Assembly (NCBI RefSeq): GCF_017833295.1
Contig: NZ_JAFIBW010000001.1
Coordinates: forward strand, 434,001 to 498,000
DNA from: Methylobacterium sp. PvR107
Lineage (GTDB): Bacteria > Pseudomonadota > Alphaproteobacteria > Rhizobiales > Beijerinckiaceae
Length of the DNA: 64,000 nt
Direction of reading: 5' to 3'
Shown: positions 1-64,000 of the stretch, in pieces
Numbering within the stretch: the stretch's first letter is position 1
Layout: each line of letters begins with the position of its first letter
Made by a program: the position numbers and the translations under genes
Notes under the pieces: model-generated
What the model saw: the letters and a program-made list of their open reading frames with translations, nothing else
The model's database searches: none
Told to the model about the DNA's origin: nothing

Positions 1-1516
1 GCTTCAGGCCGCGCTCGCCCACCGGCGTGTCGTAGCCCTCCGGCAGGCTCGACACGAAGCCGTCGATCTGCGCGAGCCGGGCCGCCTCGCGAACCTCCGC
101 TTCGGTGGCGTCGGCCCGGCCGTAGCGGATGTTGTAGCCGATCGTGTCGTTGAACAGCACCGTGTCCTGCGGGACCATGCCGATGGCCGCCCGCAAGCTC
201 GCCTGCGTCACCGCGGCGATGTCCTGGCCGTCGACGCTGATCCGGCCGGCGGAGGGCTCGTAGAACCGGAACAGCAGGCGCGACAGCGTCGACTTGCCGG
301 CCCCGGAGGGCCCCACCACCGCCACCGTCTGCCCCGCCGGGATCGCGAAGGAGACCCCGCGCAGGATCGGCCGCTCGGGATTGTAGGCGAAGCGCACGTC
401 CTCGAACCGCACCGTGCCGCCCGCGACCGCCAGCGGCGCCGCGCCCGGCCGGTCGGCGATCTCGGGGTTCTGCCCGAGGATGCGGAACATGTCGTCGATG
501 TCGATCAGCGCCTGTTTGATCTCGCGGTAGATCATGCCCATGAAGTTGAGCGGCATCGCGAGCTGCACCAGCATGGTGTTGGCCAGCACGAAGCCGCCGA
601 TCGTCGTGCGCCCGGCCAGGATGTCCCGGGCGGCGAGCCACATCACCACGGTCATGCCCAGCGTGAAGATCACCGCCTGCCCGGCATTGAGCACCGCCAG
701 CGACACGTAGGTCTGCGTCGAGGCCTTTTCGTATTTCGCCATCGACTCGTCGTAGCGGGCGGCTTCCCGGCGCTCGGCGCCGAAATACTTCACCGTCTCG
801 TAGTTGAGCAGCGAATCGACCGCCTTGGTGTTGGCGTCGGTATCGGAGGCATTCATCCGGCGGCGGATCGCGATCCGCCACTCGGTCGCCTTGTAGGTGA
901 AGGCCAGATAGGCCGCGACCGTCAGGAAGGCGGTCGCCGCGTAGGTCCAGCTGAATTCGTAGGCCAGCACGCCCAGCACCAGCACGAACTCGACGATGGT
1001 CGGCACCAGGGTCAGCACCATCAGGCGCGACAATTCCTCGATGCCGGCGCGGCCGCGCTCCAGCACCCGGGTCAGGCCGCCGGTCTTGCGCTCCAGGTGG
1101 AAGCGCAGGGACAGGCGGTGCATGTGCTCGAAGGTCTTGAGCGCGAGGCGGCGCACCGCGTGCATCGCCACCTTGGCGAACAGCCCGTCGCGCACCTGGG
1201 TCAGCGCCGACATGGCGATCCGCGACACGCCGTAGAGGGCGATCAGCAGCATCGGCGCGGCGAGCAGCCCCGTGGGCAGCGGCGCGTCCTTACCGCCGAC
1301 CGCCGCCACCAGCGCGTCAGTGATCCATTTGAAGGTGAACGGCGTCACCATGGTCACCAGCTTGGCGGCGAGCAGCAGGCCGAAGGCCAGGAAGACGCGG
1401 CGCTGCAGGTCGGGCCGGCCGTGGGGCCAGAGATGCGGCCAGAGCCGCCGGTAGGTGGCGATCAGGCCGGGGCGCTCGGCCGGGGCCTTCGGCCCGGCCG
1501 CGGTGTCGTCGGTCAT
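1..1516 (-). CDS. ABC exporter, fused permease and ATPase, Atm1/HMT1-like (3' part outside the window)
   Basis: The ATG at 1516 reads leftward and stays open to the window edge (about 505 residues). An N-terminal membrane domain carries the stretch RKTGGLTRVLERG followed by GIEELSRL, typical of the mitochondrial-Atm1/heavy-metal-exporter branch of ABC type-1 exporters. Near residues 400-420 there is a Walker A, GPSGAGKST, then a Q-loop region ending in VPQDTVLFNDTI; the open frame ends at VGERGLK, just before the expected LSGGE signature, so signature and Walker B lie outside. Such proteins are inner-membrane homodimers that export glutathione-linked or metal-linked substrates; the substrate here cannot be told. 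It points away from the next gene and is probably ancestral chromosome rather than island. Confidence 0.85.
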   Translation of the reverse strand, partial: MTDDTAAGPKAPAERPGLIATYRRLWPHLWPHGRPDLQRRVFLAFGLLLAAKLVTMVTPFTFKWITDALVAAVGGKDAPLPTGLLAAPMLLIALYGVSRIAMSALTQVRDGLFAKVAMHAVRRLALKTFEHMHRLSLRFHLERKTGGLTRVLERGRAGIEELSRLMVLTLVPTIVEFVLVLGVLAYEFSWTYAATAFLTVAAYLAFTYKATEWRIAIRRRMNASDTDANTKAVDSLLNYETVKYFGAERREAARYDESMAKYEKASTQTYVSLAVLNAGQAVIFTLGMTVVMWLAARDILAGRTTIGGFVLANTMLVQLAMPLNFMGMIYREIKQALIDIDDMFRILGQNPEIADRPGAAPLAVAGGTVRFEDVRFAYNPERPILRGVSFAIPAGQTVAVVGPSGAGKSTLSRLLFRFYEPSAGRISVDGQDIAAVTQASLRAAIGMVPQDTVLFNDTIGYNIRYGRADATEAEVREAARLAQIDGFVSSLPEGYDTPVGERGLK

Positions 1517-1603
1517 GCGGGTTCTGTCGGGAGGAACGTTACGAGACCCGCATATAGGCGTGTGATCGCGCCGGATCACCCGCCTCGCGTGCATGTCCCC
1601 CTC

Positions 1604-1798
1604 TCACGCCCGCCAGAACGGCTTGTCGATCTCCGCGCGCAGAGCCCACGGTTCGAGGCCGATATCCCGGAGCTGGTCGGGATGCAGCGCCGCGAGGGCG
1701 CGCCGCGTGTGGATCCGGCGCAGCCAGAGCCGGAGCACGGATGGGCCCGGGGCGGGCCGGGGGGAAGCGGGTGAGGCAGACAGCGTGACGGTGGGCAT
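1604..1798 (-). CDS. Small DUF1127 protein
   Basis: 64 residues. The C-terminal half, LRRIHTRRALAALHP followed by DQLRDIGLEPWALRAEIDKPFW, is the DUF1127 pattern: basic helix, L-x-x-L-x-x-x-x-L-x-D-I-G-L. Members are small alphaproteobacterial proteins linked to RNA turnover, stress or metabolic regulation, with no settled biochemical role. The ATG at 1798 is the only sensible start; the same frame stays open much further upstream, but that part is antisense to the MocR gene. It is divergent from the MocR-type regulator, with a perfect inverted repeat in the shared intergenic region, so it is a plausible regulon member. Confidence 0.8.
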   Translation of the reverse strand: MPTVTLSASPASPRPAPGPSVLRLWLRRIHTRRALAALHPDQLRDIGLEPWALRAEIDKPFWRA

Positions 1799-1851
1799 CG
1801 CGGACGATCCGGTGGCAGGGGGTGCAGTCCGGCCGGGATTGCTGGCGGAGG

Positions 1852-1879
1852 ATTGATCCGATACATACCTCGGATCAAT
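1852..1879. promoter_or_regulatory. Perfect 9-bp inverted repeat between DUF1127 and mocR genes, likely operator
   Basis: ATTGATCCG at 1852-1860 and CGGATCAAT at 1871-1879 form a perfect inverted repeat with a 10-bp spacer. It lies 53 bp upstream of the DUF1127 start and 24 bp upstream of the preferred mocR start (1904). A site of this shape between a MocR-type regulator and a divergent gene suggests autoregulation and shared control; the binding protein is inferred. Confidence 0.6.
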
Positions 1880-1903
1880 CGAAACATTGACCTCGGAGCA
1901 ATA

Positions 1904-3238
1904 ATGCGGTCCGCGGATTACCGGTCGGTCGCCGACGCCATCGCGGCCGAGATCGCGGCGGGCCGGATGCGCCCCGGCGAGCGGCTGCCGCCGCAGCGCG
2001 ACTTCGCCTATGCCCGCGGCATCGCGGTCTCGACGGCGAGCCGGGTCTACGCGGAGCTGGCGCGGCGGGGGCTCACGGCCGGCGAGGTCGGACGGGGCAC
2101 CTATGTCCGGAGCGATCCGGGCCGCGCCGGGCCGCTCCAGCCGGAACCGCCCCCGGCGGCGGTCGATCTGCAGCGGACCCATTCGCGGCTGCCCGAGCAG
2201 GAGGCCGTGCTGGCGGAGACGCTGGCGGCGCTGGCGCGGAGCGGCGGCGAGATCGGGTTCAGCCAGTACGGGCCGGCGGGGACGCCCCGGGCGCGGGCGG
2301 TCGCGGCCGGGTTCCTGGCCCGCGACGGCTACGCGCCCGAGCCGGCCGACATCTTGTTCACCGGCAATGGCCGGCAGGCGCTCGCCGCGGCCCTGGCGGC
2401 GCTGGCGGCGCCGGGGGCGCGGATCGGCTGCGAGCCGCTGACCTACCCGGCGGTGCGGGGCATCGCCGCCCGGCTGGGGATCACCCTGGTGCCGGTCGCC
2501 ATGGACGCGGACGGCATGTGCCCGGAGGCCCTCCTCCAGGCGCACCGGGCGGCGCCGCTGAGCGGTGTCTACATCCAGCCGACCCTGCAGAACCCCCTGG
2601 GCGTCACGATGGGGCCGGCCCGGCGCGCGGACCTCGCGGCGTGCCTCGACCGGACGGAGCTCACCGCGATCGAGGACGCGGTCTACGGCTTCCTGGCCGA
2701 CACGCGGCCCCTCGCCAGCCTCGTCCCGGACCGGGTGATCCTGATCGACAGCCTCTCGAAGCGGGTGATGCCGGCGCTGACGGTGGGCCTGATCGCCGCG
2801 CCTCCGCACCTGACCGACCGGCTCGCGGCCTCGGTCCGCCAGGGCGCCTGGACGGCGCTCGGCCTGTCGCTCGCGGCCGGCATGCACTGGATGGATGGGG
2901 GCTCGGCGGCGGCGCTCGCGGAGGCCAAGCGCCGGGACGCCACGGCCCGGCAGGCCGTCGCCCGGGCGGCGCTGGCGGACCTGCGGGTGGTCGGCGATCC
3001 GCACGCCTATCACCTGTGGCTCGAACTGCCCGAGACGTGGCGGGCCGAGGCCTACGCGGCCGCGGCCCTGCGCCAGGGCATCGCCCTCCTCCCGGCCTCG
3101 GCCTTCGCGGTCCATCCCGGCCATGCGCCGAACGCCGTCCGCCTCGCGCTGGCGGCGCCGTCACGGGAGGAACTCGACCGGGCGCTGCGCAGCCTGCGCC
3201 GGCTCGCCTTCGCGGGCGACGATCAGGTCGTGGAGTGA
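1904..3238 (+). CDS. MocR-type (GntR/aminotransferase-fold) transcriptional regulator
   Basis: 444 residues. N-terminal winged helix of GntR type (residues about 5-70, with RPGERLPPQRDFAYARGIAV and a GRGTYV wing end) followed by a class-I aminotransferase-like domain. Landmarks include QPTLQNPLGVTM, the PLP-region Asp in EDAVYGF and the lysine in LIDSLSKRVMPALTVG, matching the PLP-binding site. MocR proteins sense PLP or an amino-acid-like ligand. An upstream in-frame ATG at 1853 lies inside the inverted repeat, so I prefer ATG 1904, where the sequence begins RSADYRSVADAIAAEI. Probably controls itself and the divergent DUF1127 gene. The effector is unknown. Confidence 0.88.
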   Translation: MRSADYRSVADAIAAEIAAGRMRPGERLPPQRDFAYARGIAVSTASRVYAELARRGLTAGEVGRGTYVRSDPGRAGPLQPEPPPAAVDLQRTHSRLPEQEAVLAETLAALARSGGEIGFSQYGPAGTPRARAVAAGFLARDGYAPEPADILFTGNGRQALAAALAALAAPGARIGCEPLTYPAVRGIAARLGITLVPVAMDADGMCPEALLQAHRAAPLSGVYIQPTLQNPLGVTMGPARRADLAACLDRTELTAIEDAVYGFLADTRPLASLVPDRVILIDSLSKRVMPALTVGLIAAPPHLTDRLAASVRQGAWTALGLSLAAGMHWMDGGSAAALAEAKRRDATARQAVARAALADLRVVGDPHAYHLWLELPETWRAEAYAAAALRQGIALLPASAFAVHPGHAPNAVRLALAAPSREELDRALRSLRRLAFAGDDQVVE

Positions 3239-3467
3239 GCGGGGCGCGAGGCCGCTCGACCGTGCGAACGCCGCGATCGGAAAGCGGAGCCGCCTGTTCC
3301 GTCCGTGAGCGATACGCGGCTCGTATCTTATCGCAGCGCGGAGATCCTGCGCCGAGGTTCGTAAATCTGATGCCGTTCGACCGTAGCGTGGACGATCGAC
3401 CCGCCTGCCGATTTCTTGTCGATCGATCAGGTCCGGGATACGGCAAGCTCAACGTGCGGAAGACCTC

Positions 3468-4781
3468 ATGAAGATTGCGATGATTGGGGCCGGCTATGTC
3501 GGCTTGGTCTCCGGGGCGTGTCTGGCCGATTTCGGTCACACCGTGGTCTGTATCGACCGGGACCCCGACAAGATCGCCAGCCTGCACGCCGGCCGTATGC
3601 CGATCTACGAGCCGGGCCTCGACGCGCTGGTCGCCGAGAACGTGCGCCAGCGCCGGCTCACGTTCGGCACGTCGATGCGGGAGGCCGTGGCCGAGGCCGA
3701 GGCCGTGTTCATCGCGGTGGGCACGCCGTCGCGCCGCGGCGACGGCTTCGCCGACCTGAGCTTTGTGTTCGACGCCGCCCGCGAGATCGCCGGAGCGCTG
3801 TCGGGCTTCACCGTTGTGGTGACCAAGTCGACGGTTCCGGTGGGCACGGGCGACGAGGTCGAGCGGATCATCCGGGAGGCCAACCCGGCCGCGGAGGTCT
3901 CGGTGGCGTCGAACCCCGAGTTCCTGCGCGAGGGCGCGGCGATCGCCGACTTCAAGCGGCCCGACCGGATCGTCGTCGGCACCCAGGATGCCCGCGCCGA
4001 GGCGGTGATGCGCGAGGTCTACCGGCCGCTCTACCTCAACCAGGCGCCGATCCTGGTCACCGACCGGCGCACCGCCGAGCTGACCAAGTACGCCGCCAAC
4101 GCGTTCCTGGCCGCCAAGATCACCTTCATCAACGAGGTCGCCGACCTGTGCGAGGCGGTCGGCGCCGACGTCCAGCAGGTCGCCCGCGGCATCGGCCTGG
4201 ACAAGCGCATCGGCCCGAAGTTCCTGCATGCCGGTCCGGGCTACGGCGGCTCGTGCTTTCCCAAGGACACGCTGGCGCTGGTCAAGACCGCCCAGGATGC
4301 CGGCACGCCGCTGCGGCTGGTCGAGACCGTGGTGGCGGTCAACGACCAGCGCAAGCGCGCCATGGCCCGCAAGGTGATCAAGGCCTGCGGCGGCTCGGTG
4401 CGGGGCAAGACGGTGGCGCTGCTCGGGCTGACGTTCAAGCCCGACACCGACGACATGCGCGATGCGCCCTCTCTGGCGATCGTGGCCGGGCTGCAGGATG
4501 CCGGGGCGCGGATCGTGGCCTACGATCCGGAGGGCATGGCCCAGGCCCGCGCGCTGATGCCGGAGGTGACCTACGCCGAGGACGCGTATGCCTGCGCCGA
4601 GGGCGCCGACGCCCTGGTCATCGTCACCGAGTGGAACGCCTTCCGGGCGCTCGATCTCGACCGTCTGCGTCAGACCATGGCGTCCGGAGAAGCCGCCCCG
4701 GTCCTGATCGATCTCCGCAACATCTACGATCCAGAGAGCGCCGCACGTCACGGATTTACCTATCGTGGTATCGGACGGTGA
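3468..4781 (+). CDS. ugd: UDP-glucose 6-dehydrogenase
   Basis: 437 residues, full length for the family. Oxidises UDP-glucose to UDP-glucuronate in the cytoplasm, a precursor of capsule and exopolysaccharide. N-terminal Rossmann motif GAGYVGLVSG, then TKSTVPVGTG, the substrate-binding KYAANAFLAAKITFINE, and the catalytic cysteine in GPGYGGSCFPKD; the C-terminal UDP-binding domain has LGLTFKPDTDDMRDAP. Start ATG 3468 begins MKIAMIGAGYVG, as in homologues. Stands alone after mocR, with no close partner downstream, but fits the polysaccharide genes from 25 kb on. A decayed copy of its last ~46 codons follows at 4997. Confidence 0.95.
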   Translation: MKIAMIGAGYVGLVSGACLADFGHTVVCIDRDPDKIASLHAGRMPIYEPGLDALVAENVRQRRLTFGTSMREAVAEAEAVFIAVGTPSRRGDGFADLSFVFDAAREIAGALSGFTVVVTKSTVPVGTGDEVERIIREANPAAEVSVASNPEFLREGAAIADFKRPDRIVVGTQDARAEAVMREVYRPLYLNQAPILVTDRRTAELTKYAANAFLAAKITFINEVADLCEAVGADVQQVARGIGLDKRIGPKFLHAGPGYGGSCFPKDTLALVKTAQDAGTPLRLVETVVAVNDQRKRAMARKVIKACGGSVRGKTVALLGLTFKPDTDDMRDAPSLAIVAGLQDAGARIVAYDPEGMAQARALMPEVTYAEDAYACAEGADALVIVTEWNAFRALDLDRLRQTMASGEAAPVLIDLRNIYDPESAARHGFTYRGIGR

Positions 4782-4996
4782 GGCGGCTTGCTGCCGGGGG
4801 CCTGACATCGGCCTTGATATCGGGCGCGAGGCGGTGACAGGCACAGCGCCGAAGAAACCGGCAAAAAGACCGGCATTTTGGCCTCGCCGTCTTCGACATA
4901 AGCCGGTGTTCTAATTCAGTTAGTTGCTGGCAAACGGACCGGCAAAGATATTGACCAAGCTCTATGCGATTGACCACTTCAATGGAGGCGGATCAC

Positions 4997-5180
4997 TTTC
5001 GGGCGCTGGATCTCGACCGTCTGCGTCAGACCATGGCGTCCGGCGAAGCCGCCCCCGTCCTGATCGATCTGCGCAATATCTACGATCCCGCGAGCGCCGC
5101 ACGTCATGGAATTACCTATCGTGGCATCGGACGCTGAGGCGGCTTGTTGCCGGGGGCTTGCCATCGGGGCGCGATAGCGA
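4997..5180 (+). pseudogene. Duplicated 3' end of ugd
   Basis: From 4997 the sequence repeats the last ~46 codons of ugd (FRALDLDRLRQTMASGEAAP onward to the stop at 5135-5137), with a few substitutions, and about 40 bp of the DNA after the stop. There is no start and no upstream homology, so this is a remnant. Bases 4782-4996 hold no gene that I can recognise. Confidence 0.85.
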
Positions 5181-5227
5181 GCGCGGGACGGTGCCGGCTC
5201 GGCGGCGGGCGTCCTAGCAACCTGCGC

Positions 5228-5390
5228 CGCTTGGCCAGGCGCTGCGTAGCCTACGCCAGCTCGTCTTCGCGGGGGACGATCAGGTTGTAGAGTGAGCGGC
5301 ACTTGAGGCCGAGCCCGCCGCCTCACAGCCGAGAGAGCGCCTTGACCGGACAGCGAAGCGGCCTGCTCCGCCCATGATGCGGTGCGCGAG
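5228..5390 (+). pseudogene. Duplicated 3' end of the mocR gene
   Basis: The stretch from 5228 (ggcgctgcgtagcctacgcc, then the TAG and TGA stops near 5288-5294) matches the final ~22 codons and the trailer of the MocR gene at about 3178-3310, including the diverged CTTGACCG/GCGAAGCGGCCTG trailer. It is too short to encode anything. Its position after a ugd tail reverses the mocR-ugd order of the intact genes. Bases 5391-5795 contain no recognised gene but do hold a palindrome at 5626. Confidence 0.7.
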
Positions 5391-5625
5391 CCTTCCCCTC
5401 CCTGCACCAGGGAGAATAACAGGGAGGGCTTCCGCGTTTCCCGTATCCACTTATGGGAGGTCGGTTCTAATATTTCGGCCGCTGAAAGCACTGTTACGCA
5501 TACACCAGAGCCGACGTGCTCACAAAGTATGTTCTTGTTATGTTCCAATGACGGTAGGTCTTGAAACGTCTCAGGTGCAGATCTAAGTTGGCGTTGCTCG
5601 TCATGTCGACGAGTATTCACAAGCG

Positions 5626-5641
5626 ACCGATTGCAATCGGT
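5626..5641. promoter_or_regulatory. Perfect 16-bp palindrome upstream of the methyltransferase gene
   Basis: ACCGATTGCAATCGGT reads the same on both strands. It lies about 155 bp upstream of the ParB-methyltransferase start, in DNA with no gene. The size and symmetry suit a dimeric repressor operator; no matching regulator is visible nearby. Function is inference. Confidence 0.4.
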
Positions 5642-5795
5642 AGCTGTGCCTCACCAAAGTTTAGCGGCGGCAGCCTTCCACATGCCGCAGCGGCTTCGAC
5701 AATTTCCCCAGGAGCCACGCGCGTCGCGCGAACGGGGAAAGTCGATGGTCGTTGCGCGGTTGCCTTGCCCTCGGTCTCCAATTTGGAGGCCTACA

Positions 5796-7325
5796 ATGCC
5801 TGCATCGACATCAAAGCTTGCGGCGTTAACAGCTCGGTCTAACGCACTCCCTCTCGACAGCGCCCCCCGGATCGCGCTTGGACCGGGCATCGAGGCGCGA
5901 TACGGCCTGTGCCCCTGCAGCACGCTCAAAGCCAACCCGGCCGCCGTTCGCGTTCATCCCAAACAGCAGATCAAGAAGCTCGCACGCGCCATCGAGGTGG
6001 CAGGTCCCCTCACCCCGGTGGTCGTCGACGAGGGCTACACGATCCTCTCGGGCCATGCTCGGGTCGAGGCTGTCCGTGCTGGATCGGAATCGATACCGAT
6101 TGTGCAGGTCTTCGGGCTATCCGAGGCGCAGAAGAGTGCGTTCCTGTTGTCTGACAATCGCATCGGCGAGGATGCGCGGCTCGACCGGCAACGGCTCGCC
6201 AAACAGATCCCGGAGCTGACGATCCTTTTTCAGGAGGCCGGCTTCGAGATTTCCGATACGGGCTTCGAGATCGCTGAACTCGACGCTTTGACCCTCGATT
6301 TCGCCGATCAGATCGGGGCCGATGACGACATCGATCCTGCACTGCTGCAGGAGCCTCTCGTCCTGCGCCCGGGAGACCTGCTTCAGCTGGGAGAGCATCG
6401 CCTCGCCGTCGGCGACGCACGGGATACGTCCCTGCTGGATCGGCTGTTGGCGGGCGTTGCGGTCGAGTGTGCGTTCCTCGACGTACCCTACAATCTCGCG
6501 CAGGCGGAGCTCAGCACGCGCGGGAAGGTGCGGCACCCCGATTTTGCGTTTGCCTCCGGCGAGATGAGCCCAACGGAGTATGTCGCGTTTCTATCCGCCG
6601 CGCTGGGAAATGCGGCGCGCGTCTCGGCTCCGGGGGCCGTGCATTTCGCCTGCATCGATTGGCGACATGTGCAAGACTTGCTCGCGGCGGGTTCCAGCGT
6701 TTACGGCGCCTATCTCAACCTCGTCGTTTGGAACAAGACCAACGCTGGCCAGGGTGGTCTCTATCGCAACCAGCACGAGTTGATCGCCGTATTCCGGGTC
6801 GGCGAGGCACGGCACCGCGACAACGTCCAGATGGGGCGGTATGGCCGCAATCGGTCCAACGTCTGGGCCTATCCGGGCGCCAATGGATTCGGCGCGGGGC
6901 GCTTAGCGAACCTCGCCGCTCATCCGACCGTGAAGCCTTTGCAACTGGTTGCAGATGCACTGAAGGACGTCACCCGCTCGGGAGCGGTGGTGCTCGACAC
7001 GTTCGTGGGCTCCGGCACGACGATCTTGGCCGGGGAGCAGGTCGGGAGGCGGGTGCGAGCCGTCGAGATTGAGCCGCGCTACGCACAGGTCGCGATCCGC
7101 CGCTGGGAGCGGATGACCGGGCGCACGGCGGTCTGTGCGGAGACCGGGGAGAGTCTCGATGATTGGCTTCACGCGCGTACCCGGCGCGTAGATCGGACGC
7201 CACATGACGCGTGCGCTCTGGTGGGCTCGACGGAGGTTAGCGGACCTGCCGCGGCCTCGGCATCGGAGGAGGCACCATCCGCGGCGCCCCCGCCCCGCAT
7301 ACGCATTCGCACACGCGTGCCCTGA
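5796..7325 (+). CDS. ParB-domain DNA methyltransferase (phage-type N4/N6)
   Basis: 509 residues. Residues about 35-130 form a ParB/Srx-like N-terminal domain (VHPKQQIKKLARAIEVAGP, then TILSGHARVEAV and LSDNRIGEDA). The C-terminal half is an N4-cytosine/N6-adenine methylase: catalytic tetrapeptide region AFLDVPYNLAQ (DVPY instead of the usual DPPY), HPTVKPLQL, and the SAM-binding FVGSGTT. Start ATG 5796 is preceded by GGAGG at 5785-5789; the open frame reaches back to 5631 but without such a site. Followed by DUF5681 and TerL genes, the usual prophage order, so it may modify DNA before packaging. Whether the DVPY variant is active is open. Confidence 0.88.
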   Translation: MPASTSKLAALTARSNALPLDSAPRIALGPGIEARYGLCPCSTLKANPAAVRVHPKQQIKKLARAIEVAGPLTPVVVDEGYTILSGHARVEAVRAGSESIPIVQVFGLSEAQKSAFLLSDNRIGEDARLDRQRLAKQIPELTILFQEAGFEISDTGFEIAELDALTLDFADQIGADDDIDPALLQEPLVLRPGDLLQLGEHRLAVGDARDTSLLDRLLAGVAVECAFLDVPYNLAQAELSTRGKVRHPDFAFASGEMSPTEYVAFLSAALGNAARVSAPGAVHFACIDWRHVQDLLAAGSSVYGAYLNLVVWNKTNAGQGGLYRNQHELIAVFRVGEARHRDNVQMGRYGRNRSNVWAYPGANGFGAGRLANLAAHPTVKPLQLVADALKDVTRSGAVVLDTFVGSGTTILAGEQVGRRVRAVEIEPRYAQVAIRRWERMTGRTAVCAETGESLDDWLHARTRRVDRTPHDACALVGSTEVSGPAAASASEEAPSAAPPPRIRIRTRVP

Positions 7326-7746
7326 CAGGTTCATGGGGCGGCACGCGCGTCAAAGCGTTTCTGGCTCTCTACAGAATCCGCATGCACAGGTGCATACCAT
7401 GTCGGGACGCATCGGCGCGCCACAAATTCGAGGGCTCGACGCAAGCGTCGGCCCTGGAGCGATCGACAGTACTTAGCCAAGAATCTGTGCTGTGCTTTAA
7501 GATGTCGCAACCGTGATGGGTTGCGCTTTTGCGAGAAATCTCCCCATTATTGCCGCGTTGAACCTTGTTGAGGGGGTACCAAGACCTAAGCTTCGCTCCT
7601 CTGGCCTGTCGGGAACTTTGCGGCGCACCGCGCAAGCAGCATTCCAAAGGCGTCTGAAACCCCCTCGTTACGGGGGCGAGACGTAATGGGATGTCGATGC
7701 ACGTGGTCTGGGCGCTTCTCGACGCTAATGTGCCGGAGATCTGACC
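7326..7746. other. Intergenic stretch without a recognised gene
   Basis: About 420 bp between the methyltransferase and the small-terminase-like gene. I see no convincing coding region; a short hairpin-like CCCCC/GGGGG pair lies near 7662-7678. A promoter for the terminase genes may lie here, but I cannot place it. Confidence 0.5.
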
Positions 7747-8202
7747 ATGAGCGATAGTGACGACGGTGAGAAGGTTGGCCCTGGGCATCCGCCGCGCAAG
7801 CACCGATTTCAAAAGGGGAAATCTGGTAATCCACGTGGTCGGCCGAAAGGTGGTCTAACTTCAAAATTACTCGATGATTACTACTTTGACGCATTTCTCG
7901 AGAGGGAGGTGTCTATCAACGGCCGAAACGGCCCGGAACGTGCCAACGCCGTCATCGCGATGATGATGCTTTGGCGCCAGAAAGCTCTGAATGGCGATAC
8001 GAACGCTATCGAGAAAATCCTCGATCGCTTGGAACGCCGAGCTGCCGCCGCTCCGAGCCCCGAACTGACACTCACGCCAGATCGGTCCGAGGACGATGAG
8101 GCGATCTTGCGCCATTATCTACGTCCCGCCTCCAAACTGACCCCTGAGGTTGAGCGGCCGGACGACGAGACGAGGAGTGATGAGGAGGGCGACGATGGTT
8201 GA
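7747..8202 (+). CDS. DUF5681 protein, small-terminase-like
   Basis: 151 residues. The N-terminus contains KHRFQKGKSGNPRGRPKGG, the DUF5681 signature. These proteins regularly lie directly upstream of phage-type TerL genes and are presumed DNA-recognition partners of the terminase. The C-terminal third is acidic (RPDDETRSDEEGDDG). The start ATG 7747 has a GGAG about 10 bp upstream. Its end overlaps the TerL start by 8 bp, so the two are translationally coupled. Confidence 0.85.
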   Translation: MSDSDDGEKVGPGHPPRKHRFQKGKSGNPRGRPKGGLTSKLLDDYYFDAFLEREVSINGRNGPERANAVIAMMMLWRQKALNGDTNAIEKILDRLERRAAAAPSPELTLTPDRSEDDEAILRHYLRPASKLTPEVERPDDETRSDEEGDDG

Positions 8203-9643
8203 CCGCGCTCGTTTTCTGAGGGCGCTCCTCCGCCATGAGCTCTCCGCTTTCACTCACCGGACGTTCCAGGCTCTCGAGCCTGGGACACCTTACCAGCACA
8301 GCTGGCATCACGATCATCTCGCTTGGCAACTCAAACGCATCGCGCGTGGCGACATCAGGCGGTTGATCATCAACATGCCGCCGCGATCGATGAAGTCCAT
8401 CGCCGTCTCGGTGGCATTCTCGGCTTGGTTCCTCGGTCACGCGCCGAGCCGCCGGATCATCGCAGTCTCGTACGCCGCCGATCTCGCCCGGAAGCTCTCA
8501 CAAGACACGCGCACCGTGATGGAGAGCGCGTGGTTCCGGGAGCTGTTCCCCGATTGTGCTCTGGTCCCGGGCCGGCAACGCGATATGGAGCTTACCACCA
8601 CCCAGCGCGGCGGCCGGCTGGCAGTCGGGCTCGGCGGCAGCCTGACTGGGCGCGGCGCTGATATCATCCTCATCGACGATCCGATGAAGGCGATCGATGC
8701 CTTCTCGGCAGCCGAACGGCGGCGGGTGATCGAATTTTACGAAGGCACCCTGGTCTCGCGCCTTAACGACAAGACCAACGGCGCGATCGTGATCGTGATG
8801 CAACGTCTGCACGCCGATGATTTGTGCGGGCATCTCCGCGAGCGATCTCCTGAGGATTGGGAGGTGGTGGAGCTTCCCGCGATCGCCGTCCGGGCCGAGT
8901 CGTTTCAGCTGAGCGACAGTCCGGGTGATGTCTACTCGCGGGCGCGTGGTGAGGTGCTCCAACCTGGGCGTGAGCCCCTGGACGTGCTGGAGGGGCTTCG
9001 CCGCCAACTTGGCACTCTGACCTTCAGCGCCCAATACCAACAGGCACCGGTGCCGGCCGAGGGCAACGTGATCCGCCGGGATTGGCTGCGCTTCTACGAG
9101 GATGGGGAGGATCCGGAAACCTTCGAGCGTGTGGTAGTCTCTTGGGATACCGCTTCGACTCTGGGGGAGGCGAGCGACTGGTCCGTCGGCACGGTCTGGG
9201 GTGTGCTGGGCTTAGACTACTACCTGCTCGATATCGTGCGCGAGCGTCTTGAGGCTCCCGAATTGCGTCGAGAAATCGTGAGCTTGAGCCGACACTGGAG
9301 GGCGAGCGCTACCCTGATCGAGAATACGGAGCTAGGGCGTGCCCTCAATCAGGATCTGCGCCGGACCGGAACCTTGTCGACGCTCCTCCATCGCTCGCGT
9401 TACGACAAGGAGGCCCGGCTCCTGGCTCAGGCGGCTCGCTTCGAGGCTGGGCAGGTCCACCTGCCATCGGACGCTCCGTGGCTGGCCGATTACATCGCGG
9501 AGCTGATGGCCTTTCCGAACGGGCGGCACGACGATCAGGTCGATAGCACCTCGCAGGCGCTCGATTATCTGACCGCTCGCGCACTGCCCCCTCCCCCGCT
9601 GCAGCGCCGGAACCCCGTGCGCAGGGATATCGAGCGCCGCTGA
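8195..9643 (+). CDS. Phage-type terminase large subunit
   Basis: 482 residues. The ATPase half has the Walker-A-like segment NMPPRSMKSIAVSVAFSAW and Walker B IILIDDP; the RNase-H-like nuclease half has VVVSWDTAS, and HDDQVDSTSQALDYL near the C-terminus. TerL proteins translocate and cut concatemeric DNA into a capsid. ATG 8195 follows GAGGAGGG at 8181-8188 and overlaps the DUF5681 stop, so I prefer it to the in-frame ATG at 8150. No portal, capsid or tail genes follow within 10 kb. The last 145 codons are repeated at 16626. Confidence 0.9.
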   Translation: MVDRARFLRALLRHELSAFTHRTFQALEPGTPYQHSWHHDHLAWQLKRIARGDIRRLIINMPPRSMKSIAVSVAFSAWFLGHAPSRRIIAVSYAADLARKLSQDTRTVMESAWFRELFPDCALVPGRQRDMELTTTQRGGRLAVGLGGSLTGRGADIILIDDPMKAIDAFSAAERRRVIEFYEGTLVSRLNDKTNGAIVIVMQRLHADDLCGHLRERSPEDWEVVELPAIAVRAESFQLSDSPGDVYSRARGEVLQPGREPLDVLEGLRRQLGTLTFSAQYQQAPVPAEGNVIRRDWLRFYEDGEDPETFERVVVSWDTASTLGEASDWSVGTVWGVLGLDYYLLDIVRERLEAPELRREIVSLSRHWRASATLIENTELGRALNQDLRRTGTLSTLLHRSRYDKEARLLAQAARFEAGQVHLPSDAPWLADYIAELMAFPNGRHDDQVDSTSQALDYLTARALPPPPLQRRNPVRRDIERR

Positions 9644-10866
9644 TGCCATTTCATCAGTGCGGGTTGACCTGCTTCTGCCGGAAGATGCGGATGTTCTCGG
9701 CGTTCGGCGCACCAAATCCAGAACAATTTACAGCAGTGCCCGGATTGGACTGGACTGCTGCTGCGGAAGGAGCGTGAATGGTCGTGCAACGAAGCAGTTA
9801 GCCAGCTGAAGGGCGGCGGGATATTTATGGGCACGCTTGGTTTAAACGGAACTGTCCGTCAGTTCACGCACGCCGTGCGTCAGACCGAGACGAGCGGGGC
9901 GATGATAGGCATCGCGACTTGCGCTGCAGTTGAGGTTTCGACTGAGAACGGCCGCGCGGCCCTAAATTTTGAAGCTTCGGGACGAGACGCTGCGTCGCTG
10001 CGGGTTCTGCACCCCAGCGGCGAGCATAGGGCGAGACGAGCGCCTCCATAACTCCGGGCCGAGGAACCTCGGCCGAAACAGGCATCGTCGTGTTGAGGAT
10101 CGCGTCGCCCCGCAGGCTCATCGAGCCGCACGCGGGGCCAGGGCAGTGGCGGGGCCAGATCCCGTCGCGAGCTCAAGGCGCGCCACTATGCACATCGACA
10201 CCTCCATACAGACCCGCCCCCTGTCCTCGCCTGGTTGGGGAGCACAGTCGCCATCGCGACGCGGGCCAGCATCAGCTGCGTGCGCACGCTGTGCGCTGTC
10301 CCGCTCTCTCCTGGTGTGAGGGCCGGCGATGTCCAATCGTAGCATCTCCTGGGCTGCCGCCCTGCGCGAGTTGAAGGCTGACCGTGCCATCCGGCACCCT
10401 GTGCGCGAGGAGCGCCTGCGCACGAGCGCCGGCCTGCGCGGCGCGCCTGTCCTCGCAATGAGCGCCTGGCGCGGACACTCCAGCCGGCGCTACGTCGTCG
10501 TGGTCCAGCCACTCGACACCCCAGATCTCGTCGTCGAGAGCGCGGCGGTCGTTCTCACCGTGGTCAGGGACGAGCGAGGCCAAGCCTCTATCGTCGGTGC
10601 CCGAGCCTGCGAGGTCGGAGACCCCGGGTTCCTCGGCTGGCTTGCCGCCTGTGCCAAGCTTGGCGCGCGTGAGCTGCATGCCTACCGGTTAGCCGAGACT
10701 GCGCCTGAGCGCTCTGCGATCGCGGCCGACCTCGGCGGATCGATGGCCAGAGCCGCGGCCGGAGCGGCGTGATGATCAGGCGGGAATTCAGCAAGGCCGT
10801 GCAGAGGGCCGCGCTGGCCCGGGCGGACGGGCGCTGCGAGGGCGTGCTCACGGATGGCAGCCGCTG
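9210..10866. repeat. First copy of a long imperfect direct repeat (TerL 3' end to HNH 5' end)
   Basis: 9210-10221 matches 16626-17637 with a constant offset of 7416, and 10219-10866 matches 18956-19602 with an offset near 8736. The copies differ by scattered substitutions and a few short indels. The second copy is split by an IS3 element. The non-genic part, 9644-10328, contains short open frames conserved in both copies, but their differences are largely amino-acid changing, so I do not call them genes. Confidence 0.85.
10329..10772 (+). CDS. Unknown protein of the terminase/HNH module
   Basis: 147 residues, no family recognised. It starts MSNRSISWAAALRELKADRA and has a central beta-rich stretch (SRRYVVVVQPLDTPDLV and AAVVLTVVRDERG), then an Ala-rich helical tail. 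Its stop overlaps the HNH nuclease start (TGATG), implying coupling. A second full-length copy of identical length lies at 19065-19508, also followed by an HNH gene, with mostly conservative differences, which argues that it is a real protein. Its steady position between TerL and HNH suggests a role in DNA handling, but that is inference. Confidence 0.7.
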   Translation: MSNRSISWAAALRELKADRAIRHPVREERLRTSAGLRGAPVLAMSAWRGHSSRRYVVVVQPLDTPDLVVESAAVVLTVVRDERGQASIVGARACEVGDPGFLGWLAACAKLGARELHAYRLAETAPERSAIAADLGGSMARAAAGAA

Positions 10867-11164
10867 TCCATGCGCGCTGCAGGTCGGTCGGTTCCACTAC
10901 GACCACATCGTCCCAGCGGCGCTGGCCGAGGATGCCTCACTGGCGAACTGCCAGGTGCTGTGTCGGCCCTGTCACGCGGCCAAGACGGTGGTGGATGTGG
11001 GCGTGATCGCGCGGGTGCGGCGAGTGCGTGACCGGCACGCGGGCGTCGTCGATCCGCACCACCGGCCGTTGCCAGGCGGTAAGGCCACCCCGTTCAAGCG
11101 GCTGATCGGCGGGGGCGTGGTTTGCCGCAACACGGGCGAGCGATTGGATAGACGCGGCGAGTAG
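10772..11164 (+). CDS. HNH endonuclease
   Basis: 130 residues. Core: RADGRCEGVLTDGSRCPCAL, then YDHIVPAALAEDASLANCQV and LCRPCHAAKT, with paired cysteines for structural zinc and the D-H-I and N-C-x-x-L-C-x-x-C-H arrangement of HNH nucleases. Phage HNH proteins beside TerL often help terminase cut DNA. ATG 10772 overlaps the previous stop; a GTG one codon upstream is the alternative. A truncated second copy is cut by IS21 at 19603. Confidence 0.85.
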   Translation: MIRREFSKAVQRAALARADGRCEGVLTDGSRCPCALQVGRFHYDHIVPAALAEDASLANCQVLCRPCHAAKTVVDVGVIARVRRVRDRHAGVVDPHHRPLPGGKATPFKRLIGGGVVCRNTGERLDRRGE

Positions 11165-11432
11165 AGACATCTGCTGCCTAAGTGTCACGAAGTGTCCCTC
11201 TGTTGCGGCGAGTTCCTTCATTCGATTGCTGGCGGTGGCACGCCGAAATTGACCTGACCGGCTGGCTTTGGACCTAGTTGATTGAGAGGATCAGCCTGGA
11301 CCGAAGGAGTCGGACGAGCCGCGAGGTCAGAAGACGAGCGCGTAGCAGGCTGCGCTAAATCTGCGCCGGATCGGAGGGTAAGAGTTTGGCGTTGACGTGC
11401 AAGGAGGCAGAGATCGCCGAGCAGAGCTATGC

Positions 11433-11576
11433 GACGAGTGCCTGCGCCAGGAGATCTTCTACTCACTGAAGGAAGCTCAGATCGTGATCGCTCTATGGCA
11501 GAACGCCTACAACCGTGTCCGACCGCATTCGTCGCTAGGCTACCGGCCCCCGCGCCTGTCAGCTTCCCGGATCTAG
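11433..11576 (+). pseudogene. IS3-family orfB C-terminal remnant
   Basis: The last 47 codons read DECLRQEIFYSLKEAQIVIA, then YNRVRPHSSLGYRPP, the C-terminus of IS3-group transposase B; the stop is TAG 11574-11576. Nothing upstream in this frame matches. The rest of 11165-11692 holds no gene that I recognise. Confidence 0.8.
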
Positions 11577-11692
11577 CCTTCCGGCTACCCATGAGTGCTA
11601 CCATGCAGTAGCTTCTCACTCGGCTCGGTCCAAAATACCAGTCAGGTCGTGCAGCTGGTCAGATCCGATGTGACTGCAACACAGCAGCCGGC

Positions 11693-12196
11693 TCAGAGAG
11701 ATGTAAGCGACGCCTCGGGTGGGCCTCGTTTTGGTTCTGCGCCGATCGCACGGTACAAATTCGCGTTCGACCATGCCGGCCAGCCCGTGCCAGCGAAGTC
11801 GCGATCGTGGCTCCAAACATCGGCGTCGAAGGTCCAGGCGCAGGCGAGAAGATGCGCATCGCTGACTGAGCCGTTTCGCGAAGCGACCGCGTCGGTCAGG
11901 ACGTGTGAGGCTTCATCGAGACGTTCGGCGTAGACCACTTGCGGCACAACCACGATGCCGCCCAGCAGCGCTTCGGCGAGTTCAGCCGCCTCGGGTGGTA
12001 GATGCGGCACTGAGCGTAGGACGTGACGAACCTCCTCCGCCACGCGAGCGGACGTCAAGATATTGCGGGCCGCAATCACCTCTGCGAACACCGGCCGCGA
12101 GCGGCGGCCAAGAACGACACTCAAGATGATGTTGGCGTCGACGACGATGACCGATGTCGGTGCTCTAGGGCCAGTTGTCTCGTTCTCCTGCATCAC
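11693..12196 (-). CDS. PIN-domain toxin (putative ribonuclease)
   Basis: 167 residues. PIN acidic residues are visible: Asp in VIVVDANIILS, Glu in ARVAEEVRHV, Asp in GSVSDAHLLACAWTF, and Asp in VWSHDRDF. VapC-like PIN toxins cleave RNA and are held inactive by an antitoxin encoded just upstream. Its start overlaps the end of the upstream antitoxin gene by 4 bp, the classic operon layout. Slightly longer than typical VapC (130-140 aa). The two leading Met codons leave the start ambiguous by one codon. Confidence 0.8.
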   Translation of the reverse strand: MMQENETTGPRAPTSVIVVDANIILSVVLGRRSRPVFAEVIAARNILTSARVAEEVRHVLRSVPHLPPEAAELAEALLGGIVVVPQVVYAERLDEASHVLTDAVASRNGSVSDAHLLACAWTFDADVWSHDRDFAGTGWPAWSNANLYRAIGAEPKRGPPEASLTSL

Positions 12197-12435
12197 TCGA
12201 CGCCGCGCTCGGCCAGCAGCTGGTCGATCGCCGCTTCCTGTTCAGGCGAGCGCAGCGCTGCTGCGGCTTCGATGTCCGCCAACACCTTGCTCAGATACTC
12301 ACGCGAGAGCGTGTGAATCGGGAGCAAAACACCGACGGTTGCGGTCCCGTTCTTGATCGGGACCGCGTATGGCAATGCCTGGATCGCGCCGGCCGACAAT
12401 CTTTGCAGATCGCGCATGCTGATGGCGGATGGCAT
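12193..12435 (-). CDS. Phd/YefM-like antitoxin
   Basis: 80 residues: SMRDLQRLSAGAIQALPYAV followed by IKNGTATVGVLLP resembles the DNA-binding N-terminus of prevent-host-death antitoxins (a strand ending V-x-x-x-G-x-x-x-x-x-L-x-P). The C-terminal helix (LADIEAAAALRSPEQEAAID) would bind the toxin. An AAGGAG lies about 7 bp before the ATG. It overlaps the PIN gene by ATGA. The family call is by pattern only. Confidence 0.65.
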   Translation of the reverse strand: MPSAISMRDLQRLSAGAIQALPYAVPIKNGTATVGVLLPIHTLSREYLSKVLADIEAAAALRSPEQEAAIDQLLAERGVE

Positions 12436-12452
12436 GAGGTGCTCCTTTTCCG

Positions 12453-12475
12453 TTACATGTATGTACGAGTGTACG
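12453..12475. promoter_or_regulatory. Palindromic block upstream of the toxin-antitoxin operon
   Basis: Just upstream of the antitoxin start the sequence has TTACATGTATGTACGAGTGTAC, containing the palindromes TACATGTA and two GTAC units 4 bp apart. Such repeats in this position usually bind the antitoxin or toxin-antitoxin complex for autoregulation. Binding is inferred. Confidence 0.45.
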
Positions 12476-12597
12476 GCAGTGAAAGAAAGATGGTAGTGGC
12501 GGTGCCGACGGCTGGCGTGCTTCTGATTTAGAGGGGCCCTTGCTCCTACCGAATGAAATGCGGTGTTGGCGTTCTGAGAAGGCTCCGCGGTAATCCT

Positions 12598-13335
12598 ATG
12601 GAGCGTTACAGCGAAAAAGACATCCTCAGCGAAGTCGGTCGGAAAGCTTTTGAGGCTGCGCGTCAGTATCTACGGGACGGCCGGGTTCTCGCCTTCGAGC
12701 AGGACGAAGAGGTCGTGTTCGGTCGGGTTCTCGGCACGGCCGCCCGACCTTACGAGCAGACGATAGAGATTGAGGACATACGCGGCGGTGTCCGGATCGC
12801 GGGCGAATGTAGCTGCCCCGTCGGCTTCAACTGCAAGCATGTTGCGGCCTTGCTCCTCTACGGGCTTCATTCGACGAAGAGCTTCGCTCGTCTCTCGTCT
12901 GAGGAGCGCATCGCTCGGATCCTGTCCGCGCCGGTACAGCGCTTCGCCACGTCGCCTAACCAAAGTGCGATTCTGACGCCAAGCTTGGCCGCGTGGTTGG
13001 ACGATCTCGACCGAGCCCAAGCCGCGGCCGAGGAGAGTTACCCCGGCGGCATCACCCAGCGCCTCGTCTATGTTCTCAGCGCGATCCCGTTCGGTCAGAG
13101 TGTTCCGCGGCTCGGCGTCCAACCCATCTCCGCGCGGTTGCTCAAGGACGGCTGCTTCTCGCAGACCAGCCGCCCCTACGAAGCCAGCACGGCGCTGTCG
13201 GGAAGCCCCGCCAAGTTCCTGAGGCCTTCGGATCTGAGGATCCTTCGTGCGGCGACGCTGCTCCGGTGCGACTCCGGCGACTACAGAGGCGGAGGTGTTA
13301 TCAACCTCGCCTGCGAAGGGGGGCGGTGGTCCTAG
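12598..13335 (+). CDS. SWIM zinc-finger N-terminal part of a SNF2 helicase (frame ends early)
   Basis: 245 residues beginning ERYSEKDILSEVGRKAFEAA. A SWIM zinc motif is clear at about residues 72-86: CSCPVGFNCKHVAALL (C-x-C...C-x-H). This is the usual N-terminus of bacterial SWIM/SNF2 helicases. The frame stops at TAG 13333-13335, right after a run of six G (13318-13323); the next frame continues the same protein at AVVLAEILATGRARWLG. So the helicase is split by a frameshift in a homopolymer: mutation, sequencing error or slippage. ATG 12598 is preferred over 12553 because the conserved N-terminus starts there. Confidence 0.75.
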   Translation: MERYSEKDILSEVGRKAFEAARQYLRDGRVLAFEQDEEVVFGRVLGTAARPYEQTIEIEDIRGGVRIAGECSCPVGFNCKHVAALLLYGLHSTKSFARLSSEERIARILSAPVQRFATSPNQSAILTPSLAAWLDDLDRAQAAAEESYPGGITQRLVYVLSAIPFGQSVPRLGVQPISARLLKDGCFSQTSRPYEASTALSGSPAKFLRPSDLRILRAATLLRCDSGDYRGGGVINLACEGGRWS

Positions 13336-16073
13336 CTGAGATCCTCGCCACCGGGCGGGCCCGTTGGCTCGGCTTGGCCGGGCCGGTCCTCGCCGAGGGG
13401 CCGCCGCGATCGGGCCGGATCGTTTGGCAGCCGGTTGGCGAGGCTGCTCTGATACCCCGGCTCGAACTCGATGGGCGGGGCATCGCACTCGCCGCCACGC
13501 CGCCGGTCTATGTCGATCCCGAGCAGGGTCTGATCGGGAAGGTGGAGACGAGCCATCCGCCGCGGATCGCCGGGACCCTGCTGGCCGCTCCCGCGGTGCC
13601 CGGCACGGCGGTGGCGGCGTTCAACGCCGCTTTGATCCAACGCGCGCCCAACCTGGCCGCCCTGGCTGCGCCGGAACCGAAGCGAGAGCGCGTGGCAGGC
13701 GTCGCGCCGACTCCGGTCCTGAGGCTGTTCGCCGCCGATCTGCCGCCCGAAACGGCGTCACCCTACAGCTACTTCGGCTACGGTGCGCCCCCCGAGTCCG
13801 AACGGGTCGGATTGGGGCGCCTCTCGTTCCGATACGGTCCCGTGACCATTCCCCTCGGCGAAGCCGATCCCGTGGTGACGCGGCTCGTGGCCGGACGGTT
13901 GATCGAGCTTCGCCGCGATGCGGACGCGGAGCGCCGCGCCGTCGCTCACCTGTTGGCCAACGACTTCGTCCCACTGCCCGAGCGTCGCGCCCGGGTCCCG
14001 GCCGCGCACGCGCGCGACTTCGTCCCCGACGGCGACGACCTCGCGTGGCTCGACGCGCAGTTTCACACGCTGCCCCAGCTTCGTGCGTATGGTTGGGAGA
14101 TCGAGGTCTCCGATGACTTTCCGGGGCGACTGCTGCGGGCGGGCGAGAGTTTCGAGGCGGAGGTCCGTGAGGGGTCGGGCATCGACTGGCTCGAACTCCA
14201 CCTCGGCACCATGGTCGACGGCGAGCGGATCGACCTGATCGGCCCGATCGTGGCGATGATCGCCGCACCCGGCTTCGATCTCGCGATGGTGGACACAGCA
14301 GCGGAGGATGATGAGGCCGCCTATCTGCCACTGGGCGACGGGCGCGTTCTCGCTTTCTCGGCGGCGCGGCTTAAGCCCATCGTCGCCGCGATCCGCGACC
14401 TCGCGCTCGGCAGTGGGGCGGGGGAAGGCCGCTTGCGCCTCAACCGTGCGGATGCAGCCGGGCTTGCGGCTTTCGAGGCGGCAATGCCCGATACGATCTG
14501 GCGCGGCGGCGAGCGCGTGCGCGAAATGGGGCGCAGGCTCGGCGCGACCGGCGGTATCCCGCCGGCCGTCCTGCCACCGAGTTTCCGCGCGACGCTGCGG
14601 CCCTACCAGCAGGAGGGCGTATCGTGGCTTGCCTTCCTGGGTGAGGTCGGGTTCGGCGGCGTGCTCGCGGACGACATGGGTCTTGGCAAGACGGTCCAGG
14701 CCCTGGCTCTGATAGCGATCGGCAAGGCACAAGGTCGGCTCGATGGTCCGGCCCTTGTGGTCGCGCCGACCAGCCTTATAGCGAACTGGCGTCGAGAGGC
14801 GGAGCGCTTCGCGCCTGACCTGCGCATCCTGACCCTGCACGGCCACGACCGCGCGGACCGGTTCGGCGCGATCCCCCACAGCGACCTTGTCCTGACGACC
14901 TATCCGTTGATCGCCCGTGATCATGCCGTGTTGGCGGCGCGCACCTGGCCGCTGCTGCTGCTCGACGAGGCGCAGACGATCAAGAACCCCGATGCTGCGA
15001 CGACGAAGCTGTTGCTCGGGATCGAGGCTCGTCACCGCGTCTGCATGACCGGAACGCCGTTGGAGAACAACCTCGACGAGTTGTGGTCGCTGTTCGCGTT
15101 CGCCTGTCCCGGCCTGCTCGGCGACCGTAAGACTTTCGCTCGGGTCTGGCGCAACCCGTTCGAGAAGCAGGGCGACCGCGAGCGGGGCCGACTGCTCGCC
15201 CGCCGTGTGAAGCCGTTCCTGTTGCGCCGGACCAAGGAAGAGGTCGCCCGCGAGTTGCCGCCGAAAACCGAGATCGTCGAGCGCATCGACCTCCACGGTC
15301 CGCAGCGCGACGTCTACGAGGCCATCCGGATGTCCATGCATGCGCGCATCAGCGCCGCGATCGCTGAGCGGGGCTGGGCGCGCAGCAGGATCGTCATCCT
15401 GGACGCCCTGCTGAAGCTACGCCAAGCCTGCTGCGACCCGCGCCTCCTGAAGCAGGGTGCCACGGACAGCGGGGACGGCGAGATCCTCTCGCCGAGACGA
15501 GATAGGGCTCACAAACCGGCGACACGGACGGCCGGTGCCGGCTCGGCCAAGCTCGACCGGTTGGAGGAGATGCTGGTCGAACTCCTCGCCGAGGGGCGGC
15601 GCATCCTCGTCTTCTCCCAATTTACCTCGATGCTGCGCCTGACCGAGGAGCGGCTCGCGAAGCGAGCCATCCGCTACGCGGTCTTAACCGGGGCAACCCG
15701 GGATCGAGAGGCAGCGATCCGGCTGTTCGAGGAGGGCTCCGCCCGTGTCTTTCTCGTCAGCTTGAAGGCCGGCGGGACGGGTCTCAACCTGATCGCGGCC
15801 GACACCGTGATCCTCTACGACCCCTGGTGGAACCCCGCGGTGGAGGATCAGGCGGTCGATCGGGCCTACCGGATCGGACAGACCAAGCCGGTGTTTGTGC
15901 ACAAGCTTGTGGCGAGTGGAACGATTGAGGAGAAGATGGAGATCCTCAAGGAGCGCAAGAGCGCGTTGGCGCAATCACTGTTTGACCACGACGGCGCGCC
16001 GACCCTCGCGATGACGCAGGCCGATCTGGAACTTTTGTTCGCACCAGATCGACCAGATCCTCCTGGACGATGA
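13323..16073 (+). CDS. SNF2-family helicase body (continues 12598-13335 after a frameshift)
   Basis: About 916 residues in the shifted frame. Helicase motifs in order: LRPYQQEGVSWLAFL, Walker A DDMGLGKTVQ, Walker B LLLDEAQTIKNPDA (DEAQ), TGTPLENNLDELWSL, VFSQFTSMLRLTEERL, GTGLNLIAADTVILYDPWWN and QAVDRAYRIGQTK. These are superfamily-2 DNA-dependent ATPases that move on or remodel protein-DNA complexes; bacterial members often occur in mobile or defence regions. The frame is open from 12993, but codons before 13323 are the out-of-frame SWIM part. The end runs directly into a methyltransferase fragment, so the natural C-terminus may be altered. Confidence 0.85.
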   Translation, partial: AVVLAEILATGRARWLGLAGPVLAEGPPRSGRIVWQPVGEAALIPRLELDGRGIALAATPPVYVDPEQGLIGKVETSHPPRIAGTLLAAPAVPGTAVAAFNAALIQRAPNLAALAAPEPKRERVAGVAPTPVLRLFAADLPPETASPYSYFGYGAPPESERVGLGRLSFRYGPVTIPLGEADPVVTRLVAGRLIELRRDADAERRAVAHLLANDFVPLPERRARVPAAHARDFVPDGDDLAWLDAQFHTLPQLRAYGWEIEVSDDFPGRLLRAGESFEAEVREGSGIDWLELHLGTMVDGERIDLIGPIVAMIAAPGFDLAMVDTAAEDDEAAYLPLGDGRVLAFSAARLKPIVAAIRDLALGSGAGEGRLRLNRADAAGLAAFEAAMPDTIWRGGERVREMGRRLGATGGIPPAVLPPSFRATLRPYQQEGVSWLAFLGEVGFGGVLADDMGLGKTVQALALIAIGKAQGRLDGPALVVAPTSLIANWRREAERFAPDLRILTLHGHDRADRFGAIPHSDLVLTTYPLIARDHAVLAARTWPLLLLDEAQTIKNPDAATTKLLLGIEARHRVCMTGTPLENNLDELWSLFAFACPGLLGDRKTFARVWRNPFEKQGDRERGRLLARRVKPFLLRRTKEEVARELPPKTEIVERIDLHGPQRDVYEAIRMSMHARISAAIAERGWARSRIVILDALLKLRQACCDPRLLKQGATDSGDGEILSPRRDRAHKPATRTAGAGSAKLDRLEEMLVELLAEGRRILVFSQFTSMLRLTEERLAKRAIRYAVLTGATRDREAAIRLFEEGSARVFLVSLKAGGTGLNLIAADTVILYDPWWNPAVEDQAVDRAYRIGQTKPVFVHKLVASGTIEEKMEILKERKSALAQSLFDHDGAPTLAMTQADLELLFAPDRPDPPGR

Positions 16074-16473
16074 GCCCGAGACCGTCGAGCCGGGCCCAGT
16101 GACACCGTCGGCGGGTGCAGCAGCGGTCGCGCGGCTGGGCGACGTGTTCGTGCTCGGTCGGCACCGGGTGGTCTGCGGGGATGCCCGCGATCCGGCCCTG
16201 GTGGCAGCGCTCATGGGAGCGGAACGTGCGCGCCTGCTCCTGACGGACGAGCCTTACAACGTACCGATCCGCGGGCATGTGACCAGCGGTAACCACGGCG
16301 AGTTCGCGATGGCCAGCGGCGAGATGACCGAGGCGGAGTTCCGGACATTCAACTTAGAGTGGATCGGGACGGCCCTGCCCCACCTCGTCGAGGGCGGCGT
16401 GTTCGGCACCTTCATCGACTGGCGCGGGCTGCACGTGGTTCAAGCTGCTCGCAATGCCGTGCCGGCGATCTGA
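16039..16473 (+). pseudogene. Fragment of a second ParB-type methyltransferase
   Basis: The frame reads ILLDDEPETVEPGP, LGDVFVLGRHRVVCGDARD, LLLTDEPYNVPIRGHV and FASGEM-like AMASGEMTEAEF, then FGTFIDWRGLHVV before an early stop. This is the middle of a methylase related to the one at 5796, with catalytic tetrapeptide DEPY. The ParB domain, target-recognition part and FxGxG motif are missing. It overlaps the end of the SNF2 frame by about 35 bp. It belongs to the decayed second packaging module. Confidence 0.8.
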
Positions 16474-16625
16474 GGCTTGATGCTCAACGCCCGGCCCTCG
16501 CGCAGACAACGACGATGATCATAGCCTTTGTAGGCCTGTCTCTTGGCGGGAACGCGACCAGCCTACCCGTCACGCCCGCTTCGTCACCTCCGCCCACTCG
16601 ACCCGCCGCAAATGGCCAAAGTCGA

Positions 16626-17059
16626 GCTTAGACTACTACCTGCTCGATATCGTTCGCGAGCGTCTCGAGGCACCCGAACTGCGTCGAGAAATCGTGAGCT
16701 TGAGCCGGCACTGGAGGGCGAGCGCTACCCTGATCGAGGATACGGAGCTCGGGCGTGCCCTCCATCAGGATCTGCGCCGGACCGGAACCTTGTCGACGCT
16801 CCTTCATCGCTCGCGCTACGATAAGGAGGCTCGGCTCCTGGCTCAGGCAGCTCGCTTCGAGGCTGGGCAGGTCCACCTGCCATCGGACGCTCCGTGGCTG
16901 GCCGATTACATCGCGGAACTGATGGCCTTTCCGAACGGGCGGCACGACGATCAGGTCGACAGCACCTCGCAGGCGCTCGATTACCTCACCGCTCGCGCGC
17001 TGCCCCCTCCCCCGCTGCAGCGCCAGAACCCCGTGCGCAGGGATATCGAGCGCCGCTGA
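16626..17059 (+). pseudogene. Truncated second TerL copy (C-terminal 145 codons)
   Basis: Begins inside the nuclease domain at LDYYLLDIVRERLEAPELRR and runs to the same stop as the intact TerL (9643), with few changes (for example ENTELGRALNQ becomes EDTELGRALHQ). There is no ATPase domain and no ribosome site. Upstream 16474-16625 is unrelated DNA. The homology continues past the stop to 17637. Confidence 0.9.
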
Positions 17060-17687
17060 TACAGTTTCATCATTGCGAGTTGACCTGCTTCTGCCGGAAG
17101 ATGCGGATGTTCTCGGCGTTCGGCGCGCCAACTCCAGAACAATTTACGGCAGTGCCCGGATTGGACTGGACTGCTGCTGCGAAAGGAGCGTGAATGGTCG
17201 TGCGACGAAGCAGTTAGCCAGCTGAAGCGCGGCGGGATCTTTATGGGCACGCTTGGTTTAAACGGAATTGTCCGTCAGTTCACGTACGCCGTGCGTCAGA
17301 CCGAGACGAGCATGGTGACGATAGGCATGAAGATCTGCGCTGCGGCTGAAGTGCCGACTGAGAACGGCCGCGCGGCGCTTAACTTTGAAGCTCCGGGACG
17401 AGACGCCGCGTCGCTGCGGGTTCTGCACACCAGCGGCGAGCATGGGGCGAGACGAGCGCCTCCATAGCTCAGGGCTGAGGTACGCCGGCCGGACCGGGCA
17501 TCGTCGTCATGAGGATCGCGTCGCCCCGCAGGCTCATCGAGCCGCATGCGGGGCCAGGGCAGTGGCGGGGCTGGATCCCGCCTCGAGCTCAAGGCGCGCC
17601 ACTATGCACACCGACACTTCAATACAGATCCGCCCCCTGAACCGCCCCGGGTTTTCCGGAGGCTCCAACTCTTGAGAGACTGGAGCC

Positions 17688-18916
<1,229 letters not shown>

Positions 18917-19064
18917 CCCAAACCAACCGGCCTCGGGAAAACCCGGGGCGGTTCACCCTGTCCCCGCCGTGTCGGGGAGCGGAGTCGCCATCGCAACGCC
19001 GGCTAGCATCAGCTGCACGCGCACGCTGTGCGCTGTCCCGCTCTACCCTGGCGTGAGGGCCACG

Positions 19065-19508
19065 ATGTCCAATCGCAGCATCTCCTGGTCTTCCGCCCTG
19101 CGCGAGCTGAAGGCTGACCGTACCATTCGCCGCCCTGTGCGCGAGGAGCGCCTGCGCACGAGCACCGGCCTGCGCGGCGCGCCCGTCCTCGCGATGAGCG
19201 TGTGGCGTGGGCTCTCGAGCCGGCGCTACGTCGTCGTGGTCCAGCCACTCGACACCCCAGATCTCGTGGCCGAGAGCGCGGCGGTCGTTCTCACCGTGGC
19301 CAGGGACGAGCGAGGCCAGGCCTCTATCGTCGGTGCTCGGGCCTGCGAGATCGGAGACCCCGGGTTCCTCGGCTGGCTTGCCGCCTGTGCCAAGCTTGGC
19401 GCGCGTGAGCTGCATGCCTACCGGTTGGCCGAGACTGCGCTCGAGCGCTCTGCGGTCGCAGTCGACCTCGGCGGATCGATGGCCAGAGCCGCGACGGGAG
19501 CGCCGTGA
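19065..19508 (+). CDS. Second copy of the unknown terminase-module protein
   Basis: 147 residues, same length as the protein at 10329 and largely identical, with changes such as AAALREL to SSALREL and HPVREERL to RPVREERL. The reading frame is intact although both neighbours are damaged (TerL truncated, HNH cut by IS21), so it may survive by chance or because it is useful on its own. An IS3 element ends 109 bp upstream of it and may have replaced its native promoter. Confidence 0.65.
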   Translation: MSNRSISWSSALRELKADRTIRRPVREERLRTSTGLRGAPVLAMSVWRGLSSRRYVVVVQPLDTPDLVAESAAVVLTVARDERGQASIVGARACEIGDPGFLGWLAACAKLGARELHAYRLAETALERSAVAVDLGGSMARAATGAP

Positions 19509-19602
19509 TGATCAGGCGGGAGTTCAGCAAGGCTGTGCAGCGGGCCGCGCTGGCCCGGGCGGATGGGCGCTGCGAGGGCGTACTTACGGATGACAGCCGA
19601 TG
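19508..19602 (+). pseudogene. HNH endonuclease 5' fragment cut by IS21
   Basis: Starts at the same overlap (TGATG) as the intact gene and reads IRREFSKAVQRAALARADGR then CEGVLTDDSR before IS21 begins at 19603. The histidine-containing core is lost. Confidence 0.9.
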
Positions 19603-19732
19603 TGTAGCGCGGCGATCTGGATGAGATGTCAGCGACAATCAGGATGAGTGACCGGTGTCGCGGCGGGTTGATGATGAGCGGGTCGATCGACCGGCGCAAG
19701 GTGGCGTCGGGTCAGGTTCGTGTCGCGGAGCG

Positions 19733-22119
<2,387 letters not shown>

Positions 22120-22260
22120 TCACCAGACGACGTGCCCCTGAAGGTCACGCCGACGCCGATCCGATGCCTCCGGTCGGGCTCTGCCCTCCTTGCGTCATCA
22201 GATCGGCGGTTCCTCTCATCTTGATTGACGCGCTGGTCTCATCCTGATTGCCGCGCTGCA

Positions 22261-22388
22261 GGCTGGCCGACATCACCTAGATACTGTCGGCGAATCAGTT
22301 GGTCGGGGGCGTGGGCATGGAGGTACGCGATGAGCCTGCGACCGGAAGCGCGGCGCGATCTGTTCGCCTACATCGAGGGCTACTACAA
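22261..22388 (+). pseudogene. IS3-family orfB fragment, left part
   Basis: From about 22330 the frame reads SLRPEARRDLFAYIEGYYN, the C-terminal region of IS3-group OrfB. It breaks at TACAAC (22384-22389); the missing end, [20 protein letters not shown], resumes at 25032-25098 after a 2.6-kb insertion. The piece between IS21 and 22330 has no clear gene. Confidence 0.8.
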
Positions 22389-22412
22389 CTGCTCATCAGA
22401 ACGCACATCTCG

Positions 22413-24479
22413 CTATGTCGTTGATGCGAAGAGGGATTGCTGTGCTGGATGCGGTACCGCGGGGTGTTTGCCGCGGTTGAGTGCCTCCTGTGCGAGGACG
22501 CGGGCAGCCGGGCCGTCGAGAGCCGCGCGGCTGAAGACCCAAGGTCCGTCCGCGAGCGGATGCGCTGCATCGATCTCGCCCCGTTCCGCGGCCAGACGAA
22601 GGGTTCGCGCGGCAACGCCGACGCGGGCGGCAGCTTGGGTCAGGTTCAGCCAAGGCTCCTCTCCCGCCGCGGCCTCGCGGAACACCGGGATGCGGTACTG
22701 CGAGCGCAATGCGGTGACGCGCTCGCGCGTGAAGCGGTTGCCGTGCCCCGTCCTCACGCCGTTGCGGTTGAGTACGCCCGCGATCACGTCGTCGCGCGCG
22801 ATGAGCGCCAGTGTGCGCACCGCTTCGATCACGTCGGCGGGCGTGCTGGTGCGCTGACCGCGTCGCCGACGCGGCAGGCGATGCTCGGTGTGGGCGCCAC
22901 CGGCCCAATGCAGGGTGAGCACGATCTCGGCCCGCACCTCGTCGAGGTCGGCGATCGCCTCGTGGATGAGGGTGCGCACGATCCGCTTCTTGAGCCGCGC
23001 ATCCGTCGTGGGCGCTGACCAGACGCCCTGCAGGTCCGCGGCGAGCGTCTCCAACGCGATTGGAGGAAGGGCGGGTCGGGGGGCGACCGCGTCGTGCTCG
23101 GCAACGCGCGTCTCGCAGGCGCCGACCCGGGACAGAGCGCGGTTCCAGCGCGCTTCGAGTTCGCCGGTCACCAGGCGGTTCTCGGGGTCGGCGGCGTCGT
23201 ACTGGCGGAACGCGCGGTCGGCCGCGTAGCGCGCCGCCTCCAGATCGCGCATCATCGCCTCACGTGCCTCGTCGCGGCGCATGCTCGCCTGCGACTCGGC
23301 TGCCCGCGTCGCCTCGATGGCGCCGGGCTGCACCACCGACAGGAGCGCCGCCTCGACGACGTCATCGACACGAAGGCCGCCGAAGGCGATGCAGTTCGGC
23401 TCGCCGTAGTCGATCCGCCCGCGGACGCAGGCGTAGCGCGGGATCTGCCCCTTGGCCCCGGTGTACTGGACGCTCAGCTTGCGTCCGCAGCGCCGGCAGC
23501 GCAGCAGACCGGAGAGCAGGGCCGAGCCGAGCTTGGGCGCACCACGGGAACTCGTCGGGACGTTCTCGCTCACCATCGCCCGGATCGCCTCCGCCCGCTC
23601 CCACGTGACGTAACCCTCATGCGCGCCGGGCTTCAACGCCAGCCACTCCGAGCGCGGCGTGCGCCGGGCCCGCGCCTTGGCGCCGGCCGCGTCGTAGCTG
23701 GCCGTGACGCGGCTGCGGCCGTAGGCGTAGGCGCCGCCATAGGCAGGATTGGCGATGAACTCGCGCAGCGTCGAGTAACGGGGGCGGCGCCAGACCACCG
23801 GGCCGGCGTTGACGCGGGTCGGCAGATCGAGCCCGTGCTCCAGGAACCAGAGCAGGGCCTGGCGCACGCTGCCCAACTCGGCCACCTTGTCGATGGCCAA
23901 CCGGATCGCGGCCTGCACACGCCGATCGGGATCCATCTCGAGCCGGTCGCCGGCCTTGAGGAAGCCGACAGGTGCCGCGACCACGAGCTCGCCGCGGCGC
24001 GCCTTCTCGTAGCGCGCGGACAGCGAGCGCTGGCGCAGGAGGTCGAGCTCGTACTCGTTGAGGCTGCCCTTGAGCCCGAGGAGCAGGCGGTCGTTGCCCA
24101 GGCGCGGCGCGTAGATCGCCTCCTGGTCGACGAGCAGGGTATCGACGACGCGGCACATCTCCACGAGCTGCTGCCAGTCCCGGCTGTTGCGGGCGAAGCG
24201 GGAGACCTCGCGGGCGGCGACCGCGCCGACCTTGCCCAGGCAGACCTCGGCGACCATACGTTCGAAGCCGGCGCGCAGCGTGCCGCCGGCGGCCGAGCAG
24301 CCGAGATCCTCGTCGATGATCTCGACCTCGGCAAAGCCGAGCCCGACGAGGCGCTCGCGCATGGCGTATTGCAGGGCCTGGCTCTCGCGGTTGTGCTGGA
24401 CCTGATGGGCCGAGGACTGGCGGACGTAGAGCACGGCTTTGCGGGCTCGGTGCTGCGGGCCGATCTTCTCAGCGCTCAT
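22413..24479 (-). CDS. Large serine recombinase
   Basis: 688 residues. N-terminal resolvase domain with the catalytic serine in [12 protein letters not shown] and the supporting [19 protein letters not shown]; a recombinase domain in the middle ([19 protein letters not shown]); a zinc ribbon with [14 protein letters not shown] and later YAC...NC; and a coiled-coil region. The C-terminus includes a helix-turn-helix-like stretch ([20 protein letters not shown]) that would read target or attachment DNA. Likely moves the surrounding cassette. The start overlaps the small upstream ORF by 11 bp. Confidence 0.92.
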
Positions 24480-24681
24480 CGGCGCCTCCGGCTCGGACGT
24501 CCTGCTGCGAGGATCTGTTGGTATGGGCGACGAGCAGGCGGGCCAGCAGGCGGGTGAGGGTCTGCTGCGTCGCCGTCGGCAGGCTGCTCCAGGCTGGCGG
24601 TGTCAGAGTCGACGGCCCTTGCGTCAGGCCGAGGTCGAGCTGCGGGTCCGACCGGCGCGGTCGGCGCGGAGGCTGTGGCAT
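24469..24681 (-). CDS. Small accessory ORF of the recombinase cassette
   Basis: 70 residues: [18 protein letters not shown] then [20 protein letters not shown]. Small genes with this Pro-rich start and a Leu-rich helix commonly precede serine recombinases in alphaproteobacterial cassettes (recalled, not searched). Its end overlaps the recombinase start, which supports coupled translation. Function unknown. Confidence 0.6.
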
Positions 24682-25054
24682 GGCAATCTCCCGAGGACTC
24701 GGGCGATGCTAGCGTTGCTCGGCGCGGGACAGGGCCTCTGCCCGCCGCGGCGAGCAGGACGCGCAAGCTCATCAGCGCGGACAAGGCCACGACCGGCTGC
24801 GCCGCCGCCCGCATTGCCCCGCACGCGACGGGATCGAGCATCCAGACCGGGATCTCCTGTAGGCGTGCGGCTGGCGCGTCCACGAGTGTGCAGCGCGCGG
24901 CCGTACCTGCTGCGCGCCCGATCACCTCGTGAAGGCGAACCGCACGCCCGGCCCATGGATGCCACCCGTAGACGACGACACCGTCGTCGCCAGCGTCGGT
25001 ACTATGGGTCTTGTGCTGAGGGGTTGTACAATCGGCAACGCATCCACTCGGCAC
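24476..25054 (-). CDS. Third cassette ORF, DUF5372-like
   Basis: The believable part is at about 24720-25000: [20 protein letters not shown] then [20 protein letters not shown] and [20 protein letters not shown], resembling the small DUF5372-type proteins found with serine recombinases (weak, pattern-based). The frame runs on in a different frame over the next small ORF down to 24476, so its true end is doubtful. The GTG at 25054 lies in the flanking IS3 remnant, so the true start is uncertain too. Confidence 0.4.
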
Positions 25055-25098
25055 TCGGCTATCTCACGCCCGAGCAAGCCGAGAGGGCCGCGAAATGA
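25032..25098 (+). pseudogene. IS3-family orfB fragment, right part
   Basis: Continues the frame broken at 22388: [20 protein letters not shown] ending with TGA at 25096-25098. Excising the cassette with one TACAA restores a continuous IS3 orfB C-terminus. Confidence 0.8.
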
Positions 25099-25145
25099 TT
25101 TCCCTGTGTCCGCGATGCCGAGGGAGGATCAGTCGGCCACCGCCT

Positions 25146-25334
25146 TCACAGCGAACCGCCCGTCGAACCGCTCCAGGAGCTGAGCGGCGAGATCGGTTTT
25201 TTTGTGCGCGCGAGGCCGAGCGCCTCCTTGAGGATCTCAACCTCCAAGGTCTTGCGCCCGAGCAAGCGTTCAAGGTCGCGCACGCGCCGCTCCAACTCGC
25301 GCAGGCGGCTGGTGCCGACGACCTCCTCGTCGGC
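25146..25334 (-). pseudogene. IS3-family orfA C-terminal remnant
   Basis: An open stretch without a start reads TSRLRELERRVRDLERLLGR, KTLEVEILKEALGLARTKKP, then a stop at 25146-25148. This is the leucine-zipper end of IS3 OrfA, on the opposite strand to the orfB remnant next to it, so two IS3 pieces were joined by rearrangement. Confidence 0.8.
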
Positions 25335-25373
25335 TTACAATAAAGTGGATGAAAGAAATTAAGAACGGTTTTA

Positions 25374-26126
25374 TTATTTTGAAATCTCAATGCCGGAAAT
25401 GCGGCCCGAATCCCGTCGCCGCATGTTGATTTCTTGCAGTTCCGGGAATTGATCTATTACTTGCATCACGCACTCGTAATTGGCGACATTCAGAGATTTC
25501 GGCAAAATTTGAAACAGACGCCGCATAAATTGCAGATCCTCTTCGTAATCTAAGGTCCATCGTTGCTTTATGATCGCGCCGCCGGGCCCAACAATAAAAG
25601 CGCGTTTGATCGTAGTTCGTGTCCGAAGCCAAGGTGTCACATGTTCGCGTTCGTCGGGTAAAGTAGCGTTTTGCGCAGCTTGATAAAGTGCGCTGGCTGT
25701 AAATGCTTCACAGTCGAGGCCATGCGGAAAAGACGGCGGCATATTGTTGCAGGCATAATCCGCTCGTTTGCTTAAGAGTGCGTCGAGCACTTGGCTGCAG
25801 AGCCCCGGATCTATCAACGGACAATCACTGGTTACTCTAATGATTTCTGTCAGATTGAGTTGTTCCGCGGCGCGGCGATAGCGATCGAGGACGTCTGATT
25901 CCGACCCCCGTATGACCGTTGCTCCACACGCGAGCGCCTCATCCGCAACGCGATCATGCTTGGATCCTTCTGCGACGGCACAGCACACAACGTCGACGCC
26001 TTTGACAACTTTGCACCTACGCAAGACATGACTAAGTACTGTATGTTGATCAATAAGCTTAAGGACTTTGCCCGGAAGTCGCGTCGAAGACTCCCGAGCC
26101 TGTACGACTATGCCGACCGTTCCCAT
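25374..26126 (-). CDS. SpsF-like cytidylyltransferase (nucleotide-sugar activation)
   Basis: 250 residues. The N-terminal nucleotide-binding motif GIVVQARESSTRLPGKVL is the signature of CMP-sugar synthetase-like SpsF proteins; SDCPLIDPGL follows at about residue 105. SpsF-type enzymes occur with PseC-type aminotransferases in acylneuraminate-like sugar pathways; the substrate is unknown. ATG 26126 has GGAG about 6 bp before it and is preferred to GTG 26141. It follows the aminotransferase by about 25 bp, so one operon. Confidence 0.82.
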   Translation of the reverse strand: MGTVGIVVQARESSTRLPGKVLKLIDQHTVLSHVLRRCKVVKGVDVVCCAVAEGSKHDRVADEALACGATVIRGSESDVLDRYRRAAEQLNLTEIIRVTSDCPLIDPGLCSQVLDALLSKRADYACNNMPPSFPHGLDCEAFTASALYQAAQNATLPDEREHVTPWLRTRTTIKRAFIVGPGGAIIKQRWTLDYEEDLQFMRRLFQILPKSLNVANYECVMQVIDQFPELQEINMRRRDSGRISGIEISK

Positions 26127-26151
26127 GCGCCGCTCCGCCACGTATTAATTG

Positions 26152-27333
26152 TTAATCGACTCCCAGATCAAAACTTACCTCTTGGACGGTACGAATGACC
26201 CGTGATTGCTCTTGATCGGTAAGAGCAGGAAATATTGGCAGAGAAATACAGCTTTCGTAGTATCTTTCCGAGCAAGGATAATCTTCGACTTGAAATCCGA
26301 GGCGCTTGTAATAAGGATGCGTATGAACCGGGATATAATGAACTTGCACTCCGATGCCGCGAGCGCGCAAGAGATCAAAAAAAGCTTTACGGCCGCCCTT
26401 TAATCGCTGCAAGTCAAGCGTGACGGGATACAAATGATACGCTGAGACCGAGTCTTCGGACTGCCACGGCGTCTTCAAAGGCAGATCAGTCAGCTCGACG
26501 TCATAGCGTGCCGCGATCGTCCGCCGGCGCGCGATGAAACTCTCGAGCCGTTTGATCTGCGAGACGCCGAGGGCAGCCTGAATATCGGTCATGCGATAGT
26601 TTAGACCTAACGCTACTTGTTCGTAATACCACGCTCCATGGGTCGCCCCCTCCAGTCGATCGACTTGTCGGGTCACGCCGTGAGTCCGCAACAACCTCAT
26701 TGACTCTGCTAACACAGAGTCGTTCGTCATTGCCGCGCCACCCTCTCCAGTGGTAATGATCTTTACGGGGTGGAAACTGAAGACCGTGATGTCGGCGTGT
26801 TGCCCGCAGCCGATCGGTTCTCCGCGCCATGACGCTCCGATCGCATGGGAGGCGTCTTCAACGACACGGAAGCCGTATGCGTCGGCCAGTTTGCGGATAG
26901 ACGCCACATCGCATGGTTGGCCAGCAAAGTCGACGGTGGCTACCACGTCCGGGCCGGGCTCGCCGCGGCGGCGTGCTGTCTCTAACTTGTGGGCGAGCGC
27001 CTGTGGATCAAGATTGTAAGTTTGTGGGTCGATATCGACAAAATCGACCGAAGCTCCGCACAAAAGCGCGGCGTTTGTTGTCGATACAAATGTGTTTGGA
27101 GTGCTCCACAAGCGCTTGCCAGGCCCGAGTCCGAGTGCAAGATACGCGACGTGGAGTGCCGAGGTGGCGCTGTTCACCGCGACCGCATGGGTTGCGCCGC
27201 ATGCCTCTACAAGCGCAGCTTCGAAGTGCTCGACGTGCGGTCCTTGCGTAAGGAAGTCAGAGGTGAGCACTGCGGAGACTGCGGCGAGATCAGCTTCGTC
27301 GACAGATTGGCGACCATATGGAATTGTAGGCAC
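26152..27333 (-). CDS. pseC: DegT/DnrJ/EryC1 aminotransferase, PseC-like
   Basis: 393 residues. Begins PTIPYGRQSVDEADLAAV; has HAVAVNSATSALHVAYLALG, EDASHAIGASWRGEPIG, and the PLP lysine in VFSFHPVKIITTGEGGA. This matches PseC, which transaminates UDP-4-keto-6-deoxy-L-AltNAc on the way to pseudaminic acid, or a close DegT relative. AAGGAG lies 5 bp before GTG 27333, so that start is better than GTG 27339. The 5,6-dehydratase partner PseB is not adjacent; the only related dehydratase in the window is at 44621. The symbol is by best family resemblance. Confidence 0.78.
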   Translation of the reverse strand: MPTIPYGRQSVDEADLAAVSAVLTSDFLTQGPHVEHFEAALVEACGATHAVAVNSATSALHVAYLALGLGPGKRLWSTPNTFVSTTNAALLCGASVDFVDIDPQTYNLDPQALAHKLETARRRGEPGPDVVATVDFAGQPCDVASIRKLADAYGFRVVEDASHAIGASWRGEPIGCGQHADITVFSFHPVKIITTGEGGAAMTNDSVLAESMRLLRTHGVTRQVDRLEGATHGAWYYEQVALGLNYRMTDIQAALGVSQIKRLESFIARRRTIAARYDVELTDLPLKTPWQSEDSVSAYHLYPVTLDLQRLKGGRKAFFDLLRARGIGVQVHYIPVHTHPYYKRLGFQVEDYPCSERYYESCISLPIFPALTDQEQSRVIRTVQEVSFDLGVD

Positions 27334-27428
27334 GGGCACTCCTTTCCGGACTGGCGGCTGAACATATGAAAAGCCCGCGATGTGGCCGCATGCCTTATCG
27401 CTGCACGAGCAACATATCCACTCGGCTT

Positions 27429-27731
27429 CTACCCCCGATCGAGCAGGGAGCGCAGTACCTTCCTCTCCGTCACCGCACCATGGGCAACATGCTGTTTGGC
27501 CGTCAAATTTATCACGAGCAGTTCATCATGCTGTGAGCTTAAATCTGTGCTGCGGTACAAAAAATATGCCAAATCTTCAGTATTCTTCGGTGACTCGATA
27601 ACGTAGAAGCATTCGGTTCCGGTCCACGCGAAATCAACAGCTTCCGTTTGGATTTTTTGTTTCAAAGATGCTGACCGTGCTTGGTGGTCGCCCTCCGGAC
27701 CGATTCTGAACGAGATCGCGTAGATGGCCAT
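27429..27731 (-). CDS. Small protein resembling SinR/Cas2-like ferredoxin folds
   Basis: 100 residues: AIYAISFRIGPEGDHQ, FAWTGTECFYVIESPKNTED, then SSQHDELLVINLTAKQHVAH. The pattern of first strand, basic loop, helix, then E-C-F-Y-V-I-E-S and D-E-L-L-V-I-N-L recalls small SinR-family/Cas2-fold proteins. The resemblance is weak and no catalytic residues can be asserted. No cas genes or CRISPR array are near. It lies upstream of the pseC operon, 90 bp away. Confidence 0.5.
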   Translation of the reverse strand: MAIYAISFRIGPEGDHQARSASLKQKIQTEAVDFAWTGTECFYVIESPKNTEDLAYFLYRSTDLSSQHDELLVINLTAKQHVAHGAVTERKVLRSLLDRG

Positions 27732-27949
27732 CGACCGTCTCCTAACTCGCGCTATACCGCCCTTATTCGAGTCGCTTGCACTCTTACAGCCTGGACAGGG
27801 CGCATTACAATCATGGCTGGGCTGGGTCGTTCGCGGTGCGATAAGATGCGCAGTTGAACACTCAGGGCTGCGCGTTTGACGCTCAAGCTGCGCCCGACCG
27901 ATCCGCAACATGGTTTGGGGTGAGTCCTTGACGAGCCCAGGAGGCTTTG

Positions 27950-28915
27950 ATGCCGTCAGCCCTGTCGATTGATCTCCATGTGCGCGTCGTCGCCGCGCTG
28001 GCGGAGGGAACTTCCTGCCACGGCGCGGCCGCCCGCTTCGGGGTGAGCGCGTCGAGCGCCAGCGGCTAGGCGGGGCGCTTACGGAAGGAGGGCCGGGTCG
28101 CGGCGCGGCCACGCAGCGGCGATCAGCGCTCACTGGCCACCGAGGCGCACGCGGATCTGATCCGCGCGACCTACGAAGCACGGCCCGCGATCTGCCTGCA
28201 CGAACTGTATGCGGCCCTGGCCGAGCGAGGCGTGACGACCAGCACGAGTGGTCTGTCGCGCTTCTTCCAGCGGCACGGGATCAGCTGGAAAAAGGGGCGG
28301 CTTACGCAGCTGAGCAGGAGCGTGAAGACGTAAGCGCGGCGCGCGAGGCGTGGTTCGAGGCGCAACCCGGGCTCGACCCGGACCGGGTGGTGTTCCTGGA
28401 CGAGACGGCGGCCGCCACCAACATGGTGCGGCGCTCCGGCTGGGCCCCGCCCGCGCGGCGAGCGCTGCCGGCTTGCGGCTCCGTTTGGCCACGACAAAAC
28501 CACGACCCTCACGGCCGCCCTGCGCACGAGCGGGCTGTGCGCGATCGCGCTGTTGGACGGCCCCACGAACGGCACGCGCTTCCGCAGCTACGTCACCGAG
28601 ACCCTGATCCCGGTGCTGCAGCCGGGCGACATCGTCGTCATGGACAACCTGCCTGCCCACAAGGTCGCCGGCGTGCAGGATGCGATCGAGGCCGTAGGGG
28701 CCCAGCTGCTCTACCTTCCGCCCTACAGCCCTGATTTCAACCCGATTGAGCAGGCCTTCGCAAAGCTGAAGGCGCCGTTGCGCAGCGCGGCCACCCGCAC
28801 GATCCCGGATCTCTGGGCGGCGATCCGCCAGGCATTCACCCGCTTCACCCCGCAGGAGTGTCGCAACTACGTCGCCGCAGCCGGCTACGAAGACGACTTG
28901 GCCGTCGCTACCTGA
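27950..28915 (+). pseudogene. IS630-family transposase, broken
   Basis: Starts PSALSIDLHVRVVAALAEGT; a helix-turn-helix is interrupted by TAG near 28066, then the reading shifts frame twice before PGLDPDRVVFLDETAAATNM (first catalytic Asp) and IVVMDNLPAHKVAGVQ, then YSPDFNPIEQAFAKLK (DDE end). The final frame 28553-28915 looks intact. Several lesions mean it cannot make transposase without suppression. Confidence 0.85.
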
Positions 28916-28929
28916 CCGGAAACAGCTCT

Positions 28930-29330
28930 AGCGAGGGGAGTGTCGGGTCCTTGTCGTAGCGCGTGACAACGACCCGGAAGTGCTTGATCTTGCTGGAGAA
29001 GCGCTCGATCCAAGTTGCGGCACTCGTACCAGAAGGGGCTAAGGCTCGCATCTGCTTGCAGTTGGGCATCGGTTTCACGTTGGCTCGCGCCTCGTGCTCA
29101 TCCGTCCGGGTGCGCAACGCGTCGCTGTCGTAGGCTCGTCGACTAGCAGGATCCGCCCCGCGCCCGACCCACCCAGAGCTTCGGCCGCCGCCGGATCGTC
29201 ATGCGCCTGGCATTCCGTAATCTTGAGCGCCATGAGGTGCCTCCGGCATTCACTGACGCGTGGATCTCGCTCGCCAGGCCGTCCTGCGCCAGCGACCCCT
29301 GTCGGATGCCTCGCCTACTCTCTCGCAATG
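28930..29330 (-). pseudogene. IS5-family (IS427-type) transposase remnant
   Basis: Leftward pieces read DGLASEIHASVNAGG, LKITECQAHDDPAAAEALGG, then after a one-base slip AYDSDALRTRTDEHEARANV, KPMPNCKQMRALAPSG, and WIERFSSKIKHFRVVVTRYD. All are IS5/IS427 OrfB motifs with frameshifts between them. Confidence 0.8.
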
Positions 29331-29907
29331 GCTAACCGGAAGCGGGTCGGACTTGAGACCGGCGGGGGACGCCCGGGTCGTGAACACGCAAGCCGCACGT
29401 TCGCGCGGCGTAGAGGTGTGGCAGTCGCGCGTGGCTATGACCCCGCCCGGCAAATTGTCGGACTGAACCGCTACGCTGTCACCGACATAGACGGCCGCAC
29501 CCCAATAGCCGTCTCCACCTTCAGCCGGCATGACAACCGCGGCGGGTCTGCCGTGCTACGGGCCTCGTGCAGGCAGTTCCCCTTATCTGCCTCACTGCTT
29601 CGCTGTGCGTGCCTGCAAAGCAGAGCGAGGCGCCGCCGACCGACAATCGTGGTCGAGATCGAAGGCACTCAGCAGGGCTTTGCTGTTCAGCTCAGGCGGT
29701 GGGTGATCGAGCGGGCGTCCAGTCGAATCAGTCGCCGCCGGCTCGCGCGCAACCACGAGGCGGCCCCAGCCTCCACACGCGCCTTCGTGCTCGCTGCAGC
29801 CACGATCCCGATCAGGCAGGTCATCGAAACGTAATGAAACGGGGTCCGACAGCCTTTCGAATGCTGCACTCAGTTCACAGAGCGATCCACGTCGAACAAC
29901 GTTCCGA
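29331..29907. other. Stretch with no recognised gene
   Basis: About 580 bp between the IS5 remnant and the radical SAM gene. Open frames exist on both strands, but none has a recognisable motif, ribosome site or codon pattern. Likely decayed DNA. Confidence 0.5.
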
Positions 29908-30945
29908 TTACGCATTCATCGGCATCATGCGATACAGCAAGGCTGTCTCCGCTTTAGACTCGAGATAAGCAGGGTCAATACGGATCATATCATCAGTAAT
30001 TGGCTCCGGCTCATTCATGATGATGCAGCTTTGACATTTCTCCGGCAGGCCCGAACCTCCGGGAAGATGCGCAATCTGAAGGTCATGCCTCTTCTTCCCG
30101 CGCCAGATATCGATTAATGGCTCCTCTGCAGCCTCGCCGAGGCCGCCGTCCGAGACTGTCAGATTGTAATCCCAGCAACACGCGGCGATCGTTCCGCTTG
30201 GCTGTATCTCAAGAGCATTGTCAAAGTACTCGCAGCTTTTCCGTCGAACCCCATCCTTGACTCTGGGACGGAAGTACAAATCTTCTTTTTCGGATGGATT
30301 ATCTGACCAATCTACGGCAAGCGCATCCTGAAATCGGTCAAGCTCGGGATCTAAAATCGTTGAAAACATCTTGAACGCATCGATCAGCTCGTGCTCGTTC
30401 CTCTGTGTTCGCACGAATTTGAGTAAGATTTTAGTCGAGCTGAGGTTGCGAGAAGCGCGTATCGCGACGAAGCGGCGAATATTGCCCAGCACTCGGTCGT
30501 AATCGCATCTGACGCGATGTGCTTCATAAGTCTCTTTCGTAGCTCCATCGAAACCGATAATGAGCTGAGAAACACCGCTGTCCAGAATAGCGTTCGCGTG
30601 AGCTTCGCTTAAATACTGCGCATTGGTCAGCAGAGATGTAATCGATGCCAGCCCGCGCTCTTTCAATATTCGCAAGCGCTCGTGGAGTTTCGGGTCCTGC
30701 AGGATTTCACCATTCGCCGAATGCACAAGAGCGGCGGGTCGGGTCGGCCAATCCGCAATTTGGGAAATTAGTCGATCATATAAATCTAAAGACATGACTG
30801 CAGCAGGGCGGACGCGTCGATCAAACTGCGCATCCCCTTGAAAGAGAGGGCAGAACGGACAGCGAGCATTGCAGAGATTCGTCGTGTCAAGAATTATGGT
30901 ATTTGGGAAGTCTGATTCAATCATTGGTTCGATCGACTCCTGCAT
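29908..30945 (-). CDS. Radical SAM / SPASM-domain protein
   Basis: 345 residues from ATG 30945 (a TTG at 30999 gives a longer form). The [4Fe-4S] motif C-x3-C-x2-C is NLCNARCPFC. The C-terminal part has cysteines in RKSCEYFDNAL, IAACCWDYNL and PEKCQSCIIMN, fitting a SPASM auxiliary cluster domain. Such proteins act on peptides, sugars or cofactors; in glycan regions they sometimes modify sugars. The substrate is not predictable here. AT-richer codon use than the IS elements around it suggests it came in with the polysaccharide genes. Confidence 0.85.
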   Translation of the reverse strand: MQESIEPMIESDFPNTIILDTTNLCNARCPFCPLFQGDAQFDRRVRPAAVMSLDLYDRLISQIADWPTRPAALVHSANGEILQDPKLHERLRILKERGLASITSLLTNAQYLSEAHANAILDSGVSQLIIGFDGATKETYEAHRVRCDYDRVLGNIRRFVAIRASRNLSSTKILLKFVRTQRNEHELIDAFKMFSTILDPELDRFQDALAVDWSDNPSEKEDLYFRPRVKDGVRRKSCEYFDNALEIQPSGTIAACCWDYNLTVSDGGLGEAAEEPLIDIWRGKKRHDLQIAHLPGGSGLPEKCQSCIIMNEPEPITDDMIRIDPAYLESKAETALLYRMMPMNA

Positions 30946-30999
30946 GTCCGGCTTTGTCGAACATGCCTGCGAGGCACTGACTTGAATTCTCTCAAACAA

Positions 31000-31341
31000 T
31001 TAAGGCGGAATGGAGATAGGGTGACAGCACATGTTCGGGCGGTGGTCTGGCGGCTCACTCGAAAGCTGAGGAGCTTTCAGCAGCGGGGCATACCACGCGA
31101 ACCCAAGGGCGTACCACCCGAACCTACATCTCAGAGCGCACTATCCGGAGGAACATGCAAGACCGCTCTTGACCGGGCGAACGGTTGCCAGCTCACAAAA
31201 CGTGTCCGGCGCAGCGTTGCCGACAGGACTGAAGGGATCTCTTCAAAAGGTTGGGAGACGCGCAGGTAGGCGGCGCGGTCTTGAAGCCTTCATCGGCCTC
31301 GCCTAATGACTACTAGGATGTGAACCGAACCAAGCCGTTGC
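31000..31341. other. Stretch with no recognised gene
   Basis: About 340 bp upstream of the radical SAM gene up to the IS5 left end. It should hold that gene's promoter; I cannot place a -35/-10 pair with confidence. Confidence 0.45.
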
Positions 31342-31715
31342 AGGGTTTGTGGTTTTATGATTCAGGGCCGCCCTTTACACCGTGGAGGCGGCGATGGCGG
31401 ACCTGTTCTGGCTCTCGGATGAGCAGTGGGCGGTGATGGCCCCGTTCATGCCCAAGGATCAGCCCGGACCGGAGCGGAAGGACGACCGGCAGATCATCTC
31501 CGGCATCCTGCACGTGCTCACCTCGGGCTGCCGCTGGCGTGACTGCCCCGCCGCGTACGGGCCTCGCACGACCGTCTACAACCGCTTCCAACCGCTGGTC
31601 CCGGGGTGGCTTCTGGACGGCGATGTTGGCGGCCCTGGCCAAGGCCGGCTGGTCGGGCGAGGCGGCTGCCATCGACAGCACCTACGTGCGAGCACATCGC
31701 TCGGCGCACGGCGGG

Positions 31716-31969
31716 AACGTATGGCCCGCCCCGTCCGCAAGTGGCTCTGGTTCCGCTGGTCTGGGCAGTCTGCACAAACGTATCCGGCCTTCCGGCGAGC
31801 CGTTGGCCAAGATGGAGATCCGCGCGTCCTGGGCCTCATAAAGGGGTCGGCGTCGAGCGCCATTTGCCAGCCAAAGGCTTCCAGAACACCGATCGACTGT
31901 CAGGCCATCTTCCTCGCACCACACGCAGACATCGGAAGGCCGGCGAAGGCTTCGCCGACCAAGCTTGGT
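31716..31969 (-). ncRNA. Candidate bridge/seek RNA region of the IS110 element
   Basis: Long non-coding end of the element, downstream of the transposase gene. AACGTAT, the first bases of the element's left end, recurs at 31777-31783, and ATAAAGGGG, from the right end (33071-33079), recurs at 31838-31846. IS110-family elements encode an RNA whose loops pair with the element ends and target; repeats of both ends inside the non-coding region fit such a guide. No structure was computed, so this is inference. Confidence 0.35.
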
Positions 31970-32998
31970 TCAGGCGGCGATGACAGCCGCCTCGTAAACG
32001 CGCTCATGGCGCAGGAGCGCCCAGACAGTCCTGGCCATCTTGGCGGCCAGCGCGACCACGGCTGTGTTGGCGTGCGCCCGCGCCAGAAGCCCGCGCAGCC
32101 ACTGCCCGAGGCGGGTCTCACTCTGCTGGAGCGTCGGCATCGCGGCCCGTGCACCCTGGATCAGCATCTTGCGCAGGTACTTGCTGCCGCGCTTGGTGAT
32201 GCCGACGAGTTTAGGCCGTCCGCCGGTCGTGACCTGCCGCGGCACAAGGCCGAGCCAAGCTGCCAGATCACGTCCGCGCGCGAAGGTCGTCACGTCGCCG
32301 ATGGCGGCCACCAGGGCGGTCGCGTTGAGCGCGCCGATACCGGGGATGGTTGTCAGCCGACGTGCACTCTCATCCGAGCGGGCCTGCTCGCTGAACTCGG
32401 CATCAAGGGCAGCGATGCGCTGATCGAGGAACTGCCAGCGCTCGCGCACGTCCGTCACGAGGGTCCGCATACGGGGTGTGAGATCCGTGGCTGCCTCGTC
32501 GTCGAGCAGGCTTGCGAGGCGGGCGGCCAATCTGGCACGACCCTGCGGCACGACATGGCCACGCTCCAGCAGGATGGCGCGGATCTGGTTCATCAGGGCT
32601 GTCCGCTCGCCGACGAGCTGATCGCGGACCCGGTGCAGGGTCTGCATGTCGAGTTGCGCTTCCGACTTGAGGGCCACGAAGCGCATGGTCGGACGCGTCG
32701 CCGCTTCGGCAATCGCCTCGGCATCACGGTCGTCGTTCTTCTGAGCCTTGACGTAGGGGCGCACGTACTCGGGCGACATCAGCCGAACGGTGTGCCCCTG
32801 GGCTGCCAGCGTTCGACCCATGTGATGGGCACCGCAACACGCCTCCATCGCCACAACGCAGGACGGCAACTGCGCACCGAAGGCGATCACGCTCTCACGC
32901 CGCATGCGCCGCCGCAGCACAACACGCCCGGTCGCGTCCAGCCCGACGAGGCTGCAGCTGTTCTTGCCCAGGTCGATCCCCAACACCGTGATCGGCAT
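31970..32998 (-). CDS. IS110-family DEDD transposase, copy A
   Basis: 342 residues. RuvC-like DEDD core: Asp in VLGIDLGKNS, Glu in VVAMEACCGAHH, Asp pair in KNDDRDAEAIAEA. C-terminal Tnp domain with helix-hairpin-helix LTTIPGIGALNATALVAAIG and the conserved serine in ITKRGSKYLRKMLIQGARA. ATG 32998 begins PITVLGIDLGKN; a longer upstream open frame extends into flanking DNA and is rejected. Confidence 0.95.
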   Translation of the reverse strand: MPITVLGIDLGKNSCSLVGLDATGRVVLRRRMRRESVIAFGAQLPSCVVAMEACCGAHHMGRTLAAQGHTVRLMSPEYVRPYVKAQKNDDRDAEAIAEAATRPTMRFVALKSEAQLDMQTLHRVRDQLVGERTALMNQIRAILLERGHVVPQGRARLAARLASLLDDEAATDLTPRMRTLVTDVRERWQFLDQRIAALDAEFSEQARSDESARRLTTIPGIGALNATALVAAIGDVTTFARGRDLAAWLGLVPRQVTTGGRPKLVGITKRGSKYLRKMLIQGARAAMPTLQQSETRLGQWLRGLLARAHANTAVVALAAKMARTVWALLRHERVYEAAVIAA

Positions 32999-33797
32999 CG
33001 TCTCGCTCCGTTCCTCATCTCCGCTACCCTGCCAGCCTAGCAGGGCAGCCCGGTGAGGGGCGGGCCATCCATAAAGGGGGGCGCAGGCCCAGGCCATCGG
33101 CCCGTCGCGCGGCGGCCAGACGACCAAGGTCCATGCGCTCACCGATGTCCTCGGCCGGCCCGGCGTGCTCCTGCTGACGCCCGGCAACGCCAGCGATGTC
33201 ACCGCCGCTCCGGCCGTCCTGGCCGAGGCGCCGGGCCGGATCCGCCGCCTGAGCGCCGACAAGGGCTACGACGCCGATTGGCTGCGCGCTGACCTACGCA
33301 GAAGCGGCATCATGCCGGGCAAGCGCAGCCGCAAGAGAAGGATCCATCACGACAAGCGGCGCTACCGGGAGCGCTGGCGCATCGAGGCGACGTTCAACCG
33401 CCTCAAGGACTTCCGCCGCATCGCCACCCGGTACGACAAGCTCGCCCGCAACTACGCCTCAGCCGTCGCCCTGGCTGCAATCATCGCCTTCTGATGCTGA
33501 TCGAGTCCAAACCCTAAAGCCGCGACCGTTGGTGTTGCGACACCCTCCGAGAGCGAGGGCGTGTTGGCGAGCCGGCGACGACCAGCCTATGTCCCATCCC
33601 TGCCCTCATCCTGAGGTGCGCGCGGCAGCGGGCCTCGAAGGCGGGCTCCACCGTAATGGGCACCTCACATTCGCTCGGCGTCAGACCTGATTCACTTCGG
33701 CTAAGCTTGACAGCCCGTACCGTCCCGAACGCAACGATTCGGCAGCGCTCAGCCTGATAGATTAAACCGACGTACATTTCTCCAAAAGCGATCTTCA

Positions 33798-34592
33798 TCA
33801 AGTCGATAATTTTGCGACTACGTGCTTTACTAGATAAAGCCCAATAGAAATTGATGTCATCGCGCAAAGCAGTATATATAGATAATCAATCTGCAATCCC
33901 GAGTATGGATAGTAGGCCGACCGCATCCATTCAGATAGTTGTAGAACGGGATTATACTTCAACCAAACATATATTTTCTCCGGAAGATAGCTAGGCATGA
34001 AAATGACGCCACTTGAGATATATAATAGAATTCCAAACAGAGCGTATCCGATTATCCATCCGGGGAAGAAGCCGATGATGGCGACGTTGATCGTCCCGAT
34101 ACCAATCCCAAGAAGGATCGCAGTTAGGTAGGCGCACATCGCCACGAAAGGGTCTGACGGTATTGGATTAGAACCCATGCAGAAGAGAACGGTGATGACC
34201 ACCATAAGGGCTAGAAAGCCGGTTACGATTTCAACCAACATTCTTGCAAATATTACATCGAATAGCTTGACTTGTGGATAGTATGTGAGCGGCCGGTTCG
34301 ACATCACTGCCTTCATTACTTCACGCGAAATGTACTGGAACACCAGCACTGGAACCGCGCCGGTCGCGAAAAATAAGGCTCGATCATCACCTAGCGGCGA
34401 TGGCATCTTCTGGAATGTATAAATCGCAATCAGCATGAAGATGTGCACACAGGGCCACAGCACGACTACGGCGTATCCCCACAGTGAGGCTCCAAAGCGC
34501 GTGCGCATGTCGCGTAGCATCAGAGCGTACAGCACGTGCAGATATGACTCTGTCGGGCTCTTCAACGCCCTTGAGCTAGCTAAAGTCGTCAT
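33798..34592 (-). CDS. ABC-2 type polysaccharide exporter permease (Wzm/KpsM-like)
   Basis: 264 residues from ATG 34592 (a 75-nt longer form starts at 34667). A cytoplasmic N-terminus with LMLRDMRTRFGASLWGY, then about six membrane segments (around IFMLIAIYTF, GAVPVLVFQY, GFLALMVVITVLFC, AILLGIGIGTINVAIIGFF, ALFGILLYISSGVIF, YILLCAMTSISIGLYLV). This is the plan of the membrane half of ABC capsule/O-antigen exporters. The ATPase partner (Wzt/KpsT) is not in the window. Confidence 0.85.
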   Translation of the reverse strand: MTTLASSRALKSPTESYLHVLYALMLRDMRTRFGASLWGYAVVVLWPCVHIFMLIAIYTFQKMPSPLGDDRALFFATGAVPVLVFQYISREVMKAVMSNRPLTYYPQVKLFDVIFARMLVEIVTGFLALMVVITVLFCMGSNPIPSDPFVAMCAYLTAILLGIGIGTINVAIIGFFPGWIIGYALFGILLYISSGVIFMPSYLPEKIYVWLKYNPVLQLSEWMRSAYYPYSGLQIDYLYILLCAMTSISIGLYLVKHVVAKLST

Positions 34593-34994
34593 CGGCGATT
34601 GAACCCTTTGGTTGCCAGGGCAAATCCACGAGAAATCTGGCGAAAGTTGGTTTAGGAGCACGCCCACCGGAGCTGGGCCCTATAGGACGGTGATGAGCGC
34701 CTGTCGCCTCAGACAGATGCGGGTCGGCGCCGAACTGGTGATTCAAGAGACCGGCCAGCTGTGGGATACAACCAGCAGCCGGACATTTTGACACTAAAAG
34801 CTCTGCCAGGCGGAGCTGAAAGTGAGGGGAACCGCCCGTGCGTCGCAAGCGGCGGCCCACCGCAGCGCCGAGCACGAAATAAACGCTTCGGCCGGGGCCG
34901 GGCGGTCCGAGGTAGTCTCGCCATTGAACCGAGATGCCGGTCTAAGCGCGGGGCGAAGGAGCTGCCGACCAACCAAGCGCAAGCCTCAGTGCTG
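34593..34994. other. Stretch with no recognised gene
   Basis: About 400 bp upstream of the permease gene and downstream of the esterase-like gene. No recognisable coding region; it should hold the permease promoter. Confidence 0.5.
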
Positions 34995-35735
34995 CTACCT
35001 GCTGCTTAGAAAATGGTCTGACGCAATGGCTGCATCGACCATCTGAGTCATCCTCCCATTCTTCGCCATCTCGTATGCGCACCCGTGCCCACCGTAGCCG
35101 ACATCCTCAATCTCCACATTAGGGAACGCGGCAAGGCGCCCGGCATGGAGGCCATCATCGGGGCACGAAGCGTCATACAAAATGTGCGTGCGCTGAGGGC
35201 CGCCCGTCGAATGGTATAGGTCGCACAGGTCCCTATGCGCGCACCCGAAGTTGTTGACCTCGAACGTTTTCCCCGGCCAGCGGGAATCGCCGATGCTCCC
35301 TAGGAAGGCAGCATCGACGCTGGTCTGCGGCGCTATCGCGATCGCGAGGTCGGCCCCAGTTTTGGCGCCGAGCACCATCGCACCGAACCCGGCCATCGAG
35401 GATCCGATGAAGATCAGGCGGCGTGCGCGCAAACGCTTTTTGGTCTCAAGGAAAGGTGCGGCAGTCTGGTCGATAGAATGACTGAAGCCAAGAATTGGCC
35501 CACGATACCAGTGCTGGAAGCAATCGATCAGATAAAGGCGATGGCAGCGATAGGACCGCATGAAGTGGCGCCACTCAAACGCATCAGGTATGGGTGGGCT
35601 ACCAATGGCGTCCCCGAGACTCGTTAGACCAACGCAGATGACTTCGCCCGTCTTCCCTTCATCAAGCGCATAATCGCATCGCGTCATTAGCGAGTTATTC
35701 TCCGAAAGCCATTGATGGCATGGACTGGAATTCAT
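34995..35735 (-). CDS. Alpha/beta-hydrolase-like (esterase-type) protein
   Basis: 246 residues from ATG 35735 (TTG 35792 gives 265 and overlaps the upstream gene). A nucleophile-elbow-like motif, LIFIGSSMAGFGAMVLGAKT (G-x-S-x-A-G), a later Asp in YDASCPDDGLHAG, and His in YGGHGCAYEMAK fit an alpha/beta-hydrolase triad. No exact family recognised. It follows the methyltransferase closely, so it may act on the same glycan or an ester group on it. Confidence 0.6.
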   Translation of the reverse strand: MNSSPCHQWLSENNSLMTRCDYALDEGKTGEVICVGLTSLGDAIGSPPIPDAFEWRHFMRSYRCHRLYLIDCFQHWYRGPILGFSHSIDQTAAPFLETKKRLRARRLIFIGSSMAGFGAMVLGAKTGADLAIAIAPQTSVDAAFLGSIGDSRWPGKTFEVNNFGCAHRDLCDLYHSTGGPQRTHILYDASCPDDGLHAGRLAAFPNVEIEDVGYGGHGCAYEMAKNGRMTQMVDAAIASDHFLSSR

Positions 35736-35773
35736 CAAAGATCGCAGATAGAAAACATCTAATATGCAGCCAT

Positions 35774-36637
35774 CTATTTTATCTTGAACCAAAAAGATCC
35801 GCCGGCCTTGTACTCGATTTCCTCAGGAACGCAGATGCCGCGCGCGGAATTGTAAGCATTTGCAGCCAAGATCTCGACCCGCGCATTGTCGTGGAGATAA
35901 GCCGCGAGCACCTGCTGCTCAGTCAAAACACACTTCCAATCGATTATCCAATCACTTGGATAATTATACGGTAAAAAAATATCATGCACGTGTACCACGA
36001 CGCCCGGCTTCAGCGTCGGTAGTATCATCATAAACTCAAGCTCGACGTCGCCAAAATTCTTCAGCACGTGACTCGAGTCGATAAATAGAACATCATTTTC
36101 TTCCAGCGCCTCATAAAGTTCCATGCTGATCGCGGTGATATCTTGATCTAGGAATTTTACGCCGAGCTGGCCTAACACAGCCTTAGTCGAATCAAACGTG
36201 TATTTGTCTACACAAGTGATTGACGGTGGCGTTTGATTGCGGTTTCCCGCATCAACAAGCACACGAGTCGACATGCCCGAGCCGAGTTCAATGATGCGCT
36301 TGGGCTTCAGGTGCCGCACTAGGCAGTGAACTATGAAGGCGTCATATTCGGGAAAGGAGTAATTTATCGTTGGGGTCTTGCAGAAAGATTTCCCATCGTC
36401 ATCTATTCTCGGGTTCCACTCCGAAATATAGCGCGTAACGATCTCTGCCAATTGACTCAGGTTCTCGTCATAAGGAATGCGAAGGCGGCCGTAAATATCG
36501 CGAGAACGCACTTCTTCGGTGATCAAATCATAGTCCGGAAAAGGCGATTCATAGGACCAGCAACGTTTGCACTCCGCAATGGTATGCTCACGCTCAGGTG
36601 ACCGTCCTTGTTCGTCAAGATTAAACTGCCACGGCAT
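35774..36637 (-). CDS. Class I SAM-dependent methyltransferase (Methyltransf_24-like)
   Basis: 287 residues. SAM-binding motif I: RIIELGSGMSTRVLVDAG; then SITCVDKYTFDST (acidic loop), NDVLFIDSSHVLKNFGDVEL and VVVHVHDIFLPYNYPSDW, typical of Methyltransf_24 proteins in polysaccharide loci. It would place a methyl group on a sugar or on the chain end. Forms a leftward pair with the esterase-like gene; start ATG 36637 begins PWQFNLDEQGRS. Confidence 0.8.
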   Translation of the reverse strand: MPWQFNLDEQGRSPEREHTIAECKRCWSYESPFPDYDLITEEVRSRDIYGRLRIPYDENLSQLAEIVTRYISEWNPRIDDDGKSFCKTPTINYSFPEYDAFIVHCLVRHLKPKRIIELGSGMSTRVLVDAGNRNQTPPSITCVDKYTFDSTKAVLGQLGVKFLDQDITAISMELYEALEENDVLFIDSSHVLKNFGDVELEFMMILPTLKPGVVVHVHDIFLPYNYPSDWIIDWKCVLTEQQVLAAYLHDNARVEILAANAYNSARGICVPEEIEYKAGGSFWFKIK

Positions 36638-37146
36638 CTTAATTCCTTATCCAGTTGAAGGCGCAAACTGCCGGCCAGGCCAACGACCTCATGAGCGACT
36701 ATGTGCCGAGACCGCCTGAACGCCCGTTTCGATAATCGGACAATCGGCGTCGCTGCCGAAGCCCTGTGTCTGCCATCCGCGATGGCCGTCGCACCACTTC
36801 CTGCGCGGGTTCTCATCCCACTGATGTGAGTCCCAACAGGATCGAGGGTCGTGCGTGGGCCACGTCGCGGATGCGTCGACCTGCCGACGGATCACTCTGC
36901 GGCTGCAAGTGAGGTGCTGTTCGCGCCATGCTATCGCCGAACCGCTAGTGCTGGGCATACGTGGCATTCCGATCAACGGGAGGCTAGCGTGTCCACAAGA
37001 CGGTGTAATTTTGTCCTAGACGAGGCGGCAGGCAGAGAAGTCCTCCTCGTTGGGCTAGAGCGTTTTTGGTTGCGCGGAGTCGAAGAGGTAGGATTCATGG
37101 AGAGGCGACGGGCTGATTCATTGGTCGCTCTGGGGAGGAGCGATGG
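36638..37146. other. Stretch with no recognised gene
   Basis: About 500 bp upstream of the methyltransferase. Open frames are short and without motifs. It should contain the promoter of the leftward methyltransferase-esterase pair. Confidence 0.45.
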
Positions 37147-37428
37147 ATGGAACGACCTTACAGCCAGGATCTACGCGAGCGGGTCGTGGAAGCCGCCGCA
37201 ACGATCTCGCGCCAGCAGGTGGCCGCGCGGTTTTAGGGTCGGTGTCGCCACCTCGATCCGCTGGATGGCCGCGCTCACGACGACCGGGACGGTGGCCGCC
37301 CGTCCGCATTGACGGCCACGCCGGTCGAAGCTCAATCCGCACGAGGCGTTCCAGCGCGGCCTGATCGACGAGAAGGACGGCATCACCTTGGAGGAGATGC
37401 GCGTCCAGCTTCGGGACGAGCACGATCT
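37147..37428 (+). pseudogene. IS630-family transposase N-terminal remnant
   Basis: ATG 37147 reads ERPYSQDLRERVVEAAAT, then ISRQQVAARF before a TAG, the helix-turn-helix start of IS630-type transposases. Further pieces appear in shifted frames, ending KLNPHEAFQRGLIDEKDGI and TLEEMRVQLRDEHDL. The core is missing. Confidence 0.75.
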
Positions 37429-37960
37429 GTGGAGCAGGCGCTCGTCGCAGAGGCCGATCGCCTGGTCGGCGCTCCGGATGCGATTCTGGTGGTCGACAAC
37501 ACGGCCCTGCCCAAGAAGGGCGAGCACTCGGTCGGGGTCGCGCCGCAATACGCCACCACGCTCGGCAAGAACGCCAACTGCCAGTCGCTGGTCTCGCTCA
37601 CGCTGGCGCGTGGTGAGGAGTCCGTAGCCGTCGGGCTGAGGCGTTCTTGCCCGAAGTCTGGACGGGTGATCTCGACCGAATAGCACAGGCCGGTGTGCCG
37701 GGGAATCTACGCCGCGCACGAACTAAGGCAGAGATCGCATTGGTCGAGATCGACCGGGTTCGCACCGCAAGTGCGCGCTAAAGCCGATGCTGGACAGGAC
37801 TAACCCGGCATGTGCTGATGACGATGATGGCTCACGCCTGCCTCTGGTCCAGTCGCCTCGATACGGCAGAGCGGAAAAAAGAATCGGCTGCCGCCCCCTC
37901 ATCCCACGATGCCGGCGGTCTGACAGGCCATCCTCGGCCACCTCAGCAGGTCCCCGACGT
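37429..37960 (+). pseudogene. IS701-family transposase fragment
   Basis: EQALVAEADRLVGAPDAILV, VDNTALPKKGEHSVGVAPQY (Asp of the DDE core), ATTLGKNANCQSLVSLTLAR, then a frameshifted tail ending near 37783 and C-terminal traces (TMMAHACLWSSRLDTAERKK) to about 37960. Joined directly to the IS630 remnant. The remaining DNA to 38246 shows no gene. Confidence 0.75.
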
Positions 37961-38246
37961 GGCGCAGCCCACATTGTAATGTCGTCCTCAGCCACCCACC
38001 CTGACAGCTATCACGGTTACGCGGAGGCAAAATCCCGAGCAGTCGGGACACCCTCGATTATGACACTCCTGCGACAGCTGGGGCTGGATGCGAGGCGTAG
38101 TGATAGGTACAAGCTGAATTTGGCCTTACAGCGGGTGGGGCCGGAGCCCCATGCTGCTCGTGCGTGCGGGCGCTTCAGCCGCGGCCGTCCTTCCATCGAA
38201 AGCGCCCAGCACGACGGGTGCCGGTCTCAGAGCGAGAGACACATCC

Positions 38247-40073
<1,827 letters not shown>

Positions 40074-40094
40074 CGCGTATCAATTGCACGTCGC

Positions 40095-41555
40095 TTGCAG
40101 GCGATTATTGAAGAGATTTCAGTCTTGGCACACACCTCTCCGAAGGTAACAATTGCAATTCCTGTCTACAATGGCGCCGATTACCTTAGCGATGCAATCG
40201 ACAGCGCACTCAGACAGACTTATGAGAACGTTGAAATCATCGTTTTGGACGACGGGTCTGACGATGGCGGGCGCACCCGCGACGTCGCATTGCGTTACGG
40301 TGGAAAGATCAAGTACCTGCATCAAAGAAATCTCGGTGTCGCAGGAGCGATGAACCACATTCTCGACATAATGGAGGGCGATTTCTTTACTTGGCTCAGT
40401 CATGATGACGTCCATCGCCGAGAGAAGGTAGAGCTTCAGGTTGAGTATTATAGGGCTTTAAATAAAAGAAGCGCCATCATATTCAGCGATGTTTTCTACA
40501 TCAATAGCCAGGGCTACAAAATCGACGACAGCCGGCTCAATTTCGTTAAGTACGCGACCCACCCAAAGAGAGCATTGCTTGACAGCGCAATCAATGGATG
40601 CACACTTTTCATCCCCACTCACGTGATGAGAGCGTTTGGCCCGTTCGACGCAAGCCTGAAGTATGTTCAGGATTATGCGCTCTGGAGCAAAATTCTCCAG
40701 AAGCACGATTTTTTCCTTCTCCCGACTCCGCTCGTCAGCTATCGCATCCACTCTAATCAGGGCACTCGCCACCCTGAGGCGGTCGTAGAGGGCGACAGTC
40801 TGTGGATCGATATCGCGTGCCAGCGAACGGCGGTTGAGCGAGCACAGATCGCGGGCAGCAGTCAACTGTATTTCGACGGCTTGGCCAAGTTTCTCGCGAC
40901 CACCCCCTACAAGCATGCGGCCGCGCATCTCAAATCCTTATCATCCAAGGTTTACGCTGACACCTTGGTGAGTGTTGTATTGGTCGCGACCAAGAATGTA
41001 CAAGAATGCTTAATGACGGCTGCAAGCATCCTTAGGCAAACCCATCGGACATTCGAACTTCTGCTGGCTACGCCAGATGCGCTCGGCGATAAAACGATCC
41101 TTCGTCGCTGGTCGCAGTCGGACGACAGGATCAAGCAAATTAGATTTGAAGAAAATGACAACCTAAATTTGCTCAATCGCTGCCTCTTTTATGCTAGTGG
41201 AGAATACATAGCATTCGCCGACGAGAGATCCTTATATTTTGAGGACAAGCTTCAGACTCAGATGCTCTTCATGCAACAAGCCGGATTGGCGATGGCGACC
41301 TCGGGATCGGCAATGATCGCCCGTCGAGGCTCGACCACCGACCTCACAGACGGCGCTGACTTCGTATCCGAGACAGTCCATCGCCCGGCCGACGCTCGCC
41401 GTCTTTCGACCTTGATGGTCCACAGGAACGTCATCTGCTCAGGAAAGATGAGCAGGATACTGAGCCAAGCCTGCTTTGAAGATGATCATTTTTGCATTCC
41501 GGAAATCCCTGATCTTCCGTCCGTCGACGATTGCTTGATAGCCCTCATGGAGTGA
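40095..41555 (+). CDS. Glycosyltransferase family 2, tandem-domain
   Basis: About 486 residues. First GT-A domain: KVTIAIPVYNGADYLSDAID, IIVLDDGSDDGGRTRDV, and the metal-binding LSHDDVHRREK; a second, more diverged GT2-like domain starts near residue 295 (SVVLVATKNVQECLMTAASI, then YIAFADERSLYFEDK). Likely adds two sugars or one with a regulatory second domain. The start is TTG 40095 or TTG 40125, 22-52 bp after glmS. AT-rich codon use differs from glmS, which supports acquisition of the locus. Confidence 0.85.
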   Translation: MQAIIEEISVLAHTSPKVTIAIPVYNGADYLSDAIDSALRQTYENVEIIVLDDGSDDGGRTRDVALRYGGKIKYLHQRNLGVAGAMNHILDIMEGDFFTWLSHDDVHRREKVELQVEYYRALNKRSAIIFSDVFYINSQGYKIDDSRLNFVKYATHPKRALLDSAINGCTLFIPTHVMRAFGPFDASLKYVQDYALWSKILQKHDFFLLPTPLVSYRIHSNQGTRHPEAVVEGDSLWIDIACQRTAVERAQIAGSSQLYFDGLAKFLATTPYKHAAAHLKSLSSKVYADTLVSVVLVATKNVQECLMTAASILRQTHRTFELLLATPDALGDKTILRRWSQSDDRIKQIRFEENDNLNLLNRCLFYASGEYIAFADERSLYFEDKLQTQMLFMQQAGLAMATSGSAMIARRGSTTDLTDGADFVSETVHRPADARRLSTLMVHRNVICSGKMSRILSQACFEDDHFCIPEIPDLPSVDDCLIALME

Positions 41556-42258
41556 GAGGCGTGAGACGCTCCGAAGTAGCGCGCCGCGCAGACGCAGAGG
41601 CGCTATCATTGCATCGGCGCGACCTGGGCTCTATGGCCTGAGGCGTGCTGGTCCAGGGATACGGCGGACCGCTCCTGAGCATCGGAAAGGCGGCGCACGA
41701 AAGGAGTGACGATGTCCTCCGAACCAGGCCAATCCCAGGTCCGTCCAGATTTTGAGCACCTGAGGTCCTGATCCGGGAAGGAAATGCCATGCCGTTCAAC
41801 GGGCTTTGGGGCGGCTTATCCTCGGCCTGCCGCGACGACCGGTGATCCGCCCCCCAGTGAAGCGGTTCATCGCCGAGCTTGGTGGAGGGGGATGCGTCTC
41901 GGCTCACCCCATGGCGCAACTCATCGCCATTCACGATCGCGGCCGCCCGGTTGTGCGCGACGCGAAGACACAGCAGAGCGTTAGGAGTCGTCGACTTGCC
42001 AGAGCGGGACAAGGCCGATGAGCAGAGGATAGTCGCTTCCATGTTTGCGCTCACGCCTCAATTGGACCGAACACGATGCCGTGTAGAGCTGGACCATCCG
42101 CTGTCGGCTCTACCAGCGCGCGAAGTTCGACAGGCGCATCAACTTATTTCAGGGATGCTGTCTGCACCTCTTCAAAATCGGAACGCTCAATTTAACTACA
42201 GCTTTTGCTCCACATGTGTGTAGAGTTGGCGCGTCGAAAGCCCGATCTTCGTGTGGAC
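41556..42258. other. Stretch with no recognised gene
   Basis: About 700 bp between the GT2 gene and an IS630 element. A leftward open frame (41545-42054) includes the piece SRSGKSTTPNALLCLRVAHN, but no family is recognised and codon use is not convincing. Probably degenerate DNA. Confidence 0.4.
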
Positions 42259-43408
42259 TAGTGGTCGCAATCTGACGGCTGAGTCCGTCCGAGGTTTCGG
42301 TTTGGGCCGTGCCCTGCGAGTCTGACCGGATGCTCGGCGGAATCTCCTTCTCGCTTGCCGCCTCGGATCGCCTTCGGCTCGAAGCCCTCGTGGCTGGCCG
42401 CAACACAGCGCAGAAGCATGTCTGGCGCGCTCGCATCGTGCTGCTGAGCGCCGATGGTCTGGGCACCCACGCGATCATGCATGAGGCGGGCGTATCCAAG
42501 ACTGCGGTCTGGCGCTGGCAGGAGCGCTTCGCACGGGAGGGCATCGATGGACTCCTTCGAGACAAGACGTGCCCGGCACGCATCCCGCCGCTCAGTCCGG
42601 CGGTGGCGGCGCGCGTCGTGGCCCTGACGCAAGGCGAGCCACCCGGCGAGACCACGCATTAGACGGCGGCTGCCATGGCCAAGGCTGTATCCATCAGCGA
42701 CTCGTCGGTGCAGCGGATCTGGCGCGGGCACGGCCTGCAGCCGCACCGGGTGCGGCAGTTCAAGCTCTCTACCGACCCGGCCTTCGCCGCCAAATTGCGC
42801 GATGTGGTCGGGCTCTACGTCGATCCACCGGCCCATGCCGTGGTGCTCTCCGTCGACGAGCAGTCTCAGATCCAGGCACTCGCTCGCACGCAGGACCCAT
42901 TGCCGATGAAGCCGAGTAAGCCGACGACACGCACCCACGACTACAAGCGCCACGGCACCACGACCTTGTTTGCCGCTCTGGACGTCTTGGAGGGCAAGGT
43001 GATCGGCCGGTGTATGCAGCGCCATCGGCATCAAGAGTTCATCCGCGTCCTCTATGCGGTCGAGGCGGCGGTCCCCACCGGTAAGGTCCTCCACGCGATC
43101 TTGGACAATTATGCCGTCCGCAAACACCCGAAGGTCCGCGCCTGGCTCGACCGCCATCCGCGCTGGACCTTACACTTTACGCCCACCTCCGCCTCCTGGC
43201 TTAACGCCGTCGAGGGCTTCTTCGCCAAGCTCGCGAAGCGCCGGCTGCGACGGGGCATGTTCGGATCACTGGTCGAGGCGCAGGCCGCCATCAAACGCTT
43301 CATCGCCGAGAGCAACGGAAACCCGAAGCCCTTCGTCTGGACGGCAGACCCAGATCGCATCATCCAGACCGCCAAACGCGGGCACCAAACGTTAGACTCG
43401 CACCACTA
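42259..43408 (+). mobile_element. IS630-family element with TA ends (about 1.15 kb)
   Basis: Ends TAGTGGTCGCAATCTGACGG (from 42259) and the complement of TAGTGGTGCGAGTCTAACG (to 43408), with TA at each end as expected for IS630 target duplication. It carries a transposase gene broken by one amber codon. Its stop codon TAG at 43407-43409 uses the terminal TA. Confidence 0.85.
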
Positions 43409-43409
43409 G
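42330..43409 (+). pseudogene. IS630 transposase with an in-frame amber codon
   Basis: HTH part: KTAVWRWQERFAREGIDGLL. An amber TAG (42660-42662) replaces the Trp of the family motif THWTxxxxA (here THxTAAAMAKA). After it the same frame continues: VLSVDEQSQIQALART (Asp), VLHAILDNYAVRKHPKV (Asp), SASWLNAVEGFFAKLAK (Glu). Everything else is intact, so one reversion or suppression would restore it. Confidence 0.88.
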
Positions 43410-44537
43410 CTAATGCTTGAACCAGACCGTCTGATTTACGTAGTCGATATTCGACAAGACGATGCGGACTATCTTTGAAGATACTGCATCCGCGTCGTAA
43501 TCGTTGACCGAACCGCTAAATTTGCAATTGCCACCGTGCCCATCTCGTACGGTGTTTACCGCGTCAACAAACGAGGATTTTCCGAGGGGCGCCACAACTA
43601 GAGTGCCGGCGTCCATCCCCTCGGGGCGCTCGTGGGCATCACGAAAGGTCACCGCGGGCAAGTCAAGAAGCGAGGCTTCCTCAGTAATGGTACCGCTGTC
43701 CGACAGGACGCAGAACGCATCCTGCTGCAACCTTATGTAGTCCGTGAACCCGAAAGGCCGCAAGAACTGCACGGCGGCGGGGACATTGGCGCCGCCCATC
43801 GCGTCGAGGCGCGCGCGCGTACGCGGGTGCACTGACATGATGATCGGGAGGCCGAAGGTCTGGTCTAGGTGAAGCAGCTCCTCCAAGAATGCGCTTAGCC
43901 GCGCCGGGGAGTCGACATTCTCCTCGCGATGGGCGGAGACGATAAAGTACTTGTCCTTTACTAAATTCAGCTTGTCGAGGATATCAGACGACGCGATTTT
44001 CGGGGCGAATTCGGCGAGCACCTCCTTCATGTGCGAACCGACTTTGAATATCCGCTGAGCCGGCAGCCCTTCAGCCAAAAGGTACCGACGCGCATGTTCC
44101 GTTAGGACGATGTTTACATCGCTCAGATGATCGATGACCTTGCGATTGATTTCCTCCGGAACCCGCTGGTCGAAACAGCGGTTACCAGCTTCCATGTGAA
44201 AGATCGGAATCTTGTGCCTTTTCGCGGCGATGACCGACAGGCCCGAGTTGGTGTCACCGTAGATGAGAACGGCTTCCGGCTTCTCGCGCGCGAAGATCTC
44301 GTCGGAGCGCTCGATGACGCGCGCGATGGTCGAAACGGCGCCCGAGCCAGCCGCATCGAGGAAATAATTGGGCTTCCGGATCCCGAGATCGTCGAAAAAA
44401 ACCTGATTCAGCTCGTAATCATAATTCTGCCCGGTATGGACTAGGACGTGATCGGTCAAATGATCAAGCTTCCGAATCACCAGTGACATCTTGATTAGTT
44501 CGGGGCGGGTTCCGACGATTGTGAGGATCTTACGCAT
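43410..44537 (-). CDS. UDP-N-acetylglucosamine 2-epimerase-like (WbjD/FnlC type)
   Basis: 375 residues. KILTIVGTRPELIKMSLVIRK at the start, VHTGQNYDYELNQVFF, GDTNSGLSVIAAK, VDSPARLSAFL-type HREENVDSP, and the active-site region FCVLSDSGTITEEASLL then RPEGMDAG. In the WbjB-WbjC-WbjD and WbvB-WbvR-WbvD pathways a 2-epimerase of this type finishes UDP-L-FucNAc or UDP-L-QuiNAc. It is 83 bp from the capD-like gene and shares its direction. Confidence 0.85.
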   Translation of the reverse strand: MRKILTIVGTRPELIKMSLVIRKLDHLTDHVLVHTGQNYDYELNQVFFDDLGIRKPNYFLDAAGSGAVSTIARVIERSDEIFAREKPEAVLIYGDTNSGLSVIAAKRHKIPIFHMEAGNRCFDQRVPEEINRKVIDHLSDVNIVLTEHARRYLLAEGLPAQRIFKVGSHMKEVLAEFAPKIASSDILDKLNLVKDKYFIVSAHREENVDSPARLSAFLEELLHLDQTFGLPIIMSVHPRTRARLDAMGGANVPAAVQFLRPFGFTDYIRLQQDAFCVLSDSGTITEEASLLDLPAVTFRDAHERPEGMDAGTLVVAPLGKSSFVDAVNTVRDGHGGNCKFSGSVNDYDADAVSSKIVRIVLSNIDYVNQTVWFKH

Positions 44538-44620
44538 GTGTATTCCGATCTAATTGAGCCTCCGGCGAACCGTCGACGCGCACGCTCTCACAGGTCAGGA
44601 ACACACTGTGTCCGGCTCGC

Positions 44621-45643
44621 TCACCGCTCATATGCCTTGAGTTCACGCTGGATGTAATCCAAGCCCATCAGCAAATCTACAACCTGCTTTTGATCAAGGC
44701 GAGTGGTGTTGTGCGATGTGTAGTCTTCTGCGGCACTGATCGCGGTCTCGCCGGCCGTAAAGAATTTCGAGTAATTGAGGTCGCGGTCGTCGGCCGGAAT
44801 ACGATAGAAGCCCTCCAGATCATCCGCCCGCGCCATTTCTTCGCGCGAGACCAGAGACTCGAAGAGCTTCTCGCCATGACGCGTGCCGATGATCTTGATC
44901 TCGTTGCGCGCCTTAAAAATCGTCCTCAGGGCTTCCGCCAAATCCGCCACGGTACAGGCCGGGGCCTTCTGTACGAAGATGTCGCCTTGGCTGCCATGTT
45001 GGTAGGCGAAAAGCACCAGATCAACCGATTCCTCAAGTGACATCAAGAAGCGCGTCATCGTGGGATCGGTTATGGTTATGTCTTTTCCTTCTTTGATCTG
45101 ATTCACGAATAGAGGTATCACAGATCCGCGGGAGGCCATCACGTTACCATAGCGGGTCGCGCAGAGAATGGTATCGTTTCTGTCCAGCATCCGCGATTTG
45201 GCGATCGTCAGCTTTTCCATCATGGCTTTGCTGAGACCCATCGCATTGATGGGATAGACTGCCTTGTCGGTGGAGAGCACGACCATGCGCTCGACCCCAT
45301 TTTGGACGGCAGCGTTGAGCGCGTTCTCGGCACCAAGGATGTTCGTTCGAACCGCCTCCATCGGATAGAACTCGCAGGAAGGAACCTGCTTGAGTGCGGC
45401 GGCATGAAAAATGTAGTCTACGCCCTTCGTCGCCTGAGCGATCGATCCGTACTCGCGGACATCCCCAATGAAAAATCGCACGCGAGGGTCACGGAGCAGT
45501 AGACGCATGTCCTCCTGTTTTTTCTCGTCTCGGCTGAAAATGCGGATCTGTCCGATGTCCGTCGCGAGGAACCGCTGGACGACAGCGTTGCCAAACGAGC
45601 CAGTGCCGCCAGTTATCAGAAGCGTTTTGCCAGCGAACATCAT
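44621..45643 (-). CDS. UDP-GlcNAc 4,6-dehydratase/5-epimerase (CapD/WbjB type)
   Basis: About 340 residues. Short-chain dehydrogenase Rossmann motif LLITGGTGSFGNAVVQRFL; the catalytic region NAMGLSKAMMEKL has Met in place of the usual Tyr of YxxxK, characteristic of the CapE/FlaA1-type subfamily. It would convert UDP-GlcNAc to a 6-deoxy-4-keto sugar. ATG 45643 overlaps the stop of the RmlD-like gene (TGATG); a GTG one codon upstream is possible. Middle gene of a three-gene leftward operon. Confidence 0.85.
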   Translation of the reverse strand: MMFAGKTLLITGGTGSFGNAVVQRFLATDIGQIRIFSRDEKKQEDMRLLLRDPRVRFFIGDVREYGSIAQATKGVDYIFHAAALKQVPSCEFYPMEAVRTNILGAENALNAAVQNGVERMVVLSTDKAVYPINAMGLSKAMMEKLTIAKSRMLDRNDTILCATRYGNVMASRGSVIPLFVNQIKEGKDITITDPTMTRFLMSLEESVDLVLFAYQHGSQGDIFVQKAPACTVADLAEALRTIFKARNEIKIIGTRHGEKLFESLVSREEMARADDLEGFYRIPADDRDLNYSKFFTAGETAISAAEDYTSHNTTRLDQKQVVDLLMGLDYIQRELKAYER

Positions 45644-46521
45644 CACACCTGTGATAAGAACGTTTCTTGAAACGCGCGCATGCGCTTAATGAGATCGGGC
45701 CAGTGCGAAGGCACGTATCCCACAGCGGAGCGGAAACGACGTGAATCTAACGACCTATCGACGGCGATCTCGTCGTCCGGCTCGATTTCTGTCGTCCGAC
45801 CATAGGCGTTTTTGACGATCGAGAGCAGGTCAAACTTGCTGATTGGATCGACGCTGACGTGATACACGCCGCGCAGCTCGGGGGCCGGCATCACGTAATC
45901 CACGATGACCCGCACGAGCTCATCGGTGGTCAAGCCGGAGAAGATCGCGTTCCGGTATCCTTTGACGCGCCCCTGCTGTGCGAGAAACCACTCGACGAGA
46001 CCGTTCTGGCTGCCGATTTCATGACCGATGATGGAGGTGCGGAGCGTGATCGCGTTCTCGTAATCGACTTCGCCCAAAAGTTTCGAGCGCCCGTAAAGGT
46101 CCTTCGCGTCAGGACGATCCCCCTCGGTGTAGCCGCCCTTTTCTCCGGTAAACACGCAATCAGTGCTGACATGGATCAGTCGTGCACCAATCAGATCCGC
46201 TAAGCGAGCCAATCGATGGGGCAAAAGAGAATTGATGGGGATTGCAGTCAGCGGATCCTCGGCGGTGGCGAGTTGCTTCACGACGCCGATGCAGTTCACG
46301 ATGACCGTCGGCCGCGTTTCGCGCAAAAATCCCGCTAGGGCGTCGAAATCTTGCACGTCCAGCCCAACGGCGATGTTCTCCGCCGCCTCCGGCTGGAAAG
46401 CCCGCAGGATGGCCGACGAGCGCGCCGTACCGCAGACTTGGCCGGGGAGTCGCTCGGAGAGAATGTGAAACGCGGCACTTCCGAGCATGCCGGAGACGCC
46501 TAGGACTGCAACCCTCACTAT
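45643..46521 (-). CDS. RmlD-like sugar-nucleotide 4-reductase
   Basis: 292 residues. RVAVLGVSGMLGSAAFHIL binds NAD(P)H; the SDR core LIHVSTDCVFTGEKGGYTEG and LYGRSKLLGEVDY (Y-x-x-x-K) is dTDP-4-dehydrorhamnose reductase-like. Reduction of the 4-keto sugar made by the capD-like gene product is the expected step. The cupin domain of WbjC/CapF is absent, so it is closer in size to WbvR (UDP-L-QuiNAc pathway); inference. GTG 46521 has GAGGAT before it; ATG 46542 is the alternative. Confidence 0.8.
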   Translation of the reverse strand: MVRVAVLGVSGMLGSAAFHILSERLPGQVCGTARSSAILRAFQPEAAENIAVGLDVQDFDALAGFLRETRPTVIVNCIGVVKQLATAEDPLTAIPINSLLPHRLARLADLIGARLIHVSTDCVFTGEKGGYTEGDRPDAKDLYGRSKLLGEVDYENAITLRTSIIGHEIGSQNGLVEWFLAQQGRVKGYRNAIFSGLTTDELVRVIVDYVMPAPELRGVYHVSVDPISKFDLLSIVKNAYGRTTEIEPDDEIAVDRSLDSRRFRSAVGYVPSHWPDLIKRMRAFQETFLSQV

Positions 46522-46623
46522 AGCATCCTCGCTGGCAAACATCCTCGCTGGCGAACTGGAGCATTTACCTCAAGATCTGAAGTTCCAGCCCCTACCTCGT
46601 GCGCCGCGAATTTATCTGAGATG

Positions 46624-47283
46624 TCACCCTTGGACGATCGAGCCAGACTGCTCTACGCCTGTCGAAGAGGCGACTACGAACGAGGGTCGCGTACGGAAAT
46701 CATAAAACCATTCTACGAGCAAGGGCCTGCCGGCGCTCCAATCGAGCTCTGGGGAGCGCCGATTGAGGTAATCGATCGCGCAGGCCAGGGCTATGTGGCC
46801 GACATCGACGGGCAAGTCCACCCAGGCCGGCGCCTGCTCGAAGCGCCCCAGGGCTGCGTCGATGGCCTGCTCCTGGCGACGGACAACCTTCGATGCGCGA
46901 TCGCCGTCCGAGCCGCTCCGCTCCACAAACCGACGGATGACCGCGTCGGCGAGGCCGTCGGCCTGGGCCTCACGGCGAAGCGCGTCCCATCGCGACTCAC
47001 CCCGAGGGATCAACGCGGCACCTGACCTATCCTGGATGTATTGGACGATCACCGCAGAGTCGAACAGCGCGGTACCGTCGGTCAACATCAGTGTCGGGAC
47101 CTTGCACAGCGGGTTCGCCGCACGCAGGCGCTCGTCGGTCCAAGGGTCTACGATCTGCAGAGCGATTTGATCTTGCAGTCCTGCTTCGGCTATACAGGCC
47201 ACGACCTTTCGGCAAAACGGCGATCGCGGTGCAATAAGGAGTTGCAGGCCCTGATAATCGTTCAAGCTTCCGGTTCCTAGCAC
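46624..47283 (-). CDS. Glutathione S-transferase-like protein
   Basis: About 219 residues. Thioredoxin-fold N-terminus with QLLIAPRSPFCRKVVACIAE; cis-proline region CKVPTLML then FDSAVIVQYI, as in GSTs. C-terminal helical domain with WDALRREAQADGLADAVIRR. The start is GTG 47283 or the TTG seven codons later; neither has a strong ribosome site. Upstream 47284-47588 is empty of genes. Its place beside the sugar genes may be chance. Confidence 0.8.
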   Translation of the reverse strand: MLGTGSLNDYQGLQLLIAPRSPFCRKVVACIAEAGLQDQIALQIVDPWTDERLRAANPLCKVPTLMLTDGTALFDSAVIVQYIQDRSGAALIPRGESRWDALRREAQADGLADAVIRRFVERSGSDGDRASKVVRRQEQAIDAALGRFEQAPAWVDLPVDVGHIALACAIDYLNRRSPELDWSAGRPLLVEWFYDFRTRPSFVVASSTGVEQSGSIVQG

Positions 47284-47588
47284 GCGCTCTTCGGAGTTCC
47301 GGGGCCGGTGAGGCCGAAGCCGCTGACCGTCGCAACCCTGCCGCGATCCGTCCCGGGCTCGCGCGGTTCAGAAGTAGGCGCACGCGCTTCGGTCGCTTGC
47401 GGCCCCGCTCGGCCGTGTCGACATGCCTCAGGATCGTGGCTATAGCGTGGCTGATCGGCTTCAGGTGCTATGGCACCAAAGGGCGTCGGACTTGCTCGCG
47501 AGCACCGGTCGAAGCCGCCCGTTGGTTGGGAGTGCGCCTTATACCGTCGGGCTGGTGATCTCACCGCTGAGGGTTTAGGTCCAGGGTT

Positions 47589-48342
47589 ATGCTGCCGCTG
47601 TCGGTCTTCATCATCGCTCACAACGTGGCGGACCGGATCAGGGCGACGAGCCGGGCGGTGCGCGGCCTGACAGACGACCTCGTGGTGGTCGATTCGGGCT
47701 CCACGGACAGCACGCAGGCGCTGGCGGCATCCCTCGGCGCGGGTGCTGCACAATGCCTCGCCGGGCTACGGCCCGCAGAAGCGCTTCGCCGAGTAGCAGC
47801 GCCGGCACGTCTGGCTCCTGAACCTCGACGCCGACGAGGTGGTGCCGCCGGAGCTGGTCCGGGAGATCTGGGGCCTCTGGGCCGCGGGCGAGCAGCGCCG
47901 GCCGGCGTGGCGGATCGACATCGTGGAGATCTTCTCCGGCGAGGGCCGGCCGCACCCGGTCGCGTACACGCTGACGCCGGTTCGGCTCTACCGGAAGGAC
48001 TGGGGCCGCTATTTCGCCTCGCCGGTCCACTACCGGGTGGCGCTGGAGCCCGGGGTGAAACCGGCGCGGCTCAGGGGCGTGATTCACCATTTCACGGTGC
48101 GCTCGCTCGGCGACCAGCTCGGCAAGCTGAACCGCTACTCCGACCAGCAGGCGGACGACCTCGAAGCGCGGGGCGTGGTGATCCCGACCTGGCGGGTCTT
48201 CGTCGAGCTGCCGGGCAATTTCCTGAAGGCCTATCTCGGCCGCCGTTTCGTACGCGGCGCCTACGGATTCCTGACGGCGATGAACTACGCGATCTCGCGG
48301 CATCTGCGCGTCGAGCGCCGCAGACTGTCGCAGCAATTGTAG
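47589..48342 (+). pseudogene. Glycosyltransferase family 2, frameshifted
   Basis: LPLSVFIIAHNVADRIRATS and LVVVDSGSTDSTQALAASLG begin the GT2 fold (WaaE/KdtX-like). Near 47740 the frame shifts; the next frame contains NASPGYGPQKRFAE, a TAG at 47794-47796, then HVWLLNLDADEVVPPELVRE and the rest of the protein up to 48342. Two lesions, so it is dead. This type of enzyme usually works in lipopolysaccharide core assembly. Confidence 0.85.
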
Positions 48343-48495
48343 CTTGCGATGTTGATCCCTCGGTCTTGGCGGCGGCGGATCACGGTGCCGAGGTACCGTA
48401 GCCGTTGAAAACTAAAATCCGATCAATGAGAGTAACAGACATCTGAGATCTCATTAAATCTGCAAACCCATCGGCGCGGCCACTCGCGGAAGCTC

Positions 48496-49389
48496 ATGAT
48501 CTTCAACCGGACACATCTGGCTCTACTGTGGAAATCCTGGCAGGTGGAAGTCCTGTCTCTGGCTTGCAGCATCTTTGAAGCCGGCGCGTTGCTGCAGACG
48601 GATCACGGTCGACATCCGGTTGGGTGGCCTCCGAGGCTTGGACGGCCGCGGGCGAGACTATTCGACTCTGAAGCTATCGAGTGCGTGGTTATTCTCGTGT
48701 CGGGGTTGTTTGAGGCGACCGCATACATCAACGCCAACCCGGATGTCCCTAAAACCGTTCTGAAGGCGTCCGAGCATTACCTCAGGCACGGCGGAGCCGA
48801 AGGACGAGGACCCGACCTCGGTTTCGATGGTGCTCTATACCTCTCGCATTATCCAGATATCCGGAGCGCGGGCATCAACCCCTTGCTGCATTTTATCAAA
48901 CACGGCGCGCAAGAAGGGCGCCTAGACGCCGTTCGATTCGACCGACTTCCGCCGCGCGCTTACACATCGTGGAACCAACCCGGGCAGCCGGCCGCGAGAA
49001 CCGCTGAAGCGGAATGCATTCAGACAATCCTCAGGGCGCACGTCGTCCCCCGGGACGATACCTGTCTGAGGGAACTTCGCGCCTGCCTGGACTTGGCGCG
49101 ATCAAGCTTGGCCGAAGATCTCGAGGCGTCGCTGCGCGCGCTGCAAGAGGCGGAACTTAGATACTATACTTGTAATTCGGACTATGAGCGTTGCATGTCT
49201 TCGAACGACGAGCTCATGAGTGAGTTGGCGCGCGTGCATGACGGATCGCGATCAGCTGCCAAGCTGCTCGAGTGCCGGGACCGTGAGATCGAGATCATGA
49301 GCCAGCGGCTGGCACTTCTGTCTCAGGATATTTCGGACGCTAACCAGGAGCTCGTTTACTGGAGGCGGAGGGCTTTGGCTGAGCGATGA
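48496..49389 (+). CDS. NPDV-repeat protein with a coiled-coil tail
   Basis: Up to 297 residues; the recognisable part begins near residue 68. Two repeat units: SGLFEATAYINANPDV to HYLRHGGAEGRGPD and FDGALYLSHYPDIRSAGINP to FIKHGAQEGR. These FDxxYY...NPDV...HYLxxGxxEGR units are common at the N-terminus of polysaccharide glycosyltransferases. The rest is heptad-like coiled coil (LAEDLEASLRALQEAELRYY to LALLSQDISDANQELVYWRR). A later start, such as a GTG near 48681, is quite possible. Confidence 0.65.
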   Translation: MIFNRTHLALLWKSWQVEVLSLACSIFEAGALLQTDHGRHPVGWPPRLGRPRARLFDSEAIECVVILVSGLFEATAYINANPDVPKTVLKASEHYLRHGGAEGRGPDLGFDGALYLSHYPDIRSAGINPLLHFIKHGAQEGRLDAVRFDRLPPRAYTSWNQPGQPAARTAEAECIQTILRAHVVPRDDTCLRELRACLDLARSSLAEDLEASLRALQEAELRYYTCNSDYERCMSSNDELMSELARVHDGSRSAAKLLECRDREIEIMSQRLALLSQDISDANQELVYWRRRALAER

Positions 49390-49443
49390 AGAGCAGCGAC
49401 CAACGCATTTGCCGCCTACTATTTTAACGGTTCGGGATTGTTG

Positions 49444-51249
49444 ATGGATCACGAAGATGAGTGGGCGATTCGGGCATCTGGGTTGTTCGATCCTGCCTGG
49501 TATGCTTTGATGTACGGCGACTTCGTCGCGCAGGAGGAAGATCCCCTTCAGCATTTCCTCAAGTACGGTGCCGAGTTGGGCTATCGCCCGAATCCGCTCT
49601 TCGACGTGTCCTTCTACGTCGAGCAAAGTGGTGCTGTTCCACGTCCTCACAATCCCCTAGCCCACTACGTTCTCATCGGTTCCGCGAAAGGGATCGATCC
49701 GCACCCATTGTTCGACGAGGCTTGGTATCGAAGGTTTCTGACGGCGTGTCGCTTGCGAGCGCCGCAGACATCTCTCGGTCATTTTCTCCATGTCGGCCGA
49801 AGGATCGGTCTCACGCCAAATGCCTTCTTCGATGACGCCTATTACTTGGCGACCTACCCGGATGTTGCCGAGGTCCGATGCGACCCGCTCTATCACTTCG
49901 AGCAGTGGGGTGAGGCCGAGGGTCGTCAACCGTCTGAAGACCTCACAGCGGCTACACTGGATGCTCTCACCCTCGGACGCGACCCCGAAGACCGGCCCAA
50001 GAGTGCGATCGCAGGGCTCATCCGATCTCATCCAGGTGAGGCGATTCACAGCCTGGTCGACACGCTGGGCAGAAAGGCAGAGCACTCGATTGGCCAAGTC
50101 CAGTATTTTCTGGATGGGACGGTACCCAGCGTTCTCCTAATCTCGCACCGCTGGGGTGGGGGCGTGGCAAGATTCGTCGAGGAGCGAGTTCAGACGCTGA
50201 TCGACCGATGTAATATCGTCGTTCTGACCACAACACAGGCTGATTATATTCTTAGATTTCGCGATCCGACCTCGGACATGGAGGTTGCGATCCCGTCTCT
50301 TCGGACGCAAGACTTAGTCTCTTTGTTACAGAGCTGTCGCCTTACGAGCATCGAGCTGCATCATATCCAGGGCTTTCGATCGATCAAGGATATCATCGCC
50401 GCGCTCGACGCTCCCATAACCTTGTACCTGCACGATTACTTCCTGCTGTCGCCGCAGCCGCATCTGCTAGGCCCGGACGGGACGTTCGTCGGGGACGAGC
50501 TGGAGCTCCATTATGCGGCGTTGCAGCGTGCCGCGACCGGTATGGGCCACGGCACGATCAGATCGTGGCAGAGAGCACATCGCTGGCTGTTCGAAGCGGC
50601 AAGCCGGGTGATCGCTCCGTCGGCCGACGTGTCGCGTCGCGTTGAGAAAATCTATCCTTGGGTCGCGATCGATGTTGTGCCTTACGAAACGTTCGACGCG
50701 GGGCACTCCGCCTTGCAATCGCCGGACCCAAAGTCGGACCGGAGGGTCCGAGGTTCTGCCAAGGTGGCGTTGATAGGCTACATGCAGCAGCATAAGGGAA
50801 TAGATATCGCCCGAGCTGTATTCGATCTCGCTCGGAAGAAGGGTCTTGAGCTGAGCTTTGTCATAATCGGCTACTGCGATGAAGGCGACGACCTGGGCGA
50901 GAACGTGAGGGTCACCGGTCGGTACGCCGATGCTGAACTGAGCGACCTGCTGAGACGCGAAGATCCGGATCTGGTGTGGTTCCCCGCCCAGTGCCCGGAA
51001 ACATGGTCATTCACGCTCTCCGCCGCGCTGCGCCTGGGCCTCTCGGTCCTGTGTTCCAACATTGGCGCCTTCGAGGAGCGCGTGAGGGATCTTGATGAGG
51101 GCGCCGTCTTTCCCTGGGATGCGACACCGGCCGAATGGTTGGCCTGTATCACGGACGTCTTGGCGAAGCGGGGATGCTTTCATTTTGCCGACGAGGGCCT
51201 CGGGCGGCGCGGCGGCCGGGATGAGGTGGTCGATTTGGCGTTCCCGTAA
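49444..51249 (+). CDS. NPDV-repeat glycosyltransferase (GT4-type C-terminus)
   Basis: 601 residues. Four repeat units of about 36 residues each (FDPAWYALMYGDF to FLKYGAELGYRP; FDVSFYVEQSGAV; FDEAWYRRFLTAC; FDDAYYLATYPDVAEV to WGEAEGRQPS) precede a GT-B domain. GT4 hallmarks: HYLHDYFLLSPQP-like TLYLHDYFLLSPQP, RVIAPSADVSRRVEKIYPWV, VALIGYMQQHKGIDIARAVF, and a C-terminal FPAQCPETWSFTLSAALRLG with the E-x7-E-like donor site. ATG 49444 starts six bases after the TTG that opens the frame. Confidence 0.85.
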   Translation: MDHEDEWAIRASGLFDPAWYALMYGDFVAQEEDPLQHFLKYGAELGYRPNPLFDVSFYVEQSGAVPRPHNPLAHYVLIGSAKGIDPHPLFDEAWYRRFLTACRLRAPQTSLGHFLHVGRRIGLTPNAFFDDAYYLATYPDVAEVRCDPLYHFEQWGEAEGRQPSEDLTAATLDALTLGRDPEDRPKSAIAGLIRSHPGEAIHSLVDTLGRKAEHSIGQVQYFLDGTVPSVLLISHRWGGGVARFVEERVQTLIDRCNIVVLTTTQADYILRFRDPTSDMEVAIPSLRTQDLVSLLQSCRLTSIELHHIQGFRSIKDIIAALDAPITLYLHDYFLLSPQPHLLGPDGTFVGDELELHYAALQRAATGMGHGTIRSWQRAHRWLFEAASRVIAPSADVSRRVEKIYPWVAIDVVPYETFDAGHSALQSPDPKSDRRVRGSAKVALIGYMQQHKGIDIARAVFDLARKKGLELSFVIIGYCDEGDDLGENVRVTGRYADAELSDLLRREDPDLVWFPAQCPETWSFTLSAALRLGLSVLCSNIGAFEERVRDLDEGAVFPWDATPAEWLACITDVLAKRGCFHFADEGLGRRGGRDEVVDLAFP

Positions 51250-51540
51250 GTCGGGCCCGTGAGTGGGGGCGGACGGTGAGACGGCACGCGCGATGCTCGT
51301 CCGACGGGCGTGTACTAAGAATGCGTGGACGGGGCTCGGCGCGACGGGGGTTCCCTTGCTGGCGTCCGGCGATCGGGAACATCGCGGCGGCCCAGGCCCG
51401 CCTGTGCGGGTGCCCCCGTCGCGTGCGGTATCCTGCGGGGCGTTCCGTTCGCACGCGACGCGGGTGGGTTCGCAGACCGTCGCTGCCTCGGTCTACGACG
51501 GTCGTGCCGCCGCAGCCGAGACCGATACAAGGACCCTCAT

Positions 51541-51990
51541 GATCCCAGATCCGGCCCGCCCTCATGTCGCCGCCTCGATCGCCGCAGCAGGTGCAGGCGC
51601 GCTCGGTGGAGCGCTCCTCGCGGCGCGCAACGTGCGGGCAGAGCCGCGCTTCGCGGGCGCGGCGCCTGCCTATGTCGGCGACCTGCGCGAGCAATTCGTA
51701 ACCGGACGCAAGTTTGGCCTGACGGGCGACGGCAGCGATCAGACGGCGGGGCTCAACGCGGCCCTGAACGCCTGTTGGCAGATCGGCAAGCGGCTCCGCC
51801 TCGCGGTCGGCCTGTATGGTGTGAACCCCTCGACCTCGACGGCCTGTGTCGTCAGCAACGGCACCTCGATCGAGGGCGAGGGCAACAACCTGACCATCAT
51901 CACGCCCCTCAGCGGTTTCGGTCCTGCGCACTCGATCCTTGAGATCACGCCAGCGGCCAATGGAGCCTCCGAGTTCCTCGACGGCGCACC
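51541..51990 (+). pseudogene. Tail-spike-like protein, 5' fragment
   Basis: Starts IPDPARPHVAASIAAAGAG (signal-like), then EQFVTGRKFGLTGDGSDQTA, LRLAVGLYGVNPSTSTACVV and GFGPAHSILEITPAA. The same elements in the same order open the full tail-spike-like gene at 53210-54865. Homology stops at about 51985 and the frame continues into unrelated DNA. Confidence 0.75.
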
Positions 51991-52222
51991 AGCCGACCTT
52001 CGAGCTCATCAGGCCGTAGGCGCGCCCAGCGGCGATCGTCGTCGTCACCGACACGTTCCGGAACTCGCCTGTCGTGTGACCGCAGATCTCCGCACGGTCG
52101 ATGGTGCGGATCTCGCCTGGAGTGAGCCGGTCGTCCGGGTGCGTGCCATCACTATCGACGGCCCGGGCATGGCCGGAGAGCGCGCAGGCGAGCGCTGGCG
52201 CCGCGAGAAGCGTGCGGATCAT
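51990..52222 (-). pseudogene. Secreted nuclease-like protein, 5' fragment
   Basis: Leftward ATG 52222: IRTLLAAPALACALSGHARA is a signal peptide; DDRLTPGEIRTIDRAEICGH resembles the start of small phage/plasmid proteins with a T-P-G-x-x-R-T-x-D-x-x-E-I-C motif. Homology ends near 51990, tail to tail with the tail-spike fragment, so an inversion or deletion joined them. Confidence 0.5.
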
Positions 52223-52430
52223 TGGATGTTCCTGCTGAGAGTGCGCCCGGGACCTACCGGCGCTCAGGTCGCCAGCGTCAGCGGCCGGGAAGAAGTTGAG
52301 GTTTCACGGCTCGTCGATCGCGAACGCGTCGATTGTGGAGGCGTTGGTGTACTGGGCGACCAGGGTGCCGTTCTCGACGACAGCGCCCCGGGCGCTACCT
52401 GAGCGAACACGTGGATCGAAGGAGAGCGAC

Positions 52431-52628
52431 ATGGCTTGGCACATCACCCACGCAGACCCTGTCAAGGTGACGCACATGGCAGTCGTCACCGACGAGTGCG
52501 GGTCCCGGCAGGAGGCGATCAAGCTGGCTCGCGCAGCGTTGGCGCGGGGCGAGCACGTGCTTGACGTGCGCGGTCCCGACGGCGAGTCCCTAACCCCGGA
52601 TGAGATCGTGCGAGCTGCTGCCGATTGA
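52431..52628 (+). CDS. Small hypothetical protein
   Basis: 65 residues: AWHITHADPVKVTHMAVVTD then SRQEAIKLARAALARGEHVL and GPDGESLTPDEIVRAAAD. A strong ribosome site, AAGGAGAGCGAC, lies directly before ATG 52431. The mixed alpha/beta pattern suggests a small domain protein. No family recognised. Confidence 0.6.
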   Translation: MAWHITHADPVKVTHMAVVTDECGSRQEAIKLARAALARGEHVLDVRGPDGESLTPDEIVRAAAD

Positions 52629-52669
52629 TGCCACTGCATGTGCCGAGATCCTCAGGCAGCCGCTGATCG

Positions 52670-52964
52670 TCATGCCGTGACGCGGTTGGCCTGCCGGAAG
52701 AGCTCGTCGGTGGTCGGCTCGGCCAGGATCGCGGCGACGGCGGGGGTGGGCGGCGACCAGGGCGTGTCCGGGATCTTCCGCCAGAAAGCGAACCGGACCG
52801 CGAGCTTCGTGTGGTAGCCGTTCTCGGCGTAGCTCGGCCCATTGTAGCCGCGCAAACGCGGGCCAGTTGTGCGCCCGGAGCTCATCGTCGAGGTAGTTGA
52901 CCTTGATGAAGCGGACCATGGCCTGCAGCTGCTCGGATTCGCTGCCCTCAACGAAGGCGACCAC
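52670..52964 (-). pseudogene. N-acetylmuramidase-type endolysin remnant
   Basis: Leftward: VAFVEGSESEQLQAMVRFIK and LDDELRAHNWPAFAR, then after a one-base slip at about 52850 RGYNGPSYAENGYHTKLAVRF. This is the C-terminal part of phage-type N-acetylmuramidase (DUF3380-like) endolysins. The catalytic N-terminus is absent. The 52965-53209 region has an open stretch (FKATSGFVVLSLHQVKAVGS) of unknown nature. Confidence 0.7.
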
Positions 52965-53209
52965 GTCCGACGGCGAACATCGCTTCGACTTGATCCGTCG
53001 TGGTCACGGTCGGTGGCTTTGCCGCGAGGCCGGCATCGGCCCGATCCTCGGCGTCGAAGCAGGCCTGCGTGTGCGCGAACAGCGCCGAGCCCACCGCCTT
53101 CACCTGATGGAGCGAGAGCACGACGAAGCCGGAGGTCGCCTTGAATCGGATCACGGTCACGCCGGTCGAAGGCCGCGACGGCCGCCGGTTCAGCGGGGAG
53201 CAGTCACGA

Positions 53210-54865
53210 TTATGCGCTCGTGTGGAACGAAGGCGTCTGAAACGCGACACCACTTAGAGCGAGCTGCGTGGCGCCAGCGGGCCCGTTGTAAACGACGGCG
53301 CCGTTGGGCAGGATGTCCACCGGAACAGTCACGGCTGGCCCTCCGACAATTGCGTAGGCGAGGCAGCGCTTCATCCCCGCCGGGCGGAACCCGGCTGGTA
53401 GCGTGAACACGGTGACGCCGCCCGCGACGATCCCGCTGCCGGACAGCAAGCCGTCGAGCGTGACGCGGCCGTAGCGATCCTTCTGGAACGAGGCGCCGTC
53501 GTAGCCGGAACCGAGATTGGACCAGCTCTTGGCCAGGGTTGGTTTCTGGATGACGCCGCGCGTGCCCATGCCGGCGTCGTTCGCAATCTTCGCGAACCTC
53601 GTCGCGTCGAGGCTCGAGGTCCAGCCGACGTGCGTGTCCGTGGCATCGGCCGTGATCTCGATCGCGGCAGCCATGAAGTTCATGGTGCCGTTCGAGAGCT
53701 CCATCCCGTCGACGTCGACATCCTGCGCGTTGCCAATGCGGATTAGGCGCGTGGCTGCGGTATCGCCGAACAGCGCGGCGAGGCCGCCCGTGAACTTGAC
53801 GCCATGAACCCGCCCGAGGTCGCCCAGGATGTCGATCAGCGCGCCGTTGCTCCCGGTCGAGCCGGGGGTGTTGCCGAGTTCCGAGTTGAGGCCACGGAAC
53901 TCGAAGCGGCGACCCGCGCGGAGGACGATGGCGCCCAGGCCGGTGACATTGCATGTGTCGAAGATGGCGACCGAGGCGCCATTACCACCCCTGCTCGTAT
54001 CCACGAGCGCGATGTCGATCATGTTCCGGGTAGTTGAGGTCGTCTGGAAGACGCAGTTGGCCCAGCGGTTGGAGTCGCCGACGCCGCGCGCAAAGAACCC
54101 GTCGAAGAAGAAGCAGGTGTCGAACAGGCTATTCGACGGGGCGCCCTGCGACTGCTTCGAGATGTCGTTGACGATATAGACGCTGTAATCGTTGCCCGCG
54201 GCGAAGTAGACCCGCCGCATGTTGAGGGCGGCAAGGTTCAATCCGCTCACGACGCCAGTCGTGTCTATGTGCAGGCCCTTGCCGCCGCGTTTCGTATGGC
54301 CATCCGCTCCTGCGGGGTAGATCAGCAGTCCTTCGATATCCATGAACTCCAGGGATACCGCCGCCTTAGGCGCAATCTTGAAAATCGAATGTTGCGGCCC
54401 CACGCCGTCCATCGGGAAGATGATGGCCCGGTTGCGGCCTTCTGCCACGATGCTGACGCCGCCGGGCGCCGTCAGGCAGCGATCAACGTCGCTCGGGTTG
54501 ACGCCATAGGCCCCGGCCATCAGGCGCAGCTTCTTGCCGGTTCCGTTAGCCTCCGCCAGCGCGTGATTGAGCTGCGCGGTCTGGTCGGACGCGTCCCCGC
54601 GCAGACCGAACTTCCGGCCCGTGACGAACTCGGCCATCAGATCGGAGATCAGGGCGGGCGCGCCGTTCGGGAACAGTGCCGGGACTGTGGACGGCTGCGC
54701 TCCGATGTCAGCGAGTGTGATGTCAGCTTCCGAGACGCCGGCAATCGACCGGATGACGCCTGGCGCCCCAACACCACCGTCTTTGCCGGCTCGACCGTCT
54801 ACGCCCGGCGCGCCCCCGATCGGAAGGATGGCGCTCGCCAAGAGGGAACGGCGAAGGATCGGCAT
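53210..54865 (-). CDS. Phage tail-spike-like protein with collagen-like linker
   Basis: 551 residues. A short collagen-like run (GAPGVDGRAGKDGGVGAPG) near residue 18, then the EFVTGRKFGLRGDASDQTAQ N-terminal domain shared with the fragment at 51541, and a long beta-helix-like central region with repeated short strands (for example NSLFDTCFFFDGFFARGVGD, VAIFDTCNVTGLGAIVLRAG). The C-terminus VVYNGPAGATQLALSGVAFQ is spike-tip-like. Probably binds or cleaves a surface polysaccharide. Codon use is normal and the gene is intact, unlike its neighbours. Confidence 0.75.
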   Translation of the reverse strand: MPILRRSLLASAILPIGGAPGVDGRAGKDGGVGAPGVIRSIAGVSEADITLADIGAQPSTVPALFPNGAPALISDLMAEFVTGRKFGLRGDASDQTAQLNHALAEANGTGKKLRLMAGAYGVNPSDVDRCLTAPGGVSIVAEGRNRAIIFPMDGVGPQHSIFKIAPKAAVSLEFMDIEGLLIYPAGADGHTKRGGKGLHIDTTGVVSGLNLAALNMRRVYFAAGNDYSVYIVNDISKQSQGAPSNSLFDTCFFFDGFFARGVGDSNRWANCVFQTTSTTRNMIDIALVDTSRGGNGASVAIFDTCNVTGLGAIVLRAGRRFEFRGLNSELGNTPGSTGSNGALIDILGDLGRVHGVKFTGGLAALFGDTAATRLIRIGNAQDVDVDGMELSNGTMNFMAAAIEITADATDTHVGWTSSLDATRFAKIANDAGMGTRGVIQKPTLAKSWSNLGSGYDGASFQKDRYGRVTLDGLLSGSGIVAGGVTVFTLPAGFRPAGMKRCLAYAIVGGPAVTVPVDILPNGAVVYNGPAGATQLALSGVAFQTPSFHTSA

Positions 54866-55070
54866 GGCTTAGGCGTCCTGGCCGAGACGAGCGGGGATCG
54901 CGGCGTGGTGGTTGTGCCATGAAACACCGGCACGGTGAGATCAGCGACGGTACCGTTGGCGAGGATCGCCTAATGATAGGTGTCCGGGGACACAGGCGCC
55001 ATCGCCGCCCGCCGCCCCGCATCGCGAGCTTGCCCTTTGGGCCGCCGTTGGGTTTGTCGTTTTGTGCTTC
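54866..55070. other. Gap with a possible tail-gene remnant
   Basis: A leftward open stretch reads ILANGTVADLTVPVFHGTTT upstream of the spike gene, perhaps the end of a phage tail gene; too short to name. Confidence 0.3.
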
Positions 55071-56211
55071 TAGTGCACTGACTCAGACGGAAGGTTCAGG
55101 GGATTGGCTGACGGCTGCGAGGATGTCGGTGGCGGGTTTGGTCCAGACGAAAGGTCTGGCGCGTCGATTGTGCTCGGCGATGTAGCGTTTGATCGCTGCC
55201 TGCAGATCGACGACGCCGGTGAAGGAGGCGCGTCGCAGCCGACGGCGGGTCAGCGCTGAGAAGAAGCCCTCGATGGCGTTGAGCCAGGAGGCCGAGGTCG
55301 GGGTGAAGTGGAAGGTCCAGCGCGGGTGACGGGCAAGCCAGGCGCACACCTTCGGATGTTTGTGGGTGGCGACATTGTCGAGGATGGCGTGGATCGCCTT
55401 GCCGGGCGGGACGGTGGCCTCGACGGCGTTGAGGAACCGGATGAACTCACCGTTCCGGTGGTGCTGCATGCAGCGGCCGAGCACGGTACCCGCCAAGACG
55501 TCGAGGGCGGCAAACAGTGTCGTCGTGCCGTGGCGGGTGTAGTCGTGGGTCTGAGCGGCGGGATGGCCGGGAGCGAGCGGACGGTCGGGGCGGGTCCGTT
55601 CCAGCGCCTGGATCTGGCTCTTCTCATCGATGGACAGCACCACCGCGTGGGCGGGTGGGTCTTTTGTTGTGGCCGACCACATCCTCGACCTTGGCGGCGA
55701 AGGCAGGATCGCGCGAGCGCTTGAACGTACGCAGACGATGCGGCTGTAGGCGGTAAGCGTCCCAGATCCGCTGCACGGCGCGCAACGAGATCCCGACCGC
55801 GTGGGCTACGGCACGGCCGGTCCAGTGCGTGACCTCGCCCGGCGGCTCCGAGCAGGTCAGCGCCAGCACCTCGGCCACCGTCTCGGTCGAGTGGGGCGGC
55901 GTGCCGGGCGGGCGCGTCTTGTCGCGCAGCAGACCTTCGACACCCGCCTCGGCGTAGCGCCACTGCCAGCGCCACACGGCCGGGCGGCTGACGCCCGCCC
56001 GCCGGGCCACATCTTGGACGCTCAGGCGCTCGGCCGAGAGCAGGACGATGCGGGCGCGCTGGATGTGCTTGAGCGGACGGGAGCGGTCGCTGGCAATCGT
56101 AGCCAACCGTCCCGCGTCGGTCGCATCGAGGAGCACGCATACCTTCTGAGCCATGGCCCAGACTCCCACGTCTCATCGTACACGTGAATCCTCCGTCGCG
56201 TCACTGCACTA
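55071..56211 (-). mobile_element. IS630-family element with TA ends, second lineage member
   Basis: TAGTGCACTGACTCAGACGG starts at 55071 and the complement of TAGTGCAGTGACGCGACGG ends at 56211; TA at each end fits IS630 target duplication. Closely related to the element at 42259 (same transposase family), but less similar than a recent copy would be. Confidence 0.85.
55083..56154 (-). pseudogene. IS630 transposase with a one-base frameshift
   Basis: Starts at ATG 56154: AQKVCVLLDATDAGRLATIA, then VSRPAVWRWQWRYAEAGVEG and GEVTHWTGRAVAHAVGIS. At about 55665-55670 an extra A in an AAAA run shifts frame (DVVGHNKRPTRPRGG instead of a continuing domain); the next frame carries VLSIDEKSQIQALERT, AIHAILDNVATHKHPKV and NAIEGFFSALTRRR to the stop. 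Mutation or programmed slippage are both possible. Confidence 0.8.
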
Positions 56212-56367
56212 GGCGGTCGTTTTTCGGCTTGGAGGTAGCGCTGGCGGACCTGTTCTGGCTCTCGGATGAGCAGTGGGCGGTGATCGCGCCGTTCATGCCT
56301 AGGGATCAGCCCGGACCTGAGCGGAAGGACGACCGGCAAATCATCTCCGGCATCCTGCATGTTCTCA

Positions 56368-57531
56368 TACCGTTTCCGGCTGATCGACTCGGGGCGGATT
56401 CCCGCTGGCGCGGCGCGGGGTTAGCGTGTGTGCCTTCTCGCGGAGGCGGACATGGCCCACATCGCCGATCATCTGAGCGTCGAGGAACTGGGTCGGCGTG
56501 CCCGCACCAGCGCGGATGCCTGCGCGGCACGGCACTACCAGGCGATCTGGCTTCTGGCCTGGGGGCAGCCGGTGTCGGCGACGGCGGCCGTCACCGGCTT
56601 CGTGCCGCGCTGGCTTGAGCAACTGGCGAGCCGCTACAATCAGGTCGGTCCCGAGGCGCTGGGTGATCGCCGCCGCCGCAACGGCGCGCGGGCGCGGCTG
56701 CTGACGCCCGAACTCCTGGGCCGCCTGCGCAGGCGGCTGGAGACGCCACCGCCCGACGGGGGCGTGTGGACCACCACCAAGATCGCGGTCTGGATGGCGC
56801 AGGATCTCGGCCTCGTCTCGGTCTACCCGCAGCGGGCCTGGGACGCGCTGCAGGCGCTCGGCTGGTCGATCCAGGCGCCGCGCCCGGAGAACCCGGCTGC
56901 GGCCGGCCCCGACGCGCAGGAAGCCTTCAAAAAAAACTCGCCGCCACGCTCGCCGAGGAAGAGGCGCGCCAGCCCGCCCGCCCGGTCACGCTCTTCTGCA
57001 CGGACGAGCACCGCATCGGGCTGAAGCCCGTGACCCGCCGGGTCTGGGCCCCGCGTGGCCAGCGGCCCACCGCGCTTGGCCATCACCGCTACGCGTGGCT
57101 CTACGTCACCGCTTTTGTGGCGCCGGCCACCGGCGAGAGCCACTGGTACGTCGGCAACGGCGTCTCCAAGCCGCTGTTCGAGCGCTTGCTCGCCCTGTTC
57201 GCGCAGGAAGCCGGCGCAGGCCCACAGCGCACGATCCTCCTGCTGCTCGACGGGGCCGGCTGGCACACTGAGCCGGGACTGCGGGTGCCCGACGGCCTGA
57301 GGCTCATCCACCTGCCGCCCTACACCCCTGAACTCCAACCCGCCGAGCATCTCTGGCGCCTCGTCGACGAGCCGATCGTCAACCGGCATTTCGACCGGAT
57401 CGCCGAGATCCAGGACCGCATCGAGCAGCGCTGCCGCGACCTCGAAGCTCAACCAGACATCCGCCGAGACAACACGCTCTTCCGCTGGTGGCCTCAGAAA
57501 TCCACACCGAACTAATCAACCGGAAATGGTA
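56368..57531 (+). mobile_element. IS630-like element nested in IS5 orfA, 1164 bp
   Basis: Ends TACCGTTTCCGGCTGATCGA and complement of TACCATTTCCGGTTGATTAG. Flanked by TCA at 56365-56367 and 57532-57534. Removing the element and one TCA restores the IS5 frame ILHVLTSGCRW exactly. The 3-bp TCA duplication differs from the TA normally reported for IS630; TA can also be read at both ends. Confidence 0.85.
56452..57515 (+). CDS. IS630-like transposase with a probable programmed -1 frameshift
   Basis: First frame from ATG 56452 (AHIADHLSVEELGRRARTSA; HTH FVPRWLEQLASRYNQ) to 57024. At eight A in a row (56929-56936) a -1 shift leads from FKKN into KKLAATLAEEEARQPARPVT and the catalytic core: VTLFCTDEHRIGLKP (Asp), ILLLLDGAGWHTEPG (Asp), YTPELQPAEHLWRLV (Glu), ending 57515. 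A GGAGG-like site precedes the ATG. A long A run at a domain boundary is typical of slippage sites in IS transposases, so I treat it as one gene. Confidence 0.8.
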
Positions 57532-57725
57532 TCACTTCCGGCTGCCGCTGGAGCGATTGCCCGCGCGCCTACGGACCGCGCACCACAATCTACAACCGCT
57601 TCAATCACTGGTCGCGCCGCGGCTTCTGGAAAGTGACGCTCGCCGCGCTGGCCAAGGCCGGATGGGCCGGCGACGCAGCCGCCTTCGACAGCGGTTACGT
57701 TCGCGCTAACCGCTTGGCCCATGGC

Positions 57726-59094
57726 AACGTATGGCCCGCCCCGTCCGCAAGTGGCTCTGGTTCCGCTGGTCTGGGCAGTCTGCACAAACGTATCCGGCCT
57801 TCCGGCGAGCCGTTGGCCAAGATGGAGATCCGCGCGTCCTGGGCCTCATAAAGGGGTCGGCGTCGAGCGCCATTTGCCAGCCAAAGGCTTCCAGAACACC
57901 GATCGACTGTCAGGCCATCTTCCTCGCACCACACGCAGACATCGGAAGGCCGGCGAAGGCTTCGCCGACCAAGCTTGGTTCAGGCGGCGATGACAGCCGC
58001 CTCGTAAACGCGCTCATGGCGCAGGAGCGCCCAGACAGTCCTGGCCATCTTGGCGGCCAGCGCGACCACGGCTGTGTTGGCGTGCGCCCGCGCCAGAAGC
58101 CCGCGCAGCCACTGCCCGAGGCGGGTCTCACTCTGCTGGAGCGTCGGCATCGCGGCCCGTGCACCCTGGATCAGCATCTTGCGCAGGTACTTGCTGCCGC
58201 GCTTGGTGATGCCGACGAGTTTAGGCCGTCCGCCGGTCGTGACCTGCCGCGGCACAAGGCCGAGCCAAGCTGCCAGATCACGTCCGCGCGCGAAGGTCGT
58301 CACGTCGCCGATGGCGGCCACCAGGGCGGTCGCGTTGAGCGCGCCGATACCGGGGATGGTTGTCAGCCGACGTGCACTCTCATCCGAGCGGGCCTGCTCG
58401 CTGAACTCGGCATCAAGGGCAGCGATGCGCTGATCGAGGAACTGCCAGCGCTCGCGCACGTCCGTCACGAGGGTCCGCATACGGGGTGTGAGATCCGTGG
58501 CTGCCTCGTCGTCGAGCAGGCTTGCGAGGCGGGCGGCCAATCTGGCACGACCCTGCGGCACGACATGGCCACGCTCCAGCAGGATGGCGCGGATCTGGTT
58601 CATCAGGGCTGTCCGCTCGCCGACGAGCTGATCGCGGACCCGGTGCAGGGTCTGCATGTCGAGTTGCGCTTCCGACTTGAGGGCCACGAAGCGCATGGTC
58701 GGACGCGTCGCCGCTTCGGCAATCGCCTCGGCATCACGGTCGTCGTTCTTCTGAGCCTTGACGTAGGGGCGCACGTACTCGGGCGACATCAGCCGAACGG
58801 TGTGCCCCTGGGCTGCCAGCGTTCGACCCATGTGATGGGCACCGCAACACGCCTCCATCGCCACAACGCAGGACGGCAACTGCGCACCGAAGGCGATCAC
58901 GCTCTCACGCCGCATGCGCCGCCGCAGCACAACACGCCCGGTCGCGTCCAGCCCGACGAGGCTGCAGCTGTTCTTGCCCAGGTCGATCCCCAACACCGTG
59001 ATCGGCATCGTCTCGCTCCGTTCCTCATCTCCGCTACCCTGCCAGCCTAGCAGGGCAGCCCGGTGAGGGGCGGGCCATCCATAAAGGGGGGCGC
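57726..59094 (-). mobile_element. IS110-family element, copy B
   Basis: Identical to copy A from its first base (57726 corresponds to 31716) to 59130, and likewise inserted in orfB of an IS5/IS427 element right after the first-Asp region (…RLAHG). The left flank CATGGC differs from copy A's CACGGCGGG. The candidate guide-RNA region corresponds to 57726-57979. Confidence 0.88.
57980..59008 (-). CDS. IS110-family DEDD transposase, copy B
   Basis: 342 residues, identical to the copy at 31970-32998, with the same DEDD and serine motifs (VLGIDLGKNS, VVAMEACC, DDRDAEAIAEA, ITKRGSKYLRKML). ATG 59008. Identity across the whole element implies recent transposition or gene conversion. Confidence 0.95.
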   Translation of the reverse strand: MPITVLGIDLGKNSCSLVGLDATGRVVLRRRMRRESVIAFGAQLPSCVVAMEACCGAHHMGRTLAAQGHTVRLMSPEYVRPYVKAQKNDDRDAEAIAEAATRPTMRFVALKSEAQLDMQTLHRVRDQLVGERTALMNQIRAILLERGHVVPQGRARLAARLASLLDDEAATDLTPRMRTLVTDVRERWQFLDQRIAALDAEFSEQARSDESARRLTTIPGIGALNATALVAAIGDVTTFARGRDLAAWLGLVPRQVTTGGRPKLVGITKRGSKYLRKMLIQGARAAMPTLQQSETRLGQWLRGLLARAHANTAVVALAAKMARTVWALLRHERVYEAAVIAA

Positions 59095-59173
59095 AGGCCC
59101 AGGCCATCGGCCCGTCGCGCGGCGGCCAGACCACCAAGATCCACGCACTCACCGATTTGCTCGGCCGCCCCTG

Positions 59174-59690
59174 AAAGGATGCGACGGTAGACGAGATCTG
59201 CCGGAAGATCAGCGAGTCCGAGTTGGCGGGTTGGTTCAAGCGCACGCAAGAACCTGCCGTGCCGGCGAGCCCGGCGAGCTTCGTGATCTGCCAACGAATG
59301 GGGATCTGCTAGGCCTAGCCCGAGCGCATGATGCCGCGCTGAGGCTTATGAAAAGGCCAAAGCGTTGAACCGACGGGGCCGAAAGTGCGCTCGCCTTCGC
59401 CTCAATTTTCTCACAGGACTGGGGAGCGTCTGATCTCACCAGCGATGACGGGGCCCTATGAGGCCATCTCGTCCAGCCTGAATCCCGCGCAGGACAGCAT
59501 CGGCCGTCTACGCTTGGCGAACCCGGGATGGAGGATTGTCGGCGCCGGTCATTTGGCAGGGCAGGCGCTGAATGTGCAGCCCTCCCGCGGCGGGATCGCA
59601 TGACAGCCCAAAGGCTAAGACCGCGTACGAGATGCCGCCGCGACTGTGCTATCAGCCCTGAACGCCACTGCCCAAATCGGACCGATCAAC
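59174..59690. other. Stretch with no clear gene
   Basis: Immediately after the truncated IS5, a frame reads DATVDEICRKISESELAGWF, faintly like an IS3 OrfA helix-turn-helix, too short to call. The rest shows nothing recognisable. Confidence 0.4.
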
Positions 59691-60041
59691 ATGCGTACTA
59701 TGCTGCTCGCGGCCTCGCTGCTGCTGCTTCCAGCCCCTGCTTCGGCGCTGTGCCGCTGTACGTGCATCCAGGGCGAGATGAAGCCAATCTGCCAGCCGAC
59801 CGACGTCATGGTACCGATCTGCCAAGGCCTGTGTGAGACACAGATCCGGCCAGAGCGCGTCATCGTTCCTTTAGCTGGCGGCAAGCAGGTGTTTGAGCCG
59901 GCTCAGTCGACAAACCCCTCACCCGGCGGCCTCGTCTCGCCGGATACGGACCTCAACTCTAACCCGAACGGAACGCAGCTGGGCACCCCGAGCCAGCTCT
60001 CCGGCAGCGTAGGTTCGAGCCTTTCGGCTGGTAGTCGCTGA
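59691..60041 (+). CDS. Secreted Cys-rich small protein
   Basis: 116 residues from ATG 59691. Signal peptide RTMLLAASLLLLPAPASA, then LCRCTCIQGEMKPICQPTDV and PICQGLCETQIRPERVIVPL with six cysteines, then a low-complexity Ser/Pro/Asn-rich tail (STNPSPGGLVSPDTDLNSNP). Function unknown. A GTG at 59646 would extend it but would place the signal peptide internally. Confidence 0.6.
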   Translation: MRTMLLAASLLLLPAPASALCRCTCIQGEMKPICQPTDVMVPICQGLCETQIRPERVIVPLAGGKQVFEPAQSTNPSPGGLVSPDTDLNSNPNGTQLGTPSQLSGSVGSSLSAGSR

Positions 60042-60311
60042 TCACGAAAAAGGCCCGCGCCGGCGAGCTGGGCGACCTGCAGGCCGCGGGCAACAAGGCT
60101 GGCTGGCGCAGGCCCGACTCCAACGTCGGCATGGTGCAAACATGTCTCCGGGCGGTGCTTGCTGACGCTGCAGCCGCCCCACGGCTTGGGGGCCTCAGGT
60201 CCCGGGATTCGAGATTGGCAACCGGACGGCGCCGAAGAAGGCACCCGGCTGACCGGAACCGCGCCTCTGGTCGCGGGTCTACCAAGCACTCATGGCGAGA
60301 CCCAACCTTCA

Positions 60312-60341
60312 ACCGCCCGGCTACGGCCGCGGCGGTTTTTT
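60312..60341 (+). terminator. Intrinsic terminator-like hairpin
   Basis: ACCGCC (60312-60317) pairs with GGCGGT (60331-60336), with an inner CGGC/GCCG pairing, followed by six T. Fits a rho-independent terminator for rightward transcription from the secreted-protein gene. Confidence 0.6.
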
Positions 60342-60399
60342 CGTGCGCGACCGTCTGCTATCACGTGCCATCGGCAGCTTGGACGGCCGCCGCACCTTC

Positions 60400-60431
60400 A
60401 GCCCCGCCGGCACCGCCGCGCGGGGCTTTTT
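60400..60431 (+). terminator. Second intrinsic terminator-like hairpin
   Basis: AGCCCCGC (60400-60407) pairs perfectly with GCGGGGCT (60420-60427) and is followed by a T run. The leftward small gene ends at 60434, so the hairpin may serve convergent transcripts. Confidence 0.65.
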
Positions 60432-60433
60432 CG

Positions 60434-60568
60434 TCAGGCCGCAGTGACCCGGCGGTAGCTCGCTGCGAACGCCTCGGCGTCCTCATGCGTCAGATCAGTG
60501 ACCACCAGGCCCGGCGCGTAGACCGTCCTGCGCCCGTCTGTGTCCTCGGATATGCGGATATCGACCAC
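60434..60568 (-). CDS. Very small protein (44 residues)
   Basis: GTG 60568 preceded by GGGAGGGG: VDIRISEDTDGRRTVYAPGL, VVTDLTHEDAEAFAASYRRV ending at 60434. Good ribosome site and regular alternating strand-helix text make it likely real. No family recognised. Confidence 0.5.
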   Translation of the reverse strand: MVDIRISEDTDGRRTVYAPGLVVTDLTHEDAEAFAASYRRVTAA

Positions 60569-60629
60569 GGTGCCCCTCCCTGTACTTCGAGAGGAAGGCA
60601 GTGCCCGACTGACGGTTTCCTGAATGAGA

Positions 60630-60803
60630 TTAGTGCCGTTTGAGCGACGGGAAGTGCGGGTCGAAAGTCTCGGTGCGCACGCGGTCAGACACCTCTTTCG
60701 TCCGCTGCCGCGCTGGGAAGTGCGGATCATAGAGGTCAGATCGCGCCTCACCCGGAACAGGCTTTGCGGCCTTTCCGTCGGCCCGTTCAGTCGCTGTGCT
60801 CAT
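60630..60803 (-). CDS. Small hypothetical protein with two DPHFP motifs
   Basis: 57 residues from ATG 60803: STATERADGKAAKPVPGEAR, DLYDPHFPARQRTKEVSD, TETFDPHFPSLKRH. The doubled [FY]DPHFP motif suggests a short internal repeat. No strong ribosome site. 60804-61323 after it has no gene that I recognise; a weaker hairpin with TTTT lies near 60897-60926. Confidence 0.4.
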   Translation of the reverse strand: MSTATERADGKAAKPVPGEARSDLYDPHFPARQRTKEVSDRVRTETFDPHFPSLKRH

Positions 60804-61464
60804 CGCCTGCAATCCGACATTGTCCGGCCGTGTTATAGGCATGCTACGGGTGAGAGGCTGTTGCCCTTAGGCCATAGGCGATCGGTAATGAAGTTTAGGC
60901 CGCCCGGTCCGCCGGTGCGGGCCTTTTCGTCTTGCGAAACCGAACACTCTGTCGAGCAACGGATCGATAACCCCAATGCTTCAGGGCTTCTGTAGCGATC
61001 GGCCGATGGTCGAGCGCCGGAATAGCAGCTCCGTGGCCGTTTCACACGGTCAGTCACGATGCGGCCTCGCCGGCGCAATCACACAGACTCGAGCGAGGCT
61101 GAGGACATCGCAGTCTCCCATCCGAAACCTCTCAGATAGGAACCTCAACCTGCAACTGTAATGTTAGTTGTGTGGTTGCGGAACGTCGTTGGGATGCGGC
61201 GCGTTGGGCCATCAAAGCCTATGCGTGGCGGTTCGACGGTGTGCGCCGCCGTGCTGCTAGGAGGGCCCGCTGATGCTCGCTATCCATCCTCAGGCCCGCA
61301 CAACCCCAGCCGTGCGCGCCGAGTGCAGCGCGGCAATCAGGATGAGACCAGCGCGTCAATCAAGATGAGAGGAACCGCCGATCTGATGACGCAAGGAGGG
61401 CAGAGCCCGACCGGAGGCATCGGATCGGCGTCGGCGTGACCTTCAGGGGCACGTCGTCTGGTGA

Positions 61465-63851
<2,387 letters not shown>

Positions 63852-64000
63852 CGCTCCGCGACACGAACCTGACCCGACGCCACCTTGCGCCGGTCGATCG
63901 ACCCGCTCATCATCAACCCGCCGCGACACCGGTCACTCATCCTGATTGTCGCTGACATCTCATCCAGATCGCCGCGCTACAGCCAGCCAGACCGTGCCAG

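Follow-up and report, generated by a model that had tools for sequence, protein, structure and literature searches.

PICI are about 10-20 kb in size. In a description that draws partly on PMC11389934, PICI and other phage satellites are integrated elements without structural genes that carry an integrase and packaging functions, a combination resembled by the islands described below. The PLE of Vibrio cholerae is a satellite island with a large serine recombinase, as these islands have (PMC6002521), and a recombinase and a methylase/ParB gene, again as in these islands, occur in most variants of phage WO of Wolbachia, according to PMC9203015. In Staphylococcus phage TPWB-09, two methylase genes, a short unknown gene and the genes for the small (TerS) and large (TerL) terminase subunits are followed by a portal gene. 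The transfer mechanisms of many genomic islands have been called enigmatic for decades, as stated in a 2024 essay (PMC11389934). Here we describe a locus of Methylobacterium sp. PvR107 within the window, which is the whole 64,000-nucleotide stretch of DNA that was analysed. We give a probability of roughly one half to the reading that the window holds a Methylobacterium member of a capsid-less, satellite-like module of genomic islands, not of phages, whose presumed function is packaging. No published description was found of its central trio of genes, nor of DUF2924/DUF3489 islands with a terminase.

The five co-directional genes of the initial annotation are all real, with the identities given there supported by Pfam and PHROG matches (Table 1). 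The overlaps described for the DUF5681 and TerL genes and for the genes of P147 and HNH are both present, and the reported absence of portal and capsid genes after TerL holds for the families searched (PF04860 and PF05065). The genome contains two matches to PF04860 and two to PF05065, all about 1.55 Mb or more from the module. A methylase start near 5796 is plausible, because the alignment with most homologues begins no earlier than residue 38. The TerL start at 8150 is the first start codon of its frame, and an alternative start about 30-45 bases downstream is possible; the protein keeps ATPase and nuclease motifs (PPRSMKS, IDDP, SWDT and DDQVDS). Short repeats flanking the module were searched for, and nothing useful was found. 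The recombinase-like gene is a distant serine recombinase match and could possibly be the integrase of the window region; no attachment sites were identified in the window, and its own copy of the module may no longer move.

Table 1. Features of the module, of its partial duplicate and of the recombinase-like gene (positions in the window)
Feature	Position	Strand	Evidence
ParB-like N-terminus + N6/N4 DNA methylase (N6_N4_Mtase), first trio gene	5631..7325	+	PF01555 E 6.6e-23; PHROG_498 E 1.6e-86; ParB-like PHROG_620
DUF5681 protein in small-terminase position	7747..8202	+	PF18932 E 4e-17; PHROG_26239
Terminase large subunit (TerL; Terminase_6C)	8150..9643	+	PHROG_38 E 1.1e-108; PF17289 E 2.2e-14
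P147, 147-residue protein, Methylobacterium accessory of the module	10329..10772	+	no Pfam or PHROG match
HNH endonuclease	10769..11164	+	PF01844 E 2.8e-6; PHROG_333 E 5.8e-17
Fragment of a different ParB-methylase	16099..16473	+	PHROG_498 E 1.5e-19; 91% like the methylase of locus L026
TerL C-terminal part in duplicated segment	16626..17059	+	93% DNA identity of the enclosing 1014-base duplicate
IS3-type insertion within duplicated segment	17640..18955	+	rve and HTH_21 domains in 18011-18916; gap in duplication
Second P147 copy	19065..19508	+	90% protein identity, stop-free; DNA duplication
HNH start, cut at 19603 by inserted element	19505..19603	+	97% protein identity over 33 codons
Large serine recombinase-like gene	22413..24479	-	phmmer to solved YokA recombinase E 4e-7; 26% to large serine recombinase query, E 2e-7

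At 16.0-19.6 kb, where an independently decayed second module of the same gene order had been described, we found instead a DNA duplicate, truncated and split by insertion elements. Positions 9210-10223 recur as 16626-17639 (93% DNA identity over 1014 bases) and positions 10219-10867 as 18956-19603 (91%). The duplicate comprises no more than the C-terminus of TerL, P147 and the opening 33 codons of HNH, and DUF5681 has a single match in the whole genome. The element that cuts the duplicate at 19603 is 2.66 kb long and by eye of IS21 type, and 19603-22260 is 100% identical to 61324-63981 in inverted orientation. The methylase fragment of this region is 49% like the nearest trio methylase query. 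Between original and duplicate, dN is 0.048 and dS 0.167 for P147, and dN is 0.009 and dS 0.161 for the TerL ends. Two independent modules were therefore rejected.

The argument drawn from an intact P147 in both copies fails as well, since P147 lies outside the core. Altogether 90 relatives of P147 were found; those with at least 70% identity came from Methylobacterium in 17/17 loci of one search, and in a second search every source name shown that gives an organism is Methylobacterium. HNH directly follows P147 in all 14 Methylobacterium loci in which P147 has at least 70% identity, and of the 8 such loci in which the trio is present too, 7 have P147 upstream of the methylase and not after TerL. 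P147 was thus rejected as the heart of the system and is regarded as a Methylobacterium accessory. Its dN/dS against 13 loci is 0.09-0.17. A 49% paralogue lies elsewhere in the genome, between an acyltransferase gene and a DUF2125 gene, and matches, many of them weak, occur in 94 of the 199 genomes of the family sample. Searches with P147 gave no match in phage records, one in plasmids (44%) and one in viral contigs, on a contig of M. tarhaniae; a 233-residue protein of this contig, taken by eye for Erf, was rejected as such (E 0.002 over 35 residues). With the predicted structure of P147 (mean pLDDT 82), a PDB search yielded no fold within the E 0.001 limit. The window's HNH and the one next to the trio of genus g11 are 32% alike.

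Judged from the sequences compared, the core is the trio of ParB-methylase, DUF5681 and TerL, a conserved unit across Alphaproteobacteria that P147-HNH accompanies in Methylobacterium. The trio is present in 39/39 chosen TerL-centred contexts, from loci that were mostly the best-scoring of each search and not a random draw; a methylase relative lies upstream of TerL in 38 of them and downstream in one, and DUF5681 adjoins TerL in all 39. The recurring capsid-free clusters across genera that the initial annotation proposed to look for do exist for the trio, not for P147 as their core. Many trios (in Methylobacterium, in g11 and on a Sphingobium plasmid) lie among host genes, with no recombinase found adjoining, and in g11 Erf, exonuclease and HNH genes lie beside the trio, Erf and exonuclease being of phage type. 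Two further family scans cover 25/60 and 25/47 families among the matches listed. A domesticated module that works without a protein shell, for the island's own segregation, replication or recombination, would agree with the ParB-like N-terminus of the methylase and with the recombination genes nearby in g11, but among the recurrent gene families of the 39 contexts the trio alone is constant, and we hold this explanation to be very improbable indeed.

In tblastn searches with portal queries, no detectable portal followed TerL in 62 trio loci (0/62), where absence refers to known portal families and several contigs end close to TerL. The survey comprised 96 chosen loci, and the 91 with at least 900 bases downstream were counted, among them the locus in the window and the TerLs of G305 and G384, which are identical. 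Eighteen loci were labelled as having a portal, none with a complete trio, and 9 of the 10 lower-identity TerLs (27-33%) checked have a PHROG portal directly next. Of the 18 loci with a portal label, 13 had themselves supplied portal queries; the portals of L088, L115, L116, L117 and L206 were found without a query of their own, the label of the L096 query was assumed (no PHROG portal match at 1e-10), and a 14th query, from Acetobacter phage phiAO1, was a guess, the phiAO1 locus being counted as portal-free. This phage, with host-type genes after TerL, was considered as a packaged island and rejected, having a baseplate gene and many unnamed genes of phage size. Trio and portal were both absent from six loci (L085, L090, L129, L190, L195 and L209; L085 and L129 without upstream sequence), and five had DUF5681 without a methylase upstream (L026, L033, L076, L079 and L081).

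A second comparison used 82 TerL matches (56 trio TerLs and 26 of lower identity), excluding partial ones, such as the short TerLs of family f2, and some of low identity. The PF04860 portal was within 20 kb of 0/56 trio TerLs (nearest 47 kb), PF04860 being a weak control that lies near just 2/26 lower-identity TerLs, several of which use other portal families. For the 56 trio loci, the nearest match to PF05065, the capsid family searched, was at 51 kb, and no VirB4-type conjugation ATPase (PF03135) was within 450 kb (nearest 451 kb), nor anywhere in the G305 or G384 genome. In these searches, trio loci showed neither the portal and capsid near TerL of a tailed prophage, nor packaging genes inside a structural cluster as in a gene transfer agent, nor the VirB4 of an integrative conjugative element, nor, in the PF05065 search and in scans of a 40 kb element, the own capsid genes of cfPICI. 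The trio could instead be part of a split gene transfer agent, serving as the packaging component of a capsid cluster at another place in its genome; a PF04860 portal is found elsewhere in 33 of 43 genomes and a PF05065 capsid in 32, but eight of the 43 have neither (G013, G131, G193, G235, G265, G502, G555 and G557, three of them 83-85% complete) and the g74 trio sits on mobile islands, so that we consider a split agent very unlikely.

In a quickly built tree with some long branches, a single branch (SH-aLRT 97) has the 65 trio TerLs all on the same side, and L206 is a close sister TerL with a portal. Trio TerLs without an internal stop number 53/56, the three with stops being in G017, G265 and one of G534; the methylase frame is broken up in G017, G198b and L160 and shortened in G049, and G384 also holds a broken TerL piece. 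TerL dN/dS is 0.07-0.19 in five close Methylobacterium pairs, and 0.088 for the window's TerL against L027. In the sampled tree the trio TerL thus forms a separate lineage; most copies are intact, the pairs measured show purifying selection, and in this sample a detectable portal never came next. Because the trio is portal-free and its TerLs are one-sided in the tree, mostly stop-free and low in dN/dS, the module is not one dying prophage; the earlier idea of a packaging or DNA-processing unit holds for the trio, not by the two arguments offered for it, the second module and P147.

Convergent decay, in which an alphaproteobacterial phage family repeatedly loses its structural genes and leaves a now functionless early/packaging segment, draws on the phage-type genes of g11, the decayed duplicate in the window, the damaged trio copies and the sister with a portal. 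It is already weakened by the portal-free trio loci, by a single TerL lineage with mostly intact frames over many families, by the low dN/dS in close pairs and by islands that moved recently with the unit intact. Moreover, phage records held no TerL relative at 60% identity or more (best among the matches listed 37-40%), and DUF5681 had one phage match (tblastn, E 0.001), more distant DUF5681 phage proteins existing. We therefore regard decay as quite improbable.

In many genomes the trio lies near a cassette of DUF3489, DUF2924 and a large serine recombinase, DUF2924 being the partner of the recombinase. DUF2924 lies within 8 kb of TerL in 23/56 trio loci as against 1/26 of lower identity (Fisher p 5e-4), and most DUF2924 matches (51 of 74) have no such TerL close by. 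In genus g74, the module is on 40-68 kb islands arranged in tandem at tRNA-Gln with common end sequences; the complete trio-bearing elements measure 39.8-68.3 kb, and all three complete elements of G305 hold the large serine recombinase, DUF2924 and the trio. Element ends were resolved in this one genus, and the attachment pattern also matched G305 1267212 and G384 805988, which have no conserved ends and were dropped. A 39.8 kb island is 99.9-100% identical and a 66.5 kb island 99.6% identical between G305 and G384, which are two species, with the island order swapped and the flanks 79-91% identical. By these comparisons, the g74 islands have evidently moved between species recently. The epithet mobile, given to the unit in the initial annotation, is thus earned in another genus, by relatives that have a serine recombinase, and not by evidence from the window's own copy. 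Apart from TerL, no head, tail or conjugation family was seen in the 40 kb element among the 25/34 Pfam and 25/36 PHROG families listed, in a scan of 24 proteins, 23 of them inside the element. When 20 kb of the island were compared with plasmids, the matches were metal-efflux genes and short stretches.

Most of the 37 TerLs compared retain the motifs of the motor and the nuclease, and Mrr-like and Wadjet JetA-like genes are neighbours of the trio in two loci. Both would agree with a terminase-derived restriction system, in which the methylase marks self, DUF5681 binds DNA and TerL, an ATP-driven translocase and nuclease, destroys unmarked DNA; such a system, selected through phage defence, needs no capsid, and none is near the trio. 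The methylase beside DUF5681-TerL in every chosen context, and the persistence of the trio under purifying selection where no recombinase was found adjoining, point the same way. Nevertheless, TPWB-09 has methylases ahead of TerS, TerL and portal, so that a methylase fits naturally into a packaging module, and the strong link to an integration cassette fits transfer better, though islands also carry defence; we consider restriction unlikely.

The assignment of DUF5681 as putative small terminase comes from gene position: it sits where TerS sits, because TPWB-09 has the order methylases, short unknown gene, TerS, TerL and portal. A motif PP...GxSGNPxG is conserved in 26 aligned DUF5681 sequences. 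The predicted structure, of low confidence (mean pLDDT 76, pTM 0.42), likewise had no PDB fold match within E 0.001; the best of the named viral matches was the DUF5681 protein of Leptospira phage LE4 (E 8e-3). TerL had no match among PDB sequences. In the sole paper found for DUF5681 (PMC8954984), a DUF5681 protein belongs to the structural proteome of a Salmonella phage. The description of record MT839917 reads human faeces, Mexico; no link was found between this record and a virus-particle study from Mexico (PMC8361208 and PMC8844717).

If the capsid-less packaging module is real, the recombinase would excise the island, its marking and recognition would fall to DUF5681 and to the methylase, acting by way of the ParB-like part, and TerL would cut the island and pump it into helper-phage procapsids; once delivered, the island would integrate at tRNA-Gln. 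Where no recombinase was found beside the trio (P147-HNH in Methylobacterium, Erf-Exo-HNH in g11), entry would be by homologous recombination. More tentatively, these may be ancient and widespread capsid-less terminase islands of Alphaproteobacteria that combine their own motor and self-marking methylase with shells borrowed from any phage at hand. Their entry would depend on a serine recombinase acting at tRNA genes or, in islands that have Erf/Exo/HNH or P147/HNH in its place, on homologous recombination. Islands of 40-68 kb would need a large helper capsid. Such a system would explain how large islands move between species without conjugation or capsid genes. A capsid-free terminase lineage is tied, in one genus, to 40-68 kb islands with defined ends and fresh interspecies transfer; the question of island transfer becomes testable through deletion of one gene, and a terminase that stands alone in a bacterial genome is not necessarily the scar of a prophage.

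Compared with the systems described above, TPWB-09 has the same order of methylase, small-terminase position and TerL, and an alignment of the two TerLs covers 92% of the query, at 34%, but the phage goes on with portal and head genes, which no sampled trio locus does. Phage WO, likened here by description and not by sequence, differs in having head and tail modules (PMC9203015). The likeness to PLE is likewise one of description, and the trio elements are found in Alphaproteobacteria with a terminase module. Beyond the recombinase, the gene content of PLE differs from that of the terminase-carrying trio elements. PICI have an integrase and defined attachment sites; both were seen on the g74 islands, while the window has a distant serine recombinase-like gene and no sites were identified there. 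As in PICI, capsid or tail genes were not seen at trio loci (PF04860 and PF05065 searches, and family scans of one element, listed in part). Where PICI have a small terminase of their own, which redirects packaging, the trio has DUF5681 in the TerS position, with no fold match. The complete trio-bearing elements lie above the size range of PICI and carry cargo such as metal efflux; PICI are induced by a helper phage and packaged in it, and for the trio elements a helper is presumed. These elements combine a TerL, a ParB-methylase and DUF5681 with a large serine recombinase accompanied by DUF2924/DUF3489.

The five-gene module of the initial annotation, comprising genes for a ParB-like/N6_N4 methylase, a DUF5681 protein, TerL, the 147-residue protein (P147) and an HNH protein, was confirmed by gene reading and domain matches. 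A motif check indicated that its TerL keeps the motor and nuclease motifs. The window covers bases 434001-498000 of a 6.36-Mb genome in one contig, and a genome-wide profile search placed all matches to the portal family PF04860 and the capsid family PF05065 about 1.55 Mb or farther from the module. Immediately after the HNH gene there is a dispersed ~125-base repeat, with whole or partial matches (77-89%) at seven other genome sites. The coordinates of the features are collected in the table.

Coordinates and sizes of the features described in the text
Feature	Location	Coordinates or size
Five-gene module	window	5796-11164
Segment duplicated downstream	window	9210-10867
Dispersed repeat	window	11250-11373
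Inverted identical copies	window	19603-22260 and 61324-63981
Large serine recombinase-like gene	window (-)	22413-24479
Copies of 1.64-kb segment	window	31518-33161 and 57532-59171
P147 paralogue	L017	G000:C1:5119684-5120091
Short TerL	L026	6309-7531
Short TerL	L033	6318-7537
Neighbours of trio TerLs (Wadjet JetA-like; Mrr-like)	L162 and L109	2350-3777 and 17374-18321
Tandem elements	G305	66.5, 68.3, 40.1 kb
Tandem elements	G384	39.8, 66.5, 19.9 kb

The second, independently decayed module that had been proposed alongside it did not hold up: part of the first module is duplicated there at 93% and 91% DNA identity, with an IS3-type insertion interrupting the duplicate and a further element cutting it off, and the methylase fragment preceding it comes from a different methylase (91% like that of the Methylobacterium locus L026), so this copy is not an independent module. 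Two further repeats were observed in the window, namely 2658-base copies that are 100% identical, inverted and separated by about 39 kb (IS21-type by eye), and a 1.64-kb segment present in two copies of 96.5% identity.

The methylase, DUF5681 and TerL genes (the trio) recur in other genomes. With the window TerL as query, matches were found in 36 of 199 family-sample genomes (E 0.001), in 53 of 397 from the order sample (1e-20) and in 32 of 385 from the class sample (1e-60). In all 39 contexts built around chosen TerLs, relatives of both the methylase and DUF5681 adjoin TerL; the methylase lies downstream of TerL in one of them, and it is fragmented or short in G017, G198b, L160 and G049. A PHROG portal is the gene right after TerL in nine of ten tested TerLs of lower identity (27-33%). 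Among the 91 loci, out of 96 chosen, with at least 900 bases after TerL, the trio occurs without a portal in 62 and with one in none; 17 have a portal without the trio, one a portal with the methylase only, five DUF5681 only and no portal, and six neither trio nor portal. Of the 18 portal-labelled loci, 13 had themselves supplied the portal queries; in the others (L088, L115, L116, L117 and L206) the portal was found without a query of their own.

In a genome-wide profile search, PF04860 was found within 20 kb of none of 56 TerLs of at least 39% identity. The closest PF04860 and PF05065 matches lie at 47 and 51 kb, both in genome G017, whose TerL contains a stop, and the closest VirB4 conjugation ATPase (PF03135) at 451 kb, several of the contigs being short. 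Both portal and capsid families are absent from 8 of 43 genomes, three of the eight being 83-85% complete. Screens of 68 and 59 neighbouring proteins gave no portal or capsid family among the 25 families listed per screen, which include recombination genes, transposases, an integrase and host metabolism. Tail-fibre-like matches occurred in four members of the Methylobacterium neighbours, and collagen repeats match equally many.

A tree built from 94 TerLs places the 65 trio rows and the 18 portal rows on opposite sides of one branch (SH-aLRT 97); the portal-bearing row nearest to the trio TerLs is L206, from another family. Internal stops are lacking in 53 of 56 TerLs, and of 37 searched with a simple pattern, 36 showed Walker A, 35 the DDP motif, 33 DDQVD and 29 SWD. 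TerL dN/dS is 0.07-0.19 in five close pairs of capsid-free Methylobacterium loci (dS 0.08-0.96). Between the window and L027 the TerL ratio is 0.088 and the methylase ratio 0.156, and the ratios climb to 0.44 and 0.53 against more distant loci, where dS exceeds 1. Values for P147 (0.09-0.17) and HNH (0.05-0.17) were obtained against 13 loci each; the pair L029/L032 gave 0.55 for P147 (dS 0.05) and 0.375 for the methylase (dS 0.04).

The best relatives of P147 are in Methylobacterium, where HNH directly follows it in all 14 loci with P147 of at least 70% identity (L020-L033; in L021 HNH reads as two pieces). The trio is also present in eight of these, in the order P147-HNH-methylase-DUF5681-TerL except in L027, in which it lies upstream of P147-HNH. 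L026 and L033 carry DUF5681, another methylase, a short TerL (365-368 residues) and P147-HNH; TerLs matching over the first ~310 residues only, in frames of ~400 residues, were also seen in family f2 (G346 and G476). No TerL was found within the 13-20 kb read in L020, L024, L025 and L030, and the portal queries had no match in L020-L033. Sugar transferase, epimerase and other polysaccharide genes are among the neighbours. P147 matches 94 of the 199 family genomes, mostly once per genome and often weakly, and the window genome has a 49% paralogue flanked by genes for an acyltransferase and a DUF2125 protein. A M. tarhaniae contig that is also in a viral collection carries a P147 relative along with HNH and helix-turn-helix genes, a hint that P147 may belong to phage early regions.

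Recurrent partners of the trio are the HNH gene and a DUF3489-DUF2924-large serine recombinase cassette; a tyrosine integrase, Mrr-like and Wadjet JetA-like genes lie near it in single loci. In genus g11 (three loci out of the four examined) and on two IMG/VR contigs (L103, L105, L107/L108, L113, L114), the trio is accompanied by genes for an Erf annealing protein and for a RecE-type exonuclease, which together with HNH are convergent toward TerL, an arrangement that may represent a compact packaging-plus-recombination unit. DUF2924 lies within 8 kb of TerL in 23 of 56 cases at 39% identity or above, versus 1 of 26 below (Fisher p 5e-4); of 74 DUF2924 matches, 23 are near a TerL of at least 39% identity. 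In the window genome the closest DUF2924 is 3.29 Mb from TerL by profile search, and the 688-residue large serine recombinase-like gene of the window is just 26% like the DUF2924-linked recombinases.

Two genomes of genus g74, G305 and G384 (one contig each), carry tandem elements at tRNA-Gln. At the element junctions, either the tRNA end or a conserved right end is followed by the shared sequence CAGCCACC (T or C) AGTCG. The 40-kb element is 99.9-100% identical between them, save ~0.24 kb extra in G305, and the 66.5-kb element 99.6%; the two stand in swapped order, and the flanks, where aligned, show 79-91% identity. In G305 each of the three elements carries the recombinase, DUF2924, methylase, DUF5681 and TerL; the 19.9-kb element of G384 has only a TerL piece with stops. 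The recombinase is 0.3-1.3 kb from tRNA-Gln in four fetched g74 loci, one being the same G384 locus. In the 40-kb element, a scan of 24 proteins (one just outside; excluding the longest gene call and a handful of short ones) gave metal efflux, OprB, TonB receptor and TerB domains among the families listed. VirB4 has no match in either genome, and module parts occur at 70-88% identity in 9 of the other 15 g74 genomes searched. Mobility is shown for these g74 relatives, and the window's own module may no longer move; no tRNA was found in the window.

On the most economical reading, the trio serves genomic islands as a packaging module and uses helper shells. The presence, lineage and selection of the trio and the mobility of the islands rest on the data analyzed here; the islands would then be excised, marked, packaged and delivered. 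The strongest rival, plausible but less probable, is a terminase-derived restriction system. A DUF5681 tblastn search (E 0.001) of 50,697 phage records gave one match, MT839917, an unverified 5.4-kb contig from human faeces with serine recombinase, DUF2924, methylase, DUF5681 and TerL, ending just past TerL; if its source was DNase-treated particles, it would be a first hint of packaging. Separately, Acetobacter phage phiAO1 (L190, LC644971) has sulfurtransferase, peroxiredoxin, superoxide dismutase and catalase genes amid its phage genes.

A literature search found no paper on the methylase-DUF5681-TerL trio or on these islands. Like phage satellites, the elements have no capsid that we found, and the g74 islands have an integrase and defined ends; in size, the elements depart from phage satellites. 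Therefore, we regard the elements as satellite-like, with a putative dependence on a helper, rather than as members of a named satellite family.
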